A stretch of DNA of 64,000 nucleotides from contig JACPFR010000050.1 in NCBI GenBank assembly GCA_016182905.1, positions 1 to 64,000 of the forward strand, given 5' to 3'. Positions 1 through 64,000 of this stretch are shown here, one piece after another; the first letter of the stretch is position 1; every line of letters starts with the position of its first letter. Under the pieces are notes generated by a model, which had not been told where the DNA came from, searched no databases, and saw only the letters and a list, made by a program, of their open reading frames with translations. The position numbers and the translations under genes were made by a program. The stretch is from Elusimicrobiota bacterium (lineage in GTDB: Bacteria; Elusimicrobiota; Elusimicrobia; UBA1565; UBA9628).

Positions 1-1
1 C

Positions 2-235
2 GTGATGTTGGCCTACAATTTGATGAGCGTGTTCCGGCAGGCGTTACTAAAAGCGCCGAAAGCGGTTCGCCTTTCCACGATGCGCTTCCAATGCTTTGCA
101 TTAGGAAGCTGGGTCGGACGAAATGGCCGAAAGAAGGTCCAACGGATCAGTTTGCCGCGGCAACGCCGGGCTTGGTTCGACGGATTATTCGCCAGCATCA
201 ACGCCTTTAAGGCGCCATGGCCGATCCCAACCTAG
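2..235 (+). CDS. IS1380-like DDE transposase, C-terminal end (cut by window edge)
   Basis: Only the last ~77 residues are in the window; the frame is open to the left edge, so the listed first codon is not a real start. The pattern AYNLMSVFRQALL, then RFQCFALGSWVGRNGRKKV and RRAWFDGLF, is what I recognise as the conserved C-terminus of IS1380/IS4-superfamily transposases. The protein would catalyse cut-and-paste movement of its element. The catalytic DDE residues lie outside the window, so intactness cannot be judged. It is followed by the convergent methyltransferase gene. I could not identify the right terminal inverted repeat. Family assignment is from memory of the motif. Confidence 0.6.
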   Translation: MMLAYNLMSVFRQALLKAPKAVRLSTMRFQCFALGSWVGRNGRKKVQRISLPRQRRAWFDGLFASINAFKAPWPIPT

Positions 236-272
236 TTCCTAATGCAAGATTTGGATCAAGGACAGCCGGTCG

Positions 273-1043
273 CTACTTCTCGGCCGCGATCATCGCGATC
301 CAGATCTCCTCGCGGCCGCCGTTCTCGTCTCGGGCGAACTTGCCGTTGCCCCGCCTCCCGTCGTCGCCTTCCCAGTAGACGTGCGACCTCCGGAACCCCG
401 CCTCGGCCAGCAGCTCGCGGATCTCGGCGACGGTCCAGACGCGCCAATCGTAGGTGAAGACGTCCAGCATCTTCCGCCCGCCCTTGGGCTTGAAGTGCAT
501 CGCGCAGCGGGCCGTGTTGTGCACCGGGTCGTAGTCGTACTGCTCCCAGTAGTAGGTGAAGCGGGGGTGGACCGTGCTCTCCTTGTTCGGCCGGTGGACG
601 CCGCCTCCGCCGAAGCAGTCCATCGCCAGCACGCCGCCGCGGCGGAGGTTGCGGAAGCAGTTCTTGAAGTAGGCCTTGAGCGCCGCGCGCTCCTTGAAGA
701 TGAAGTAGGAGAAGTTCATCGCCATGATCAGGTCGCTCTTCGGCCCGCCGGGCGCGAGGACGTCTTTGCGCTCGATCGCGACGCGCCGCCTCTGCTCGGG
801 CGCCAGCCGGGACAGGAAATACCTCTTTCCGTACGCGATCGGCTTCGCGCCGAGGTCGCGCCCGTAGGCGCGGTAGCCGGGGCCGAGCTTGACCCACTCG
901 CAGCACACGCCGAAGGTCCCGCAGAAGTCCTCGCGCAGGAGCTTGGGCCCCCGGCCTTTCAGCTCCCGGTACATCTCCCGGAAGAAGCGGACGTCGGCGT
1001 CGGGCTGCTGGACGGCGGCGGCGTAGAGGGCGTGCTTATCGAT
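273..1043 (-). CDS. class I SAM-dependent methyltransferase, apparent ATC start
   Basis: A ~256-residue Rossmann-type methyltransferase of the family with the signature LREDFCGTF, here a variant of the usual glycine-rich SAM loop. It continues with an acidic strand end (GRDLGAKP), MAMNFSYFIFKER, GGVLAMDCFGGGG and FTYDWRVWTVAEIRELLAEAGF. The substrate is unknown. The first ATG is at 974, but family members begin with a segment like ALYxxAVQxPxxDxxFFxxxYR. That segment is present in frame upstream (IDKHALYAAAVQQPDADV) as far as an in-frame stop at 1049, with no ATG, GTG, TTG or CTG. The codon at 1043 is ATC and lies 6 nt after a TAGACT -10-like box, as for other leaderless starts here. I therefore place the start at 1043; the conservative alternative is 974. 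Confidence 0.8.
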   Translation of the reverse strand: MDKHALYAAAVQQPDADVRFFREMYRELKGRGPKLLREDFCGTFGVCCEWVKLGPGYRAYGRDLGAKPIAYGKRYFLSRLAPEQRRRVAIERKDVLAPGGPKSDLIMAMNFSYFIFKERAALKAYFKNCFRNLRRGGVLAMDCFGGGGVHRPNKESTVHPRFTYYWEQYDYDPVHNTARCAMHFKPKGGRKMLDVFTYDWRVWTVAEIRELLAEAGFRRSHVYWEGDDGRRGNGKFARDENGGREEIWIAMIAAEK

Positions 1044-1049
1044 GGCTCA

Positions 1050-1055
1050 AGTCTA
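1050..1055 (-). promoter_or_regulatory. -10-like TAGACT before the methyltransferase
   Basis: TAGACT on the minus strand ends 6 nt before the ATC proposed as start. No Shine-Dalgarno sequence lies between. No good -35 is visible. Confidence 0.4.
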
Positions 1056-1147
1056 GCAGTAAAAAATGGGACCAAAGCGTCACAGCGCGGGCATGGAGCG
1101 GGGGGGCGTTACGCGCTAGGCTGTGCTCGCGGATACGGGAGGTTCCC

Positions 1148-1255
1148 ATGCACGGATGGACGAGCCGGTTCTCAGGCCTGTGGCAGGCCGCGCTCATGAT
1201 CTTTTTCGCCTCGGTCGTCGTCGGCCCTCACGGGCTTCGGGACGCCGACCGCTGA
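1148..1255 (+). CDS. possible 35-residue membrane peptide
   Basis: A small open frame with ATG at 1148 and TGA at 1253, preceded by GGGAGGTTCCC, a plausible ribosome-binding site. The product has one hydrophobic stretch (ALMIFFASVVVG) and resembles no family I know. It overlaps the 3' end of the HNH gene in antisense, and in DNA this GC-rich short open frames arise by chance. Treat as a weak candidate. Confidence 0.2.
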   Translation: MHGWTSRFSGLWQAALMIFFASVVVGPHGLRDADR

Positions 1256-1588
1256 CGCCGTGTGGGCCCGGTGGCAGGGCACGCATAAGGTCTCGAGGTT
1301 GACGAGGTGATGGGCGCAGCTGATCTCGCCGTGCGCGCCGAGGCAGGGCGCGATGTGGTTGACCTCGAGCGGGCGGCCGCCGCCGCAGCGCACGCAGGCG
1401 TACTTGTCCCGCCGTTTCGCCGCGCGCCGCGCGCGCGGCCACCAGTGGTTCTTCCAGAACGCCGTCGCGCAGCGGTCCCGGCACCACATGCGCCGAGCCG
1501 CGGGCAGCGCCTGCGCGCACCAGGAGCAGGCTCCGGCCGCCGGCTTGGCCAGCGCGCAGCGCGACACCAGCTCGGCGCTCTTCGTCAT
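1172..1588 (-). CDS. small HNH endonuclease
   Basis: A 138-residue protein with two zinc-finger-like parts. The N-terminal half has CSWC (residues 21-24) and CRDRC (36-40), like the treble-clef finger found in some HNH proteins. The C-terminal half carries the HNH core: CVRCGG (65-70), LEVNHIAPC (His78 in the ββα-metal site), then NLETLCVPCHRAH (97-109) with the second Cys pair and terminal His. Expected activity is metal-dependent nicking or cleavage of DNA; its target is unknown. Its ATG lies 7 nt after TAGAAT, so the mRNA may be leaderless. A perfect palindromic repeat (1614-1689) begins 25 nt upstream. It may be a solitary mobile-type or defence nuclease. Confidence 0.75.
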   Translation of the reverse strand: MTKSAELVSRCALAKPAAGACSWCAQALPAARRMWCRDRCATAFWKNHWWPRARRAAKRRDKYACVRCGGGRPLEVNHIAPCLGAHGEISCAHHLVNLETLCVPCHRAHTASAVGVPKPVRADDDRGEKDHERGLPQA

Positions 1589-1595
1589 GCCCGCT

Positions 1596-1601
1596 ATTCT
1601 A
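1596..1601 (-). promoter_or_regulatory. -10 box TAGAAT of the HNH gene
   Basis: TAGAAT read on the minus strand, 7 nt before ATG 1588; no Shine-Dalgarno sequence fits between, which implies a leaderless mRNA. Confidence 0.45.
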
Positions 1602-1613
1602 ACAAGCTGAATC

Positions 1614-1689
1614 GGTGTCAGGCATTCCGCTTTTTTCAGTTTTCGCCCCGCTCGCGCGGAAAACTGAAAAAAGCGGAATGCCTGACACC
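1614..1689. repeat. dispersed palindromic repeat, copy 1 (31-bp perfect stem)
   Basis: The left arm 1614-1644 and right arm 1659-1689 are perfectly complementary over 31 bp around a 14-nt loop. Arms start GGTGTCAGGCATTCCG. The inner part (CTTTTTTCAGTTTTC) differs from the two other copies at 26379 and 48283 but is still fully paired. It lies between divergent promoters and its right end supplies CTGACA, usable as a -35. It resembles REP/RAYT-type or MITE-like palindromes; no transposase for it is in the window. Confidence 0.85.
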
Positions 1690-1710
1690 AAGATTATCGT
1701 TTGTTATGAT
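1682..1710 (+). promoter_or_regulatory. promoter of the α/β-hydrolase gene
   Basis: CTGACA at 1682-1687 (inside the right end of the palindromic repeat), a 17-nt spacer, and TATGAT at 1705-1710, then 6 nt to ATG 1717. The mRNA would be leaderless. Confidence 0.5.
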
Positions 1711-1716
1711 CGTCGG

Positions 1717-2631
1717 ATGAAGCGCGCGATCGTCGCGGGGCTGCTCGGCGTCCTGTGCGCCGCCGCTGTCTTCGCGGCCGCGGTCTCCTTCGCCCCGTTC
1801 CAGACGCACATGGCGCTGCGCCGGCTGGCGCTGCGGCGGGGCGGCGCCCAGCGCGTGCCCGCCGGGCCGCTGCTCGCCTATGAGCTGAGCTCCTGCCGCC
1901 CCGGGGCGCCGTGCCGCTGCGTGGCGCTCGTCCACGGGATGGGCGACTCGGCGATGACCTGGGACAAGACCATGCTCGGCCGCGGCGGCGCGACGCTTCC
2001 CCCCGAGGGGATCATGCTGCTCGCGGTGGACATGCCCGGGACGGACGGCTCGGCGCCCGCGGCCGACTACGGCATCCGGGCGCAGGCGCGCGTGCTGCGC
2101 GCCGCGCTCGAGCCGCGCTGCCCGGAATGGACCGTGGCGGGCAACAGCCTCGGCGGCTGGATCTCGGGCTGGCTCGCCGTGGACTGGCCCCAGGGCGTGC
2201 GCCGCCTCGTGCTCGTCAACGCGGCGGGGCTCAGCGACCCGACCGCGCGCTCTCTCGAGGCGGCGAAGGTCCTGGCGGACCCGACGATCCCGGCGATGAA
2301 GGCCTTCAACGCCAAGGCCTACGGCAAGCCCCGGGCGGTGCCGGATCGGGCCTGGCCCGCGGCCGTGGCGTCCATCCGCGCGCGGCCCACGCGCGCGATC
2401 CTGGAGGCGCTCAAGCTCGAGGACGTCCTCGACTCCCGCCTCAAGGACGTGAAGGCCGACACGGTCATCCTGTGGGGGAGCGCCGACGGCGTCCTGCCCG
2501 CGGAGTTCGCCGAGCGCTTCCGCAAGGGCGTGCGCGGCTCGCGCGTGGAGCTGGTTCCGGGATGCGGCCATCTGCCCCAGCAGGAGTGCCCGGAGAGCGT
2601 CTCGCGGGCGTTGTTCGGCGCGAAGCTCTAG
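1717..2631 (+). CDS. α/β-hydrolase, membrane-anchored or secreted
   Basis: A 304-residue α/β-hydrolase-fold protein. Residues 1-25 form a hydrophobic N-terminal segment (signal anchor or signal peptide). Core motifs are VHGMGDS (oxyanion-loop region, ~72), GNSLGG (nucleophile elbow, Ser144), WGSADGVLP (catalytic Asp region) and GCGHLPQQ (catalytic His). An ester or amide hydrolase acting at the envelope is likely; the substrate is unknown. The frame remains open into the palindromic repeat upstream, but that part would encode repeat sequence. ATG 1717 is preferred because it lies 6 nt after TATGAT and begins the hydrophobic segment. Confidence 0.85.
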   Translation: MKRAIVAGLLGVLCAAAVFAAAVSFAPFQTHMALRRLALRRGGAQRVPAGPLLAYELSSCRPGAPCRCVALVHGMGDSAMTWDKTMLGRGGATLPPEGIMLLAVDMPGTDGSAPAADYGIRAQARVLRAALEPRCPEWTVAGNSLGGWISGWLAVDWPQGVRRLVLVNAAGLSDPTARSLEAAKVLADPTIPAMKAFNAKAYGKPRAVPDRAWPAAVASIRARPTRAILEALKLEDVLDSRLKDVKADTVILWGSADGVLPAEFAERFRKGVRGSRVELVPGCGHLPQQECPESVSRALFGAKL

Positions 2632-2638
2632 GCGCCGG

Positions 2639-3001
2639 CTACTTTCGGCCGGACCAGTCGGCCGCGCGCTTCTCGTCCGACATCTTCCGGAGCTGCTCGT
2701 CGGCGCGGCGGACCTTGCGGGCGGCCTTCGCCTTGGCGGGCTTTTCGGCGGTCTTCTCGGCGAGGCCCGCGACGGGCTTGAGGGGGGCGAGCGGGTCGAC
2801 GAGGCTGATCGTGATCGCCTGGCCGGAGCCGAGGCGCGTGGAGCCGGTGACGCCGCCGGCGGGCATGGTGAGCTGATGACTCATGATCTGACGCATCAGG
2901 GGGTCGTGGGTGACCGTGGGGCTGGTGACCTCCGCCGAGGCGGACAGCGCCGCCATCGTCAGCAGCGCCGCGAACATCGCCGTCATGAGCTTGGTTCCCA
3001 T
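2639..3001 (-). CDS. small secreted protein of unknown function
   Basis: A 120-residue product with a typical Sec signal peptide (about residues 1-23, ending ASA). It continues with a short Thr/Ser/Gly-rich part and a Lys/Ala/Arg-rich C-terminal half (KPAKAKAARKVRRADEQLRK) that could be helical and basic. No domain recognised. The ATG has a good Shine-Dalgarno sequence (AGGAAAGG). Upstream lies a CCTAGGCCC-rich palindromic tract (about 3050-3087). It is transcribed away from the hydrolase and in the same direction as the secreted protein at 3088-4326. Confidence 0.65.
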   Translation of the reverse strand: MGTKLMTAMFAALLTMAALSASAEVTSPTVTHDPLMRQIMSHQLTMPAGGVTGSTRLGSGQAITISLVDPLAPLKPVAGLAEKTAEKPAKAKAARKVRRADEQLRKMSDEKRAADWSGRK

Positions 3002-3044
3002 GTCCTTTCCTACTAAGAGGATAGCGGGAAAGGGCTTCGACGCT

Positions 3045-3087
3045 CAGTGTCCTAGGGCCCGGGAGGGCCTAGGCCCATGGACCTAGG
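3045..3087. promoter_or_regulatory. CCTAGGCCC-rich palindromic tract
   Basis: An intergenic tract with CCTAGGGCCC, GGGCCTAGGCCC and CCTAGG between two secreted-protein genes. Similar CCTAGG/GGGCCC sequence recurs at 4370-4430 and 33347-33392. It could be a protein-binding site, a terminator-like hairpin for the upstream gene, or both. Confidence 0.3.
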
Positions 3088-4326
3088 CTACTCGTTCGAG
3101 GACGCCTGGATCTTGCCCAGGTACTTCTCGTCCACGGGCGGCTCGGCCAGCCGGCCGGAGGCGGACGGCGCGTTCGGCGACGCGAAGCCGGTCATCTGGC
3201 CGCTGCTGAAGGCCCCGGCCGCGCCCTTGATGTCGTCCTCGGTCTTCTGCAGGCGCGTGTAGGTGATCTCGATGCTGCCGAGCGAGGCCGCCTTGGTCTT
3301 GATGACCTGCTCGGCGGTGGCGCCGCCGGAGGAGGAGCCGTTGGACGCGATCGAGCCTCCCGTGCCGGAGGGGGAGCCCGAGGCCCCGGACACGGCCGCG
3401 GAGTCGGCGGCGGCCTGGCGGCCCATGCCTTTCGCCTCGTCGGAGGGGTTGGTCTGGTCGGCGGCCTGGTTCGGAGAGCCGGTCTGTCCGGCGTTGTTGA
3501 TGCCGGGGGTGGCGGGGGCGTTCCGGCCCGCCTGGCCGCCGCCGGAGGACCCGGTGAAGCCGGCGCTCTCGGCGCGGGCCATCTGGACCTTGTCATGGAA
3601 GTCCGGGATCTCGCCGGGGGCGCGGGTGCCGGCGCAGAGGCCCTTGCCGCAGACCTGGACCTCTCCGTCCGGCGTCACGATCCCGTAGCGGTTGTCGCCG
3701 AGGTCGATGACGGGATAGGGATTATCGCTGCGCGCGTCGGCCATCTCCTTCTGGAACTCGGCCGGGGAGAACGCCGGCGGGTCGCTGAACATGCCGACGC
3801 TGTTGGAGGCGTTGATGGGAGGCGCGGGCGGGCCGATGAAGCCGGGCTGCTTGTCATAGGGGAGGCCGGACTCGGCGGCGCGCTTCGCCTGCTCCTTCTC
3901 CCACGCGGCCTTCTGCGCCTCCTCCTCGGACGTGCACAGGCGGTAGGGAACGGTCCCGCACTTCTTGAAAAACTCGTCGTTCGCCGTGGACGGGTTGGCC
4001 TGATTCCCGAGCAGCTGGATCGGCGCCGTGCCGGCGTTCCTCATCAGGTAGTCGACGCAGGACGGGATCGCCGGCTGGGGGCACTTCCCGGAGGTGCGCA
4101 CGGCCTCGCGGAGGTTCAACTGGGCGGCGGTGCAGGCGACGTAGGGCACGGTGCCGCACTTGAAGACCATCTCGTCGATCGGGCCGGCGCCGGGGGCGAG
4201 CAGGAAGGGGCTCGAGTTGCCGGCGGGCATGGTGAAGCCGGTTCCGGCGCCCGCGGAGAAGGGCTGGGCCGCGGCGGAGGCGGCGATCAGGAGCAGCGCG
4301 GCGGCGAGGGGGTTCGGGGTTTTCAT
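3088..4326 (-). CDS. large secreted protein of unknown function
   Basis: A 412-residue protein with a Sec signal peptide (about residues 1-20, ASAAAQ). The mature N-terminal half contains two similar short Cys-containing units, FKCGTVPYVACTAAQ (~56-70) and FKKCGTVPYRLCTSEEE (~120-136), with more cysteines between them (CPQPAIPSC). This suggests a small disulfide-bonded duplication. A third region has YGIVTPDGEVQVCGKGLC. The C-terminal ~170 residues are Gly/Ser/Ala-rich and low-complexity, then a helical end. No catalytic motif seen. ATG has GGAG upstream and a TATGCT -10-like box at 4359-4364. Extracytoplasmic structural or binding role is only an inference. Confidence 0.65.
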   Translation of the reverse strand: MKTPNPLAAALLLIAASAAAQPFSAGAGTGFTMPAGNSSPFLLAPGAGPIDEMVFKCGTVPYVACTAAQLNLREAVRTSGKCPQPAIPSCVDYLMRNAGTAPIQLLGNQANPSTANDEFFKKCGTVPYRLCTSEEEAQKAAWEKEQAKRAAESGLPYDKQPGFIGPPAPPINASNSVGMFSDPPAFSPAEFQKEMADARSDNPYPVIDLGDNRYGIVTPDGEVQVCGKGLCAGTRAPGEIPDFHDKVQMARAESAGFTGSSGGGQAGRNAPATPGINNAGQTGSPNQAADQTNPSDEAKGMGRQAAADSAAVSGASGSPSGTGGSIASNGSSSGGATAEQVIKTKAASLGSIEITYTRLQKTEDDIKGAAGAFSSGQMTGFASPNAPSASGRLAEPPVDEKYLGKIQASSNE

Positions 4327-4452
4327 ACGGATTCTCCGTTCTTTCCTGCGACCCCCACAGCATAGCCCCGGGGGCCCCTTCGCGCCATAGGCCTAAGGGC
4401 CCAGGCGTCAATGGGTCCTAAGACCCAGAACGGCTCTGCCGTAACAGGGTCA

Positions 4453-4481
4453 TTGACCTTTGGCCGCGCTTATCCTAATAT
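4453..4481 (+). promoter_or_regulatory. σ70-type promoter for phosphohexomutase-enolase-ftsB
   Basis: TTGACC (4453-4458), 17-nt spacer, TAATAT (4476-4481), followed by a leader and an AAGGGGA ribosome-binding site 5 nt before ATG 4515. Unlike many genes here this one has a conventional leader. Confidence 0.6.
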
Positions 4482-4514
4482 GCCGCCCACGATTCAAACG
4501 GCTCAAGGGGATCA

Positions 4515-5993
4515 ATGATCAGATTCGGCACTTCCGGGTGGCGCGGCGTCGTTTCGGACGACTTCACGTTCCAGAACGTTCGCAAGGTCGCCCACAGCGT
4601 GGCTGGGTGCGTGAAGGAGAGCACCGAGGTCGGCTACAACAGCGACGATTACCGCCAGTTCCTGGCGGGGACGGCGCCCTCCCGCGTGCCGACCGTCGTC
4701 GTGGGCTACGACACCCGCTTCCAGTCCGAGGATTTCGCGCACGAGGTCGCCGCGGTGTTCGCCAACGACGGCATCCGGACCTTGCTCGCCTCCGCCGACC
4801 TGCCGACGCCGGCCGTCGCCTGGGCCGTGCTCGCCAACAGGGCCGTCGGCGGCGTGATGATCACCGCCTCCCATAACCCCGCCCAGTACAACGGCTTCAA
4901 GTGGATGCCCTACTGGGGCGGCTCGGCCTCCCCGAACGTGACCAACGACCTGGAGCGCCGCATCGAGCTCCTCGGCGACCACGCGATCAAGACGATGACG
5001 GACGAGCGGTCGACCCGCGAGGCCTGGGTCGACAAGGTCGACTTCCGGAAGTCCTACTTCGACCAGCTCGAGAGCCTGCTCGACGTCAAGGCCATCAAGA
5101 AGGCCAAGCTCAAGGTCGGCGTCGACGCGATGCACGGCTCCGCGCGCCTGTACCTGCGCGCGTTCCTGGAGGAGCGCCTGGGCGTGGAAGTCTTCGCGCG
5201 CAACGAGGACCGCGACGTCCTGCTCGGCGGCATCTCGCCCGAGCCGACGCCCGAGTCCACGGCGGACCTCGCCGAGCAGGTCAAGAAGCAGAAGCTCCAC
5301 CTCGGCCTCGCCTGCGACGGCGACGGCGACCGCTTCGGCATCATCGACGCGGGCGGCGTCTGGATCCAGCCGAACGAGGTCATCGCGCTCGCCTACGAGC
5401 ACCTCGTCGTCAACCGCGGCCTGAAGGGCAAGGCCGCGCGCTCGGTCATGACTTCCCACTTCATCGACGCCGTGGCCAAGTCCCACGGCTCGGAGACGCG
5501 CGAGACGCCGGTCGGCTTCAAGTACCTCGGCGAGCTGCTGCGCTCGGGGCCCTTCCTGATCGCCGGCGAGGAATCCGGCGGCCTCTCGATCCGCGGGCAT
5601 GTTCCTGAAAAAGACGGCATCCTCGCCTGCGTCCTGATGCTCGAGCTCGTCGCCTTCGAGAAGAAGCCGCTGACGACGGTGCGCGACCGGCTGTTCAAGG
5701 GCCTTGGCGCCTTCCACGGCGCCCGCCTCAACTACAAGATGGACCGCCTGCGCGACATCATCGAGCTCGAGGCGCGGCTGAAGACGAAGCCGCCGCTCGA
5801 GCTCGCGGGGTCCTCGGTCTGGCGCATCGACCAGGCCGACGGCTTCAAGTTCATCCTGCGCGACGGGGCCTGGCTCGGCCTGCGCAGCTCCGGCACCGAG
5901 CCGGTCTTCCGCGTGTACGCCGAGGCGCACACGCCCAAGCGCCTGGCGGAGATGATCGACGCCGGCAAAAAAATGCTGTCGGGGAAATTCTAA
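4515..5993 (+). CDS. phosphomannomutase/phosphoglucomutase
   Basis: A 492-residue α-D-phosphohexomutase interconverting hexose 1- and 6-phosphates via a phosphoserine. All four family sites are visible: FGTSGWRG at the N-terminus, the catalytic loop TASHNP (Ser119), the metal-binding DGDGDRFG (~274-281), the sugar-specificity loop GEESGG, and the phosphate-binding loop RSSGTEPVFRVY near the C-terminus. The motifs do not discriminate mannose from glucose substrates. It is the first gene of an apparent operon with enolase (2-nt gap) and the FtsB-like gene, linking sugar-phosphate supply and lower glycolysis. Start chosen from the ribosome-binding site. Confidence 0.93.
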   Translation: MIRFGTSGWRGVVSDDFTFQNVRKVAHSVAGCVKESTEVGYNSDDYRQFLAGTAPSRVPTVVVGYDTRFQSEDFAHEVAAVFANDGIRTLLASADLPTPAVAWAVLANRAVGGVMITASHNPAQYNGFKWMPYWGGSASPNVTNDLERRIELLGDHAIKTMTDERSTREAWVDKVDFRKSYFDQLESLLDVKAIKKAKLKVGVDAMHGSARLYLRAFLEERLGVEVFARNEDRDVLLGGISPEPTPESTADLAEQVKKQKLHLGLACDGDGDRFGIIDAGGVWIQPNEVIALAYEHLVVNRGLKGKAARSVMTSHFIDAVAKSHGSETRETPVGFKYLGELLRSGPFLIAGEESGGLSIRGHVPEKDGILACVLMLELVAFEKKPLTTVRDRLFKGLGAFHGARLNYKMDRLRDIIELEARLKTKPPLELAGSSVWRIDQADGFKFILRDGAWLGLRSSGTEPVFRVYAEAHTPKRLAEMIDAGKKMLSGKF

Positions 5994-5995
5994 AC

Positions 5996-7291
5996 ATGGC
6001 TAAAATCGAATCCGTTCGCGCTCAAGAGATACTGGACAGCCGGGGCTTCCCGACCGTCGGGGTCGAGGTCGTCCTTTCGGACGGGTCCGTCGGCTGGGCG
6101 GGCGTGCCCTCGGGCGCGTCCACCGGCGAGCACGAGGCCGTCGAGCTGCGCGACGGCGACAAGGCCCGCTACTTCGGCAAGGGCGTCCTCAAGGCCGTGG
6201 CCAACGCCAACGGCGAGCTCGCCAAGGCCGTGAAGGGCCGCGAGGCCTCCGACCTGGCCGGCCTCGACGCCGTGATGATCGCGCTCGACGGCACCCCGAA
6301 CAAGGGACGTCTGGGCGCCAACGCCATACTCGCGGTCTCCATGGCGACGGCCCGCGCCGCGGCCGCCTCCGCCAAGACGCCGCTGTACGCCTTCCTCCGC
6401 CAGGCCTACGGCATCACGTCCGACAAGTGGCTACTGCCCGCGCCGATGCTCAACGTCGTCAACGGCGGCAAGCACGCCGACAGCGGCCTCGACGTTCAGG
6501 AGTTCATGATCGTCCCGGTCGACGCCCCGACCTTCGCCGACGCCCTGCGCGCCGGCGCGGAGATCTACCAGATCCTCAAGAAGAAGCTCGCCGCGCTCAA
6601 GATGACGACCGCGGTCGGCGACGAGGGCGGCTTCGCCCCGCGCCTGAAGACCCACCTCGAGGTCCTCGAGATCCTCGCGGCGTCGATCAAGGAAGGCGGC
6701 TACGAGGGCAAGGTGCGCCTGGCGCTCGACTGCGCGGCCAGCGAGTACCACAAGGACGGCAAGTACGTCCTCGAGGGCAAGGCCCTGAGCAGCGTCGAGA
6801 TCGCCGAGGTGTACGCCGGCTGGGCGGCCAAGCACGGCATCGTCTCCATCGAGGATCCCCTGGACGAGAACGACTGGTCCGGCTGGGCGGCGATGACGGC
6901 CAAGCTCGGCGACCGCTTCCGTCTGATCGGCGACGACCTGTTCGTCACCAACCCGGAGTTCCTGGCGCGCGGCATCAAGGAGAAGGCGGCCAACGCCATC
7001 CTCATCAAGCTCAACCAGATCGGCACGATCACCGAGACGGTCAAAGCCGTCACCGACGCGCAGAATGCCGGGTTCTCGACGGTCATCTCCCATCGGAGCG
7101 GGGAGACCGAGGACGCGTTCATCGCGGACCTCGCCGTCGCCCTCAACGCGGGCGCCATCAAGACCGGCGCGCCGTGCCGCTCCGAGCGCCTGGCCAAGTA
7201 CAACCGCCTCCTGCAGATCGAGGCGGCCCTGGGCAAGAAGGCCAGCTACGCGGGCGGCTCCGCGTTCGCGGCCACGGCCGGAGCGCGGTGA
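5996..7291 (+). CDS. eno: enolase
   Basis: A 431-residue phosphopyruvate hydratase converting 2-phosphoglycerate to phosphoenolpyruvate. Signatures present are ARQEILDSRG-type N-terminus (AQEILDSRGFPT), GVPSGASTGEHEA, NGGKHAD, the catalytic GDEGGFAP, metal-ligand regions LALDCAASEY, SIEDPLDE and IGDDLF, the active-site lysine region ILIKLNQIGT, and SHRSGETED with the C-terminal GAPCRSERLAKYN. Length is normal for the family. Its TGA overlaps the GTG start of the downstream septum-formation gene, indicating translational coupling. Confidence 0.97.
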   Translation: MAKIESVRAQEILDSRGFPTVGVEVVLSDGSVGWAGVPSGASTGEHEAVELRDGDKARYFGKGVLKAVANANGELAKAVKGREASDLAGLDAVMIALDGTPNKGRLGANAILAVSMATARAAAASAKTPLYAFLRQAYGITSDKWLLPAPMLNVVNGGKHADSGLDVQEFMIVPVDAPTFADALRAGAEIYQILKKKLAALKMTTAVGDEGGFAPRLKTHLEVLEILAASIKEGGYEGKVRLALDCAASEYHKDGKYVLEGKALSSVEIAEVYAGWAAKHGIVSIEDPLDENDWSGWAAMTAKLGDRFRLIGDDLFVTNPEFLARGIKEKAANAILIKLNQIGTITETVKAVTDAQNAGFSTVISHRSGETEDAFIADLAVALNAGAIKTGAPCRSERLAKYNRLLQIEAALGKKASYAGGSAFAATAGAR

Positions 7292-7599
7292 AGGACCGGG
7301 CCCGGCGCGCGTCCGCTTTCGTCCGCGCGCACTGGGGCCGGCTGCTGACGGGCGCCGCGCTGATCTTCGTGTTCTTCGGCAACGGCGGCTTCCGCTCGCT
7401 GACGCGCAACTGGCTCGAGCTGCGCCGCCTCAACAAGGAGATCGTCGCGCTCCAGGCCGAGGAGAAGGAGCTCGACGGCCGCCTCAAGGCCCTGCGCTCC
7501 GGGGACGGCCCCGTCGAGCGCCTCGCCCGCCGCGAGCTCGGCTACATCAAGAAGGGCGAGATCGAGTACCGCTTCCCGCCGCCGCAAAAGAAGCGCTAG
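7288..7599 (+). CDS. FtsB/DivIC-like septum formation initiator
   Basis: A 103-residue bitopic protein with a short basic cytoplasmic end, one transmembrane helix (about residues 17-33, LLTGAALIFVFFGNGGF), then a coiled coil (LRRLNKEIVALQAEEKELDGRLKALR). It ends with the family's short conserved region ERLARRELGYIKKGEIEYRF. FtsB/DivIC-type proteins join FtsL and FtsQ/DivIB in the divisome. The GTG start at 7288 overlaps the enolase stop (GTGA). An eno-ftsB/divIC arrangement is common in bacteria, which supports the call. Confidence 0.85.
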   Translation: MKDRARRASAFVRAHWGRLLTGAALIFVFFGNGGFRSLTRNWLELRRLNKEIVALQAEEKELDGRLKALRSGDGPVERLARRELGYIKKGEIEYRFPPPQKKR

Positions 7600-8753
7600 A
7601 GGCGAACCTGGTCCAACGGGATCGCTCGCACCTTTTCCGCGAGGGGGAAGGTCTCCTGCCCGGCATGGACCACGTCGAGCCGGTGGAGCTTTAAATCCTT
7701 AAGCGCGATCTTCATGGAGGGAGTGAGGGCGGGCGCCTCGGTCCGCTTGAACTCAAAACCAAAGCGTTTTCCCCCTTTGACGACCAGAAGGTCGAGCTCA
7801 GCCCCGGCATGCGTCGCCCAGAAATAGCACTCCTCGGGCCTCGCGCCCAAAGTCCGGATCGCCGTTTCCAAGGCGAAGCCCTCCCAGGAAGCGCCGAGCC
7901 GAGGGTGGCTCTCGAGCGCTCCCTTGCTCTCTATGCCGAGCAAAGCGTGCAGGAGGCCGCTGTCCGATAGATAGACTTTCGGAGACTTCACCTGCCGCTT
8001 AGCGAGGTTCTCGTGCCATGGCTGGAGCTGGCGCACGAGAAAAGTCGCGGAGAGGGCGTCGAGATAATTCCGCACGGTCGTATCGGCGACCCCGAAGGAG
8101 CGGGCGAACTCCGAGGCATTCCAGATCTGGCCGTGGTAATGGGCCAGCATGGTCCAAAAACGATGCATCGTACGCGCCGGCAGGCCGAACCCAAGCTGGG
8201 GCAGGTCTCGTTCGAGGAATGCGGATATGAACTCCCGGCGCCACTCGACGCTGGCCGCCTCCGAGCGGGCGAGAAAGGCCCGGGGAAACCCGCCCCGCAC
8301 CCAGAGTCGCTCCAACGAGGAAAGTCCCGCCTCGTCCAAACCCAACGGCGGGAGGATGTGATGTGCGATCCGCCCCGCCAGGGACTCCGAGCCTTGCCGT
8401 TTGAGGTCGGGCGAGGCGCTTCCCAGCAGAAGGAACTTCGCGGGCCGGCCCGGACGGTCGGCGAGCACGCGCAGGATCGGGAACAGCCCGGGGAGCCTCT
8501 GGACCTCGTCGATCACGACCAGTCCGCGCAGCCCGCGCAAGGCGAGCATGGGGTCGGCCAGACGCCCCAGATGGGCCGGGTCCTCGAGATCGAACCACGC
8601 GGCCGGACCGCGGCCGGCGAGGCGAGCCTCCTTGGCCAAAGTGGTTTTACCGACCTGACGAGCGCCCAGGATGGCGACCACGGGGTTCCTGGACAGCAGG
8701 GACTGCACGGCCTGGAGATGCCGGCGGCGCTGGATCACAAGGAAAGTGTACAT
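7596..8753 (-). CDS. AAA-type ATPase with DUF4143 C-terminal domain
   Basis: A 385-residue protein of the ATPase-DUF4143 family. Walker A is GARQVGKTT (~27-35 from the chosen start), Walker B VVIDEVQRLP, sensor-like LLLGSASPDL. The C-terminal part has a winged-helix-like segment (FARSFGVADTTVRNYLDAL), the family's SPKVYLSDSGLLHALLG, and a restriction-endonuclease-like ending (CYFWATHAGAELDLLVVKGGKRFGFEFKR). The function of these ATPases is poorly known. ATG 8753 is preferred to the upstream TTG at 8792 because the extra 13 codons lie within a palindrome that looks regulatory. It is convergent with the FtsB-like gene (4-nt overlap). Confidence 0.85.
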   Translation of the reverse strand: MYTFLVIQRRRHLQAVQSLLSRNPVVAILGARQVGKTTLAKEARLAGRGPAAWFDLEDPAHLGRLADPMLALRGLRGLVVIDEVQRLPGLFPILRVLADRPGRPAKFLLLGSASPDLKRQGSESLAGRIAHHILPPLGLDEAGLSSLERLWVRGGFPRAFLARSEAASVEWRREFISAFLERDLPQLGFGLPARTMHRFWTMLAHYHGQIWNASEFARSFGVADTTVRNYLDALSATFLVRQLQPWHENLAKRQVKSPKVYLSDSGLLHALLGIESKGALESHPRLGASWEGFALETAIRTLGARPEECYFWATHAGAELDLLVVKGGKRFGFEFKRTEAPALTPSMKIALKDLKLHRLDVVHAGQETFPLAEKVRAIPLDQVRL

Positions 8754-8791
8754 TGAAAATTCGGTCTTTGCAACCGGATTTTCAATATACA
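8747..8791. promoter_or_regulatory. operator-like palindrome over the ATPase start
   Basis: Two 18-nt arms, TGTACATTGAAAATTCGG and its near-complement (16 of 18 positions), separated by 9 nt. The left arm contains the ATPase ATG (complement of 8751-8753); the right arm contains a TATATT -10-like box on the minus strand. A protein binding here, or an mRNA hairpin, would control the ATPase gene, perhaps autogenously. Confidence 0.5.
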
Positions 8792-8792
8792 A

Positions 8793-8986
8793 GGAAGGCC
8801 TTGACGCAGAGTAATGTGCATGTTTCGATAAACCTGCGTATAGTCATGCTCGAGCGGCTCTGCGCCCCGGCGACCTGCGCCTCGCGCACGACGCGCTGCG
8901 CGCGCTCGAATGATCAAGCGCCCTAGCTCTGTGAAAAAGATCGGGAGTGGGCCTAGGCGGTCCCGTTCATGTACCAGGATGCTTGT
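8793..8986. other. intergenic region without a supported gene
   Basis: No convincing gene. It holds a short plus-strand frame ending at 8912 (…RLAHDALRALE) that resembles the tail of a decayed gene, and GGGCCTAGG at 8948-8956, echoing the CCTAGGCCC tracts elsewhere. Confidence 0.3.
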
Positions 8987-10033
8987 TTATTGGATGTAGA
9001 GCAGGAAGCCCGCTTCTGGAATGCCCGAGGTGCGGATGTTGAGGTAATACGTCCGGCCGGGTTCGATCCTGCATGCATTGAACATTTTCGCGTACTTGCT
9101 GCCGTCGTATGTCCAGTACACTCCTCCGGTGAGCGTTCTCGAGACGGCGCATCCGGCCGGCACGCCCGAGAATTGTCCCGGACACTCGCTGATCGCCATG
9201 TCCTTGAGGCCGCTGCCACGGTTGCCATCCTCAGTAGCGACGCGACCTCCTCTCTTGGACGCCGGCGTATACTTGTTGACGAATGCGTAGGCTTTGGGCT
9301 TGCCCGCCAGCACCTTGCTATCCAGCGGCATGCCGGGAGTGTTGAAGGCATAATGGAAGTTGCGCGGGGTATAGTTATCCCGCTGAGCGGTGCTGTACAG
9401 CAATGTTCCGGCCGGCGGCGCCGGACAATTGGCCGCGGTATTCGAGCCCGCAGACGGGTCTTCCGGCTTTCTCGCCCCGCCGCTCGGGGCCCGATCGCCG
9501 TTTGAAGGCGTGCAGGCGCCCTTCCCGGGCTGAAAAACCTTTTGGGGATTCCCGATGCATTCCTCTTCGTAAGCGGGAGAGAAATCGACGGGATATGAGC
9601 ACAAGCATTCTCCCTCGGAATAGCCCGGCCGGAGGCAGTTGTTAGTGTCTCCATTTAAGCATAGCTGCCGACAGCTTGCCCCGGCCCAGTGGTAGCAGCG
9701 GCCGCTCGAATCCTTGAGAGGAAAATCTTCCGAACAGGCTACGGCGGCGCAGGAATCCGAGGAGGTCGGATCGGCGCTCGCGCCGCCGCCCTGAGCCGCG
9801 TTCCCGGAAGATTGCGTCCGGGCGCTCGCGGCGGAGGGGCGGCCGCTAAAAATGGGGCGGGCGGGACGCTCGGGGCGCGGAGCGGGCTCGGGAGGCTGGG
9901 CCTGAGGCTCCTCGACATCCTCGGACGGTTCGCCTTCATCCGCGGTCTCGTAATGCTGAGTGGTCTGAGGTTGCGCTCCGGCGAGCGCCGCGACGAAAGT
10001 CAGCGTCAGGGCGACGGCGAGATTCTTGAGCAT
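8987..10033 (-). CDS. cysteine-rich secreted protein
   Basis: A 348-residue protein with a Sec signal peptide (MLKNLAVAL…AGAQ, ~1-20). An acidic/Pro-rich linker (~25-65) follows, then a Cys-rich middle (SCAAVACSEDF, CYHWAGASCRQLCLNGDTNNC, GECLCSYP), and a C-terminal domain (~230-348) ending in YYLNIRTSG. That last part resembles small β-sandwich domains of surface proteins only in general character. Multiple cysteines suggest disulfides outside the cytoplasm. The next upstream gene on the same strand, 10061-10708, has nearly the same signal peptide and an acidic linker, so the pair probably arose by duplication or exchange of the 5' module. Function unknown. Confidence 0.65.
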   Translation of the reverse strand: MLKNLAVALTLTFVAALAGAQPQTTQHYETADEGEPSEDVEEPQAQPPEPAPRPERPARPIFSGRPSAASARTQSSGNAAQGGGASADPTSSDSCAAVACSEDFPLKDSSGRCYHWAGASCRQLCLNGDTNNCLRPGYSEGECLCSYPVDFSPAYEEECIGNPQKVFQPGKGACTPSNGDRAPSGGARKPEDPSAGSNTAANCPAPPAGTLLYSTAQRDNYTPRNFHYAFNTPGMPLDSKVLAGKPKAYAFVNKYTPASKRGGRVATEDGNRGSGLKDMAISECPGQFSGVPAGCAVSRTLTGGVYWTYDGSKYAKMFNACRIEPGRTYYLNIRTSGIPEAGFLLYIQ

Positions 10034-10060
10034 GGTTTCTCCGGCCGGGACACAGTAGTA

Positions 10061-10708
10061 CTAATAGGCGCCGCGACAGTGTCCACCTTTATATTTTTTA
10101 TGATTGCGCCACCAGTTTTTTTCCTTCGGGACCTTCCCAGGCGGGCAAATCGGGGCATGGCCGGGCAGCGCGCTTCGCGTTGAGTTGGTGTACCTATGCC
10201 ACGCCTCCTCGGCCTCCTCATGTGCCGCCAACGCCTCTTGGTACGCGCATGCGCTGGGATTTTCGTAGAGATACCGGCTGATCGCGTGGTGCGCCAGCGC
10301 TCTCCTCAACTGCCATTCTGTTTCGAGATCGTGACTGGCGATTCTGGCGAGGGCGAGCTGCTTTTTGATGTCGGCGGCCCGGGCCGCGGCCTGGGAACAA
10401 TCCCGGCCGCCGGGGGCCCGTCCGGCATTCCGGGCGCCCTCGACGGCCTGACCCACCCCTGAGGCCGAACCGCCGCTGCCGGTGGATGAGAAGTCCGTGT
10501 TGGGTCTGTTTGTCTCCCTTCTTCCCCGCATCTGGAGCCCGGCTCCGCCTGAGTCCGCTTGAGCGGGCGGCCGTATAGCCTCCGGTTCGGGGGCTTTCAC
10601 TTCGTCTTCGGCTTGGGCCCCCTCGGAAGCCTCCTCCTCGTCGGCCTGCGCTGCCGCGAAAGACGCGAACTGCGCCAGAATCAAGGCGACCGCCAGATTT
10701 TTGAGCAT
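10061..10708 (-). CDS. secreted protein with acidic linker
   Basis: A 215-residue protein with signal peptide MLKNLAVALIL…AAAQ, an acidic stretch (ADEEEASEGAQAEDEVKAPEPEA), and a C-terminal helical region (~110-190) with several Tyr, His and Glu residues and two cysteines (CSQAAARAADIKKQLALAR; CAYQEALAAHEEAEEAWHRY). It ends basic. No known domain. It has a clear promoter, an AGGAG ribosome-binding site, and shares its signal peptide with the gene 27 nt downstream. The two may form a small operon of cell-surface proteins. Confidence 0.65.
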   Translation of the reverse strand: MLKNLAVALILAQFASFAAAQADEEEASEGAQAEDEVKAPEPEAIRPPAQADSGGAGLQMRGRRETNRPNTDFSSTGSGGSASGVGQAVEGARNAGRAPGGRDCSQAAARAADIKKQLALARIASHDLETEWQLRRALAHHAISRYLYENPSACAYQEALAAHEEAEEAWHRYTNSTRSALPGHAPICPPGKVPKEKNWWRNHKKYKGGHCRGAY

Positions 10709-10740
10709 GTTTTCTCCTGATTTTTTGACGAGACGTATCA

Positions 10741-10769
10741 GTATTAGGGGCGGCCCTTGGGCCGGTCAA
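10741..10769 (-). promoter_or_regulatory. σ70-type promoter of the secreted-protein pair
   Basis: On the minus strand: TTGACC (complement of 10764-10769), 17-nt spacer, TAATAC (complement of 10741-10746), then a ~32-nt leader with AGGAG before ATG 10708. Confidence 0.55.
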
Positions 10770-10836
10770 CGGGTCAAAAATACCGTTAATGAGAAATGGA
10801 TCGCCGCGCGCGAAGCCGCCGCGGAGAGATATGGGC

Positions 10837-10842
10837 TACAAT
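10837..10842 (+). promoter_or_regulatory. -10 box TACAAT of the Lgt-like operon
   Basis: TACAAT ends 6 nt before ATG 10849 with no Shine-Dalgarno sequence, so the mRNA is probably leaderless. Confidence 0.45.
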
Positions 10843-10848
10843 AGGCCC

Positions 10849-11613
10849 ATGTGCCCCGTCCTCCTGGCGTTCGGCCCCTTCAAGCTGTACGGCTACGGGG
10901 CCGCGATCACCCTCGGGGGCGTGATCGGCGCGCGGCTGCTGTGGCTGCGCCGCGAGAAGATGGGCCTGCGCGACGAGGAGTCCTTCTGGGCGCTGATCAA
11001 CCTCGCCGTGCTGTCGGGCTTCCTCGGCGGCAAGCTCCTCTTCATGCTCCAGTACGGCGTCCGCCCCGGCCTGTCCCTGATGAACGGCTACTCCGCGTTC
11101 GGCGGCTTCGTCAGCGTGCCGCTCGCGGTCGCGGGCTTCGCGCTCTGGAAAAAGATCCCGGTGCTCAAGCTCGCCGACTACATGTTCCTCACCGCCCTGT
11201 TCTGGCACGCGTTCGGCCGCCTCGGCTGCTTCCTCGCCGGCTGCTGCCAGGGCCAGCCGACGAGCCTCCCGTGGGGCGTGACCTTCCGCGACCCCCGCTC
11301 GATGGTCCCGCCGGAGTTGCTCGGCGTCCGCCTCCACCCGGTCCAGCTGTACGAGGCGGCGGGGGACCTGATCGTCGCGGCGATCCTCTACCGCGTCCTG
11401 CTCGCGACCGAGAAGGGCAAGGTCGAGCCCGGGCTCGTCGCGGCCGGCCATTTCGCCGCCTACGGGATCATGCGCTCCTCCCTCGAGTTCCTGCGCGGCG
11501 ACACCTTGCCGTTCCTCGGGCCTCTCACGCAGGGCCAGGCGCTCGGCGCGGGCCTGCTCGCCGCTTCCGCGGCCATACTGGCCTGGAGGAGCCGATGCTC
11601 CCCGTCCTGCTGA
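10849..11613 (+). CDS. Lgt-like prolipoprotein diacylglyceryl transferase, copy 1
   Basis: A 254-residue polytopic membrane protein of the Lgt family, which moves diacylglycerol from phosphatidylglycerol to the lipobox cysteine of prolipoproteins. The family signature appears as HAFGRLGCFLAGCCQGQPT (about residues 122-140), the GCxxAGCC variant rather than the classical GRxGNFxNxE form. The C-terminal YGIMRSSLEFLRGD matches the conserved R-x-xxEFxRGD region. It overlaps the second copy by 19 nt. The change of CCYG to CCQG relative to copy 2 may mean functional divergence. Which copy is the true Lgt cannot be decided from sequence. Confidence 0.8.
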   Translation: MCPVLLAFGPFKLYGYGAAITLGGVIGARLLWLRREKMGLRDEESFWALINLAVLSGFLGGKLLFMLQYGVRPGLSLMNGYSAFGGFVSVPLAVAGFALWKKIPVLKLADYMFLTALFWHAFGRLGCFLAGCCQGQPTSLPWGVTFRDPRSMVPPELLGVRLHPVQLYEAAGDLIVAAILYRVLLATEKGKVEPGLVAAGHFAAYGIMRSSLEFLRGDTLPFLGPLTQGQALGAGLLAASAAILAWRSRCSPSC

Positions 11614-12332
11614 CGCTCGGGCCGGTCGAGGTCTCGACCTACGGCGTGCTCGTCGCGCTCGGCTGGTTCCTGGGCGTGCGCTGGCTCGTCTCCCGCCGCG
11701 CGGACATGGGCCTGAGCGAGAACCAGATCTGGGACATCGTCTACTGGGTGTTCGGCGGCGCCTTCGTCGGCGGCAAGATCATGTACTTCCTCGTGACGCC
11801 CGGCTCGTTCGCGTTCACGGTCGAGGCCCTGCGCTACGGCTTCGTGTTCTACGGCGGCCTGATCGGCGGCCTCGCGGCGGGGTTCTACCACGCCTGGAGG
11901 CGCGGGCTCCCGTTCCTCAAGCTCGCGGACTGGTGCATGACCGCGCTCGCGCTCGGACACGGCATCGGACGGTTCGGCTGCCTCGCCGCGGGCTGCTGCT
12001 ACGGCCGCCACACCGACCTGCCCTGGGGGATCTCCATGGCGGGCGACCCCTCCCGCCATCCGACCCAGGTGTACGAGGCGGTCCTGAATCTGGCCCTGTT
12101 CGGCGTCCTCGCCCGCTTCGTCCTGCCGCGGGTCGCGGACGAGCGCTGGCGGGAGGGCGCCGGCCTCGCGTCCTACATCATAGGCTACGCCGCCCTGCGC
12201 TTCGCCGTCGAGTTCCTGCGCGGCGACGACCGCGGCGCCTTCGTCCTCGGCCTGTCGCCGTCGCAGTGGGTCGCGCTCGCGGCCGCCGGGGCGACCTGCG
12301 CTGCCCTCGCTTCCCGGAGAAAACCCGCATGA
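11595..12332 (+). CDS. Lgt-like prolipoprotein diacylglyceryl transferase, copy 2
   Basis: A 245-residue membrane protein with the same fold. It has TLGPVEVSTYGVLVALGWFLG at the N-terminus, FYGGLIGG, the signature HGIGRFGCLAAGCCYGRHT, HPTQVYEA (shared with copy 1 as HPVQLYEA, a strongly conserved Lgt segment), and YAALRFAVEFLRGDDRG. It overlaps copy 1 at its start and the RluA-type gene at its end (ATGA), so three genes are translationally coupled. It is the more canonical of the pair. Confidence 0.85.
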   Translation: MLPVLLTLGPVEVSTYGVLVALGWFLGVRWLVSRRADMGLSENQIWDIVYWVFGGAFVGGKIMYFLVTPGSFAFTVEALRYGFVFYGGLIGGLAAGFYHAWRRGLPFLKLADWCMTALALGHGIGRFGCLAAGCCYGRHTDLPWGISMAGDPSRHPTQVYEAVLNLALFGVLARFVLPRVADERWREGAGLASYIIGYAALRFAVEFLRGDDRGAFVLGLSPSQWVALAAAGATCAALASRRKPA

Positions 12333-13240
12333 AGAAACGCCTGATCGTCGAGAACGACCTGCCCCGCCTGGACGCGTTCCTCGCCAAGAACCTCACCGGC
12401 TTCAGCCGGGCCTTCCTCAAGGACATGATCGAGCGCGGCATGGTCACGGTGGACGGCAAGGTCGTCGACGCCGACGAGCCCATCCTCGAGGGGCAGAAGA
12501 TCGAGGTCGAGCTGCCGGAGACGGCTTCCGCCTCCTCCGACGATTTCGAGTCCTGGGTGATCTTCGAGGACAAGCGCCTGCTCGTCCTCAATAAGCCCAC
12601 GGGCCTGCTGATGCATCCGTTAGGGGACTCGTGGCTGAAAAGCCCCGAGGCCGCGCGCGCCGGGCGCGAGACCAACCTCGCCGCCGAGCTCCAGGTGCAT
12701 CGTCCCGCGATCCTGAAGGCGGGCACGCCCCGCTGCGGCATCGTCCACCGCCTCGACCGCCCGACGAGCGGCGTGCTCCTCGTCGCGAAGGACCCGGAGA
12801 CCTACGCGGCGATCACCGACATGTTCAAGGAGCGGTACATGGACAAGACCTACCGCGCGATCGTGCGCGGCGTCCCGCCGCCGACCTCGCGCGTGTCGGC
12901 GCCCATCGGCCGCGAGCCGGGCCAGCGCCAGATCGTCGTCACGCCGCTGGGCAAGCCCGCCGAGACCGGCTTCCGCGTCGTCACCAAGAAGAAGGCCGCC
13001 TGCCTCGTCGAGGCGAAGCCGCTCACCGGCCGCACCCATCAGATCCGCGCCCACCTGGCCCATATCGGCCATCCCGTGATGGGGGACAGCGAGTTCGACC
13101 GCAAGGGCGTGCCCGCCGCGCCCCGCCTGATGCTGCACGCCTATCGCATCGCCTTCGAGCACCCGTTCACCGGGCGCCCGGCGCGGTTCGAGGCGCCGCC
13201 GCCCGCCGACTTCCAGAAGTTCTGGAAGTCCATGCGCTGA
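12329..13240 (+). CDS. RluA-family pseudouridine synthase
   Basis: A 303-residue RNA pseudouridine synthase. An N-terminal S4 RNA-binding domain (~1-65, LDAFLAKNLTGFSRAFLKDMIERGMVTVDG in outline) precedes the catalytic domain with HRLDRPTSGVLLVAK (catalytic Asp in the RLD motif), KTYRAIVRG, and LTGRTHQIRAHLAHIGHPVMGD. It isomerises uridine in rRNA or tRNA; the exact site (RluC- or RluD-like) is not determinable. The ATG overlaps the stop of the preceding Lgt gene. Confidence 0.9.
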   Translation: MKKRLIVENDLPRLDAFLAKNLTGFSRAFLKDMIERGMVTVDGKVVDADEPILEGQKIEVELPETASASSDDFESWVIFEDKRLLVLNKPTGLLMHPLGDSWLKSPEAARAGRETNLAAELQVHRPAILKAGTPRCGIVHRLDRPTSGVLLVAKDPETYAAITDMFKERYMDKTYRAIVRGVPPPTSRVSAPIGREPGQRQIVVTPLGKPAETGFRVVTKKKAACLVEAKPLTGRTHQIRAHLAHIGHPVMGDSEFDRKGVPAAPRLMLHAYRIAFEHPFTGRPARFEAPPPADFQKFWKSMR

Positions 13241-13255
13241 AAATACGACGGAAAA

Positions 13256-13267
13256 TGGGCCCACGCG
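13256..13267 (+). promoter_or_regulatory. TGGGCCCACGCG motif upstream of the HEAT-repeat gene
   Basis: The same 12-mer occurs at 33381-33392 before the secreted PPK2 gene. A close variant is found at 57951-57963 on the minus strand before another secreted protein. It lies 40-52 nt before the start codon, just upstream of a CAGAAT -10-like box. Confidence 0.3.
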
Positions 13268-13307
13268 GGTCTTGTTTTCGGGCGGGGGCTTTGGCAGAAT
13301 CCAGATT

Positions 13308-14210
13308 ATGATAATGACCACCTGGCTGGTTGCCGCCGCCCTCGCCGCGTCCGCCGCGCCGTCGTCCGACGCCTCCTTCTTCTCCGCCGCCGCCGGCGTC
13401 CGCGCCGAGCTGGGCGCCGCGTTCAAGACCGCCTCGTGGAACGAGGTGGACACCCTTCTCGACCTGCTGCGCGACTCCGACCCCGAGGTGCGCCGCCAGG
13501 CCGTGCGCTCTCTGAAGGCCTGGGTGGCCCAGCGCTCGAGCACGCGCGACCGCGTCCTCGACGTGTACAAGAGCTCCGCCGAGGACCTCGCCGTCCGTCG
13601 CGAGGCCGCGAAGACCCTCTCCGTCGTCTCCGGCAACAGCGAGATCCACCAGGCCCTGCTCGACTACGCCCGCCGCGGGAGCGACGCCGGCCTGCGCGCG
13701 GTCTCCTACAAGGCCCTGTTCTGGATGGTCGCGCAGCGCTCCGACGTGCGCGACGACGTCCTCGACGCCGCTCGCCGCGAGAGCGAGCCGTCCGTGCGCC
13801 TCGCCGCGATCTGGGCGCTGTTCGGCGCCAACGACAGCCGGGTCAAGGACCAGCTCCTCGACATCGCCAAGCGCGACTCGAGCGAGGCGGCCCGCGCGGA
13901 GGCGCTCAAGAGCTCCTACGGCCTGATGGGATACAGCGAGGTCCGCGACCTCGCCTACGACCTGGCGCGCGACACGGGCACGCCCGCGTCCGCGCGCAAG
14001 GCCGCGATCCTGCTGCACTCCAACCGCGTCACCTCGAGCCAGAAGGACCTCCTCGAGGAGATCGCGACGCGCGACCGCGACCCGCGGATGCGCTCGGCGG
14101 CGATCGTCGCGCTCGGCAACCCGCGGGCCGAGGAGCTGCTGACCTACTTCCACCTGGTCCGCCGCGACCAGAACGGGGTCATGGTGTACGACCCGCTCGA
14201 CGCGGAGTAG
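13308..14210 (+). CDS. secreted HEAT-repeat protein
   Basis: A 300-residue protein with a signal peptide (about residues 1-17) followed by about seven consecutive HEAT-like helical repeats. Each carries a D/E-P/A-x-VRxxAxxxL-type core (SDPEVRRQAVRSLKAW, SEPSVRLAAIWALFG, DPRMRSAAIVALG). HEAT solenoids bind proteins; a periplasmic scaffold or regulator is likely. Start: ATG 13308 lies 7 nt after CAGAAT and immediately precedes the hydrophobic segment; ATG 13314 is possible. It is followed closely by the DUF423 gene. Confidence 0.7.
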   Translation: MIMTTWLVAAALAASAAPSSDASFFSAAAGVRAELGAAFKTASWNEVDTLLDLLRDSDPEVRRQAVRSLKAWVAQRSSTRDRVLDVYKSSAEDLAVRREAAKTLSVVSGNSEIHQALLDYARRGSDAGLRAVSYKALFWMVAQRSDVRDDVLDAARRESEPSVRLAAIWALFGANDSRVKDQLLDIAKRDSSEAARAEALKSSYGLMGYSEVRDLAYDLARDTGTPASARKAAILLHSNRVTSSQKDLLEEIATRDRDPRMRSAAIVALGNPRAEELLTYFHLVRRDQNGVMVYDPLDAE

Positions 14211-14213
14211 CCG

Positions 14214-14597
14214 GTGACCGCCGCCGTGATGACCCGCCTGGGCGCGGGCCTGATGTTCCTCGCCGTCGGCCTGGGCGCGTTCGGCGCGCACGCGCTGAAG
14301 GCGAAGCTCACGCCGGACATGCTCGCGGTCTTCGAGACCGGCGTGCGCTATCAGGTCTACCACGCGCTGGCCCTGCTGCTGCTCGCGTCATTGCGCGGTC
14401 CGTCCAAGGCCGCCTGGTGCTTCACCGCCGGCATCGCCCTGTTCTCCGGCAGCCTCTACCTCCTGGCGCTGACGGGGGGCCGGAAGTGGGGGGCCGTCAC
14501 GCCGATCGGCGGGGTCCTGTTCCTGATCGGCTGGCTGATCGTCCTGTTCGACCGGACGCCGGGCCCGTCGTCGGTCCTAGACCGGCTCGGCCTGTAG
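14214..14597 (+). CDS. DUF423 small membrane protein
   Basis: A 127-residue protein with four predicted transmembrane helices and the DUF423 pattern: GAGLMFLAVGLGAFGAHALK at the start, FETGVRYQVYHALALLLLA in the middle, and FSGSLYLLALTG then GGVLFLIGWLIVL. This family (E. coli YgdD, B. subtilis YwdK) has no established function. GTG 14214 is 4 nt after the HEAT-repeat stop; ATG 14229 is an alternative. Its 3' end overlaps the convergent protease gene by 21 nt. Confidence 0.85.
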   Translation: MTAAVMTRLGAGLMFLAVGLGAFGAHALKAKLTPDMLAVFETGVRYQVYHALALLLLASLRGPSKAAWCFTAGIALFSGSLYLLALTGGRKWGAVTPIGGVLFLIGWLIVLFDRTPGPSSVLDRLGL

Positions 14598-14975
14598 CGC
14601 GGCGGCGGCGGGCAGCGGGCCGGCGGCGACCAGGCGCTTGCGGGCGGGATCCACGGCCAGATTGAGGCCCTCCAAGGAGCGCGCGCCGAGGAGCTGAAGG
14701 TCGCCCTCCAGGGCGAACACGACCTCGTCGGTCGTGGTCCGGCCCGCCGTGTTGATCAGCGCGAAGCCGACCTCGCGGCTCACCGTCTTGCCGTCCGCCA
14801 ACTCGAACAACTCGGTCTTCTCCGGCGTCACGCCGATGTCCCGGAGCGCTTGAGAGTCGATCCAGGTGAGCTCGCTGCCCGTGTCCACGAGGAGCCGGCG
14901 GGGCGTCCTCCGCTCCCTGGCGACCTGGTTCGAGACGACGCACTCCGTAAAGAACGTTCCCATGCGCGGTTTCAT
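14577..14975 (-). CDS. retropepsin-like (clan AA) aspartic protease
   Basis: A 132-residue single-domain protein carrying LLVDTGSELTWI (~28-39), the catalytic D-T/S-G motif of retroviral-type aspartyl proteases. It also has ELADGKTVSREVGFA and LLGARSLEGLNLAVDPARKRLV, where the ψ-loop LLGxxxLE is characteristic of bacterial clan AA members. Such small proteases act as dimers; substrate unknown. No signal peptide. ATG 14975 is 6 nt after TACAAT (complement of 14982-14987), again a leaderless arrangement. Confidence 0.8.
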   Translation of the reverse strand: MKPRMGTFFTECVVSNQVARERRTPRRLLVDTGSELTWIDSQALRDIGVTPEKTELFELADGKTVSREVGFALINTAGRTTTDEVVFALEGDLQLLGARSLEGLNLAVDPARKRLVAAGPLPAAAALQAEPV

Positions 14976-14981
14976 GCCTCC

Positions 14982-14987
14982 ATTGTA
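14982..14987 (-). promoter_or_regulatory. -10 box TACAAT of the aspartic protease gene
   Basis: TACAAT on the minus strand, 6 nt from ATG 14975, no Shine-Dalgarno sequence. Confidence 0.45.
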
Positions 14988-15070
14988 GCGCCGCCGTTTT
15001 ATTTTCGCCAGGGGCGCCTCTACCATACGATCGAGCCGCCGCTTTTGTTCCATCAGCCCGGCGGGAATGC

Positions 15071-15076
15071 TAGAAT
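15071..15076 (+). promoter_or_regulatory. -10 box TAGAAT of proline dehydrogenase
   Basis: TAGAAT ends 7 nt before ATG 15084 and no Shine-Dalgarno sequence intervenes. Confidence 0.45.
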
Positions 15077-15083
15077 CGCGGCG

Positions 15084-15926
15084 ATGAGAGCATTGACCTT
15101 CCTCGCCTCGCGTTTCGTCGCGGGCGACGACATCTCCGACGCGATCGAGGCCGTGCGCGCGCTGAACGCCGACGGCCTCAAGGCCACGCTCGACAACCTG
15201 GGCGAGGACAGCCTCGACGAGAAGCACGCGCTCGCCGCCGCCGAGGAGAACCTGACGATGCTGCGCCGCCTCGCCGAGTCCAGCGTGGACGCCAACATCT
15301 CGCTGAAGCTCACCCAACTCGGGCTCGCTTTCGACGAGAAGCTCGCGACCGACAGCCTCCACCGCATCGTCACCGAGGCGGAGCGCCTGAAGACCTTCGT
15401 GCGCATCGACATGGAAGGCTCGCAGTGGACGCAGAAGACGCTCGACATCTTCTACGCCATGCACGAGAAGCACCCCGGCGTCGGGATCGTGCTCCAGTCG
15501 ATGCTGCGCCGCACCGAGGCTGACTGCAGGGACGCCGTCGAGCGCAAGGCGCGCGTGCGCCTATGCAAGGGCGCCTACAAGGAGCCCGCCTCCGTCGCCT
15601 TCCAGGACAAGAGGGAGGTGGACGCGAGCTACGACCGCTGCGCGGCGATCCTGGCGAAAGCCCCGATCCCCGCCATGGCCACGCACGACGACGCGCGCAT
15701 CGAGGCGGCGCTGAAGGCCTTCGACGCGGCCGGCCTGGTCAAGTCCGACTACGAGCTGCAGATGCTGTACGGCATCCGCGGCAAGCGCGCGCGGGAGCTG
15801 CGCGAGGCGGGCCACACGGTGCGCATCTACGTCCCGTACGGCAGCCATTGGTTCCCGTACTTCTACCGGCGCATCCGCGAGCGCAAGGAGAACCTGCTGT
15901 TCGTGGCGAGGAATTTCTTCGAATGA
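15084..15926 (+). CDS. proline dehydrogenase (monofunctional)
   Basis: A 280-residue flavoenzyme of the PRODH family, oxidising L-proline to Δ1-pyrroline-5-carboxylate with FAD. Recognised segments are ANISLKLTQLGLAFD, FVRIDMEGS, GIVLQSMLRRTEAD, VRLCKGAYKEP, MATHDD, YELQMLYGIRG and the C-terminal VRIYVPYGSHWFPYFYRRIRER, whose two arginines bind the proline carboxylate. There is no fused P5C dehydrogenase domain. Its stop overlaps the start of the threonine dehydrogenase gene (ATGA), tying two amino-acid catabolic enzymes together. Confidence 0.93.
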   Translation: MRALTFLASRFVAGDDISDAIEAVRALNADGLKATLDNLGEDSLDEKHALAAAEENLTMLRRLAESSVDANISLKLTQLGLAFDEKLATDSLHRIVTEAERLKTFVRIDMEGSQWTQKTLDIFYAMHEKHPGVGIVLQSMLRRTEADCRDAVERKARVRLCKGAYKEPASVAFQDKREVDASYDRCAAILAKAPIPAMATHDDARIEAALKAFDAAGLVKSDYELQMLYGIRGKRARELREAGHTVRIYVPYGSHWFPYFYRRIRERKENLLFVARNFFE

Positions 15927-16945
15927 AAGCCCTATTGAAAAAGACGCCCGCCCCCGGCGCGGCCTTCGAGACGACCGACGACCTGCGCATCAAGCCCGAC
16001 GAGGTGCTGGTCAAGGTGCACCGGGCCTCCATCTGCGGCTCCGACCTGCCCATCTACGGCTGGAATTCGTGGGCGCCTGAACGATTCAAAACCCCGAGCA
16101 CCTTCGGCCACGAGTTCTGCGGCACGATCGCCGAGGTCGGCGCGTCCGCGCGCGACTTCAAGAAGGGGGACTTCGTCTCCGTCGAGAGCCACATCTTCTG
16201 CGGGCTCTGCTACCAGTGCCAGAACGGCCAGCGCCACGTCTGCCGCGAGATGAAGATCATCGGCGTGGACGGCCCCGGCGGCTTCGGCGAGTACGCGGCC
16301 GTGCCCGCGCGCTGCGCGTGGAAGCACAGCGACGACTCCTTGCGCGACATGGGCTCGCTGTTCGAGCCGTTCGGCAACGCCGTTTACTCCGTGCTCGTCG
16401 AGCCCGTCGCCGCCAAGTCGGTGCTCGTGATGGGCTGCGGCCCGCAGGGGCTGTTCTCGATCGCCGTGGCGAAGGCCTCGGGCGCCGACCGCATCGTCGC
16501 GGTGGAGGGCTCGAAGTACCGCGCGGAGCTGGCGCTGCGCATGGGGGCCACGACCGTCGTCGCCCCCGGCGAGGACCCGGTCAAGGCCGGCAAGGTGAAG
16601 GACGGCTACGACGTCGTCTGCGAGATGTCCGGCGCCCAGGCCGCCATCACCCAGGCCTTCAAGTGCGTGCGCAGCGGCGGCCGCATCACCGCGTTCGGCA
16701 TCCCCTCGAAGAAGGTCGAATTGGACTGGGCGAACGACCTCATCTTCAAAGGCGTGCGCGTGCACGGCATCGTCGGCCGCGAGATCTTCGAGACGTGGTA
16801 CAAGGCGGACCGCCTGCTGCGCTCCGGCGCCGTCGACCTGAGGCCCGTGGTCACGCACACCTTCCCGCTGAAGGACTTCGCGGCGGGCTTCGCGGCGATG
16901 ACCTCTCCCGACCGCGACTGCGGCAAGGTCGTCTTCGTCCCTTAG
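15923..16945 (+). CDS. tdh: L-threonine 3-dehydrogenase
   Basis: A 340-residue zinc-dependent medium-chain dehydrogenase. It follows the E. coli Tdh pattern: MKALLKK at the start, ASICGSDLPIYGWNSW with the catalytic-zinc Cys, FGHEFCGTIAEVG, VSVESHIFCGLCYQCQNGQRHVC (structural zinc cysteines), LFEPFGNAVYSVL, a Rossmann VMGCGPQGLFSIAVAK, and GREIFETWYKADRLL. It oxidises threonine to 2-amino-3-ketobutyrate, which Kbl (encoded at 21748-22947) would cleave to glycine and acetyl-CoA. It is coupled by ATGA overlap to proline dehydrogenase. Confidence 0.9.
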   Translation: MKALLKKTPAPGAAFETTDDLRIKPDEVLVKVHRASICGSDLPIYGWNSWAPERFKTPSTFGHEFCGTIAEVGASARDFKKGDFVSVESHIFCGLCYQCQNGQRHVCREMKIIGVDGPGGFGEYAAVPARCAWKHSDDSLRDMGSLFEPFGNAVYSVLVEPVAAKSVLVMGCGPQGLFSIAVAKASGADRIVAVEGSKYRAELALRMGATTVVAPGEDPVKAGKVKDGYDVVCEMSGAQAAITQAFKCVRSGGRITAFGIPSKKVELDWANDLIFKGVRVHGIVGREIFETWYKADRLLRSGAVDLRPVVTHTFPLKDFAAGFAAMTSPDRDCGKVVFVP

Positions 16946-16951
16946 GCCGGG

Positions 16952-17443
16952 CTACGGCTTCGGCTTGAAGGTGCGCAGCAGCTCCTCGAAGGCTGGGCGG
17001 CCCGAGGGCGCGCCGGCGGGCCAGGTGTGCTCGAGGACGAACAGCCCGCGCGGGGTCGGCAGCGACACGACGCGCGAGGAGAGCTTCTTGACCCCGCCGT
17101 GCGGGTCCGGGAACTCGGAGTCGCTCAGGAACTCCCAGGCCCTCGCCCCTCCGGCCGCGGTCTCCCTCAGCGGCGTGGGCAGGCCCGGGCGCGCGGCGCG
17201 GTAGGCCTCGGGCGTCGTCGCGGGGTGCAGCGACACGCGGATCATCTCGGTGAAGGCGCCGGGCCCGGAGGGGGGGCCGAAGAAGGCCGCTTTGCGCGTC
17301 TCGGCCGGGGAGTCGTCCACCTTCCAGCCGCCCGGCAAGGTCGCGGTGAAGCTGTCGTCGTCGGGACGGTACTCGGCCGGCGCGTCGGGCGCGGGGCGCG
17401 AGCAGGCGGCGGCGGCGAGGACGGCGATCAGTATCAATCTCAT
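16952..17443 (-). CDS. lipoprotein of unknown function
   Basis: A 163-residue protein whose N-terminus (MRLILIAVLAAAACSRP) is a lipoprotein signal with Cys14 as the likely lipidated residue. The mature part resembles compact periplasmic lipoproteins with a PsbP/DUF1795-like outline (YRPDDDSFTATLPGGWKVDD; TWPAGAPSGRPAFEELLRTFKP); this is only a resemblance. Its ATG overlaps the stop of the metalloprotease-like gene (ATGA), so the two are co-translated. Confidence 0.7.
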   Translation of the reverse strand: MRLILIAVLAAAACSRPAPDAPAEYRPDDDSFTATLPGGWKVDDSPAETRKAAFFGPPSGPGAFTEMIRVSLHPATTPEAYRAARPGLPTPLRETAAGGARAWEFLSDSEFPDPHGGVKKLSSRVVSLPTPRGLFVLEHTWPAGAPSGRPAFEELLRTFKPKP

Positions 17444-19509
17444 TTTGTTTTAGCCGCGCGCGCTCTGCGGATGCGGGCGGGGAGGTCTCCGGGTTCGCGC
17501 AGGACGTTGGCCCACCCGTCGGCGCGGTCGAGCAGCTCCGCGCGCTCGCGCGGGAGCTTGAGGGCCTTGGCGAGGAGCTCCTCGGCGATCGAGCGGGCGT
17601 CTCGCTCGTAGGCGGCGGCCAGCGAGGGCGGCACCGGGCGTTTCCTGAAGTGGAGCCGGCTGATGACCTGGCCCCCGGCCGCGAGGCGCGCGTCGCGCAG
17701 CGCGGGGCCTTCGGCGGCGGCGACCCAGGCGGCGGCCTTGCCGGCCAGCGCGTCGAGACGCTCCTCGCCGCCGTCGAGCGTGCCCGGGGGCAGGCTCAGC
17801 GCCGCCGTCAGCGCCCGGTCGGCGGCGCCGGTCCTCTCGTAGTAGGAGACGAGCCTCGTTCCCGCCTCGCGCCGCAGGGCGGGCACCGTCGCGAGGAAAT
17901 CCCGCTCGCGCTTGTCGACCTCGGCCCGGTAGGACCGCAGCTCCGCGTCGCCCAGGTCGAAGCCGGCCAGCTTGAGCCTCTGCTCGATCCAGTCCCGGAC
18001 CCCGCCGCCGGCCTGGAGCGAGCGCGCCGTCCGCCGGCGCACCGCCTGGCGCGCCGCGACGTCGTCGAGCTTCGCGCTGCCCGAGAAGGTGGAGAGGTAC
18101 GTCCGCGTGACGTCGTCCTTGAACGCCGCCGGGTCGTAGATCAGCTTCAGGCAATAGTCCCGCCAGGGGTTGCGGTCGATCGCGTCAGGGCTCTTCGAGA
18201 GCGTGTAGCGGCAATGCTCGCGATGGGCCTCGTGCTCCTTGGCGAGCGGGTTGGCCGCCGGAAGGTTGCCGCGGATGGCCTCGTCGTCGATGCGGTTGCG
18301 CCGCGACTGCGCGGCGTGGGTCAGCTCGTGGAAGTACATGACGTCGAGGCTGTCGACGAACAAGGGCAGCAAGGACGGGTCCTCGGCGAGGAGCTTGGAG
18401 ACCTGCTTCGCGTCGGCGAGCCGGTCCTTGATCCTGGCGAACTTCTCCGGGGACAGCCGGGCGTGCATGGCCCTCACGATGACCCAGTGGTTGATGACCA
18501 TGCGGTCGCCGGTGACGTCGTACTGCGCGCCGGGGGCGTTCGGGTCGTTGGGGCTTTGCGTGAGCTTGAGGACCATGACGTCGGGAAGCCGCAGGCCGTT
18601 GCGTCCGCGGAAACGGGCGAGAAGCTCGCGCCCCGGCGCGGTCTTCATCATCTCGGCGTTGAAGGCGGCGCTGAGCGCGGCGCCGAGCTTGCGCTCGTCG
18701 GGGTCCGGGATGCCCTTGCGGCGCGCGGCGACCCCGGGGCCCGAGCCGGGGATCGCGGCCGAGACGAAGTCGGTGAAGGCTCGCTGGCCGTCGAAGAACC
18801 TCGTCGAATCAGCGTAGGAGACCGTCGCGGGCGCGCGCAGCTGCCCGACCGTCGTCCCGGCGCGCTTGAGGAGCTCCCGGATCCTCGGGGGGAGGACGGT
18901 GCCCGCCTGCGCCAGCGCCAGCATGTGCTTGCGCACGTCCTCCGGCACGGGCCGCGACGCGTCGAGCCCCTCGAGCTTGCCCAGGAGCGTCTCCATGGCC
19001 ATGTGCGCCTGACCGCGGCGGTTCGTCTCACGCCAGACCATCAGCGTGACGGTGTCCAGGGGCTTGGCGTCCGGCCCCATCAGGCGGCAGGTCGCCTCGT
19101 CGAGGCGGTAGCCCGCGTACACGAAGCCCTGCCACACCGAGGCGTCGAGCTGCTCGGTCGCCGCGTCGAAGGGCCTGTGCAGGGCGTCCATGTGCGCCCG
19201 GCTGACCACGACGCCGGCGGGGTCGATGAGGCGGCCCGCCCTGTCGTCGATGCGGTAGCCGATCATCTCCCAGTACACGCGCTCCTTGTCCGGGATGGGC
19301 TCCGCGCGCAGGTCTAAGGGGGGCCCTCCGGCGGGGATGGGAGCCGGGGGGGCGGCGGACGCGTGCCCCGTGCAGCGTCCCTCGGGCATGGCGACGGCGG
19401 GCCCGGGGGCGCCGGCGCTGGCGTGGATATGCCCGGGGTAGCCGAACGGGCAGGCCGCCGCCGAGGCGGCGAGCAGGAGGAACGCCGGGAGGGGTGCCAG
19501 CGCGCGCAT
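17440..19509 (-). CDS. secreted HExxH metalloprotease-like protein
   Basis: A 689-residue protein with a Sec signal (about residues 1-20). Around residues 394-398 it has MYFHELTHAAQ, an HExxH zinc motif, followed ~25 residues later by KEHEAHRE with a candidate third ligand glutamate. This arrangement is typical of gluzincin-type peptidases, but no named family is obvious. The first 140 residues include two similar units (YWEMIGYRIDDRAGRLIDPAG and FVYAGYRLDEATCRLMGPDAK). The C-terminal ~200 residues are helical. ATG 19509 lies 6 nt after TATACT. It is the first gene before the lipoprotein. Confidence 0.65.
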   Translation of the reverse strand: MRALAPLPAFLLLAASAAACPFGYPGHIHASAGAPGPAVAMPEGRCTGHASAAPPAPIPAGGPPLDLRAEPIPDKERVYWEMIGYRIDDRAGRLIDPAGVVVSRAHMDALHRPFDAATEQLDASVWQGFVYAGYRLDEATCRLMGPDAKPLDTVTLMVWRETNRRGQAHMAMETLLGKLEGLDASRPVPEDVRKHMLALAQAGTVLPPRIRELLKRAGTTVGQLRAPATVSYADSTRFFDGQRAFTDFVSAAIPGSGPGVAARRKGIPDPDERKLGAALSAAFNAEMMKTAPGRELLARFRGRNGLRLPDVMVLKLTQSPNDPNAPGAQYDVTGDRMVINHWVIVRAMHARLSPEKFARIKDRLADAKQVSKLLAEDPSLLPLFVDSLDVMYFHELTHAAQSRRNRIDDEAIRGNLPAANPLAKEHEAHREHCRYTLSKSPDAIDRNPWRDYCLKLIYDPAAFKDDVTRTYLSTFSGSAKLDDVAARQAVRRRTARSLQAGGGVRDWIEQRLKLAGFDLGDAELRSYRAEVDKRERDFLATVPALRREAGTRLVSYYERTGAADRALTAALSLPPGTLDGGEERLDALAGKAAAWVAAAEGPALRDARLAAGGQVISRLHFRKRPVPPSLAAAYERDARSIAEELLAKALKLPRERAELLDRADGWANVLREPGDLPARIRRARAAKTK

Positions 19510-19515
19510 GGGTCC

Positions 19516-19521
19516 AGTATA
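19516..19521 (-). promoter_or_regulatory. -10 box TATACT of the metalloprotease-lipoprotein pair
   Basis: TATACT on the minus strand with 6 nt to ATG 19509; leaderless mRNA expected. Confidence 0.45.
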
Positions 19522-19612
19522 GGTCGGGAACCGAGTTCTTTCAATGTCTTTTTTCTGGAGGGAGATCCCTTCACCCGCGGCCCGTGCCCCTTCTCGGGCG
19601 CGGAAAATCGTC

Positions 19613-19618
19613 TATAAT
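19613..19618 (+). promoter_or_regulatory. -10 box TATAAT of the winged-helix regulator
   Basis: A perfect TATAAT, 12 nt before ATG 19631, implying a leader of only about 5 nt. Confidence 0.45.
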
Positions 19619-19630
19619 ACTAGACATACC

Positions 19631-20254
19631 ATGATCTACCTGAAAGGCCATCTCTCCCGACCCCTGGACGCCGTCCTGACCGCCCCGAGCCGCCTCGCCG
19701 TGCTGCGCGCGCTGTTCCGCGCGAAGTCCCCGCTGTCGGGGCGGGCGCTCGCGCGCCTGGCGGGGATCAATCATCAGGGCGCGGCGGTCGCCCTCGCGGG
19801 GCTGGCCAAGCTCGGCCTGGTCGAGCGGCGGCCCGCGGGACGCTCCGACCAGTGGCGGCTCGAGCGGAAGGGCTGGCTCATGAGCGAGCTCCTCCTGCCC
19901 CTGCTCGAGCGCGAGGCCGAGCACGCCGGCGCCGTCGTCGACGCGATCCGCAAGGGCCTGCGCGGCAAGGCCGCCGCGGTGTTCGTCGCCGGCGCGGCGG
20001 CGAAGGGCCGCCTCGAGCCGGGACGCCCCGTGGAGCTCGTGGTCGTGGAGGGCGCGATCGGCCGCCGTCCCCTGTCCGAGGCGCTCCGCGACCTCGGCGC
20101 GCGCCTGAAGGAGCAATGGTCGCTGCCTCTCGAGGCGCGCGTCCTTGCGCGCCGCGACGCGGCCCGCGCGGCCGCCGTCGAGGACCTGTGGGAGCTTCTT
20201 CCCGTCGAAGGGCCCCCGTCCTACTTCGCGGCGGGAACGATCGACCAGCGGTAG
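19631..20254 (+). CDS. winged-helix protein with nucleotidyltransferase-like tail
   Basis: A 207-residue protein. Residues ~10-80 form a winged-helix DNA-binding domain (VLRALFRAKSPLSGRALARL, then HQGAAVALAGLAKLGLVERR and a wing ending QWRLERKGW), MarR/ArsR-like in outline. The C-terminal half (VFVAGAAAKGRLEPGRPVELVVV, LSEALRDLGARLKEQWSLPLEARVL) follows the layout of a minimal nucleotidyltransferase fold, but the catalytic GS-x-AxGxxxxxSDxD signature is degraded. It is probably a transcriptional regulator. It overlaps the convergent glycosyltransferase gene by 34 nt. Confidence 0.65.
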   Translation: MIYLKGHLSRPLDAVLTAPSRLAVLRALFRAKSPLSGRALARLAGINHQGAAVALAGLAKLGLVERRPAGRSDQWRLERKGWLMSELLLPLLEREAEHAGAVVDAIRKGLRGKAAAVFVAGAAAKGRLEPGRPVELVVVEGAIGRRPLSEALRDLGARLKEQWSLPLEARVLARRDAARAAAVEDLWELLPVEGPPSYFAAGTIDQR

Positions 20255-21723
20255 TAGGGCGGCGCGGGGCAGGCCGGGCACTGATCGGACTCGAAGGCGA
20301 GCGCGGCGTCGCAGCCCGGGACGGGGTTCCCGGCGCGGTGAAAGAAAAGCGGGATCGCGGTGAAGCTTCGCTCGGCGTGGGCGACCTCGCAGGCGCGCGA
20401 GGCGTCGAAGGCGGCGAACAGGCCTTCCTTGCGCGCGAAATCCTTGGAGTTCTCCTTGCGCCAGCCGACGTGGAAGTCCAGCGGCGGCCGCTCCGCGGGA
20501 GAGGCCAGCTCGCGCAGGAGGCAGCCCTGGGTCGCGAGCGCCGCTCCGAGCGCGCAGAGATAGACGAAGCGCTTGTCCGCGCGCGCGAGGCGAGGCAGGG
20601 CGGCGGCGAGCGCCGCCGTGCTCAGCAGCGCGGGCAGCGAGTAATAACGCAGGGAGCTCGTGTGCCGGAAGGCGATGAACACCGCGGCGAAGGCGGCCGG
20701 CCACAGCAGCACGGTGCGCTCGTGGAAGCTCAGGCTCTCGTCGTGCCAGGCGCGGACGCAGCTCCAGGCGAGCAGGCCGGCCAGGAACACCCCCCAGGCG
20801 TGGAGCAGGAGGCTCAGCGGCCCGGGGAGAGCCAGGGAGAACAGGCGCTTGAACACGACGGGGCCGGCGAAGACCTGGATCATGGGGACGACGTGCCAGC
20901 CGGCGAAAGCGGCGATCGTCAGCGCGAGCAGGACCTCGAGCGGACGCCGGAAGCGCGTGAACGGCGCGAGCAGGAGCTCCCTCGGGGCGCGCCGGACCCC
21001 CGCGGCGGCCAGCGCCGGCAGGACCACGAGCGCGGAGAGCAGCAAAGGCCGGTGCGCGACCCACATCTCGTCGGTGAGCGGCTGCTTGACGAGCGCCAGG
21101 GCGACGCCGGCCGCGAGCGCCCCCGCGGCGTCGCGCAGGCGCCCCGCGGCCTCCGCCTCGCCGCGCCAGGCGGCCCGCGCCCCGAAGAGCACGACGAGCG
21201 AGGCGGGGATCGAGAGATAGATGAAGTGGTTCACGACCCCGATCATGGTGAGCGCGACGAGGACGGCGCCGCCTCCCGGCCGGGCCAGCGCGGCCAGCGT
21301 GCCGAGGATCAGGATCGGATGCAGCGCGTACACCTCCCACGCCAGGCGCCCCTTCAGCAGGTAGAAGGCCGAGCCCGCGCACAGCAGGGCCCAGGAGGCG
21401 GCGGCCCCGGGCGAGACGCGGCGGCGCAGGTGCGCCCAGACGCCGATCACCGCGGCGGCGTTGAGCAGCGCGCCGGGCAGGCGCAGCGTCTCGAGGGAGA
21501 TGCCCCGCGCGTCGTAGAACGCGGCCAGGAGCCGGGCGTACAGCGCGCTCGTGTAATGGTTCATCGCGTGCGGGGAGTACAGACCGGCGCCGCGGAGCCG
21601 GTCGGCGAAGAGCCCGATCCAGGCCTCGTCGAGCGACATCGCCGGCACGTCGGCCAGCCGCGCGAGCAGGCCGTACAGGCACACGGCGAGGAGGAGGAGG
21701 GCGGCCGCGTCCGTGCGCTTCAT
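20221..21723 (-). CDS. GT-C type membrane glycosyltransferase (ArnT/PMT-like)
   Basis: A 500-residue polytopic protein with about ten transmembrane helices. The first extracytoplasmic loop carries SLDEAWIGLFADRL (~30-43), the acidic GT-C motif (D-E) used by GT39/ArnT-like enzymes that transfer sugar from polyprenyl-phosphate donors. A hydrophilic C-terminal domain (~420-500) contains four cysteines. Substrate unknown. ATG 21723 is 6 nt after TAGAAT and only 24 bp separate it from the divergent kbl start. Confidence 0.7.
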   Translation of the reverse strand: MKRTDAAALLLLAVCLYGLLARLADVPAMSLDEAWIGLFADRLRGAGLYSPHAMNHYTSALYARLLAAFYDARGISLETLRLPGALLNAAAVIGVWAHLRRRVSPGAAASWALLCAGSAFYLLKGRLAWEVYALHPILILGTLAALARPGGGAVLVALTMIGVVNHFIYLSIPASLVVLFGARAAWRGEAEAAGRLRDAAGALAAGVALALVKQPLTDEMWVAHRPLLLSALVVLPALAAAGVRRAPRELLLAPFTRFRRPLEVLLALTIAAFAGWHVVPMIQVFAGPVVFKRLFSLALPGPLSLLLHAWGVFLAGLLAWSCVRAWHDESLSFHERTVLLWPAAFAAVFIAFRHTSSLRYYSLPALLSTAALAAALPRLARADKRFVYLCALGAALATQGCLLRELASPAERPPLDFHVGWRKENSKDFARKEGLFAAFDASRACEVAHAERSFTAIPLFFHRAGNPVPGCDAALAFESDQCPACPAPPYYRWSIVPAAK

Positions 21724-21729
21724 GGCCGT

Positions 21730-21741
21730 ATTCTATATAAT
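21730..21741. promoter_or_regulatory. back-to-back divergent -10 boxes (glycosyltransferase / kbl)
   Basis: TAGAAT (minus, complement of 21730-21735) and TATAAT (plus, 21736-21741) abut exactly; each lies 6 nt from its own ATG (21723 and 21748). The -35 region of each gene must then lie inside the coding sequence of the other. Simultaneous occupancy by two polymerases is impossible, so the genes are expected to be mutually exclusive at initiation. Confidence 0.6.
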
Positions 21742-21747
21742 CGGCGC

Positions 21748-22947
21748 ATGACGACTAAGACCGACTCTTTGATGGATTTCCTCGACGCCGAGAACGCCCA
21801 GCTCAAGACCGAGGGCCGCTTCGTCCGGCTGCGCGTGCTCACCGGCCACCAGGCCCCCGTCTCCGTCGTGGACGGCAAGAAGGTCGTGAACCTGACCTCC
21901 AACAACTATCTCGACCTGACCGAGCACCCGAAGCTCAAGGCCGCCGCCAAGGCCGCCATCGACACCCACGGCGTCGGCACCGCGGCGGTGCGTCCGATCA
22001 TCGGCACCCAGGACATCCACCTCGCGCTCGAGCGGAAGCTCGCCGAGTTCAAGGGCACCGAGTCCGCGCTCGTCTTCCAGTCCGGCTTCACCGTCAACGT
22101 CGCCTGCTGCCAGAGCCTGATGAGCGACCCCAAGGACCTCTTGATCTCCGACGAGCTCAACCACGCCTCCATCATCGACGGCGCCCGCCTGGCCAAGGCC
22201 GCGCGCAAGGTGTACCCGCACAAGGATATGAAAGCCTTGCAGGCCATCCTCGAGACGCCCGAGGCGAAGGGCGCCCGCCGCAAGATGATCGTCACCGACG
22301 GCGTCTTCTCGATGGACGGCGACCTGGCGCCCCTGCCGGAGATCGTGGACCTCGCCGAGCGCCACGGCGCCTTCGTCATGGTCGACGACGCGCACGCCTC
22401 CGGCGTCATGGGCGAGAACGGCCGCGGCACCCCGAACCACTTCAAGGTCTCCGAGCGCGTCCAGGTGTCGATCGGCACGCTCTCCAAGGCCGTCGGCTCC
22501 GTCGGCGGCTACGTCGCGGGCCAGAAGCGCCTGATCGAGTACCTGACCTCGACCGCGCGCCCCTTCACGTTCTCGAGCTCGCACCCGCCGTCGGTGATCG
22601 CCACCTGCGCCGCCGCCATCGACGTGATGCTCGACGAGCCGCAGCGTATTCAAAAGCTGTGGCAGAACGCGGCCCACTTCAAGGAAGGCCTCAAGAAGCT
22701 CGGCTTCGACACCGGCGCCTCGGAGACCCCGATCACGCCGGTGCTGATCGGCGACACCAAGAAGGCGCAGGAGTTCTCCGCGCGCCTGTTCGACGAGGGC
22801 GTCTTCGCGCTCGCGATCTGCTTCCCGATCGTCGCGCGCGGCAAGGACCGCCTGCGCACCATCGTCTCATCGGGGCACACGGCCCAGGACCTCGACTTCG
22901 CGCTCGAGAAGTTCGGCAAGGTCGGCCGCGAGCTCGGCCTGATCTAG
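21748..22947 (+). CDS. kbl: glycine C-acetyltransferase (2-amino-3-ketobutyrate CoA ligase) or close homologue
   Basis: A 399-residue α-oxoamine synthase (PLP fold type I). Motifs are NLTSNNYLDLTEHPKL, GVGTAAVRPIIGTQDIHLALE, ALVFQSGFTVN, DELNHASIIDGARL, TDGVFSMDGDLAPL, VDDAHASGVMG and the PLP lysine in GTLSKAVGSVGGY. The family also includes BioF, but Kbl is favoured because tdh is present 5 kb away and there are no biotin genes nearby. Together Tdh and Kbl convert threonine to glycine plus acetyl-CoA. No Shine-Dalgarno sequence; probably leaderless. Confidence 0.85.
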   Translation: MTTKTDSLMDFLDAENAQLKTEGRFVRLRVLTGHQAPVSVVDGKKVVNLTSNNYLDLTEHPKLKAAAKAAIDTHGVGTAAVRPIIGTQDIHLALERKLAEFKGTESALVFQSGFTVNVACCQSLMSDPKDLLISDELNHASIIDGARLAKAARKVYPHKDMKALQAILETPEAKGARRKMIVTDGVFSMDGDLAPLPEIVDLAERHGAFVMVDDAHASGVMGENGRGTPNHFKVSERVQVSIGTLSKAVGSVGGYVAGQKRLIEYLTSTARPFTFSSSHPPSVIATCAAAIDVMLDEPQRIQKLWQNAAHFKEGLKKLGFDTGASETPITPVLIGDTKKAQEFSARLFDEGVFALAICFPIVARGKDRLRTIVSSGHTAQDLDFALEKFGKVGRELGLI

Positions 22948-22978
22948 CGCTCGGGCTCGCGCCGGCGCGAGTCCGGGT

Positions 22979-23004
22979 CACGACTGTTTCCGGAAACAGT
23001 CGTG
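22979..23004. terminator. perfect 26-bp palindrome after kbl
   Basis: CACGACTGTTTCC followed directly by its complement, 31 nt beyond the kbl stop and 10 nt beyond the end of the convergent gene. It lacks a T-run, so it may be a bidirectional hairpin terminator or a dimeric protein site. Confidence 0.5.
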
Positions 23005-23013
23005 CGCCCATCC

Positions 23014-23487
23014 TCAAGGATAGTCGTGGGCGTTGAATTCGACGGGGTGGAACTTGATTTCGGGCTTCTCGGATTCGTAGACGGCGAGGAGCGCCGACCG
23101 CGCGGCGGCCAGCTTCGCGGCCGGCGCTTTCGCGTCGTGAAGGACGGTCAGGTGGAACGCGGAGTATCTGATCGACGAGGCGATGCGTTCCTCTTTGGTT
23201 CCTTTCGTCTGGCGCGACTCTTGTACCTGCTGATCTCCGTTCTCGGCCTTGGATTGGGTCTTCGTCATCCGGCCCTCGCCGGAGCGGTCGCTGATCTCGA
23301 AATCGCGTTTCGTCTCCAGCGACAAACGGACGAAGGCGGCGCTTCGACCGGCTCCCAGGATCGGATCGAGTACCTTGGCTTGTATGCGGTCGGCGGTCTC
23401 GGTCTCGATGCGGTGGATCGTCATCAGCGACTCGTCGTCGGCCCAAGCCGTCAGGACGAAGAAGGGAAGCAAGAGCAGAATTCTCAT
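23014..23487 (-). CDS. secreted protein resembling a FliF/YscJ ring-building domain
   Basis: A 157-residue product with a signal peptide (~1-16, ending in AWA). The segment RIQAKVLDPILGAGRSAAFVRLSLETKRDFE follows the pattern seen in flagellar MS-ring protein FliF before its β-collar (…LepilGxgxvrvxVxaxxDF). A charged Gln/Thr/Lys-rich insert and then AFHLTVLHDAKAP…IKFHPVEF mirror the second half of that ring domain. The resemblance is by eye and needs a profile search. It is the last of four genes in an operon with FlgT-, FlgP- and FlgO-like genes (4-nt overlap upstream). Confidence 0.5.
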   Translation of the reverse strand: MRILLLLPFFVLTAWADDESLMTIHRIETETADRIQAKVLDPILGAGRSAAFVRLSLETKRDFEISDRSGEGRMTKTQSKAENGDQQVQESRQTKGTKEERIASSIRYSAFHLTVLHDAKAPAAKLAAARSALLAVYESEKPEIKFHPVEFNAHDYP

Positions 23488-24164
23488 CGCACGCTCATCG
23501 CAGCGGCGAGTTCCAGCCCGGCGCGGTAGCCGGCCGCCTCGAGGGCCTTGTCGGCCGCGCCGTCGCGGTCGGGGTCGAGGCCGGAGGCGGCGCCCGAGGC
23601 GTGGAGGGGGGAGCCCTCGCCTTGAAGGACCAATGATGCGTTGGCGCGCACGGCGGTCGTGCCGGCGATGAGGCTTGTCGGCAGGTCGATCGTACGCGAC
23701 GTTCCGGTGAGCGCGGCCGCGCCGCGGCCGCCGCCGGTCTCGATCTTCTTCTCGCGCAGCGCGCGGGCCACGCCGGCGGCGAGCGGACCGTCGGGGATGT
23801 TGAGGGCGACCGTGCTCCACGGGGGCGTGCCTTCCCGCACCTTCGCGCGCACGCGCACGCGCACCATGCCGTCGCGCGTGTCCTCCTCGACCGCGGTGGA
23901 GGATTCGACGAAGCCGCGGCTGCGCGACGTCGTGTTCTGAGCGGTCGTGAGCGCGCCCTCGACGCGGGAGCTCGACTCCATGGCGACCCCCGCCACCGAC
24001 TCCACCGCCCGGCGCCGCGCGTCGGTGAGCGCCCTGTCGCGCGCGTCGGCCAGCCCGCGCGCGTCGAGCGGGGCGAAGCCCTCGGCCTCGACGACCTTCG
24101 CCCGCGGCCCCGCGTGGGAGCAGGCCGCGAGGCCCAGAGCCGCGACGAGCGCCAGGCGCCTCAC
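23484..24164 (-). CDS. FlgT-like lipoprotein
   Basis: A 226-residue protein with a lipoprotein signal (LAACSHAG; Cys15). The N-terminal domain has AEGFAPL…DARDRALTDARRRAVESVAGVAMESSSRVE, then SRGFVESSTAVEEDTRDGMVRVRVRAKV. This is the layout of the flagellar assembly protein T N-terminal domain and LPP20-type proteins (a helix rich in A-x-x-A-R-R-x-A followed by β-strands). The rest (~115-226) is unassigned. It starts with GTG overlapping the stop of the FlgP-like gene (GTGA). Envelope location is expected. Confidence 0.65.
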   Translation of the reverse strand: MRRLALVAALGLAACSHAGPRAKVVEAEGFAPLDARGLADARDRALTDARRRAVESVAGVAMESSSRVEGALTTAQNTTSRSRGFVESSTAVEEDTRDGMVRVRVRAKVREGTPPWSTVALNIPDGPLAAGVARALREKKIETGGGRGAAALTGTSRTIDLPTSLIAGTTAVRANASLVLQGEGSPLHASGAASGLDPDRDGAADKALEAAGYRAGLELAAAMSVR

Positions 24165-24601
24165 TGCAGGCGGCTCCCCAGCGACTTCTCCAGGGCCTCC
24201 TTCGGCAGCCTCAAGGTCACCACGCAGCCGTTGTCGGCGGTGAACTCGGACTTGTGGATCTCGGCGCCGCGGATCACGTCGCTGACCCGCGCCGACAAGG
24301 TCGAGTCGGTCTCGAGCGCGCGCTCCACGCTGACGCCGCCCTCGAGCCGCACGCCCTTGATCATCGACAGCAGCTCGTACTGCGCCTTGACGATGGCCGC
24401 GTCGCGGGCCAACGCCATGCGCTGCGTGTCGGTCTTCAGCGCCGGATCGGAGGCGCCGATGCCGATGGCCTCCAGGTAGCCCCCGCGCACGGGCTTCTGG
24501 TCGATGACACGGTCCACGCTCCCGTCGTGCACGCGGCGCGTCACTCCTCCGCAGCCCGCCAGGACCGCGGCAGCCGCCAGAACGAATGCTCTCTTGTCCA
24601 T
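24161..24601 (-). CDS. LPP20/FlgP-like lipoprotein
   Basis: A 146-residue lipoprotein (AAAVLAGCGG; Cys16). The mature part has YLEAIGIGASDPALKTDTQRMALARDAAIVKAQYELLSMIKGV, matching the LPP20/FlgP pattern of G-x-G, then an A-R-x-A-A-x-x-A helix. The C-terminal VTLRLPKEALEKSLGSRLQ completes the small α/β domain. In Vibrio, FlgP with FlgO and FlgT builds the outer flagellar ring; LPP20 homologues also occur in non-flagellar settings. ATG 24601 is chosen because GGAGGA precedes it and the lipoprotein signal begins there. Confidence 0.7.
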   Translation of the reverse strand: MDKRAFVLAAAAVLAGCGGVTRRVHDGSVDRVIDQKPVRGGYLEAIGIGASDPALKTDTQRMALARDAAIVKAQYELLSMIKGVRLEGGVSVERALETDSTLSARVSDVIRGAEIHKSEFTADNGCVVTLRLPKEALEKSLGSRLQ

Positions 24602-24618
24602 GCGTCCTCCTCGGATCG

Positions 24619-25455
24619 TCATCCTTCGCACAGTCCCGACAGAACCTTGATCTCCTGAAGGCCCCGCGCCAGCGCCGCCTGCTCGGCGGACGTCAGCGGC
24701 GTGCGCGCCGGGGCGTCGTAGCGCTCCTGCAGCTTGAGGAAGAACCGCTTCTTGAGGTCGGCGTTGTGGATCTCGGAGCCGGGGTTGTGCTTGAGCGAGC
24801 GCAGGGAGAAGGCGGGATCCTTGAGGCGCTCGGCCCAGTAGCGCGCCTTGAAGTCGAGGATGCGGCTCTCGACGGCGTCCACGCTCGTCTGGCAGGAGGC
24901 GCCGGTATTGAAAAGATCGTTGCCTAATTCGGGAACGGGGACGATCCAGGTGGAGGCGTCCTCCCCGATCGCGCGCTCCTCCCAGTCCTTGGCCACGCGC
25001 ACCGTGTCCGCGGCCAGCACCTGCGCGGTCTCGGCGTGGATCAGGCGGGCGTTGACCTCGACGCGCTCGCCCTTCAGCTCGACGATGGTCCCGGTCAGGA
25101 TCGCGTCCACGCCGAGCACCTTGCCCAGCGTCTTCACCGTGTCCTGGTCCATGATGCCGAACACGCCCAGGCGCTGCTCCTCGAGGACCTTGTCGAGGAA
25201 GCGGCGCTCGACGAGGTCGAGCTCGCCGCGCGCGAGGATCTGGATGACGAGGCGCTCCGAGACGATCGCGCCGGAGAAAGAGGCGGCCCCGCGCGGGGCC
25301 GTGAAGGGGACGACGGCGACGCGCTTGACGTTGCGCGCGGCGGAGGCCGTGGTCACGGCCGAGGCCAGGTCCTTGAGGTCCGTCGAGGCCCGCCCCGGGA
25401 GGGCGGCGGCGGCGGCGACCAGCGCCGCGAGCAAGGCTTTTCGGAAGACTCCCAT
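24619..25455 (-). CDS. CsgG/FlgO-family envelope protein
   Basis: A 278-residue protein with signal peptide (~1-23) and a CsgG/FlgO-type core: VKRVAVVPFTAP, IVSERLVIQILARGELDLVERRFLDKVLEEQ, GKVLGVDAILTGTIVELKGERVEVNARLIHAETAQVLAADTV in outline (strand-helix nucleotide-fold-like). This core forms the periplasmic face of the curli secretion channel and the FlgO flagellar protein. A ~90-residue C-terminal extension is unassigned. It heads a four-gene operon with LPP20/FlgP-like, FlgT-like and FliF-like proteins, which points to a shared envelope ring or surface complex rather than curli, since no curlin genes are present. Confidence 0.8.
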   Translation of the reverse strand: MGVFRKALLAALVAAAAALPGRASTDLKDLASAVTTASAARNVKRVAVVPFTAPRGAASFSGAIVSERLVIQILARGELDLVERRFLDKVLEEQRLGVFGIMDQDTVKTLGKVLGVDAILTGTIVELKGERVEVNARLIHAETAQVLAADTVRVAKDWEERAIGEDASTWIVPVPELGNDLFNTGASCQTSVDAVESRILDFKARYWAERLKDPAFSLRSLKHNPGSEIHNADLKKRFFLKLQERYDAPARTPLTSAEQAALARGLQEIKVLSGLCEG

Positions 25456-25631
25456 GATCGATGGAGTCGTTCGTTTCGGCGGCCCGGCCGGCTTGGCGCT
25501 CTCGCGCCGTCAGCCCCGTCGGCTTTGCGGCCCCGGGTTTCTCCGGGTGTGCCCTTCTCGGTCAAATCGACTGCCTCAGGAGTCTAACAGGCGGAATGTT
25601 TACTGTAAATTCACCGTCTTGTTACGCCGCG

Positions 25632-26330
25632 TTACGGGCGTGTTACTCGCCGATCCTCTAGGAAGCAATAGCCGAAATTCTTCACGTTGACGATCCTTTC
25701 GGCCAGCTCCTTGGGCAGCGATTTCTTGAGACGGTTGAGCATCACGTCCAGCGCGCGCGACAGCCCGGGGTTCTCGACGCCCTCGACCATGCGGTAGAGA
25801 TCCTCGCGCGAGACGGGCTGGGGGCCGCGCTCGACGAGGATGTGGAACAGGGCGAAGGCTTTCGGCGTCAGCTCCGCGACGGGCGCGTCCTTCCAGAAGA
25901 CCCGCCGGTCCTCGCGGTGCAGGGACAGGTCGCCGTGGGCGAGCACGCCCGGCTCCTGCTTCGCGCGCTTGAACAGGGCGCCGAGGGTCGCCATCAGCTC
26001 GCGCGAGCTGTCGGTCTTGCCGACGAAGTAGTCCGCGCCGTTCTCGAGGCCGAGCACCTTCTCGCGGCCGTGGGCGGTGAACATGACGACCGGGACCCGG
26101 GCGAGGGCGGGGATGGCGCGGAGCTTGGCGCAGACCTCGCAGCCGTTCTGGTCGGGCAGGCCGAAGTCGAGGAGGACGCAGTCGGGCTTGCGCTGCACCG
26201 CCGCCTCCAAGGCCTGCGCCCCGGTCATCGCGTACTCCACCACCGAATAGCCCGCGGCGGGGAACCAGAGCTTGAGCAGCTCGATCCAGCCCGCGTCGTC
26301 CTCGACCACCAATATCCGCTCGGAATGCAT
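25632..26330 (-). CDS. OmpR-type response regulator (orphan)
   Basis: A 232-residue response regulator. The receiver domain (~1-120) has the acidic pair VVEDD, the phospho-acceptor Asp in CVLLDFGLPDQNG, MFTA and the lysine in VGKTDSS. The effector domain is a winged helix (ELTPKAFALFHILVERGPQPVSREDLY, LDVMLNRLKKSL, IVNVKNFGYCFLE) like OmpR/PhoB output domains. No histidine kinase is adjacent. The ATG follows a strong promoter by 7 nt. Confidence 0.9.
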   Translation of the reverse strand: MHSERILVVEDDAGWIELLKLWFPAAGYSVVEYAMTGAQALEAAVQRKPDCVLLDFGLPDQNGCEVCAKLRAIPALARVPVVMFTAHGREKVLGLENGADYFVGKTDSSRELMATLGALFKRAKQEPGVLAHGDLSLHREDRRVFWKDAPVAELTPKAFALFHILVERGPQPVSREDLYRMVEGVENPGLSRALDVMLNRLKKSLPKELAERIVNVKNFGYCFLEDRRVTRP

Positions 26331-26337
26331 CTTCTGG

Positions 26338-26366
26338 AGTATAAAGGGGGGGCGCCCCGCCGTCAA
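26338..26366 (-). promoter_or_regulatory. promoter of the response-regulator gene
   Basis: On the minus strand: TTGACG (complement of 26361-26366), 17-nt spacer, TATACT (complement of 26338-26343), then 7 nt to ATG 26330. Confidence 0.6.
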
Positions 26367-26378
26367 TGGGAGCCAAAA

Positions 26379-26443
26379 GGTGACAGGCATTCCGGTATTT
26401 TCACTTTGGGCCGGAAAGTGAAAATACCGGAATGCCTGTCACC
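26379..26443. repeat. dispersed palindromic repeat, copy 2 (29-bp perfect stem)
   Basis: Arms 26379-26407 and 26415-26443 pair perfectly over 29 bp with a 7-nt loop. The arm begins GGTGACAGGCATTCCG; relative to copies 1 and 3 the T to A change in GGTGNCA is matched by the complementary change on the other arm. The element lies between two divergent promoters. Confidence 0.85.
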
Positions 26444-26458
26444 ATCTGTCTGGGGGGC

Positions 26459-26487
26459 TTGACGGCGGACCGTTTTCTTTGTATAGT
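26459..26487 (+). promoter_or_regulatory. σ70-type promoter for the NmrA-like and GbsR-like genes
   Basis: TTGACG (26459-26464), 17-nt spacer, TATAGT (26482-26487). Immediately downstream lies TTTCA-N8-TGAAA (26490-26507), a possible operator for the regulator encoded second in the operon. Confidence 0.65.
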
Positions 26488-26530
26488 ACTTTCAGAAATA
26501 ATTGAAATAACGGAAGCGGGGGACAACCAT

Positions 26531-27472
26531 ATGACCGCGCCGCTCGACGTCGTCACCGGGGCCTTCAGCTATTCGGGGGGATATATCGCCGAGCGCCTGC
26601 TGGCCGCGGGGCGCCGCGTCGCGACGTTGACCGCCCATCCCGACCGCCCGTCCCCGCTCCAGGGCCGGATCGCGGCCCATCCGCTCGACTTCGAGCGCCC
26701 GGAGCGGCTCGCCGAGGCCTTGCGGGGCGTCGATACGCTTTACAACAACTACTGGGTCCGCTTCGCGCACGGCGGGATGACGCACGAGAAGGCCGTGCGC
26801 AACAGCGAGGTCCTGTTCCAGGCGGCCGCCAAGGCGGGGGTGAGGCGCATCGTCCATGTGAGCATCGCCAACGCGGACCCCGAATCCGACCTCCCTTATT
26901 ATCGGGGAAAGGGGCAGGTCGAGCAGGCGCTGAAGGCCGCCGGCCCCTCCTACGCGATCCTCGGCCCGACCGTGCTGTTCGGCGGGCACGACGTCCTCAT
27001 CAACAACATCGCCTGGCTGCTGCGCCGGTTCCCGGCGTTCGCGGTGATCGGCGACGGGCGCTACCCGATCCAGCCCGTCGCGGTCGAGGATCTGGCCGAC
27101 CTCTGCGTCGCCGCAGGGGCGGATGCGGCGAACACGAAGGCGGACGCGGTCGGTCCCGAGGTCTACGCCTACGGGGATCTCGTCCGCCTCATCGCGGAGC
27201 GGGTAGGCTCCCGGGCGATGATCTTCCGGGTCGGTCCGGGCGTGGGCCTGGCGCTCGCGAAGGTCCTCGGAGCCCTGAAGGGCGACGTCCTACTCACGCA
27301 GGAGGAGGTCGACGGTCTCACCCGCGGCCTGCTGAAGTCGAAGGCGCCGGCGACGGGCCGCCGCTCCTTCCGCGAATGGCTGGACGCGGCGGGCGGGGAC
27401 ATCGGCCGCGAGTACCGCAACGAGGTGAGGCGTCATTTCGAGGGAGGGAAGACCGAATGGGCACGGAACTGA
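26531..27472 (+). CDS. NmrA/complex-I-39-kDa-like NAD(P)-binding protein
   Basis: A 313-residue atypical short-chain dehydrogenase. The N-terminal nucleotide-binding motif is VVTGAFSYSGGYIAERLL (GxxxxxG type), followed by GVDTLYNNYWVRF, VRRIVHVSIANADPESDLPYYRGKGQVEQAL, where the YxxxK catalytic pair appears as Tyr-Arg-Gly-Lys (YRGK). The pattern resembles NDUFA9/NmrA-type proteins acting as reductases or sensors. Its 3' end overlaps the GbsR-like gene by 16 nt, so the regulator probably controls it. Confidence 0.8.
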   Translation: MTAPLDVVTGAFSYSGGYIAERLLAAGRRVATLTAHPDRPSPLQGRIAAHPLDFERPERLAEALRGVDTLYNNYWVRFAHGGMTHEKAVRNSEVLFQAAAKAGVRRIVHVSIANADPESDLPYYRGKGQVEQALKAAGPSYAILGPTVLFGGHDVLINNIAWLLRRFPAFAVIGDGRYPIQPVAVEDLADLCVAAGADAANTKADAVGPEVYAYGDLVRLIAERVGSRAMIFRVGPGVGLALAKVLGALKGDVLLTQEEVDGLTRGLLKSKAPATGRRSFREWLDAAGGDIGREYRNEVRRHFEGGKTEWARN

Positions 27473-27972
27473 AGGCCGCGAAGGAGAGCTTCGTCGAATC
27501 CTGGGGGCAGATGGGCGGCGCCTGGGGCATCAACAAGACGATGGCGCGCATGCACGCCTTGCTCATGATCTCCGAGAAGCCGCTCACGGCCGACGAGATC
27601 ATGGAGTCCCTGGCCGTCAGCCGGGGCAATGCCAGCATGAACCTCCGGTCCCTCGTGGACTGGGGGCTGGTCCGGCGGACCTCCCTCCCCCGGGACCGGA
27701 AGGAGTACTTCTCCTGCGAGAAGGATGCGTGGACGATGTGCTGCCGCATCGCAAGGGAGCGCAAGAAGAGGGAAATAGAGCCTGTGATCTCAGCGATTGA
27801 TGAGTGCCTGAAGCAGGCCGGCACCGACAAAGAGGCCGCCGCCTTCCGCAAGAAGCTCAACGAGCTGCTGGAACTCGTCCGCCTGCTCGATTTCGTGCTC
27901 GGAAAGGTCGGAAACCAGGAAAAAGCGGCCGTTCTGCCGAAAGTACTGACCTTACTTAAGGCGATGGCTTAG
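27457..27972 (+). CDS. GbsR/MarR-family transcriptional regulator
   Basis: A 171-residue winged-helix protein of the GbsR type. It has FVESWGQMGGAWGINKTMARMHALLMISEKPLTADEIMESLAVSRGNASMNLRSLVDWGLVRR in outline: dimer helix, helix-turn-helix with SRGNASMNLRSL as recognition helix, and a wing. A long C-terminal helix pair (~100-171) follows. GbsR-type proteins sense osmolytes such as choline in Bacillus; the ligand here is unknown. It is translated from within the 3' end of the NmrA-like gene and lies just before the cofactor operon, which however has its own promoter. Confidence 0.85.
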   Translation: MGTELKAAKESFVESWGQMGGAWGINKTMARMHALLMISEKPLTADEIMESLAVSRGNASMNLRSLVDWGLVRRTSLPRDRKEYFSCEKDAWTMCCRIARERKKREIEPVISAIDECLKQAGTDKEAAAFRKKLNELLELVRLLDFVLGKVGNQEKAAVLPKVLTLLKAMA

Positions 27973-27978
27973 CCGTGG

Positions 27979-27984
27979 TATAAT
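27979..27984 (+). promoter_or_regulatory. -10 box TATAAT of the putative peptide-cofactor operon
   Basis: A perfect TATAAT 10 nt before ATG 27995, so the leader would be 3-4 nt. It begins 7 nt after the end of the GbsR-like gene; read-through from upstream is also possible. Confidence 0.5.
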
Positions 27985-27994
27985 TGAGGCCCCC

Positions 27995-28942
27995 ATGCCG
28001 ATTTCCCTTTTGAAGGTGGAAGATTCGTTGACGCGGGTCCGCTCCGGCCTCGAAAGCCGGGCGCGGCGCATCGAGGGCCGCGTCGGCCAGGAGCTGGCGA
28101 GCCACATCGCCCGGCCGGGCAAGATGCTGCGCTCCCGCTTCGCTTTGCTGCTGTCCGGGGCCCTGGGCGTCGACCTGGAGAAGGCCGAGGGCGTCGCCCG
28201 GGCTATGGAGCTGGTCCACAACGCCAGCCTCCTCCATGACGACTGCGTGGACGAGGCCGAGCTTCGCCGCGGCCATCCCACCCCGAACAAGATCTTCGGC
28301 ACCACCATCGGCCTGCTCCTGGGAGACCTGGCCTTCGCGCAGGGCCTCGAGGAGGCCATCGACATCTCCCCGAACGCGCCCAAGCTGCTGGTCACCACCG
28401 TGCGCGAGATGACGGTCGGCGAGCTGCAGGAAGAGTTTTTGAAGGGATCCATACAGGTGACCGTTGATGCTTATATGGGCGTGGCCTCCCGCAAGACCGG
28501 CGCTTTGTTCGAGTGGGCCGGCGCGGTCCTCTCCGAGCTCTCGCCTTTCCCGCACGAGCAAAGCGACCCGCCCCGCCTGGCCTGCGCGGCCGGCATCCTG
28601 CTCCAGATCGTCGACGACATTCATGATTATACGTTGACGGAACGAGTCTCCGGGAAAGACGAAGCCCAGGACTTGGCGAACCGGAAATTGACGCTGCCGT
28701 GCATCTACGCCATCTCCGACAAAGGCACCCGCGACGAGTTTCTGTCGTTGTGGAACGAGGCGAAGCCCGACGCGGCGAAGATCGCCAAGCTCCTGAAGGA
28801 CCGCGGCCATATCCAGAAGACGCGCGAGAAGGGCCGCGAGATAACCGATTCGATGCTCGCCATGATCAAAAAATTGCCGTGCAAGGCCGAGGCGGCGGAG
28901 CTCGGCTTCTTCGTCGAAGTCATGGCGAAGAGGGAGTTTTGA
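27995..28942 (+). CDS. trans-polyprenyl diphosphate synthase
   Basis: A 315-residue E-prenyl diphosphate synthase that elongates allylic diphosphates with isopentenyl diphosphate. It has PGKMLRSRF (substrate-binding Lys/Arg), the first Asp-rich motif DDCVDEAELRRG (residues 82-93) and the second, DDIHD (207-211). The absence of bulky aromatic residues just before the first motif (NASLLHDD) suggests a long-chain product. It normally supplies side chains for quinones. Here it is the first gene of a seven-gene operon that includes a UbiA prenyltransferase and radical SAM genes, and the next gene begins directly after its stop codon. Confidence 0.9.
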   Translation: MPISLLKVEDSLTRVRSGLESRARRIEGRVGQELASHIARPGKMLRSRFALLLSGALGVDLEKAEGVARAMELVHNASLLHDDCVDEAELRRGHPTPNKIFGTTIGLLLGDLAFAQGLEEAIDISPNAPKLLVTTVREMTVGELQEEFLKGSIQVTVDAYMGVASRKTGALFEWAGAVLSELSPFPHEQSDPPRLACAAGILLQIVDDIHDYTLTERVSGKDEAQDLANRKLTLPCIYAISDKGTRDEFLSLWNEAKPDAAKIAKLLKDRGHIQKTREKGREITDSMLAMIKKLPCKAEAAELGFFVEVMAKREF

Positions 28943-29386
28943 ATGTCGTACGAAGCCCTGCTGCGCAAGGCGTGGAAAAGCGGGGACTTCGTCGTCTCTG
29001 AGACGGAGGCGGCCCAGGCCGACTTCGCCGCTGACGCGGCAAGTGTCTTAAAAGTTCGCCGTGAGATGGAAGAAATCGCTAGGCGTGAAGTGTGGGATGC
29101 TAACTCCTGCCTCGTCGCCCACAGAGAGGGAATCATGAAGCTTGCTCCATTCGTGAAGTTCCGGGAAGAGAAGTTCGGCGCGGTGCTCTTCGAGACGCGC
29201 TCCGAGAAGGTGTACACGCTGAGCCCCACGGGCGCGGCGGTCGTGCGCGAGGTCATCGCGGGTGCTGAGTCCGGCAACCTCGTCGCCAAGCTCAAGGAGA
29301 AGTTCGAGGACCCGTCGGGCAAGATGGCGCAGGAGGCGGAATCGTTCCTCGCCCAGCTGAAGGAAAAGGGATTGATCGTCGAATAA
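28943..29386 (+). CDS. PqqD-like peptide-chaperone protein with N-terminal extension
   Basis: A 147-residue protein. Residues ~65-147 match the PqqD-type RiPP recognition fold: FVKFREEKFGAVLFETRSEKVYTLSPTGAAVVREV, then a helical end with FLAQLKEKGLIVE. PqqD proteins bind a precursor peptide and present it to a radical SAM enzyme. Residues 1-64 are an unusual helical extension without known homology (ALLRKAWKSGDFVV…). The gene abuts the polyprenyl synthase stop codon and ends 1 nt before the first radical SAM gene. Confidence 0.8.
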   Translation: MSYEALLRKAWKSGDFVVSETEAAQADFAADAASVLKVRREMEEIARREVWDANSCLVAHREGIMKLAPFVKFREEKFGAVLFETRSEKVYTLSPTGAAVVREVIAGAESGNLVAKLKEKFEDPSGKMAQEAESFLAQLKEKGLIVE

Positions 29387-29387
29387 C

Positions 29388-30344
29388 ATGGAAGACAAAG
29401 AGACGTCGGACCTCGGCGCGCCCCTGTACGTCGCCTGGCAGATCACCAACGAGTGCAACCTCGCCTGCCTCCACTGCATCGAGGAGAGCGGCCCGGGCAA
29501 GGCGTTCAAGGACGAGCTGACCACCGAGCAGGCCTACGGCATCATCGACCAGCTCGTGAAGTCCGAGGTCCCGTACGTCTCCTTCTCCGGCGGCGAGCCC
29601 ATGGTGCGCCCCGACTTCTTCGGCATGGTGGAGCGCATCACCAAGGGCGGCGTCGGCCTCAAGATCGAGACGAACGGTCATTATCTGACCAAAGAGAACT
29701 GTAAGAAACTGAAGGACCTCGGCATCAAGGCCGTGCAGGTCTCCCTCGACGGCGCCAGCAACGCGTCCTTCAACAAGATGCGCGTCCACGGCCGCTTCGA
29801 GGAGGCCCTGAACGGGATCAGGAACCTGCGCGAGGCGGGGATCCCCATCGAGATCAACTTCGTTCCGGCCCGCTTCAATATCAAGGAGATCGGGGCGGCC
29901 GTCGACCTCGCCCACGAGATCGGCGCCTACTCGTTCTACACCGGCAAGCTGATGTTCACGGGCAACGCGGTGCGCACCTGGGGCATCACCGCCCCCGACG
30001 AGGCGGACTACCCCGAGTTCTTCGCCACCCTCAAGGCCAAGACCGACCAGTACAAGGGCAAGATGCGCGTGTACTACCACGAGATGGGCCTGCTCGAGGC
30101 GCTGCGCTACCGCCTGCTCAACCCGGCGGCGCTGTTCATCATCCTGCCCAACGGCAAGGTCAAGCTCATCAACGCGCTCCCGTTCACCTGCGGCGACCTG
30201 AAGACCGACACGCTCGGCCAGGTGTGGGCCCAGTTCCAGAAGGCGTGGCAGAGCCCGCGCGTCTCGGCGTTCATCGACCGCCTGGCCGAGGACCCGAACA
30301 TCGTCTCCCGCCTTCACCAGTGGGAGGAGGTCGGCGCCGCATGA
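29388..30344 (+). CDS. radical SAM protein 1 of the peptide-cofactor operon
   Basis: A 318-residue radical SAM enzyme of the PqqE/MftC/SPASM lineage. The 4Fe-4S site is C23xxxC27LHC30, followed by EESGPGKA; FSGGEPMVRPDF supplies the GGE(P) SAM-binding motif; later IETNGH and VSLDGASNASFNKMR are typical of peptide-modifying members. The C-terminal region keeps the hairpin of a twitch/SPASM domain (ILPNGKVKLINALPFTCGDLKTDTLGQVW) but retains only one cysteine there. An auxiliary Fe-S cluster with the usual ligands is therefore doubtful. It follows the PqqD-like gene and overlaps the UbiA gene by ATGA. Confidence 0.88.
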   Translation: MEDKETSDLGAPLYVAWQITNECNLACLHCIEESGPGKAFKDELTTEQAYGIIDQLVKSEVPYVSFSGGEPMVRPDFFGMVERITKGGVGLKIETNGHYLTKENCKKLKDLGIKAVQVSLDGASNASFNKMRVHGRFEEALNGIRNLREAGIPIEINFVPARFNIKEIGAAVDLAHEIGAYSFYTGKLMFTGNAVRTWGITAPDEADYPEFFATLKAKTDQYKGKMRVYYHEMGLLEALRYRLLNPAALFIILPNGKVKLINALPFTCGDLKTDTLGQVWAQFQKAWQSPRVSAFIDRLAEDPNIVSRLHQWEEVGAA

Positions 30345-31258
30345 CCGACGTCTTCGCCGCCCCGCACGCCCCCGCCGAGCAGACCCTCGTGATGAAGGTC
30401 GCCTCGGTGGTTCGCTACAGGTTCTTCCTGTACGCGGGGCTGCTGCCGTATTTCCTGGGCGGCGCGTGGGCGTACGGAGTCGAGAAGTCATTCAACCCCG
30501 GCGTATTCTTGCTGGGGCTGTTCGGGATATTCCTGTCGGTCGTGGGCGTGGAAAGCTTCAACGAGTACTTCGACGCCAAGATGGGCACCGACCGCGTCTT
30601 CAACCCCGACGCCGAGGAGTACATCCCTGAGTGGATGTTCTCCCTCGGCGTGACCGCCTTCGCCGTCGCCGCCGCCATCGGTTTTTATCTGGCGTGGGAA
30701 GGCGGCTGGCCCATCGTCCTTTATACGCTCCTCGGCGGCGCGGCCGCGGTCTGGTACGTCGGGCCGCCCATCCGCTGGGTGTACCGGGGCTTGGGGGAGA
30801 CCGTCATCGGGCTTTCGTACGGGCCGTGGATGGTCCTGGGTTCGCTTCACCTCAACACTCATCGATTCTCATGGGGAGCTCTCCTCGCGTCGCTCGTGCC
30901 CGGTCTTCTGATTACGGCGCTGGCGACGGTCAACAACATCCCCGATTTCCATCAAGATCGTCTCGTCGGCAAGAAGAATCTGGTGGTCCGCCTCGGACGG
31001 AAGAACGGAAGGGTGCTGTACCTGGCGCTGTCCGCCGTCGGACTTCTCATCATCCCGCTCGGCGTCGTTCTTGGCGTCTTCCCCAGGCTGACGGTCCTCG
31101 CCGCGTTGGCCGGCTTACCTTTGTGGTTCATGTCGTTGAAGGCCGGTGAATCGACGTGGGACACGCCCCGCCTGTTCATGCCCGCCATCCGCTCCATCGT
31201 GCAGTGCTACGCGCTGACGACGGCGCTGTTCGCGGTCTTCATGGGGCTCGGCCGATGA
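30341..31258 (+). CDS. UbiA-family prenyltransferase
   Basis: A 305-residue integral membrane protein with eight or nine helices and both Mg-diphosphate motifs: NEYFDAKMGTD (N74, D78, D84) and NNIPDFHQD (D202, D206). UbiA/MenA enzymes attach polyprenyl chains to aromatic rings. No other quinone biosynthesis gene lies nearby; instead it sits between two radical SAM genes, overlapping both by 4 nt (ATGA). The natural reading is that it prenylates a peptide-derived aromatic product, using the chain made by the synthase at the head of the operon. MenA-like function in an ordinary quinone pathway is the alternative. Confidence 0.9.
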   Translation: MTDVFAAPHAPAEQTLVMKVASVVRYRFFLYAGLLPYFLGGAWAYGVEKSFNPGVFLLGLFGIFLSVVGVESFNEYFDAKMGTDRVFNPDAEEYIPEWMFSLGVTAFAVAAAIGFYLAWEGGWPIVLYTLLGGAAAVWYVGPPIRWVYRGLGETVIGLSYGPWMVLGSLHLNTHRFSWGALLASLVPGLLITALATVNNIPDFHQDRLVGKKNLVVRLGRKNGRVLYLALSAVGLLIIPLGVVLGVFPRLTVLAALAGLPLWFMSLKAGESTWDTPRLFMPAIRSIVQCYALTTALFAVFMGLGR

Positions 31259-32214
31259 GGATCGAGGCTTTCTCGTCGCCGACGATGGTCACCTGGCAGC
31301 TGACCCGCGACTGCGACCTGGCCTGCCTGCACTGCTGCACCGACTCCGCCCCGGGCAAGGCCCTCCCCGGCGAATTGACGCGGGAGCAGGCCTTGAAGCT
31401 GTCGGCCGAGATCGTCGCCGCGGGCGTGCCCTACGCGATGATCGTCGGCGGGGAGCCGACGCTCGTTCCCCACTTCGCCGAGGTGTGCAAGACGCTGTCC
31501 GACGGCGGGGTCCTCCTCAAGATCGAGACCAACGGCCACAATTTCGACGTGAACACGCTCAAAGGCCTCGCTATCCGCTCGGTCCAGATATCCTTGGACG
31601 GCGCCTCGCAGGCGGTGTACGGCCGCCAGCGAGTGAACGGGAATCTGGAGAAAGCGGCGGCGGCCTGCCGCGCCGTCGTCGCCGCGGGGCTTCCGCTCGA
31701 GGTCACCTTCGCCCCGACGACCTTGAACGTCTTCGAGGCCGAGGCCGTCATCGACCTCGCCGCCGAGCTCGGCGCCTTCCGCTTCAACACCGGACAGCTC
31801 ATGCGCCTGGGCACCGCCGCCCGCCTCTGGGACAAGCTCGAGCCGTCCAAGGACGATTACGCGGCGTTCTTGCGCGTGCTCGAGCGCAAGGAGCGGGATT
31901 ACGCCGGGAAGATGGAGCTGTGCTACAAGCCCTTCTCGCTGGCCGAGGAGATGGCGCACCGGGTTTTCCAGCCCTCGGGCACATTACTGTTACTTCCCGA
32001 CGGGCGAGTGAAGGTCGTGGCACCCCTGCCCTTTACATGCGCCGACCTCAAATCGCAAACTTTCCTGGAAGCCTGGGAGGCGTACAAGAGCGCCTGGGCC
32101 GACTCTCGCGTGAAAAGGGCTCTTGAACGCCTCGCCGCCGAGCCGTCCGCGTCGGCGCAGGCGAACCAGTGGGTCGCGTTGGACGATTTGAAAGATATGC
32201 CGGTCGTGGTCTGA
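31255..32214 (+). CDS. radical SAM protein 2 of the peptide-cofactor operon
   Basis: A 319-residue paralogue of the 29388 and 32352 products. Fe-S motif C20xxxC24LHC27 with an extra Cys28, then TDSAPGKALPGELTREQA; SAM motif VGGEPTLVPHF; IETNGHNF; SLDGASQAVYGRQRV. The C-terminal hairpin LLPDGRVKVVAPLPFTCADLKSQTF has one cysteine, so the usual SPASM ligands are missing. It starts within the UbiA stop codon, and its stop precedes the peptide gene by 18 nt. Its distinct role among the three paralogues is unknown; one may modify and another cleave or oxidise the precursor. Confidence 0.87.
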   Translation: MRIEAFSSPTMVTWQLTRDCDLACLHCCTDSAPGKALPGELTREQALKLSAEIVAAGVPYAMIVGGEPTLVPHFAEVCKTLSDGGVLLKIETNGHNFDVNTLKGLAIRSVQISLDGASQAVYGRQRVNGNLEKAAAACRAVVAAGLPLEVTFAPTTLNVFEAEAVIDLAAELGAFRFNTGQLMRLGTAARLWDKLEPSKDDYAAFLRVLERKERDYAGKMELCYKPFSLAEEMAHRVFQPSGTLLLLPDGRVKVVAPLPFTCADLKSQTFLEAWEAYKSAWADSRVKRALERLAAEPSASAQANQWVALDDLKDMPVVV

Positions 32215-32232
32215 CCGGCAAACAGGAGTAAC

Positions 32233-32352
32233 ATGAACGACCAGAAAACCGTGACGGATGCCAAGGCCGAGCCGAAGCTCGCTTGGGAGACGCCCTCTCT
32301 CGAGGAAGTCTCTGAGCGCGTGATGGCCCAGCCCTACATCCGCTTCACCTGA
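32233..32352 (+). CDS. putative precursor peptide (39 residues)
   Basis: A short gene with a good ribosome-binding site (ACAGGAGTAAC before ATG). The product begins with a charged leader-like part (MNDQKTVTDAKAEPKL), then AWETPSLEE and ends VSERVMAQPYIRFT. A W-x-x-P-x-L leader segment and an aromatic residue near the C-terminus (Tyr35, with Phe38) recall PqqA- and MftA-type precursors, where tyrosine is the modified residue. The TGA overlaps the ATG of radical SAM gene 3 (TGATG), and the gene is embedded in an operon with a PqqD-like chaperone. I infer that it is the substrate; homology to a named precursor family is not established. Confidence 0.7.
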   Translation: MNDQKTVTDAKAEPKLAWETPSLEEVSERVMAQPYIRFT

Positions 32353-33314
32353 TGGACCGGAGAGGGGCGTCCGTGGGCGACTACGGCGCCCCTCTCTTTC
32401 TTGCCTGGCAGCTGAGCAACCGCTGCACGGGCCGCTGCCTGCACTGCTGCGAGGAGTCGGGGCCGGACAAGGCGTGGCCCGACGAGATGAACCGCGAGCA
32501 GGCGCTTTCGCTCACCCGGCAGATCGTCGAGAACGGCATCGCGTACGTCGCCTTCGGCGGCGGAGAACCCATGGGCAGCCCGTGGGCGATCGAGATATTC
32601 GAGACCCTCACGAAAGGCGGGGTCGAGATCAAGATCGAGACGAACGGATTGGATCTCGACGATAAGGCCTGCGATAAATTAAAAGAATTAAAGATAGCGT
32701 GTGTTCAGATCTCGATCGACGGCGCCACCGCGGCCGTCCACGAGAAGCTCAGGCCGGGCTCTGGTTACGCCCCCGCTTGGGCGGCGATCGACCGGCTTGT
32801 TGAGCGCGGGCTCGAACCCGAGTTGGTATTCATACCGACAAAAATAAATGTCCAGGACGCGGTGGCGGTCTATGAACAAGCCGCGCGGCGCGGCGTGCGC
32901 ACCTTCGTGACCGGTCCTATGATGCGCCTCGGCCGCGCCGCTCACGCGTGGGACACCTTGGCCTGCTCCGACGAGGACTGGAAGGAGGCCGTGATGGGCC
33001 TCAAGGCCGCGGCGGCCGCCTTGAAAGGCCCCAAGCTCGCGATCTATCCGTGGGGCATCCAGCAGGAGATGGTGACCCGCGCCGAGAGCCCCCAATCGAT
33101 GGTGCTCGTGGTCCCCAACGGCCGCGCCAAGCTGCTCAACGCTTTGCCGTTCGCCGTGGCTGACCTCAAGACGGAGACCTTGGCTTCCGCGTGGCCCAAG
33201 GTCGGAGCCGCCTGGAAGTCCAAGGAAGTGCAGGACTTCGTTCGCCGCGCCCAGACCGAGACCGACCTCCTCAAGCACGCCAACGAGTGCTGGGACGTGA
33301 AGGTCGCCGTCTAG
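32352..33314 (+). CDS. radical SAM protein 3 of the peptide-cofactor operon
   Basis: A 320-residue paralogue. The Fe-S motif is C25xxxC29LHC32 plus Cys33, then EESGPDKAWPDEMNREQA; SAM motif FGGGEPMGSPW; IETNGLDL; SIDGATAAVHEKLRPG. The C-terminal hairpin reads VVPNGRAKLLNALPFAVADLKTETL: the single cysteine kept by paralogues 1 and 2 is absent, so no auxiliary cluster is expected there. ATG overlaps the peptide stop, making it the enzyme most tightly coupled to the peptide and a good candidate for first modification. A hairpin at 33323-33342 follows. Confidence 0.87.
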   Translation: MDRRGASVGDYGAPLFLAWQLSNRCTGRCLHCCEESGPDKAWPDEMNREQALSLTRQIVENGIAYVAFGGGEPMGSPWAIEIFETLTKGGVEIKIETNGLDLDDKACDKLKELKIACVQISIDGATAAVHEKLRPGSGYAPAWAAIDRLVERGLEPELVFIPTKINVQDAVAVYEQAARRGVRTFVTGPMMRLGRAAHAWDTLACSDEDWKEAVMGLKAAAAALKGPKLAIYPWGIQQEMVTRAESPQSMVLVVPNGRAKLLNALPFAVADLKTETLASAWPKVGAAWKSKEVQDFVRRAQTETDLLKHANECWDVKVAV

Positions 33315-33322
33315 GCTGCGTC

Positions 33323-33342
33323 GACTATCCTCAAGGATAGTC
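33323..33342. terminator. hairpin after the peptide-cofactor operon
   Basis: GACTATCC-TCAA-GGATAGTC, 8-bp stem with a tetraloop, 8 nt after the radical SAM 3 stop. The core TCCTCAAGGATAGTC also occurs near 23010-23024 at the end of another operon. No U-tract. Confidence 0.5.
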
Positions 33343-33346
33343 CCAT

Positions 33347-33392
33347 ACCTAGGCCCTTTTCCTATAAAAGGAGTGCCCACTGGGCCCACGCG
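33347..33392 (+). promoter_or_regulatory. CCTAGGCCC and TGGGCCCACGCG motifs before the secreted PPK2 gene
   Basis: CCTAGGCCC (33348-33356) and TGGGCCCACGCG (33381-33392) precede the promoter. The second motif is identical to 13256-13267. Possible activator or repressor sites for secreted-protein genes. Confidence 0.3.
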
Positions 33393-33410
33393 CGGCCGGC
33401 TCCAGACCTT

Positions 33411-33416
33411 TATAGT
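33411..33416 (+). promoter_or_regulatory. -10 box TATAGT of the PPK2 gene
   Basis: TATAGT is followed directly by one ATG (33417) and 6 nt later by a second ATG (33423). With the 6-nt rule seen elsewhere, transcription would start at the second ATG, which also begins the signal peptide. Confidence 0.5.
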
Positions 33417-33422
33417 ATGGTC

Positions 33423-34670
33423 ATGCAAAGAACCCTCGCGGCGTTCGTCGCGGTTCTGCTTCTCGTTTCCCCGGCGTTCGCTCAGGTCCGCGTCGCGACG
33501 CCCATCGTACCCGTCGCGCGGGGCCCCGTCGTCAACGCCATCAATCTCCAGCTCGCCCCGCTGACCGCAGCCCTGTCCGGGCCCTCCGCCTCTCCGACGC
33601 TCGGGCTCACCGCCGCGTTCCAGGCCCAGGTCGCGCCCGCGCCCGTCGTGGCGGCCTCGCCCGCCGCGTTCGCCGCCCGCTCCGCCGTGATCGCCGCGCT
33701 GGCCGCGCCCAAGACCGAGCTGCCCGCCCTCGTGAAGTCCCTGCGCGAGGCGGGGGGCAGGAAGGCCGAGAAGGCCGCCGTGTCCCTCGAGAAGATCGGG
33801 GAGGCTCTGGCCGCCGCCAAGCCCTCCGAGCGCAAGGCCCTCGCCGCCGAGGCCGCCGCGCTCAACGCCCGCTTCGACGGCGCCGCCGCCGCCCCCGGGG
33901 AGGCCGTGGACCTGTCGCTCGTCCCGACGAACGATGAGGACGGCCTGTCCGCCAAGAAGGCCGGCAAGAAGCTCAAGAAGGAGGTCGGGCAGGTCAACGA
34001 GCTCGAGGACATCCTGGCCGCGGCCAAGACCCAGGCCGTGCTCGTCGTCGTGCAGGGCATGGACACCGCCGGCAAGGACGGCGTGATCAAGCACGGCATG
34101 ACCGGCCTCAACCCCGCCTTCGTGCGCGTCGCCGCCTTCAAGAAGCCCTCCGCCGAGGAGGCCGCTCAGGACTTCCTCGAGCGCATCAAAAAAGAGGTGC
34201 CGAAGCCCGGCGTGATCGGCGTGTTCAACCGCTCCCATTACGAGGACATCATCGTGCCGGCGGTGTGGGGCACCCACGACGCGAAGACCGTCGAGGAGCG
34301 CTACGCCCGCATCAACGCCTTCGAGCTGGAGCTGGCGCGCTCGGGCGTGAAGGTGGTGAAGATATTCCTCCACGTGTCGAAGGACGTGCAGCGCGAGCGT
34401 CTGCAGCGGCGGATCGACCGGCCGGAGAAGAACTGGAAGTTCTCGGCGTCGGACCTGGAGACGCGCAAGCGCTGGGACGACCTGCAGAAGGCCTTCGGCT
34501 CGATCCTCGCCCGCACGAGCACCTGGTACGCGCCGTGGAACGTGATCCCGGCCGACGACAAGCCCCGCCGCGACCTCGCCTTCGCGAGGATCCTCCGCAA
34601 GACCTTGCAGCGCATGGGGCTCGCCTATCCCGAGTCGCCCGACCTGAAGGGCGTCAAGATCCCGAAGTAG
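33423..34670 (+). CDS. PPK2-family polyphosphate kinase with signal peptide
   Basis: A ~415-residue protein. Residues 1-21 form a Sec signal peptide (MQRTLAAFVAVLLLVSPAFAQ in outline). Residues ~22-165 are Ala/Pro/Leu-rich, and the last ~245 residues are a complete PPK2 domain. The domain shows the Walker A GMDTAGKDG, FNRSHYEDIIVP (Walker B region), a lid with RRIDRPEKNWKFSASDLE, and WYVIPADDK-like NVIPADDKPRRDLAFARI. PPK2 enzymes exchange phosphate between polyphosphate and nucleoside di- or monophosphates, normally in the cytoplasm. Export would be unusual, since nucleotides are scarce outside. Start at 33423 rather than 33417 is inferred from the promoter position. Confidence 0.87.
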   Translation: MQRTLAAFVAVLLLVSPAFAQVRVATPIVPVARGPVVNAINLQLAPLTAALSGPSASPTLGLTAAFQAQVAPAPVVAASPAAFAARSAVIAALAAPKTELPALVKSLREAGGRKAEKAAVSLEKIGEALAAAKPSERKALAAEAAALNARFDGAAAAPGEAVDLSLVPTNDEDGLSAKKAGKKLKKEVGQVNELEDILAAAKTQAVLVVVQGMDTAGKDGVIKHGMTGLNPAFVRVAAFKKPSAEEAAQDFLERIKKEVPKPGVIGVFNRSHYEDIIVPAVWGTHDAKTVEERYARINAFELELARSGVKVVKIFLHVSKDVQRERLQRRIDRPEKNWKFSASDLETRKRWDDLQKAFGSILARTSTWYAPWNVIPADDKPRRDLAFARILRKTLQRMGLAYPESPDLKGVKIPK

Positions 34671-34673
34671 GCC

Positions 34674-35132
34674 TCAGAACACCGAGGCGGGGCCTTCCTT
34701 GTCTCCGGGCTTCTTCTCGCTCGAGGCGCGGGCGTTCCGGTCGACGAGCATCGAGATCTCCACCTCGAGCTGGGCGCCCATCGCGGCCATCCAGCGCAGG
34801 TCGTCCTTCTGGAAGCTGACCGGGGGGATGATCTTGCTGATGATCGAGCAGACGATCTCGACCTTGGCCTGCGCCGAGATCTCCCCGATCTTCTGCGCGA
34901 CCGGCGCGACGCGCTTGAGCATCGAGCGGAAGTGGTCCTCGAGCCTGGTCGTCATCATCGCCGTCGAATCGAGCGCGTACCCATGATCCTTCAGGATCGC
35001 CCCGAAGGTCCCGGTGCGGTCCCCGATCTTCCAGGACTCGTCGGGCTTGATGCCGAGCTTGGCCTCGATCTCGGCGGCCGTGAGCGTGGCGCTCGTGATC
35101 CGGAGGCGGACGACGGTGGTCTCTCTCTGCAT
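34674..35132 (-). CDS. DUF4279-like protein
   Basis: A 152-residue cytoplasmic protein. The N-terminal part (VVRLRITSATLTAAEIEAKLGIKPDESWKIGDRTG) has the DUF4279 outline: a β-strand, then a helix containing the LGIxPD motif, then a glycine turn. The rest contains RLEDHFRSMLKRVAPVAQKI and a conserved-looking MAAMGAQLEVEISMLVDRN. DUF4279 proteins have been noted near polymorphic toxin and defence genes, but function is unknown. ATG 35132 is 6 nt after TACAAT (complement of 35139-35144). It is adjacent to the reverse transcriptase cassette but in its own transcription unit, with normal high GC. Confidence 0.6.
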   Translation of the reverse strand: MQRETTVVRLRITSATLTAAEIEAKLGIKPDESWKIGDRTGTFGAILKDHGYALDSTAMMTTRLEDHFRSMLKRVAPVAQKIGEISAQAKVEIVCSIISKIIPPVSFQKDDLRWMAAMGAQLEVEISMLVDRNARASSEKKPGDKEGPASVF

Positions 35133-35138
35133 GACGCG

Positions 35139-35144
35139 ATTGTA
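35139..35144 (-). promoter_or_regulatory. -10 box TACAAT of the DUF4279-like gene
   Basis: TACAAT on the minus strand, 6 nt from ATG 35132; no Shine-Dalgarno sequence. Confidence 0.45.
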
Positions 35145-35195
35145 GCCCCCCCTCGGCGGTGCGTCAAGGGTAACCAATTATATTGGAGGCCCCTG

Positions 35196-36932
35196 CTAGG
35201 CGGTGCCTGAATTCGTGTCCCCGCCGATTAATAGTGCTTCTAGAGATAAGTCCTCATCAAGATCGTATCGGGTCGCAAGAAATTCTTGCGACTGTCCCGA
35301 AGAAAAGCCGGACTGAAGAGCGTTTATCTCATCGAAATAATCAATCGAAAAATGGGATCGAGGCTTAAGTCTTCTGCTGGCAAGAGCTAGCAGGCGGCGG
35401 TCTTGTTCTTTTCCCGCATTTATCGGGTCATCCTCAGAGTATGCGATTACCCCTGCCGTGATTAAAGTCGAAAGCGCTGCAATATTAGTGGAGGTCGGAA
35501 CTGCCATTTTCCCGCCCGTCATTCGTATAACTCCGAGTCTGCGAGCGACGGAGCAGAATGCAGCAACGGGCGCTCCTGGAAAGTGAAGTAAGGGGCCCGC
35601 ATCCTTCGTTATGACACTTTCAAAAAGGGCTTGAGTTTCTGACAGTTCAGGGTCGGATTTGACGATAGGCAGAAAAATGGGGAGTTCGTTGGTGGGTGTA
35701 ATGTAAAACAGACGGCTAAGTAGATAGCGCTTCCGTTGTAATTGCCATCGACGCATCATCGGCGAAAACGTTTCAGTTTCAGAAAATACATCCTTAAGTT
35801 GATCGGCTAACCGTGCTCTTAATCGACGAATATTGTGTTGAAAATCCTTCGGTCCAAATGTTTCCGCGGTGGTGGTATCAATTAGTCCATTTGCCATGAG
35901 GACGTGAAACCATCGCCTCACTCGTCCTGATGTGGAGCGATCCCGAACGCGATTGATGGGGAGGAGAACCCCTTCATCATCGCACACTTTTCCGAATTCG
36001 CCAATGGTGTCGGGCTTGAGGGCGCACGCTAGCGTTGTGCGGGTGAGGAGGTCTTCAAAACTGTCCGTGGTGTATTCAAACTGTGGGCAGTGAGTAATCC
36101 ATGCGGACGAAGATATAACGTCTGTTTTGTCCTCGTTCAGCTTAAAGCCAGCGACGGATACTTTCTCTGCTAATTCCGCAAGAACAGCTTTGGCATTATC
36201 TTCATCTGTGATAACGATTATGTCGTCCACGTAGCGGAAATAGTGGTTTGGGTATTTGGCGCAAAAGTGCGCGTCCACATCCTCAAGCGCGAGATTCGCA
36301 AGAATGTGACTGGTCGGTGGAGCAATAGGTAACCCAGAATCGGACGGCGCGGTTAGGAATAATTCCAAGTGTTCGCGAATGGAAGATTTGCTTTCTCCGA
36401 GGTCTGCCCTCTTCATTGCACGAATCTGTTCAGCCAATCGCGTTCTATCTATGTTGGGATAGAAGCGCTGGATGTCGGCAACAATCACAACCTTGTCTTC
36501 GCTGCCGATCAAGCGCTCAGTAATCTCCCGATTACGTTGGGCGTAGCCCTTCATGTAATGCTCGAAAATCCTCGGACTATTTGCCCTGGGCCAGCGGTAG
36601 CTGTAGATGTGATTCCGATTGTTGAAGCGGGGCGCCGTTCGAAGTTCTTCCAGAATGTCGGTTTCGATTAAGGCGGAGATTGGGCTGGAGGCCGAGAATT
36701 CCCGAATATCTGAGCCGCCCGTCTTGTTCCAGCCTTTAAACCGAGGGAAAATTAAAGAACGAATGTTAGTTCGGGACTGGCGCTTGCGGCCAATCGCCAA
36801 GTTGAGCCATTTGCCGTCCGCGTGAACCGTCGAAGATTCCGCAACGTAGCGAATTCCCAGATAAGTCTCGAGATGATAGGGGCGCCAATAATTTAAAGCG
36901 CGGACGCATAACGTCTTGGCCGCGATTGTCAT
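35196..36932 (-). CDS. reverse transcriptase of a two-gene cassette
   Basis: A 578-residue RNA-directed DNA polymerase. Motif A is VVIVADIQRFYPNID (Asp153), motif B GLPIAPPTSHILANLALEDVD (~200-220), the catalytic YVDD lies at 234-237 (YFRYVDDIIVIT), motif D is GFKLNEDKTD. There is no group II intron maturase X domain or HNH domain. The ~300 residues after the palm are helical and unassigned, as in the defence-associated 'unknown group'/Abi-type RTs. Base composition is far lower in GC (about half) than the neighbours. ATG overlaps the stop of the methyltransferase-like gene (ATGA). A phage-defence role is inferred; the RT subtype cannot be assigned by eye. Confidence 0.88.
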   Translation of the reverse strand: MTIAAKTLCVRALNYWRPYHLETYLGIRYVAESSTVHADGKWLNLAIGRKRQSRTNIRSLIFPRFKGWNKTGGSDIREFSASSPISALIETDILEELRTAPRFNNRNHIYSYRWPRANSPRIFEHYMKGYAQRNREITERLIGSEDKVVIVADIQRFYPNIDRTRLAEQIRAMKRADLGESKSSIREHLELFLTAPSDSGLPIAPPTSHILANLALEDVDAHFCAKYPNHYFRYVDDIIVITDEDNAKAVLAELAEKVSVAGFKLNEDKTDVISSSAWITHCPQFEYTTDSFEDLLTRTTLACALKPDTIGEFGKVCDDEGVLLPINRVRDRSTSGRVRRWFHVLMANGLIDTTTAETFGPKDFQHNIRRLRARLADQLKDVFSETETFSPMMRRWQLQRKRYLLSRLFYITPTNELPIFLPIVKSDPELSETQALFESVITKDAGPLLHFPGAPVAAFCSVARRLGVIRMTGGKMAVPTSTNIAALSTLITAGVIAYSEDDPINAGKEQDRRLLALASRRLKPRSHFSIDYFDEINALQSGFSSGQSQEFLATRYDLDEDLSLEALLIGGDTNSGTA

Positions 36933-37854
36933 CTTCGGAAATGGCGCATAAGCTTCATGCCGCTGGAATGAATATCCAGCCGGATTGGGTGTTCGACCTC
37001 GTAAGTCGCAACTTCATTATGTATGCCAAGATTTTCGGCTATGTGCCGGACGTGGGCGTTAAAGAAATCCTTAATTGCGGCAACTCTTCCGCGACTTTGG
37101 CGTGATTCGGGTTCCACCCATACAAGGGTGACGCGTTTGGTGCTCAATCGGCCAAGTATCTGAGCGAGGCAAACACTGAATCTGCTGAAAAAATCGTCAT
37201 CTGACAAGCTCCCAGAAAAATTGCTGATTAGGACGCAGTATTCGTCAGGACGAAAAGTCGATTCATCCGTAATGGTGTCCATTAATTGCGCGGTTGAATC
37301 GCTCGCTGTTGCGTCCCAATCGGTTGCGCGAATATTGGCGAAAATACCTTGGCCGGAGAGTCCCTGTGAGAGAGATTGTATAGTCGAAAGATATAGTTCT
37401 CGGGCTTTGGGAGAGTGATCGGCCCCAATAATGTCGAGGCTAAGCGGAAAGCGCGGTATGTGGTTCACGCGCCGCAATTCGCCGAATACACCCAACAGGC
37501 TGGCTGTTGTGGCGCCAGAGCCGCAGGGTATATCCAAAATGCGAATGGCGCCTTCGCTTGCGGCAGACAGAATGTCCGCTGATGCGGGAATTAGGGAGGG
37601 GGTTATCCCAAGGGTAACAGCTTGAATGCGGCAGGCCCCAACGCCATAACGTCTGGCAAAATGTTCCAGCGATTCTGCGTCGGTAAGTCCACCTTCGGGA
37701 CCTTGACCTCCTCGGGCCTCGTCCGCTGACGCGCGTTCCAATAAATTCAGCTCAATTAATTTGGAGCGATAGCAGTCTTTCAATAACATTGGGATGCGAA
37801 GACGAGTTCCATCCCACAGATCTGGAAAATTGATGCCAATAATGGGTATTGACA

Positions 37855-37855
<1 letters not shown>
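36929..37855 (-). CDS. class I SAM-methyltransferase-like partner of the reverse transcriptase
   Basis: A 308-residue protein. The central part has ILDIPCGSGATTASLL (motif I, ~106-121), IIGADHSPKA (strand 2 with acidic end, 142-151), IRATDWDA (~175-182) and CVLISNFSGSL (motif IV region, ~207-217), a Rossmann methyltransferase layout. Residues 1-100 include an N-terminal domain (MSIPIIGINFPDLWDGTRLRIP in part) of unknown type. The fold may be used for SAM or nucleotide binding rather than methyl transfer. GC is low, like the RT. Its ATG overlaps the purH stop (TGATG), and its own stop overlaps the RT start. Confidence 0.75.
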
Positions 37856-41812
<3,957 letters not shown>

Positions 41813-41823
<11 letters not shown>

Positions 41824-42247
41824 GAAGCTCCTCCTTGAGCGCGATCATCTCGAGGGCGGCGAGCGCCGCCTCGTGGCCGCGGTCCATCCTGCCTTTCGTC
41901 CGCGCCAGCGCCTGCTTTTCCGTGTTCGGCGTGATCACGCCGAGGATGACGGGGATGCGGGTGTCGAGCGAGATCCTGTGCAGGCTCTGCACGAGCGAGC
42001 GGGCGAGGTGGTCGTTCTGCGGCGTCTGGCCCTTCAGCACGCAGCCGAGGGTCACGACCGCCGAGTAGAGGTTGGTCCGGGCGAGCTCCTGGGCGGCCCA
42101 GGGTATCTCCCAGCCGCCGGGGACCTCGACGACCTTGAGCTGGGCGTCCGTCCAGCCCTCGGACTTGAACGTCTTCAGGCAGCTGGCGAGCAGCCGGGAG
42201 GTCACTTCCTCGTTGAACCGTGATTTGACGATGGCGACGCGCTTCAT
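41813..42247 (-). CDS. ribH: 6,7-dimethyl-8-ribityllumazine synthase
   Basis: A 144-residue RibH condensing 5-amino-6-ribitylaminouracil with 3,4-dihydroxy-2-butanone 4-phosphate. Recognised parts are IVKSRFNEEVT, EVPGGWEIPWAAQEL, VVTLGCVLKGQTPQNDHLARSL, PVILGVITPNTEKQALAR, and GHEAALAALEMI. At the active-site loop, where most RibH have G-x-T-x-H, this protein has GQTPQNDH: Gln77 at the usual position and His80 three residues later. It sits between ribBA and nusB. Confidence 0.93.
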
Positions 42248-42248
42248 G

Positions 42249-43490
42249 TCAGCGGACCTCCTCGGGCACGGTCAGCAGGTGGCCCATCTTCTCGCGCTTC
42301 GTGCGCAGGTAGCGGGCGTTGTGCTTGTTCGACGGCAGCTGCAGGTGCACCCGCTCGGTCACCGTCAGGCCGTAGCCCTCGATGCCGACGATCTTGCGCG
42401 GGTTGTTCGTGAGGATCCGGATCGAGGTGAGGCCCTGGTCGGCGAGGATCTGGGCGCCGATGCCGTACTCGCGCAGGTCGGGCTTCAGGCCGAGGGCGAG
42501 GTTGGCCTGGACCGTGTCGAGGCCCTTGTCCTGGAGCGCGTAGGCCTTGATCTTGTTGATGAGCCCGATGCCGCGGCCCTCCTGGTTGAGGTACACGAGC
42601 ACCCCCTTCTTCGCGTGCGAGATCTGCTTCAGGGCGGCGTCGAGCTGCAGGCCGCAGTCGCACTTGGCCGAGAACAGGGCGTCGCCGGTCACGCAGGAGG
42701 AGTGCACGCGCACGAGCACGTTCCTCGCGCCGCGGACCTCGCCCTTGACCATCGCGAGGTGGACCTTGCCGGTCAGTGCCTCCTCGTAGACGCGGATCAC
42801 GAAGTCGCCGTATTTGGTGGGCAGCTTCGCGCTGGCGCGGCGCTCGACGAGCCGCTCCTTGCGGCGGCGGTGGTCGATGAGGTCGGCGATCGTGATGATC
42901 CTGAGCTTGTGCTTGCGCGCGAACTTCATCAGCTGGGGGGTGCGGGACATGGAGCCGTCGGCGTTGAGGATCTCGCAGATGACGCCCGCGGGCTTCAGGC
43001 CGGCGAGGCGGGCGAGGTCGACCGCGGCCTCGGTGTGGCCCGCGCGGACGAGGACGCCCCCCTGCTTGGCCCGAAGCGGGAAGACGTGGCCGGGGCGGCC
43101 GAGGTCCTCGGGCTGCGTCTTCGGGTCGATCAGGGCCTTGATGGTGATCGCGCGGTCGCGGGCGGAGATGCCGGTGCTCGTGCCGCGCTTGGCGTCGACC
43201 GAGATGGTGAAGGCGGTGTCCTTGCCCGGGACCGAGCTGAGCGAGGCCGAGGGGTCGATCATCGGCTGGAGCTTGAGGGCGTCGAGGCGGGCGGCGGGCA
43301 GGGGCACGCAGATCAGGCCGCGGGCGTGCACCGCCATGAAGTTGACGGCGGCGACGCCGCATTTCTCGGCGGCGATGACGATGTCGCCCTCGTTCTCGCG
43401 GTTGGGGTCGTCGACGACGACGACCATGCGCCCTTTGCGGATGTCCGCGATCGCGTCCTCGATGCGGTCGAAGCCCTTGGCCGTCCTCAT
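42249..43490 (-). CDS. ribBA: bifunctional DHBP synthase/GTP cyclohydrolase II
   Basis: A 413-residue fusion for the two committing reactions of riboflavin synthesis. The DHBP synthase half (~1-205) has VVVVDDPNRENEGD, a TGISARDRA loop, RPGHVFPLRAKQGGVL and HTEAAVDLARLAG. The GTP cyclohydrolase II half has RVHSSCVTGDALFSAKCDCGLQL with the zinc cysteines, YLNQEGRGIGL, and the C-terminal DLREYGIGAQILADQGL. ATG 43490 overlaps the ribE stop. Confidence 0.96.
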   Translation of the reverse strand: MRTAKGFDRIEDAIADIRKGRMVVVVDDPNRENEGDIVIAAEKCGVAAVNFMAVHARGLICVPLPAARLDALKLQPMIDPSASLSSVPGKDTAFTISVDAKRGTSTGISARDRAITIKALIDPKTQPEDLGRPGHVFPLRAKQGGVLVRAGHTEAAVDLARLAGLKPAGVICEILNADGSMSRTPQLMKFARKHKLRIITIADLIDHRRRKERLVERRASAKLPTKYGDFVIRVYEEALTGKVHLAMVKGEVRGARNVLVRVHSSCVTGDALFSAKCDCGLQLDAALKQISHAKKGVLVYLNQEGRGIGLINKIKAYALQDKGLDTVQANLALGLKPDLREYGIGAQILADQGLTSIRILTNNPRKIVGIEGYGLTVTERVHLQLPSNKHNARYLRTKREKMGHLLTVPEEVR

Positions 43491-44074
43491 CTCTTGCTCC
43501 TCAAAGCGCCTGCGGCCGCCATCGCGTACCGCGCGAGCGGGTCGGCCTCCAGGTTCACCTTCTCGCGCGCCGTCCGGCGGCCGAGGTTCGTGTTCTGGAG
43601 GGTGTGCGGCACGAGCATGACCTCGAAAAAGCCGCGCTCGACGGCGGTGACGGTCAGGCTGATCCCGTCGATGGCGATGGAGCCCTTCACGGCCACGAGG
43701 CCGCGCAGGACCTTCGGCAGCTCGACGCGCAGGCGCCAGAAGCCCTCGCCCCAGGGCTCGAGCGAAAGGATCTCGCCCGCCGCGTCGACATGGCCCGTCA
43801 CGAAATGGCCGCCGAGCTCGTCGCCGTGCCGCAGCGCCGGTTCCACGTTGACGGCCTGGCCCGTTCTGAGTGATCCCAGATTCGTTCGTTTCCAGGTGTC
43901 CGGTCCGACGTCGAAGCTGTGCTTCCCGTTCCTCGTCTTCACCACGGTCAGGCACACGCCGTTGACCGCGATCGAGGCCCCGAGCTTGGGCTTCGCTATC
44001 TTGGCGCTGATCACGAGGCCGTTCGCCGTCCTTTTCTCGATCTTCCCGAGATGGTTGATGATGCCGGTGAACAT
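43487..44074 (-). CDS. ribE: riboflavin synthase α subunit
   Basis: A 195-residue protein built of two lumazine-binding repeats. The first begins MFTGIINHLGKIEK and contains GASIAVNGVCLTV; the second contains GGHFVTGHVDAAGEI and GSIAIDGISLTVTAV, then NTNLGRRTAREKVNLEAD. It dismutates two lumazines into riboflavin. Gene order ribD-ribE-ribBA-ribH is a standard riboflavin operon. ATG overlaps the ribD stop (TGATG). Confidence 0.96.
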   Translation of the reverse strand: MFTGIINHLGKIEKRTANGLVISAKIAKPKLGASIAVNGVCLTVVKTRNGKHSFDVGPDTWKRTNLGSLRTGQAVNVEPALRHGDELGGHFVTGHVDAAGEILSLEPWGEGFWRLRVELPKVLRGLVAVKGSIAIDGISLTVTAVERGFFEVMLVPHTLQNTNLGRRTAREKVNLEADPLARYAMAAAGALRSKR

Positions 44075-45069
44075 CAGAGGGTCCCCTCGATGAGCCAGTC
44101 GCCGCCGAGCCGGGACACGGCCGGCGTCTTGAGCCGCGGCGCCGTGTTGGGGTCGTCCGACCCTGACAGGAGCTTGGGCGCAAGGAACACGCGCGCCTCG
44201 TCCACGAGGCCCGCGCGCAGGAAGGCGGCGTGGACCGTCGGACCGCCCTCGACGAGCAAGGTACCGACGCCGCGGGCGGCCAGGTCGTGGAGCACGAGGC
44301 CGAGGTCGACGTGCCCGCTCTTGTCGCGGTAGGTGAAAGTGGGTACGGAGCCGTCGAACACCCGCGAGGCCCGGGAGAGGCGGCGGCGGCCGGCGAGCAC
44401 GACCCGCAGCGGGTCGGGGCCGGCGCCGTGAGCGGTCAAGGCGGGATCATCGGCGGCCACCGTGCCGGCGCCGACGAGGATCGCGTCGAGCTCGGCGCGC
44501 ATGCGATGGACGGCCGCGCGGGCCGGCCTGCCGGTCACCCAGCGCGACTCGCCGTTGGCCGCGGCGGCTTTCCCGTCCAGGGACAGCGCCGTCTTCAGGA
44601 TGACCCACGGGCGGCCGCGGCGCATGCGCGAGTAGAAGCCGCGGTTGAGCGCTTCGGCCTCGTCCTGGAATCCGGGGAGCCGGAGGGCCTTCGCCCCGGC
44701 GCGGCGCAGGACGGCGAGGCCCCGGCCGGCGACCTCGGGGTTCGGATCGAGGGACCCGCAGACGACGCGCGCGATCCCGGCGGCGGCCAAGGTCTCGGCG
44801 CAGGACGGGGTCTTCTTGCCCGGGAAATGGGCGCAGGGCTCCATCGTGACGTAGGCGGTCGCCCCGGCGGCGCGCTTCCCGGCGCGAGCCAGCGCGTTCG
44901 GCTCGGCGTGCGGCTTGCCGAAGCCGAGGTGTGCGCCTTCGGCGACGACGCGGCCGCCCTTGACGAGGACGCAGCCGACGCGCGGGTTCGGGCTCGTCGC
45001 CCGGGGGTGGACGCGGCGCGCGAGCGCGAAGGCGCGGGCCAGGAGCTCGCGGTCGAGCGCCGCGCTCAA
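44074..45069 (-). CDS. ribD: bifunctional deaminase/reductase RibD
   Basis: A 331-residue enzyme. The N-terminal deaminase domain has NPRVGCVLVKGG, the zinc site HAEPNALARAG and EPCAHFPGKKTPSCAETL (PC…C). The C-terminal reductase domain includes RPWVILKTALSLDGKAAAANGESRWVTG in outline, DAILVGAGTVAADDPALTA and LLVEGGPTVHAAFLRAGLVDE. It carries out the second and third steps after GTP cyclohydrolase II. It starts with TTG overlapping the stop of the preceding dehydrogenase (TTGA). No FMN riboswitch is visible, as there is no gap for one. Confidence 0.94.
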   Translation of the reverse strand: MSAALDRELLARAFALARRVHPRATSPNPRVGCVLVKGGRVVAEGAHLGFGKPHAEPNALARAGKRAAGATAYVTMEPCAHFPGKKTPSCAETLAAAGIARVVCGSLDPNPEVAGRGLAVLRRAGAKALRLPGFQDEAEALNRGFYSRMRRGRPWVILKTALSLDGKAAAANGESRWVTGRPARAAVHRMRAELDAILVGAGTVAADDPALTAHGAGPDPLRVVLAGRRRLSRASRVFDGSVPTFTYRDKSGHVDLGLVLHDLAARGVGTLLVEGGPTVHAAFLRAGLVDEARVFLAPKLLSGSDDPNTAPRLKTPAVSRLGGDWLIEGTL

Positions 45070-46088
45070 GCGGTCACCACCGACTTCGGGATGGACTTGT
45101 CGGCGTTCGCGGCGAAGAAGTCGGGGATGCCGTCGAGGCGCACGGTCCCGCTGATGATCAGCTCGGTCTTGACCTTGCCCTCGGAGAGCAGCCGGACGGC
45201 CTCCTTGAAGTGCTTCGGCGTATGATGGAAGACCCCGTGCAAAGTGATCTGTTTATAGTGCAGGCGGTGCACGTCGAGCGGCACCGTCGCGCCGTGCGCG
45301 CAGCCTCCGAACAGGCAGACCTTGCCGCCGTCCCGCACCAAGGCGACGGCCTGGAGGTAGGTGTCGGGCGTGCCGACGGCCTCGAAGACGTGGTCGGGGC
45401 CGCGTCCGTCGGCCCAGGCCAGCACCTTGCCCTCGACCGAGCCGTCGAGGACGCTGAACGTCGCGTCGGCGCCGGCGGCGGCCGCGGCGGCCAGCGGCGG
45501 CTTCGAGCGGCCGACGACCCCGACGATCGCGCCGCGCGCGCGCAGGGCGTGGACGAGGAACAGGCACATGGGGCCCGCGCCGATCACGAGGGCGGTCTCG
45601 CCCTCGCGCACGCCGTGGACCTCCGCGGCGTGGATCGCGCAGGAGAAGGGCTCGGCTAGCGCCCCGATCTCGAAGGCGACCGAGGGCTTGAGCGCGTGGA
45701 GGTTCTGGCTGACGATGTGCGCGGGCACGAGGTCGTACTCCGCGTACGCGCCGTTGTGCAGCTTGAGGCTGCGGCAGAGGTGGTTCTGGCCGTTTCGGCA
45801 CCAGAAGCAGTCGTCCATCGGCGCGGAGTTGGCGACGACGACGCGGTCTCCTTCCTTCGCCGTCTTGACGCCTTTGCCGAGCGCCGCCACCGTTCCGGCC
45901 AGCTCGTGGCCGAAGCGGGACGGGTAGTCGCCGAGCAGGACGCGATGGCCCTGGCGGTAGGCCTTGAAGTCGGTGCCGCAGGTGAGCGCCGCGCCGAGCT
46001 TGACGACGACTTCTCCAATACCAGGGGCGGGCATGGGGACTTCCTCGAGCCGGATGTCGCGGGGGCCGTGGTAGATGACGGCCTTCAT
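45066..46088 (-). CDS. zinc-dependent alcohol dehydrogenase-like protein
   Basis: A 340-residue medium-chain dehydrogenase. Catalytic zinc residues appear in LTCGTDFKAYRQG and FGHELAG; the structural zinc loop (MDDCFWCRNGQNHLC) has three cysteines, one fewer than usual. The nucleotide-binding turn is ALVIGAGPMCLFLVHAL. It resembles sorbitol/threonine-type polyol dehydrogenases but the substrate is not inferable. Together with the homologous gene upstream (ATGA overlap) it heads the riboflavin operon; the functional link is unclear. Confidence 0.85.
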   Translation of the reverse strand: MKAVIYHGPRDIRLEEVPMPAPGIGEVVVKLGAALTCGTDFKAYRQGHRVLLGDYPSRFGHELAGTVAALGKGVKTAKEGDRVVVANSAPMDDCFWCRNGQNHLCRSLKLHNGAYAEYDLVPAHIVSQNLHALKPSVAFEIGALAEPFSCAIHAAEVHGVREGETALVIGAGPMCLFLVHALRARGAIVGVVGRSKPPLAAAAAAGADATFSVLDGSVEGKVLAWADGRGPDHVFEAVGTPDTYLQAVALVRDGGKVCLFGGCAHGATVPLDVHRLHYKQITLHGVFHHTPKHFKEAVRLLSEGKVKTELIISGTVRLDGIPDFFAANADKSIPKSVVTA

Positions 46089-47086
46089 CGAGGCACCAGG
46101 ATCGATTTGAGGGTCTGCCGGGACTTCACGGCCTTGATCGCGTCGTTGAACGAGGAGAAGGGGAAAGACATGGGCGCCAACAGCAACGGATTGAATTGCT
46201 TGGACGCGATGAGATCGAACGACTCTTTCAGATCGGAAAGGGAGGGGGAATACGAAGAGAGAACGGATAATTCACGATGATAGACCTGATTGAGATCCAG
46301 TTTCATGAATGGATCGGGATGGAACGACGCGAAGACGTTCAGGATGCCGCCGTCGCGCAGCCAGGCGACGCAGCGCGCGACGAGGGCGGGCGTGCCGGCG
46401 GAGAAGATGATGGCGTCGAACCCGCGGCCGTCGCTGAGGTCCTTGCCGAACTGCGCGAACTCGTCCGCGTTCATCGTCGCCTTCCCCCACCGGGAGAACT
46501 TCTTCACGCGGTCGGCGTCGAGGTCGAGCCCGACGGCGGTCGCCCCGAAAATTTTCAGCAGCTGACCCGTCATCTGGCCGATGGCGCCTAGGCCGATGAT
46601 CCCGATGACGTCGCCTTTCCGGGCTCCGATCCTCTTGACGTTCCTCAGCACGCACGCGAGCGGCTCGGTCTGCGACGCCGAGATCGCGCCCAGGCCCTCG
46701 GGGACCTTGAACGCCGCGTGCTTGGCGTGGAGGGCCGGGATGCGGACGAACTCGGCGAAGCCGCCCGGGTCGATGTTCGTCGACTTGAACTGGCGGCACA
46801 TGCTCTCCTGACCCTTGCGGCAGTAATGGCACGTCAGGCAGGGGACGTGGTGGGAGACGACGACGCGCTCGCCGGGGAGGAAGGGGGAGGCGGGGCCCGC
46901 CTTTTCGACGAGCCCGCACAGCTCGTGGCCCAGGATCGCGCCCTTGGCCTTCGTGTCGAGCTTCATCACGTCGGTGCCGCACAGGCCGCAGACCTCGACG
47001 GCCAGAAGGAATTCTCCGTCCCCGATCGAGGGGACCGGGACTTCGGTCAGTGCGGCGTGGCCGTCGCGGGCCAGGATGGCCTTCAT
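46085..47086 (-). CDS. zinc-dependent alcohol dehydrogenase-like protein
   Basis: A 333-residue medium-chain dehydrogenase, first gene of the long minus-strand operon. Zinc-site motifs are VCGLCGTDVMKLD and LGHELCG; the structural zinc lobe CLTCHYCRKGQESMC has all four cysteines. The Rossmann turn is GIIGLGAIGQMTGQLL. Substrate unknown. ATG 47086 (MKAILARDG) matches family N-termini; a TTG at 47101 would add five residues. The promoter must lie in the short AT-rich gap shared with the divergent TPR gene. Confidence 0.85.
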   Translation of the reverse strand: MKAILARDGHAALTEVPVPSIGDGEFLLAVEVCGLCGTDVMKLDTKAKGAILGHELCGLVEKAGPASPFLPGERVVVSHHVPCLTCHYCRKGQESMCRQFKSTNIDPGGFAEFVRIPALHAKHAAFKVPEGLGAISASQTEPLACVLRNVKRIGARKGDVIGIIGLGAIGQMTGQLLKIFGATAVGLDLDADRVKKFSRWGKATMNADEFAQFGKDLSDGRGFDAIIFSAGTPALVARCVAWLRDGGILNVFASFHPDPFMKLDLNQVYHRELSVLSSYSPSLSDLKESFDLIASKQFNPLLLAPMSFPFSSFNDAIKAVKSRQTLKSILVPR

Positions 47087-47104
47087 AAAGAGCTGAGCCA
47101 ATGA

Positions 47105-47110
47105 TAGAAT
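47105..47110 (+). promoter_or_regulatory. -10 box TAGAAT of the TPR gene
   Basis: TAGAAT, 11 nt before GTG 47122. An ATG at 47101 lies upstream of this box, which argues against it as the start. Confidence 0.4.
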
Positions 47111-47121
47111 ATCCGCCGCCC

Positions 47122-48279
47122 GTGCGACAATTGCTGATTCTGCTGTTCCTGGCGGCTCCCGCCGCCGCGCGCAAGACCTCGGTCACCCCGGAGATGGACA
47201 AGCTTCTGATGGCCGGCGTGGACGACATCTACATGATGCGCTTCGCCCAGGCCGAGGCGGACATGGCCCAGGCGATCGCCCTCGACCCGGCTTACCCGCA
47301 CGCCTATTTCGGCCGCGCGGCGATCGACCTCATCACCTTCATCTACGGCGAGAAACAGGGGGACCCGGCCCTGCTGAAGTCCTTCGAGGCCAAGGCCCTC
47401 GACAGCATCAGGAAGGCGGAAGCCTATTTGAAGGCGCATCCGAACGATCCCGACGCGCTGTTCATCCTCGGCGCGTCCCACGGGATGTTCGGCCGCCTGG
47501 CCATCGTGCAGCGCCGCTGGCTGCAGGCCTTCGGCCACGGCCGCGCGTCGATGAAGTTCGTGCGCCGCGCCGTCAAGCTCGAGCCCGAGCTCTACGACGC
47601 GATCCTCGGCCTGGGCATGTTCGACTACTACGTCGCGACGATCCCCAAGTTCGCGGGCTGGCTCGCGAAGATCGTCCTCGGCGGCGACCGCGAGCGGGGC
47701 CTCAAGCAGATCCGGCTCGCGGCCGAGAAGGGCCGCTACGCGAAGGTCACCGCGCAGATGATCCTCGTCGAGATCTACCTCGAGGACCCGTTCGGCGCGT
47801 ACGATCCAAAGGAGGGCCTGCGCCTCATGCGCGAGGTCCATGCCCAGTATCCCGGCAGCGCGATGCTCGACACCGCCTATATCTCGGCGCTGTACGAATG
47901 CAAGGAGCTGCCCGAGGCCGTCCGCGAGGCGCGCGAGTACCAGGCGCGCGTGAAGTCGGGCCGGTACCCCGTCATGAACCTGGCCGGGAGCCACGCGCTG
48001 CTCGGCACCTTGCTGTGGGCCTCGGGCGAGAAGGACGCGGCGCTCGCCGAGTTCGTCGCCGGCGCCGAGGCGCGCGCCGTGCGCACGAAGTGGATGGTGT
48101 GGAGCCGCGTGCGCGCGGGCCAGCTGCTCGACGCGCTCGGCCGCCGCACCGAGGCGCTCGCGGCTTACCAGTCCGCATACAAGGAAAAGGACGAGTGGGG
48201 CTACCGCGCCCTGATCAAGCCCTGCCTCAAGGCGCCCTGCGTCGGGGAGAAATACCCCGGCCACTTCTCCCCTTACTAG
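47122..48279 (+). CDS. secreted TPR-repeat protein
   Basis: A ~385-residue protein with a signal peptide (VRQLLILLFLAAPAAA) and tetratricopeptide-like helical pairs throughout. Examples are MRFAQAEADMAQAIALDPAYPHAYFGRA, AYLKAHPNDPDALFILGASHGMFGR in outline, and ALGRRTEALAAYQSAYKEKDEWG near the C-terminus. There is a Trp/Phe-rich central segment (FDYYVATIPKFAGWLAKIV). TPR solenoids mediate protein contacts; a periplasmic scaffold is likely. GTG 47122 is preferred over ATG 47101 because of promoter position and because it starts the signal peptide exactly. Confidence 0.75.
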   Translation: MRQLLILLFLAAPAAARKTSVTPEMDKLLMAGVDDIYMMRFAQAEADMAQAIALDPAYPHAYFGRAAIDLITFIYGEKQGDPALLKSFEAKALDSIRKAEAYLKAHPNDPDALFILGASHGMFGRLAIVQRRWLQAFGHGRASMKFVRRAVKLEPELYDAILGLGMFDYYVATIPKFAGWLAKIVLGGDRERGLKQIRLAAEKGRYAKVTAQMILVEIYLEDPFGAYDPKEGLRLMREVHAQYPGSAMLDTAYISALYECKELPEAVREAREYQARVKSGRYPVMNLAGSHALLGTLLWASGEKDAALAEFVAGAEARAVRTKWMVWSRVRAGQLLDALGRRTEALAAYQSAYKEKDEWGYRALIKPCLKAPCVGEKYPGHFSPY

Positions 48280-48282
48280 GGT

Positions 48283-48359
48283 GGTGTCAGGCATTCCGGT
48301 ATTTTCACTTTCCTCCATCAGATCCCATGAAAAGTGAAAATACCGGAATGCCTGACACC
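48283..48359. repeat. dispersed palindromic repeat, copy 3 (29-bp perfect stem)
   Basis: Arms 48283-48311 and 48331-48359 are complementary over 29 bp around a 19-nt loop. The arm sequence GGTGTCAGGCATTCCG then GTATTTTCACTTT equals copy 2 except for one compensated pair. It sits between the TPR gene stop and the speA promoter and may also act as a terminator. Confidence 0.85.
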
Positions 48360-48378
48360 AAGCTCAACGCCGTATTGA

Positions 48379-48384
48379 TATAAT
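48379..48384 (+). promoter_or_regulatory. -10 box TATAAT of speA
   Basis: A perfect TATAAT, 6 nt before ATG 48391, with no Shine-Dalgarno sequence; leaderless mRNA expected. Confidence 0.5.
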
Positions 48385-48390
48385 CTGACG

Positions 48391-50385
<1,995 letters not shown>

Positions 50386-50497
50386 CGCCCCGTTCGTCCC
50401 GGGCCGCGTCCTCGTCCCGGTAAAATAAAGTCACCCGCACGTTATGGGGGCGGCGCGTCCTCCCGGATATACTCGACATGAAAGGGAGGACCGCGCC

Positions 50498-51088
50498 ATG
50501 AGAAGATCAGCCTTGCTCGCAGCCCTGCTCCTCGCCGCTGCGGCCGCCGTCCCGCCGCGCGCCCGGGCCGCGACGGATGAGGGCGTCGTCGTCGGATCCC
50601 GCCCGGGATTGTCGCTCGGCGGACGGGGCGCGTATTTCAAGCCGAAGGACGCGGCCGACGGGAGCTGGAGCGGAGGCGCGCAGGTCCGCCTCCATCTCGG
50701 GTCGGCGTTCGCGATCGAGGGCTCCGCGGACGTCCGCCAGGACCGCTTCGGCGAGACGGTCGTGGACATCGTCCCGGTCCAGGCCTCGCTGCTGGCGTAC
50801 CTCTTTCCCGGCCGGCCGGTCTCGCCGTACATCCTCGGCGGCGCGGGCTGGTACTACACCCACATCAGCGACGTCTCGCCGTTCGGCGACCGCACCGACC
50901 ACCGCTTCGGGCCCCACGCGGGCGCCGGCCTGCAGGTGTGGTTCAACAGACACTGGTCCATCGACGGTTCCTACCGCTACGTGTGGCTGTCCGCCTACCG
51001 GTCGCGGGACGCGTCGCACCCCCTCGGGCGGGAGATCCGCGACCGCGGCTGGATGGCCACGGCCGCCTTGAACTATCACTTGTTCTAG
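50498..51088 (+). CDS. outer-membrane β-barrel protein (OmpA/OprF-porin-like)
   Basis: A 196-residue protein with a signal peptide (about 1-25). It continues with alternating amphipathic strands typical of 8-stranded barrels (GLSLGGRGAYFKP, GGAQVRLHLGSAFAIEGSADVR, VSPYILGGAGWYYTHI, GPHAGAGLQVWFNRHWSIDGSYRYVWL in outline), ending in ALNYHLF with a C-terminal phenylalanine, the β-barrel assembly signal. This indicates a diderm cell. ATG 50498 has GGGAGGA upstream; a seven-codon frame starting at 50478 ends over it. Confidence 0.8.
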   Translation: MRRSALLAALLLAAAAAVPPRARAATDEGVVVGSRPGLSLGGRGAYFKPKDAADGSWSGGAQVRLHLGSAFAIEGSADVRQDRFGETVVDIVPVQASLLAYLFPGRPVSPYILGGAGWYYTHISDVSPFGDRTDHRFGPHAGAGLQVWFNRHWSIDGSYRYVWLSAYRSRDASHPLGREIRDRGWMATAALNYHLF

Positions 51089-51101
51089 AGGAGGGCGAGA
51101 C

Positions 51102-51716
51102 ATGTCGCGAGCCATCGTCGGCGCCTGCGTCGTCGCGATCCTGTCGTTCTCGGCGGGACGGGCCGGACCCGTCGCCCGGGCGGGCGGCTGGTCGGACCGG
51201 GTCGCGGTCCCCCGGCCCGCGGAGAAGGAGATCGACCGCTGGCCCGCGCGCTCCCGGAGCGCCGCGCGCGTCACGATGGCCCGGTACGGCATGCCCGACG
51301 AGGTCGGCGAGGACGCCTTGGTCTGGCGCAACAACGGCCCGTGGAAGAAGACGACCGTCCATCGCCGGGCCTGGCTGCGCTACCTCTTCGGCGCCGAGCC
51401 GGACTGCGTCGAGAACGCCGTCGCCTACGACGTGCCGACGCGCAGCCTCGGGGACCTGGAGCTCTTCGACGACAGGATCACCGCGGACCCGGCGGGCGCG
51501 GAGCTCTCCTCGCGCGCGGAGAGCGAGGCCGGCAACTACCTGACGCTGAACCTCGCCGACGAGATCATCAACGGAAAGCGCACCGTCGCCGAGGCGAAGG
51601 TCTTCCAGGCCCGGATCCTGAGGCTCGCCGACTCCGGGAAGTCGTCGCCCTACCTCGCCGGCCTGCTGTTCGCGCCCGGCCGCGGGGCCCTCAGTCGAGC
51701 CAGTCTCTTTCCTTGA
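51102..51716 (+). CDS. secreted protein of unknown function
   Basis: A 204-residue product with a probable signal peptide (about 1-21). The body has WPARSRSAARVTMARYGMPDEVGEDALVWRNNGPWKKT, in which ARYGxPDE…W…GPWK resembles a motif I have seen in uncharacterised secreted proteins. It then has LTLNLADEIINGKRTVAEAK, a helical segment. No catalytic residues recognised. It follows the barrel protein by 13 nt, probably in the same operon, and overlaps the convergent top6A gene by 26 nt. Confidence 0.6.
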   Translation: MSRAIVGACVVAILSFSAGRAGPVARAGGWSDRVAVPRPAEKEIDRWPARSRSAARVTMARYGMPDEVGEDALVWRNNGPWKKTTVHRRAWLRYLFGAEPDCVENAVAYDVPTRSLGDLELFDDRITADPAGAELSSRAESEAGNYLTLNLADEIINGKRTVAEAKVFQARILRLADSGKSSPYLAGLLFAPGRGALSRASLFP

Positions 51717-52785
51717 GCTTCCTGGGCAGGTAGGTCTTGGTCAGGTACTGGAAGTCCTTGTTGGCCAGCGCGTCGAGCTCGTACTTCAGGCCCGACGTCA
51801 GCATGCGCTTGAGCTCGACCTGCCATTCCTTCTTCTGGAACCAGGCGTAGTTCATCAGCTCCTTGGCGCGGCTGACGTCCTTGTCGTTGAGCTTGATGCC
51901 GACGTTGCGCGGCAGGTCGTATGACTCCGGGTCGGCCGAGGACAGGCCGATGAACTTCGCGTCGGGGATCGCCATGCGCTGGCTCTCGAACGCCAGGTTG
52001 ATCGAGCCCTGCTTGACGACGGAGTAGATGTAGTACCCCCATGGGTCGTTGTCGACCAGGACGTACACCGGGAGCTTCTTCTCCTCGTGCAGGCGGCGGG
52101 CCAGGCGGCGCACGCCGCGCGGCGGCTGGCCGTTGCCGGTGAGCAGGATGCAGTTGTACTTGCGCCAGAACTTGTCCTCGGCGAGGCGGTTCCACTGCGT
52201 TCCCTTCTCGATGAGCAGGACGAAGTCGGCCGTGCACTTCTTGATCTTGAGGTACTCCTCCTCGACGATCGACGGCACGGAGTAGCCGCCCTTGCCGAGC
52301 TTGGCGCAGTCCACCTTGTCGCCGTCGTCCTCGAAGACGACCGGGCCGATGATCGTGCCCGCGTTCTCGGCGCGCACGTGGAACTCCTCGCGCAGGGCGG
52401 CGAGTCCGACCTCCAAGTCCTCGATGACGGGGTCGGACTCGGCCTGGTCGTCGAAGGTGTTCTCATGAGAGTCGCCCATCGTGTGCTTCGTTCTATAATA
52501 GATTTCGCGCAGGCTCGTGGTCAGGTCCGCCTTCTGCAGCTCGTTGAGCGCGTCCGCGACGAGCATCGTCTGCATGAACTTCTTGGCCATGCCGACGTTG
52601 AAGAAGGTCCGCATCTGCTTGTTCTTGCCCATCTCGATGAAGCCCTTCTTCTCGTTGAACGTGACGTTCGACAAGGAGCGGACCGGGATCGCGATCGCGG
52701 GGTCCTTCCTGCGGGCCGCCGCGTCGATGACGAGATCGGCCAGGCCGACCAGCTTCTTTTCTACCGCCGGATGTCTTTTGGCCAT
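51691..52785 (-). CDS. top6A: DNA topoisomerase VI subunit A
   Basis: A 364-residue Spo11/Top6A homologue, the cleaving subunit of type IIB topoisomerase. The catalytic tyrosine region is TSLREIYYRTKH (residues 90-101). The Toprim metal site has VLLIEKGTQWNRL (Glu) and VLVDNDPWGYYIY (DxD). A winged-helix region precedes the tyrosine. Gene follows top6B with a 3-nt gap. Topo VI is typical of archaea and plants and sporadic in bacteria; the pair relaxes supercoils and decatenates using ATP. Confidence 0.93.
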   Translation of the reverse strand: MAKRHPAVEKKLVGLADLVIDAAARRKDPAIAIPVRSLSNVTFNEKKGFIEMGKNKQMRTFFNVGMAKKFMQTMLVADALNELQKADLTTSLREIYYRTKHTMGDSHENTFDDQAESDPVIEDLEVGLAALREEFHVRAENAGTIIGPVVFEDDGDKVDCAKLGKGGYSVPSIVEEEYLKIKKCTADFVLLIEKGTQWNRLAEDKFWRKYNCILLTGNGQPPRGVRRLARRLHEEKKLPVYVLVDNDPWGYYIYSVVKQGSINLAFESQRMAIPDAKFIGLSSADPESYDLPRNVGIKLNDKDVSRAKELMNYAWFQKKEWQVELKRMLTSGLKYELDALANKDFQYLTKTYLPRKLKERDWLD

Positions 52786-52788
52786 GGT

Positions 52789-54744
52789 TTATTTCTTCTT
52801 CTTCGCCGTCTTCTTGGCTTTAGCCTTCGGCTGGGCCTTGACCTTCTTCGCCGCGCCTCGTGCCTTCGCGCCTTTGTGCTTCGCCGTCTCTTTCTTCGGC
52901 TCGGGAGCTGCCTCGGGCGCGGCGTCCGCGGCGGGAGCGGCCTCGGTCACCGAGACGGGGCCCTCGACGGGGACCTCGCCCTCGATGCCTTCCGTCGTGA
53001 CGATGATCGAGTGCGGCAGGCCGTGCGGCCCCGCGTTCCGGTCGAGCAATTCGTCGGTCTTCTGGCCGCCGGTGATCTTCTTGGCGATCTCGGTGAGCTG
53101 CGCCTTGAGCTTCTGCTCCGCGAGCTTGCCGCCCTTGAGGCGCTTGCACGCGCCGACGACCTCCTCGATGTACAGCTCGAAGATGTCGCGCCGCTTGCTC
53201 TCGGCGTGCGCGCGCTCGCGGCGCTTGATGAACACGCCCAGGCGTCGGCCGGCCTCGCGCAGCGCGAGCGTGATCTCCTTGCGGATCTCGTCGTAGTCGG
53301 CGATGGCCTCCTTGGATTCCGAAGTAAAGGGCACCCACACGGAGGCCATATGAACGAACACGACCATGGGGCCGGCGGGGGGCGCCCCGCGCGACTGCGA
53401 GATGCCGTAGTTCTTCCAGGTCGTGTCGAGCACGGCCTTGAAGGTCGAGCACGCCGACTGCTGGTACAGGAGGGGGACGCGGTTGGCGAAGCGCATCACG
53501 CGCGCCAGCTCGTTGTCGTCGTCGCCGTGGGTCTCGCCCTCGGCGAGCGGCGCCTTCTGCGCGTTCGCGGCGTCGAGCGCCGCCTGCTCGGGGCCGCGGC
53601 CCCAGGCCAGGCCAGCCTCGATGATGAAGGGGTTGCCGCGGTACACCGCCGGCGGACGGCTGACGGCGGTGTAGAAGTCGCCCTTGATCTGCTTGAACAG
53701 GCCGGCGAGGATCGCCTTCTCGCCGATCGGCGACAGGCAGTTCGTCGGCGGCGCCATCAGCTTGGTCGCCTGGATGGTCTTGAACAGCTTCTCCGCCTCG
53801 GGGCCGACGACGTCTCGGGGGCGTTTCTTGGGGGATATGCCCGCGGCCTTGCAGATCTCGGTCGCGGTCTCGGTCGAGACGCGGGAGAAGTCCGCGGACA
53901 GGAAGCCGGCGAGCCAATGGCTCTTCGTGTCCTGGAGCATCTTCAGCAGCATGCCGAGCTCGATGCCGTACGGGTGGGGCTTGATCTCCTTCGGCGGCTC
54001 GGGGTTGTGCTGGATCGTGCGCGGGTACACCTTGGTCTCGCCGTCGGGGGCGTGGTAGGTGAACTGGGCGTGCGGGTTGGAGATGGCGGAGAGCTCCATA
54101 TACTCGTCGACCGAGGCGCGCCCCTTCTGGTACTTGCCCTCGAGCTCGATGGTGACCTGGGTGCCGCGGTGGGCCTCCCACTCGATCTGCTTCTTCTCGA
54201 GGATGATCGGCTCGTTCTTCTTCGTGTCGATCTGCACCTCGAAGTAGTGGGCGGGGGACTTCTCGCCGGTGCGCGAGATGATCTTGACGGGCTTGCCCGT
54301 GGTGAGCTGGCCGTACATGCCCGCCGCCGAGATGCCGATGCCCTGCTGGCCCCGGCTCATGCGCAGGCGGTGGAACTTGGAGCCGTACAGGAGCTTGGCG
54401 AAGATGCGGGGGATCACCTCGCGGACGATGCCGGGGCCGTAGTCGATGATGGTGACCCGGAAGCGCGTCGCCTGGGAGACGGCCGGCGCGGGGCCGCCGT
54501 CGGGGTTGACCGCCTCGAGCTTGACGACGATCTCGGGCAGGATGCCGGCCTCCTCCGAGGCGTCGAGGGCGTTGTCGACCGCTTCCTTGACGCAGGTGAG
54601 CAGGGCCTTGCGCGGGTTGTCGAAGCCGAGCAGGTGCCGGTTTTTAGTGAAGAATTCCGATACGGAAATCTCTCGCTGCTGCTTGCCCATCTCGTCGGCG
54701 GTCTTGCCGGCGGGGCGCGGTTTAACGGCGGGTTTGGTGGTCAT
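52789..54744 (-). CDS. top6B: DNA topoisomerase VI subunit B
   Basis: A 651-residue GHKL ATPase. ATP-site motifs are KEAVDNALDASEE (~53-65), DYGPGIV and the lid GQQGIGISAAGMYGQLTTGKP in outline. A helix-2-turn-helix insert and a transducer domain (PPTNCLSPIGEKAI; RPPAVYRGNPFIIEAGLAWG) follow. The C-terminus carries an Ala/Pro/Glu linker and then a Lys/Ala-rich tail (KKVKAQPKAKAKKTAKKKK) resembling histone H1-type basic tails, which is not part of the core enzyme. It is first in the top6B-top6A pair, with a TAATAT box 9 nt before ATG. Confidence 0.93.
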   Translation of the reverse strand: MTTKPAVKPRPAGKTADEMGKQQREISVSEFFTKNRHLLGFDNPRKALLTCVKEAVDNALDASEEAGILPEIVVKLEAVNPDGGPAPAVSQATRFRVTIIDYGPGIVREVIPRIFAKLLYGSKFHRLRMSRGQQGIGISAAGMYGQLTTGKPVKIISRTGEKSPAHYFEVQIDTKKNEPIILEKKQIEWEAHRGTQVTIELEGKYQKGRASVDEYMELSAISNPHAQFTYHAPDGETKVYPRTIQHNPEPPKEIKPHPYGIELGMLLKMLQDTKSHWLAGFLSADFSRVSTETATEICKAAGISPKKRPRDVVGPEAEKLFKTIQATKLMAPPTNCLSPIGEKAILAGLFKQIKGDFYTAVSRPPAVYRGNPFIIEAGLAWGRGPEQAALDAANAQKAPLAEGETHGDDDNELARVMRFANRVPLLYQQSACSTFKAVLDTTWKNYGISQSRGAPPAGPMVVFVHMASVWVPFTSESKEAIADYDEIRKEITLALREAGRRLGVFIKRRERAHAESKRRDIFELYIEEVVGACKRLKGGKLAEQKLKAQLTEIAKKITGGQKTDELLDRNAGPHGLPHSIIVTTEGIEGEVPVEGPVSVTEAAPAADAAPEAAPEPKKETAKHKGAKARGAAKKVKAQPKAKAKKTAKKKK

Positions 54745-54781
54745 CGGGGGGGAATATTAGCAAAAGAGAGGCGCGGGAGCG

Positions 54782-55756
54782 TCAGAGGGGCAGGCGGCGG
54801 CCGGCGCCGCGGCTCAGCGCGCGGCGGTAGACGAGGACGGCGGTCGCCATGTCCTCGAGGGCGAGGCCCAGGTTGATGCTCATCGTGCGCTCGCCGTCCG
54901 AGCGGCGGCCCTTCTTGAGCCCCGCGGCGAACTCGCCGAGGTCGGCGTAGGGGCGGGGCGTCTTAAGGAAGTAGCCCGACTCCTTGTAGTAGCCGAACTG
55001 GGCGTGGTCGTCGGTCGCCAGGCGGTCGATCTGGCGCAAGGCGGCCGGCGTCCAGTACGAATCGAAGTCCACCGGGCTGGCGAAGGCCCCCGGGGCGAGC
55101 CAGCCGGCCTCGATGACGGGGCTGGGCTTCTTCAAGATCGGCCCGCTGGTGACGACGAGGTCGAGGCCGCGAACGGCGTCCTCGGGGCGGGTCACGGGCT
55201 CGATGTCGAGGCCGAGGCGCCGCCCCATATCGCGGGCGAAGCGCTTCGCCGTCTCCGGGCGGACGTCGTAGGCCTTCACGCGGCGCAGGCGGTAGACGCA
55301 GGACAGCGCTTCCAGATTGCTGCGTCCCTGCACGCCGCAGGCGAGTATGCCCGCGCTCCCGCTGTCCGGCCGCGCGAGGTGCTTGGCCGCGACCGCCGTC
55401 GCCGCGCCCGTGCGCTGCGCCGTGATCCAGGTCCCGTCCATCACGCAGACCGGCGCGCCCGTCTGCGGGTCGTTGAGGACGATGAGGCCGTGGATATAAG
55501 GGAGGCCCTTCTTCTGGTTCTGCGGGTAGCCGGACACCCACTTGAGGCCGGCCGCGCCCATCGACGGGATGTAGGCCGGCATCGCGTGTATGAAGGCGTC
55601 CGGCCGCGGATGTATGCCGGGTTTGGGCGGCATCTCCACGCGGCCGCGCCCCTTCTCCTTGAACATGCGCTCGAGCGCGGCGATGATGCGGGGCATCGAC
55701 GGCCCGCAGGCTTCGACGTCGCGGCGCGACAGGTAGAGCACGCTTCCCGGCTTCAT
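54782..55756 (-). CDS. ornithine cyclodeaminase/μ-crystallin family protein
   Basis: A 324-residue NAD(P)-binding protein of the OCD/Mu family. It has the N-terminal VLYLSRRDVEACGPSMPRIIAALE, MPAYIPSMGAAGLKWVSGYP with the substrate-binding lysine, LIVLNDPQTGAPVCVMDGTWITAQRTGAATAVAAKHLAR in outline, the nucleotide motif GILACGVQGRSNLEAL, and a C-terminal LGLALEDMATAVLVYRRAL. Activity could be ornithine cyclodeaminase, alanine dehydrogenase or an imine reductase; the sequence does not decide. It starts 4 nt after the era stop. Confidence 0.87.
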   Translation of the reverse strand: MKPGSVLYLSRRDVEACGPSMPRIIAALERMFKEKGRGRVEMPPKPGIHPRPDAFIHAMPAYIPSMGAAGLKWVSGYPQNQKKGLPYIHGLIVLNDPQTGAPVCVMDGTWITAQRTGAATAVAAKHLARPDSGSAGILACGVQGRSNLEALSCVYRLRRVKAYDVRPETAKRFARDMGRRLGLDIEPVTRPEDAVRGLDLVVTSGPILKKPSPVIEAGWLAPGAFASPVDFDSYWTPAALRQIDRLATDDHAQFGYYKESGYFLKTPRPYADLGEFAAGLKKGRRSDGERTMSINLGLALEDMATAVLVYRRALSRGAGRRLPL

Positions 55757-55760
55757 GGTC

Positions 55761-56657
55761 TCAGGTGCTGTAGCCGAATTCCTTGAGGGATCGGGGATCC
55801 TTGCGCCAGTCCTTGCGCACCTTGATCCAGAGCTCGAGGTTGACCTTGCGCCCGAGGAAGGCCTCGAGCATCGCCTGCGAGCGCTCGGTCAGGCGGCGGA
55901 GGTCCTTGCCCGCCTTGCCGATGAGGATGCCCTTCTGGCCGTCGCGCTCGACGTAGAGCGTCGCGAACACGTCGTCGGGCTTGCCTCCCTCGTGCTCGCG
56001 GAAGGTCTCCACGACCACGGCGACGGCGTGCGGGATCTCGTCGTGGTACAGGTCGAAGACCTGTTCCCGGACTATCTCGCTCGCGAAGAAGCGCTCCCAG
56101 CGGTCGGAGAGCTGGCCCTTCTCGTAGAACGCCTCGCTCTCGGGCAGGCGGGAGATGATCTCGGTCTTCAACTCCTCGACGCCTTGGCCCTTGAGCGCGG
56201 AGACGCGGAACACCTTGTCGGGACCGAGGGCGGCGGAATAGGCTTTCTCGATGGCGGCGAGCCGCGTCTCGGCGACGTCGCGGTCGCACTTGTTGATGAC
56301 GAGGATGATCGACTTGCCGGGGCGGACGTGGAGCTCGCCCAGCTTCTCCGGGTTGGCCTCGACGGCGTCGACCATGTAGACGATGAGGTCCGCGTCCTCG
56401 CGGATCGCGCGCGAGGACTCGACGCGCAGGCTCTTCTGCAGGTGGTCGGCGGGCTCGTCGATGAGGCCGGGCGTGTCGAGGAAGCAGGCCTGGAACTCCT
56501 CGCCCTCGAGTATGCCGAGGATGCGGTGCCGCGTCGTCTGCGGCTTGTGCGACACGATCGACAGCTTGAACTTGAGCAGCGCGTTCATCAAGGTCGACTT
56601 GCCGACGTTGGGGCGTCCGGCGAGCGCGACGAATCCGGCTTTGTGGGGGGTGGCCAA
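55761..56657 (-). CDS. era: GTPase Era
   Basis: A 298-residue GTPase for 16S rRNA/30S maturation. G-domain motifs are AGRPNVGKSTLMNAL (P-loop), a switch I threonine in QTTRHRI, DTPGLIDEP and NKCDRD. The C-terminal KH domain contains ILIGKAGKDLRRL (GxxG-like loop) and VNLELWIKVRKDWRKDPRSL near the end. The start codon is TTG at 56657, 6 nt after TAGACT, consistent with other leaderless genes here. Confidence 0.95.
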   Translation of the reverse strand: MATPHKAGFVALAGRPNVGKSTLMNALLKFKLSIVSHKPQTTRHRILGILEGEEFQACFLDTPGLIDEPADHLQKSLRVESSRAIREDADLIVYMVDAVEANPEKLGELHVRPGKSIILVINKCDRDVAETRLAAIEKAYSAALGPDKVFRVSALKGQGVEELKTEIISRLPESEAFYEKGQLSDRWERFFASEIVREQVFDLYHDEIPHAVAVVVETFREHEGGKPDDVFATLYVERDGQKGILIGKAGKDLRRLTERSQAMLEAFLGRKVNLELWIKVRKDWRKDPRSLKEFGYST

Positions 56658-56663
56658 GGCGTT

Positions 56664-56669
56664 AGTCTA
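56664..56669 (-). promoter_or_regulatory. -10 box TAGACT of era
   Basis: TAGACT on the minus strand, 6 nt before TTG 56657. It supports the TTG as a leaderless start. Confidence 0.4.
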
Positions 56670-56702
56670 GCAATTGCGCCGGCGGGGCGTGTATGGCCGC
56701 CG

Positions 56703-57896
56703 CTAGCGGGGAACGTACGCGCCGCCGGCGAGGGCCGCGGCCTCGAGGTAGCGGACCGTCGCCAGCGTCTCCTCGTCGCGCGTCAGCTTCTTGAGGCCGA
56801 TCTTCTTCGCGGTGCCGATGAACACCTCGACGGGGGGGGCCAGGTAGGCGGAGTAAGGCACCCCCCGCATCCCGTGGAAGTCCATCGAGATCGCGCCGAA
56901 GTTCCGGATGCGCCCGTCGGCGCGCGCCGCCGCGAGTTCCGGCGCGTCGAGGTCGAAGAGGTTCAGCGCGTAGCCCATGCGCGAGGGGAGGAACAGGATC
57001 TCGCCGTTGCTCGCGTCGAGGGGGACGTAGCCGCCGTGCTCGGCGCTCTGGAAGAAGTAGACCTTCTGGTTGCGGTCGGCGTTCATGTCGTAGCGCGCGG
57101 CGATGTCGCCCATCGTCGCGCGGATGCCCGCGCCGACGTAGTCCTGGCGGCGGCCGCCGTGGAGGTTGAAGTGGAAGCCGATGTTGGAGACTCCACGCGC
57201 CTTCTTGATCCTCTCGATCGCCGCGTCCGCCTCCTTGGAGACGTACTCCTTGAAGGCGGCCTTGCTCATCTTCGCGGCGCGCGCGTCTTCGATCTCCGCG
57301 CGCGCGCCCGGGGCGACCTGGCCCCACAGGTCGAGCTTGGCGAACTCGCGGTCGAGGCGCTCGGCCTCGCTGGCCGGGGGAGCCTCTTCGGCCTTCTTGC
57401 CTCCGAAGGGATTGGCCATGCTCTTGAGCATGCCGAGGATCTTCGTCTTGAAGGACGGCGCGTTCTTGTCCGCGGGCGCGGCGGCCTTCTCCGGATCCGC
57501 GGGCGCGTCCGGCGCCGCGGCGGCGGACAGGACGGGGCGGACGGCGGCGTCACCGCGGGCGGGGCCGTCATCGCTTCGGGCGGCCGCGGCCTTGACGGCG
57601 GCGGGCGTCGCCAGAGCGGGCGAGGCGATCGCGGACGCCGCCAGCGGCGCGGGCAGCGCCCCCGGCGTCAGCGCGGACGGCGCGGCGAGCGCCGAGACGG
57701 CGGGCGCCTGCGGCGCGGCGAGCGCGCCGTTCAGCCCCGGCGCCGACGTCGCGCCGAGCGCCGGCCCGGTCATCGGGCTCAGCGAGGTCTGCAGCGAGAT
57801 CCGCGGCACGGCCGCGTCCGCGCCCGCCTCGGCGGACACGGCGACGCCCGCGCGGGCGTCAACGGCGAGGGTCAGCAGCAGCAGCAACGCGTGCAT
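56703..57896 (-). CDS. secreted protein with Ala/Pro-rich N-terminus
   Basis: A 397-residue protein. After a signal peptide (~1-16) there are ~160 residues dominated by Ala, Pro, Ser and Leu (for example SALAAPSALTPGALPAPL), with the same flavour as the N-terminal extension of the secreted PPK2 at 33423. From ~200 onward is a compact domain: GVSNIGFHFNLHGGRRQDYV, GDIAARYDMNADRNQKVYFFQS, FLPSRMGYALNLFDLD and AISMDFHGMRGVPYSAYL. I do not recognise this domain; the conserved-looking His/Asp residues hint at a metal or ligand site. ATG is 7 nt after TATGCT. Confidence 0.65.
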   Translation of the reverse strand: MHALLLLLTLAVDARAGVAVSAEAGADAAVPRISLQTSLSPMTGPALGATSAPGLNGALAAPQAPAVSALAAPSALTPGALPAPLAASAIASPALATPAAVKAAAARSDDGPARGDAAVRPVLSAAAAPDAPADPEKAAAPADKNAPSFKTKILGMLKSMANPFGGKKAEEAPPASEAERLDREFAKLDLWGQVAPGARAEIEDARAAKMSKAAFKEYVSKEADAAIERIKKARGVSNIGFHFNLHGGRRQDYVGAGIRATMGDIAARYDMNADRNQKVYFFQSAEHGGYVPLDASNGEILFLPSRMGYALNLFDLDAPELAAARADGRIRNFGAISMDFHGMRGVPYSAYLAPPVEVFIGTAKKIGLKKLTRDEETLATVRYLEAAALAGGAYVPR

Positions 57897-57903
57897 GACC
57901 TAG

Positions 57904-57909
57904 AGCATA
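57904..57909 (-). promoter_or_regulatory. -10-like TATGCT of the 56703-57896 gene
   Basis: TATGCT on the minus strand, 7 nt from ATG 57896; a GGGCCCACCCGCG motif (complement of 57951-57963) lies ~40 nt further upstream. Confidence 0.4.
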
Positions 57910-57961
57910 AGGGGAGAGGGGGCGTTTCGCCAGGGGTCTATGGGCCTTGGCGCGGGTGGGC

Positions 57962-58068
57962 CCTTCGTTTTTCCGGAAAATAAGCTTGCTTTGATAAGCG
58001 CTATTCACCTTCGGCGCCGAAAGTGAATACCGCTTATTTTTAAAGAATAAATTTTCGCAAAACGAAGG
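57962..58068. repeat. 107-bp AT-rich inverted-repeat element (MITE-like)
   Basis: The ends are CCTTCGTTTT and AAAACGAAGG, exact complements. Inside, ATAAGCGCTATTCACCTTCGG and its imperfect complement (CCGAAAGTGAATACCGCTTAT, 2 mismatches) form a second nested stem around the centre at ~58016. The element is markedly AT-richer than its surroundings, contains no gene and ends 52 nt before the HNH gene. A non-autonomous mobile element or a strong hairpin is likely. Confidence 0.65.
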
Positions 58069-58120
58069 ATTTTTAATCGCCTCTCGCGGAACAAAGGGGC
58101 CCCTCAGTCGTATAAGAGAT

Positions 58121-59305
58121 ATGAACAACCTCTCGGATCTTTCCAATGACGAGCTGATCCGATCCCTCAAGTCTCTGGTCGGCGATGAGCGCGGCGTCGT
58201 CGTCGCGGTGCTCAAGCATTTGACGGAGTTCGAGCGCAGACGTTTGGCGGAAAACAAGGCCTTCCCATCCTTGTTCGAGTACTGCGTGCGCGAGCTTCGC
58301 TACGCTCAGGGCGAAGCGTTCCGACGCATCCGCGCGGCGCGTGCCGCGGAGAAATTCGAAGTCCTCTACGGCCACATCGAGAGCGGCGAGCTGTCGCTGA
58401 CGACGGTCGCCATGCTGGAACCGCACCTCAAATGGGACAACTACCGGAAGCTGATCCGGGAGGCGAAGGGATCGAGCACACGGGAGGTCGAGGCTTTGGT
58501 CGCGTCGTTGAACCCCGTCGCCGCGGCGCCGGCCGAGCGCATACGGATACTGAGCGTGGCGCCGACGGCCGCGCCCGTGGAGGCGGCCGATGATCTATTC
58601 TCGTCGCCGACCGACGCCACGTCAAAAAATGAGATCCAAGCGCCCCCGGCGCCCCCGGCGGCCCCGGTGGAACCGGCGACGCAGGAGATTCCTATGGTGC
58701 CGGCGGCCCCGGAGGCTGCACCTTCGATAGCGCCGGCCGCGGAGACCGCGAAAGCTCCGGCGGCCGCGGGTTCACCTTCGCCGCCCCCGCCTCCTCCTCC
58801 ACCGCAGCCGCCTCTCCGCCGGGTCCATTTTTCATTCACCGGCGACGAGGCCATGCTGAGCGACTTCGAGCGGGCCAAGGAGCTGTCGCGGCACAAGTGG
58901 CCGGCGGGGAAGGCGGAGGAGGTGTTCGCGGGGGCGCTCAAGGTCCTTCTGGACAAGATCGATCCGGACAGGCGCCGCCGCCGCCGGGACCGCGCGCGGC
59001 GGCTCGCGGCGGGGGCTCGGAGCCGGGACATTCCGCGGGCGGTGAAGGACGAGGTGTGGGACCGCGACGGCGGCCGCTGCGCGTTCCGGTCGGACGCCGG
59101 CCGGGTCTGCGGGGCGAGGGCCGGGCTCGAGTTCGACCACGTGCGGCCGTGGGCTTTGGGCGGCGGCTCCGGCGACGCCGCGAACGTACGCCTGCTGTGC
59201 CGGACGCACAACGATCTCGAGGCCAGGCGCGCGTTCGGCGGGGCGCTCGTCGACGCGGCCGTCGCCCGTCGGCGGGACGGCTTGCGGAGGGAGGTGAAAA
59301 TATAA
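58121..59305 (+). CDS. HNH endonuclease with DUF222-like N-terminal region
   Basis: A 394-residue protein. Residues 1-125 are helical (LLEYCVRELRYAQGEAFRRIRAAR-like core, here FEYCVRELRYAQGEAFRRI), as in the DUF222/13E12 HNH family. Then comes a Pro/Ala-rich linker (~150-230) with a run of ten prolines, and a C-terminal HNH nuclease: RAVKDEVWDRDGGRC, LEFDHVRPWALGG, ANVRLLCRTHN. Such genes are often multi-copy and behave like mobile elements. It is directly preceded by the inverted-repeat element at 57962-58068. TATAAG is present 4 nt before the ATG. Confidence 0.85.
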   Translation: MNNLSDLSNDELIRSLKSLVGDERGVVVAVLKHLTEFERRRLAENKAFPSLFEYCVRELRYAQGEAFRRIRAARAAEKFEVLYGHIESGELSLTTVAMLEPHLKWDNYRKLIREAKGSSTREVEALVASLNPVAAAPAERIRILSVAPTAAPVEAADDLFSSPTDATSKNEIQAPPAPPAAPVEPATQEIPMVPAAPEAAPSIAPAAETAKAPAAAGSPSPPPPPPPPQPPLRRVHFSFTGDEAMLSDFERAKELSRHKWPAGKAEEVFAGALKVLLDKIDPDRRRRRRDRARRLAAGARSRDIPRAVKDEVWDRDGGRCAFRSDAGRVCGARAGLEFDHVRPWALGGGSGDAANVRLLCRTHNDLEARRAFGGALVDAAVARRRDGLRREVKI

Positions 59306-59320
59306 GAAAATGCTGGCGAA

Positions 59321-60430
59321 TTGACCGGATTATACGCCCACATCCCGTTCTGCTCGGTGAAGTGCTTCTACTGCGACTTCGCCGCTTTTTCCGGGCAGGA
59401 CAAGCTCGCCGACCGCTACCTCGTGGCACTCGAGGCTGAGGCGGCTTTCCACCCCGCCGTCACGCCCGACACGCTGTACGTCGGCGGCGGCACGCCCTCG
59501 GAACTGACGGCCGCGCAGATCACCGACCTGTACGCGCGCCTGCGCCGCGCCTATCCCGGCGCGCGCTTCTCCGAGTCCACGTTCGAGGCCAACCCCGAGA
59601 GCCTCGACGAGGAGAAGCTCGCCGCGCTCGCGCGCGAGGGCGTGACCCGGCTCTCGATCGGCCTGCAGACCGCCGACGACGCCCTGCTCAAGGCGATCGG
59701 CCGCCGTCACACCGCCGCGGACTTCGCGAAGGCGTTCCTCGCCGCGCGCGCCGCCGGCATCCCGGCGCTGTCCGTCGACCTGATGTTCGGCCTGCCCGGC
59801 CAGACGCTCGACAGCCTGCGCGCGACGCTCGACTCCGTCCTCGCCCTCGGCCCCGAGCACGTCTCGCTGTACGGCCTGCAGGTCGAGGACCGCACCTTGT
59901 TCGCCAAGCGCGGCGTCAAGGAGGACAGCGACCTGTCCCGCGACATGTTCGACCTGTCGATGCGCTCGCTGGCCCGCGCCGGCCTCGAGCAGTACGAGAT
60001 CTCCAACTACGCCAAGCCCGGTCACCGCTCCGCCCACAACGTCAACTACTGGAAGCGCGGCGAGTACGTCGGCCTCGGCTGCTCGGCGGCGTCCTACTAC
60101 GACGGCCGCCGCCAGGCCAACGAGTTCCGCCTGCCGTCGTACCTCGAGGCCGTCGAAAGCGGCCGCCGCCCGGTCGCCGAGAACGAGGCCCCGCGCGGCC
60201 TCGAGGCCATCGGCGAGGAGGCCTTCCTCGGCCTGCGCCTGACCGAGGGCTTCGTCCCGTCGGAGACGTTGCGCCGGGAGTTCGCCGGCGAGTGGGCCAT
60301 GCTGAAGTCGCGCGGCCTCGTCAGCGAGGAGGGGCCGCTGTGGCGCCTGTCCCCCGAGGGCGTTTTCCTCGCCAACGACGCTTTCCAGGAATTCGTCCCG
60401 CCGTTCGATCGTGAGGAGGCCCCCGTATGA
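59321..60430 (+). CDS. hemW: HemW-type radical SAM protein
   Basis: A 369-residue homologue of HemN/HemW. It has YAHIPFCSVKCFYCDF (CxxxCxxC), YVGGGTPSEL, FEANPESL, RLSIGLQTADDALLKAIGR, DLMFGLPGQT, LYGLQVEDRT and the C-terminal HemW domain (EAFLGLRLTEGF). It lacks the N-terminal extension of true HemN and is therefore HemW-like, a haem chaperone, rather than a coproporphyrinogen dehydrogenase. The start is TTG at 59321; no ATG or GTG gives the conserved N-terminus. Its stop overlaps the PhoH-like gene (ATGA). Confidence 0.88.
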   Translation: MTGLYAHIPFCSVKCFYCDFAAFSGQDKLADRYLVALEAEAAFHPAVTPDTLYVGGGTPSELTAAQITDLYARLRRAYPGARFSESTFEANPESLDEEKLAALAREGVTRLSIGLQTADDALLKAIGRRHTAADFAKAFLAARAAGIPALSVDLMFGLPGQTLDSLRATLDSVLALGPEHVSLYGLQVEDRTLFAKRGVKEDSDLSRDMFDLSMRSLARAGLEQYEISNYAKPGHRSAHNVNYWKRGEYVGLGCSAASYYDGRRQANEFRLPSYLEAVESGRRPVAENEAPRGLEAIGEEAFLGLRLTEGFVPSETLRREFAGEWAMLKSRGLVSEEGPLWRLSPEGVFLANDAFQEFVPPFDREEAPV

Positions 60431-61728
60431 AGACCTTCGTGCTCGACACCAACGTGATTCTTCACGATCCGATGTCCATGTTCTCCTTCGAGGGCTCGCG
60501 CGTCGTCCTCCCGCTGACCGTCATCGAGGAGCTCGACACCTTCAAGCGCAACAACGACGAGCGCGGCCGCTCGGCCCGCTTCGTCTCGCGCAAGCTCGAC
60601 GAGCTGCGCAAGGGCGGCAAGCTGTCGAGCTGGGTCCCGCTCGAGCACGGCGGCAAGCTCAAGGTCGAGATCCAGGTCTCCGACGGCCTGCCGAAGGCGT
60701 TCTCCGCGCACACCAAGGACAACGAGATCCTCTCCTGCGCGCTGTACCTGAAGAAGCAGGGCGAGAACATCGTCTTCATCTCCAAGGACATCAACCTCCG
60801 AATCAAAGCCGAGTCCTTGGGTCTTGAGACGCAGGACTACGAGAAGGAGAAGGTCGACATCGACGACCTGTACAAGGGCTGGCGCGAGGCCGCCGTCTCC
60901 GGCGAGGAGATCGACGCGTTCTACCGCGACAAGCGGGTCCCGGCGACGATCCCGGACCTGATCCCGAACGAGTTCATCATCCTCAAGGCCGAGGGCACCT
61001 CGAAGAGCGCGCTCGCGCGCTACGACCAGAAGACGAAGTCCCTCGTGCCGCTCGTGCGCGCCGACTCCGCTCCGTGGGGCATCAAGCCGCTGAACGTCGA
61101 GCAGCGCTTCGCGCTCGAGCTGCTGCTCAACCCCGAGATCTCGCTCGTGACCCTCGTCGGCCTCGCCGGCTCGGGCAAGACGATGATCGCGCTGGCCTCC
61201 GCGCTCCAGCAGACCCTCGAGGAGAAGCTGTACCGCCGCATCCTCGTCGCCCGCCCCGTCATCGCGGTCGGCCACGACCTCGGCTTCCTGCCCGGCACGA
61301 AGGAGGAGAAGCTCACCAACTGGATGGGCGCCATCTACGACAACCTGTCCTACCTCCTCGAGAAGCCCAAGGGGGCGCTCGAGACGACGGACATGGACAT
61401 CCAGATGCTGATGGAGGAGGGCATCCTCGAGATCGAGGCGGTCACCTACCTGCGCGGCCGCACCTTGCCGGGCCTGCTGATCATCATCGACGACTCCCAG
61501 AACCTGACGCCGCACGAGATCAAGACGATCATCTCCCGCGCCGGCCAGGGCGCGAAGATCATCCTCACCGGCGACCCGCACCAGGTCGACAACTACTACC
61601 TCGACGCGACGTCGAACGGCCTCACGAACCTCGTGGAGCGCTTCAAGGGCCAGGGGCTGTTCGGCCACGTCACCTTCACCAAGAGCGAGCGCTCCGTGCT
61701 CGCCGCGCTGGCCTCGGACCTGCTGTGA
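60427..61728 (+). CDS. PIN-PhoH (PhoH2-type) protein
   Basis: A 433-residue fusion. The N-terminal PIN nuclease domain has FVLDTNVILHDP (first Asp), VIEELD, HTKDNEILSCAL and ISKDINLRIKAE. The C-terminal PhoH ATPase/helicase domain has Walker A GLAGSGKTM, VARPVIAVGHDLGFLPGTKEEK, IIIDDSQNLTPHEIKTIISRAG in outline, and LTGDPHQVD. Proteins of this kind are sequence-specific RNA helicase/RNases, some in toxin-antitoxin pairs; no antitoxin-like gene precedes it here. It is coupled to hemW and the receiver-domain gene by 4-nt overlaps. Confidence 0.92.
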   Translation: MKTFVLDTNVILHDPMSMFSFEGSRVVLPLTVIEELDTFKRNNDERGRSARFVSRKLDELRKGGKLSSWVPLEHGGKLKVEIQVSDGLPKAFSAHTKDNEILSCALYLKKQGENIVFISKDINLRIKAESLGLETQDYEKEKVDIDDLYKGWREAAVSGEEIDAFYRDKRVPATIPDLIPNEFIILKAEGTSKSALARYDQKTKSLVPLVRADSAPWGIKPLNVEQRFALELLLNPEISLVTLVGLAGSGKTMIALASALQQTLEEKLYRRILVARPVIAVGHDLGFLPGTKEEKLTNWMGAIYDNLSYLLEKPKGALETTDMDIQMLMEEGILEIEAVTYLRGRTLPGLLIIIDDSQNLTPHEIKTIISRAGQGAKIILTGDPHQVDNYYLDATSNGLTNLVERFKGQGLFGHVTFTKSERSVLAALASDLL

Positions 61729-62120
61729 CGGGGAAGGCCAAGCACGCCGGACCGCGCCGCAAGATCATCATCGTCGACGACGACGTGCTGATCCGCGAGA
61801 CGGTGCGCCTGGCGCTCGACCACGCCGGCTACTACGTCATCGCCGTCGGCGAGCCCGAGCGGGCCTTGGCCGTCGTGCGGGCCGAGAAGCCGGACCTCGT
61901 CATCATGGACCTGTACATGCCCGGCTTCGACGGGCGCGAGCTGATCCGCGCGCTGAAGTCCGACCCGGAGATCGCGAAGACGCCCGTGATCCTGTTCTCC
62001 GGCTCGGACGAGGCGATCGACGTCGTCAGCGGCCTGCAGTCGGGCGCCGTCGAGTACCTCGGCAAGCCGATCGACGGCGAGGTCCTGCTCGCGAAGATCA
62101 AGCACATCCTGAAGGCCTGA
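61725..62120 (+). CDS. stand-alone receiver-domain response regulator
   Basis: A 131-residue CheY-like protein. Acidic pocket IIIVDDDVLIRE, phospho-acceptor Asp in LVIMDLYMPGFDGRE, a Ser at the Thr/Ser position (ILFSGSD) and Lys in YLGKPIDGE. There is no output domain. It starts with GTG overlapping the PhoH-like stop (GTGA) and ends 2 nt before valS. No kinase is nearby. Confidence 0.9.
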   Translation: MTGKAKHAGPRRKIIIVDDDVLIRETVRLALDHAGYYVIAVGEPERALAVVRAEKPDLVIMDLYMPGFDGRELIRALKSDPEIAKTPVILFSGSDEAIDVVSGLQSGAVEYLGKPIDGEVLLAKIKHILKA

Positions 62121-62122
62121 CA

Positions 62123-64000
62123 TGCTCGACAAAGCCTACGATCCGAAGCCGGTCGAGGAAGCCCGCCTCGCGTCCTGGGACGCGGCCAAGCTCTCGCACT
62201 CCGAGCCGCGCGACGGCGCGCGGCCGTTCACCATCGTCATCCCTCCGCCCAACGTGACCGGGGCGCTGCACATCGGCCACGCGCTCAACAACTCCCTGCA
62301 GGACGCCTTCATCCGCCACCACCGCATGCTGGGCCAAGAGTCGTGCTGGGTCCCGGGCTGCGACCACGGCGGCATCGCCACGCAGAACGTGATGGAGAAG
62401 CAGCTCAAGGCCGAGAAGGTGGACCGGCACGCCCTCGGGCGCGAGGCGTTCCTCGAGCGGATGCAGGTCTGGACGCGGGACTGCAAGAAAACGATCTTGG
62501 GGCAGCTGCATCGTCTCGGGGCCTCGCTGGATTGGCAAAGAGAAGCGTTCACGATGGACGAGGTCCGGGCGAAGGCCGTGTATCACGCCTTTAAAACGCT
62601 CTGGGAACGCGGGTTGATCTATCGCGGGGAACGGCTGGTGAACTGGTGCGTCAGGTGTGGAACGGCGCTTTCGGATATAGAAGTCGAGAGAGAAGAACGG
62701 AAGGGCGCTCTTTATCACATCCATTATAAAAACGTCGATGGCGGGGACGGCATCATTGTCGCCACGACGCGACCGGTCACGATGTTCGGCGACACCGCAG
62801 TCGCGATAAATCCCCAGGATCCTCGCTGGCGGCACATGGTCGGGAAAAAAGTCTTGATCCCTCTCATCGACCGCGAGATACCGATCGTCGAGGACTCGTA
62901 CGTCGACTTCGAGTTCGGCACCGGCGGCCTCAAGGTCACGCCCGCGCATGATCAGAACGACTGGGAGCTCGGCGAACGGCACCATTTGCCCGCCGTCAAG
63001 GCGATCGGACCCGACGGCAAGCTCACCGAGGCGGCCGGCCCGTACGCGGGGCTTTCCCGCGAGAAGGCGCACGACGCCGTCGTCGCGGATCTGGAAGCGA
63101 AAGGATATCTGCGCAAGAAGGAAGACCACAAGTCCGCCGTTCAGACCTGTTACCGTTGTTCTTCGGTCATCGAGCCCTTGTTGTCTTTGCAGTGGTTCGT
63201 GAAGCAGACCGAGCTGGCCAAGGCGCCGCTCAAGGCGTTGGACGCCGGCGAGTTCAAGATCTACCCCAAGAACTGGGAAAAGCCCTACCGCGATTGGCTG
63301 GTGAACATCAAGGATTGGTGCGTGTCGCGCCAGATCTGGTGGGGCCACCGCATCCCCGTCTGGTACAAGGAAGGAGAGAAGCCCGCGGTGTCGATGGGCT
63401 CGCCCGGCGCGGGCTGGACCCAGGACCCCGACGTCCTCGACACCTGGTTCTCCTCGGCGCTGTGGCCGCTGGCCGTGTTCGGCTGGCCGGAGCAGACGAA
63501 GGACCTCGCCTACTACTACCCGACCTCGACCCTCGTCACCGGCTACGAGATCCTGTACCTGTGGGTCGCCCGCATGCAGATGATGGGCCACGCCTTCCTG
63601 GACAAGCCCGCGTTCCCCGACGCCGTCATCCACGGCATCGTGCGCGACAAGAGCGGCAAGAAGATGTCGAAGTCGCTCGGCAACGTCGTCGACCCGCTGC
63701 AGATGATGGACAAGTACGGGACCGACGCCCTGCGCTTCGCCCTGATGGTCAACGCCCATCCCGGCAAGGACATCGCGTTCGACGAGCAGACCGTCGTGTC
63801 CGCGCGCAACTTCGTCAACAAGCTCTGGAACTCGACGCGCTTCGTCCTGATGAACCTGCCCGAGACGGCGCCCGCCGGCGGCTACAGGCTCGAGAAGCTG
63901 TCCCATTGCTGCCTCGAGACCGCCGACGCGTGGATCTTGTCGCGGTACCAGGCGACGCTCGCCAAGGCCCAGGCGTCGCTCGATGCCTACGATCCCGCCG
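62123..64000 (+). CDS. valS: valyl-tRNA synthetase (5' two thirds; runs off window)
   Basis: The first 626 codons are in the window with no stop. Class I synthetase signatures are PPPNVTGALHIGHAL (HIGH) and KSGKKMSKSLGNVVDP (KMSKS). The editing domain has VATTRPVTMFGDTAVAINP. Also present are WCVRCGTALSD, WCVSRQIWWGHRIPVWY and DVLDTWFSSALWPL. It charges tRNA-Val and edits threonine mischarging. A stretch about 62540-62960 uses fewer GC-ending codons than the rest. It closes the hemW-phoH-receiver-valS run. Confidence 0.96.

Follow-up and report, generated by a model that had tools for sequence, protein, structure and literature searches.

A conserved operon in Elusimicrobiota and Proteobacteria that may make a polyprenylated cofactor from a ribosomal peptide

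Two redox cofactors, PQQ and mycofactocin, derive from peptides, whereas chorismate or tyrosine metabolism supplies the ring of the prenylated respiratory quinones known so far. To our knowledge neither PQQ nor mycofactocin has an isoprenoid tail, and we know of no prenylated respiratory quinone that is made from a ribosomal peptide. The ComX/ComQ system and the cyanobactin prenyltransferases put an isoprenoid on a ribosomal peptide, and the known UbiA enzymes have small aromatic rings or lipids as substrates. The operon described here lies in a window (the whole stretch of DNA analysed) of 64,000 nucleotides from an Elusimicrobiota genome; no described equivalent of it was found in NCBIfam or in the literature searched, and no paper was found that joins these parts.

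The operon contains seven genes, all on the + strand. The first (27995..28942) encodes a long-chain type polyprenyl diphosphate synthase (Pfam PF00348, 145 bits) with the DDxxD motifs HDDCVD and DDIHD, and is followed with a gap of 0 by the gene for a PqqD/RRE-like peptide-recognition protein (28943..29386; PF05402, 41.8 bits, residues 80–145). After a 1-nt gap comes the gene for radical SAM protein 1 (rSAM1; 29388..30344; PF04055, 94.8 bits; cluster motif CNLACLHC), which shares an ATGA overlap with that of a MenA/UBIAD1-like UbiA-superfamily prenyltransferase (30341..31258; PF01040, 81 bits), and a second ATGA overlap joins the latter to rSAM2 (31255..32214; PF04055, 59 bits; CDLACLHC). An 18-nt gap then precedes the gene for a 39-residue precursor peptide, MNDQKTVTDAKAEPKLAWETPSLEEVSERVMAQPYIRFT (32233..32352), which has AGGAG before its ATG; its core MAQPYIRFT is encoded at 32323..32349, and the longer invariant stretch VMAQPYIRFT starts one codon earlier, at 32320. 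The last gene, for rSAM3 (32352..33314; PF04055, 83.5 bits; CTGRCLHC), overlaps that of the peptide by TGATG. An earlier note on this DNA had reported these seven genes with the same order, coordinates and junctions; all are correct as it gave them, and the Pfam matches bear out its family assignments. No protease, oxidase or methyltransferase gene is among the seven. The MarR-type transcriptional regulator encoded directly upstream (27376..27972, + strand; PF12802) adjoins the operon at many Elusimicrobiota loci but not at every one, and is missing at the Proteobacteria loci; it is probably a regulator of the operon that lies outside the core module.

The precursor peptide has no family match in Pfam and none in NCBIfam even at E 10. 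Judged from the alignment of its homologues, its gene is real and not a chance open reading frame, since it is found in every complete homologous operon examined and the final ten residues stay constant while their codons change synonymously at degenerate positions. The loss of the peptide from homologous operons, which the earlier note had named as a sign that the genes are merely neighbours, is thus not what is observed. Among 28 distinct precursors (29 distinct DNA versions) the leaders vary around a W-x-x-P-x-[L/M/I]-[E/D]-[E/D]-V motif and the C-terminus is always VMAQPYIRFT; the core occurs in 45 of 97 relatives, no variant of it appears when one mismatch is allowed, and the reversed control gives 0. 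An invariant core implies a fixed product, which argues for a cofactor and not a diversifying natural product, so the "lipidated RiPP" that had been offered as an alternative is unlikely if a variable natural product is meant by it.

Elusimicrobiota share the gene order PqqD-rSAM1-UbiA-rSAM2-peptide-rSAM3 with members of the Alpha-, Beta- and Gammaproteobacteria, UbiA and the peptide being inherited together; the PqqD-like and UbiA genes, whose co-occurrence was the first thing to be checked according to the earlier note, are thus kept together in the same order in two phyla. The polyprenyl synthase gene is found in Elusimicrobiota operons only and is absent from those of Proteobacteria, whose bearers have their own polyprenyl synthase for ubiquinone. 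In the tree of the radical SAM proteins rSAM1, rSAM2 and rSAM3 form three orthologue groups, each with all seven of the Proteobacteria tested, so the module moved as a unit. The core pattern was not found in the viral contigs searched, nor the peptide in the plasmids searched, and of 299 genomes in the Acidiphilium bearer's family only one, that of the bearer itself, gave a hit. No conserved neighbour that points to a user of the cofactor was found around the operon loci. MtrB/PioB and decaheme-type cytochrome genes adjoin the operon at only two loci (L064 and L066), and extracellular electron transfer was rejected as its function.

Mycofactocin biosynthesis (MftA-F) shares with this locus a short ribosomal precursor with a fixed C-terminal core, a PqqD-type chaperone, and MftC as the best NCBIfam model for both rSAM2 and rSAM3. 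It differs in that the operon here has three radical SAM enzymes, a different core, no SPASM cluster set and no MftE, MftD or MftF, and in addition encodes UbiA and a polyprenyl synthase. None of the Mft models is reached: the PqqD-like protein scores 25 bits against a cut-off of 33 with the MftB model TIGR03967, rSAM1, rSAM2 and rSAM3 score 134.9, 94.3 and 92 bits against a cut-off of 265 with the MftC model TIGR03962, and all cores end in YIRFT and not in the C-terminal VY of MftA. The PQQ system (PqqA-E) likewise has a peptide, an RRE and a radical SAM enzyme, and PqqA (sequence checked) and the operon peptide both have W..P and a Tyr 14 residues past the Pro and 4 residues before the end. 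However, the operon peptide has Met where PqqA has Glu four residues before the Tyr, and so lacks the Glu-x3-Tyr of PqqA; it matches no PqqA model, the operon has no PqqB or PqqC, and the PqqD (20 of 46 bits) and PqqE (94 of 381 bits) models both stay under cut-off. Homology to PqqA was rejected, as the shared W..P accounts for the ungapped match in register (p 0.02–0.10 with W..P held fixed), which is not significant.

The description "PqqD-like protein" in the earlier note stands for the family, although the PqqD fold occupies the C-terminal half only: residues 1–64 are an N-terminal extension, the conserved domain begins near Met65, and most Proteobacteria versions are the domain alone. The AlphaFold model of this protein matches, in the PDB, leader-bound lasso-peptide B1 RREs and PqqD, and as modelled it has an RRE fold; the fold search and the conserved adjacency together give an RRE-fold protein and a short precursor peptide in one operon, the general arrangement of RRE pathways. 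Lasso-peptide systems share with this locus the fold of that C-terminal domain and a leader with an aromatic..P motif, but the operon has no B2 protease or lasso cyclase and its PqqD-like protein scores 38.5 of 70 bits with the NCBIfam B1 model. All three radical SAM proteins carry the CxxxCxxC core cluster motif, which is invariant in 46 rSAM1 orthologues and present in 98% of 45 rSAM2 and 98% of 44 rSAM3 orthologues. Their SPASM tails are degenerate, none having the several C-terminal auxiliary-cluster cysteines of SPASM-type enzymes: a single conserved C-terminal cysteine is found in rSAM1 (Cys268) and in rSAM2 (Cys262, plus Cys223 in 82% of orthologues) and none in the SPASM-like tail of rSAM3.

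The operon UbiA has the domain and the two Asp-rich motifs of its superfamily (NEYFDxxxGTD, in which Glu replaces the first Asp of motif 1, and PDFHQDRLVGK), and N74, E75, D78, D84, D202 and D206 are invariant in 27 sequences. It shares these motifs with MenA and UBIAD1, the latter being its best PDB match both by sequence and by fold; it differs from MenA in that the MenA models, although its top NCBIfam matches, all stay under cut-off (112 of 264 bits; 75 of 102), and no dihydroxynaphthoate pathway was found in its own genome. The phylogeny of the UbiA superfamily that the earlier note had proposed is uninformative because its branches are very long. The genome has three UbiA-family proteins, of which two are CyoE and the operon UbiA is the sole other member, and two PF00348 proteins, one being the operon synthase; in Proteobacteria the operon UbiA is present on top of UbiA and CyoE.

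The genome also carries complex I operons and heme-copper oxidase clusters, two of each. Neither a futalosine (MqnA/D) nor a classical menaquinone (MenD) pathway was found in it or in any of the 56 genomes of its order examined; in the genome itself MqnA/D were not found and nothing matched MenD above cut-off. The complete menaquinone pathway that the earlier note had asked about is thus not found there, and accordingly the UbiA/synthase pair belongs to no known quinone route. In an operon-bearing relative, G031, of which 83% of the assembly was read, E. coli MenC, MenD, MenF, UbiB, UbiC, UbiD, UbiE, UbiH, UbiI and UbiX find nothing and MenB, MenE and UbiG find generic relatives only; E. coli queries do detect most complex I subunits, oxidases, GyrA and PurF in it. 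An ordinary menaquinone or ubiquinone pathway was rejected on these grounds. The operon occurs in 47 and MqnA in 21 of 97 genomes, never both in one genome, an exclusivity that tracks clades and is not statistically independent; of the genomes with neither, 24 of 29 also have no second polyprenyl synthase. Five sister genomes (G019, G020, G021, G022 and G034) and a genome of another family (G057) have no operon, MqnA or MenD, yet have complex I and heme-copper oxidases, so the operon is not implicated by the lack of known quinones alone. These operon-free sisters count against a respiratory quinone as its product.

We consider it rather likely that the operon converts a ribosomal peptide, by radical SAM chemistry, into a single, invariant polyprenylated small molecule, most plausibly a quinone-type membrane redox cofactor, and it is probably a self-contained pathway to a cofactor so far undescribed. 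The PqqD-like protein would bind the leader at its W-x-x-P motif, the three radical SAM enzymes would rebuild the invariant end, with Tyr as the obvious ring donor, and cellular peptidases would free the product. The MenA-like UbiA would then add a long isoprenoid from the operon's own synthase or, in Proteobacteria, the chain made for ubiquinone. The peptide-derived prenylated cofactor that the earlier note proposed is in this way partly supported, by the linkage of the genes, the retention of the peptide and the missing known quinone route. Possibly the product serves these Elusimicrobiota as their main respiratory quinone, and it may be an accessory quinone beside ubiquinone in Proteobacteria. 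Only tentatively do we join all of these parts, namely a quinoid ring from VMAQPYIRFT, MenA-like prenylation, a role as carrier between complex I and heme-copper oxidase in Elusimicrobiota where no menaquinone or ubiquinone pathway was found, and horizontal spread to Proteobacteria, where the product would be a second quinone.

The same enzymes would suffice for a product without redox activity, either a prenylated peptide or a peptide lipid (a signal, antimicrobial or structural lipid), the radical SAM proteins crosslinking the core and UbiA lipidating it; the lasso-type RRE as nearest solved fold and the missing protease would fit such a product, but this core does not vary between the phyla in the way that signals and antimicrobials do, no conserved transporter or immunity gene was found near the operon, and a peptide is not among the general UbiA substrates named above, so that we regard it as unlikely. 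The known prenylated RiPPs, compared here from the literature, share with the predicted pathway an isoprenoid on a ribosomal peptide, but use soluble ComQ or ABBA-type enzymes on variable cores, whereas the operon has a membrane UbiA and an invariant core. It is more doubtful still that the radical SAM enzymes act on a prenylated non-peptide substrate, with the peptide as a scaffold or carrier only: the best NCBIfam models for rSAM1 are indeed AhbD (heme-b synthase) and NirJ2, followed by MftC, but all these matches are far below cut-off, rSAM2 and rSAM3 prefer MftC, and in a scaffold ten C-terminal residues would not have to stay invariant. That the genes are merely adjacent, with the radical SAM trio and peptide making one product and a MenA-resembling UbiA and its synthase, otherwise the genome's sole quinone-tail machinery, making an ordinary quinone tail, is very improbable and largely refuted, because in both phyla the UbiA gene separates those of rSAM1 and rSAM2, even in Proteobacteria that already have their own ubiquinone prenyltransferase, and menaquinone head-group genes are missing from the genome, as are E. 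coli Men/Ubi head-group enzymes beyond general relatives from the part of G031 that was read.

The polyprenylated cofactor we favour can be tested directly, since a complete chromosome, not labelled a metagenome assembly, is available for one of the bearers, Betaproteobacteria bacterium GR16-43. If the module makes such a peptide-derived cofactor, the worlds of peptide cofactors and prenyl quinones would be joined, and this would explain how a lineage of aerobes that has complex I and oxidases manages without menaquinone or ubiquinone genes.

The seven genes that the earlier note had placed at 27995-33314 (+) of the window all lie there, and their junctions also agree. They encode, in order, a polyprenyl diphosphate synthase, a PqqD-like protein, a radical SAM protein (rSAM1), a UbiA prenyltransferase, a second radical SAM protein (rSAM2), a 39-residue peptide and a third radical SAM protein (rSAM3); Pfam assigns polyprenyl synthase, PqqD, UbiA and three radical SAM domains among them. 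A MarR-type gene (27376-27972) is found directly upstream and is kept in many Elusimicrobiota relatives. On the 3' side lies a PPK2-type polyphosphate kinase gene (33417-34670, +), also present 3' of the operon in several close relatives, whose product has an Ala-rich, signal-peptide-like N-terminal extension of ~150 residues. A short distance further downstream, on the opposite strand, is a UG36-class defence-associated reverse transcriptase gene (35196-36932, -; PADLOC RT_UG36, 401 bits). The 3.98-Mb genome is 97% complete, and the named genomes closest to it are Elusimicrobiota.

The peptide is genuine, with a fixed C-terminal end. Its leaders are of different lengths and sequences, and what can be aligned of them is W-x-x-P-x-[LMI]-[ED]-[ED]-V-[ST]-x-x (Trp is replaced by Leu in one Acidocella copy), followed by the core VMAQPYIRFT and a stop codon. 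Among the 61 precursor occurrences, themselves selected for MAQPYIRFT, the last 25 residues exist in 28 distinct versions and the core DNA in 29; nearly every degenerate codon of the core varies at its third base, and the core peptide is identical in all. A tblastn search with the whole peptide, independent of the core pattern, gave no complete operon bearing another core. When one mismatch was allowed, the core pattern was present in 45 of 97 related genomes, every time exactly, and the reversed pattern had no match in the same set. The core is unchanged even in a genome of another family of the class, where rSAM1 and PqqD are 49% and 38% identical to those of the window. Such invariance is the behaviour of cofactor precursors, unlike that of antimicrobial or signalling peptides. 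One relative (G042) has a second, lone precursor gene (contig L149, 3585-3683, -) with the VMAQPYIRFT end and another leader (KPEWETPVIDEVTDR); no operon genes were detected beside it on this 4.6-kb contig.

The operon is similar in logic to the PQQ and mycofactocin systems but passes none of the tests by which either is defined. Its peptide has the W..P spacing of PqqA and, like PqqA, a Tyr four residues before the end, but outside W..P the similarity of the two is not significant. The PqqD-like protein has a C-terminal peptide-recognition fold (RRE), and its model matches leader-bound lasso-peptide B1 proteins as well as PqqD. The radical SAM proteins retain CxxxCxxC and have MftC, AhbD and NirJ as NCBIfam neighbours, all far under cut-off; auxiliary clusters are probably absent from them, because the SPASM cysteines of the C-terminal tail region are reduced to one in rSAM1, one in rSAM2 and none in rSAM3. 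The UbiA protein is closest to MenA models (NCBIfam, 112/264 bits), its nearest solved structure by both sequence and fold is UBIAD1, and it has both Asp-rich motifs, with the first Asp changed to Glu. No described system of peptide, RRE, radical SAM enzymes and UbiA was found in NCBIfam or the literature searched (subscription papers and preprints excluded), and none is known to us; the combination is new as far as this limited search goes.

A scan of GTDB species genomes matched rSAM1 at 38 or more loci, a lower bound since only six exact 8-residue words were used. When the window's proteins were mapped onto these loci and further genomes, the order PqqD - rSAM1 - UbiA - rSAM2 - peptide - rSAM3 was kept in all loci of sufficient length, in Elusimicrobiota, Acidocella, Acidiphilium, Azospirillaceae, Burkholderiales, the complete Betaproteobacterium GR16-43 and one Gammaproteobacterium (a record named Bordetella parapertussis is a metagenome bin whose name is unreliable). 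The polyprenyl synthase is confined to the Elusimicrobiota versions. In a tree, rSAM1, rSAM2 and rSAM3 form three orthologue groups, each with all seven Proteobacteria tested, indicating that the triplication is ancient and that the module was transferred as one unit. The operon is split in G049 (locus L151, 1468-1881 and 12266-12517), where the polyprenyl synthase and one PqqD-like gene are separated by ~10 kb of other genes from a second PqqD-like gene and rSAM1-UbiA-rSAM2-peptide-rSAM3. In one Elusimicrobiota genome a 500-residue gene (locus L070, 11060-12562, +) lies between peptide and rSAM3; its product resembles a Fic-type protein (HPFADGNGR motif, judged by eye). In one Beta- and one Gammaproteobacterium (L064, 12270-15975, and L066, 13358-16689) the operon adjoins genes for an MtrB/PioB porin and decaheme-type cytochromes, L064 having in addition a NapC/NirT cytochrome gene; this arrangement was not seen at the other Proteobacteria loci.

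The window genome has two complex I operons and two heme-copper oxidase clusters. Its three UbiA-family proteins are the operon's and two CyoE heme O synthases, both encoded next to heme-copper oxidase genes, and one of its two PF00348 synthases is the operon's. At E < 1e-20, MqnA and MqnD, markers of the futalosine menaquinone pathway, had no match in any of the 56 genomes belonging to its order, against 21 genomes with matches elsewhere in the class; MenD, of the classical pathway, reached cut-off in a single genome, outside the order. The single-contig relative G011 has two complex I operons, no MqnA or MenD, and no UbiA-family proteins besides CyoE and the operon's. In the 1.83 of 2.2 Mb read of G031, an operon-bearing relative, E. 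coli MenC, MenD, MenF, UbiB, UbiC, UbiD, UbiE, UbiH, UbiI and UbiX had no match and MenB, MenE and UbiG matched general relatives only, while most complex I subunits, oxidases, GyrA and PurF were detected as controls. Nearly all of eight Proteobacteria have at least two stronger-scoring UbiA-family proteins besides the operon's, as expected for UbiA and CyoE if the scores indicate their identities. The operon is present in 47 of the 97 genomes, MqnA in 21 and both in none; these groups track clades, so the counts carry no claim of significance. At least two polyprenyl synthases occur in 46 of the 47 operon genomes, 17 of the 21 MqnA genomes and 5 of the 29 with neither; as the operon carries one counted synthase, the last figure is the informative one: where both pathways are missing, a second synthase is mostly missing too.

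Some genomes do not fit. Five (G019, G020, G021, G022 and G034) have complex I and heme-copper oxidases yet lack the operon, MqnA and MenD, and G057, also with complex I and a heme-copper oxidase and without the operon, has only a weak (1e-8) MqnA/D match and no MenD above cut-off. Two more, G024 and G030, have complex I but no operon and no MqnA/D or MenD above cut-off. UbiA-family proteins number three in G019 and one each in G021, G022, G024, G030, G034 and G057, and are CyoE-like where identified. Either such operon-free genomes make or obtain an unknown carrier, or respiration in the class is independent of the operon. Because they keep complex I and oxidases, we consider it somewhat less likely than not that the operon makes a respiratory quinone, and lean towards the wider reading, that it makes a prenylated, peptide-derived redox cofactor.
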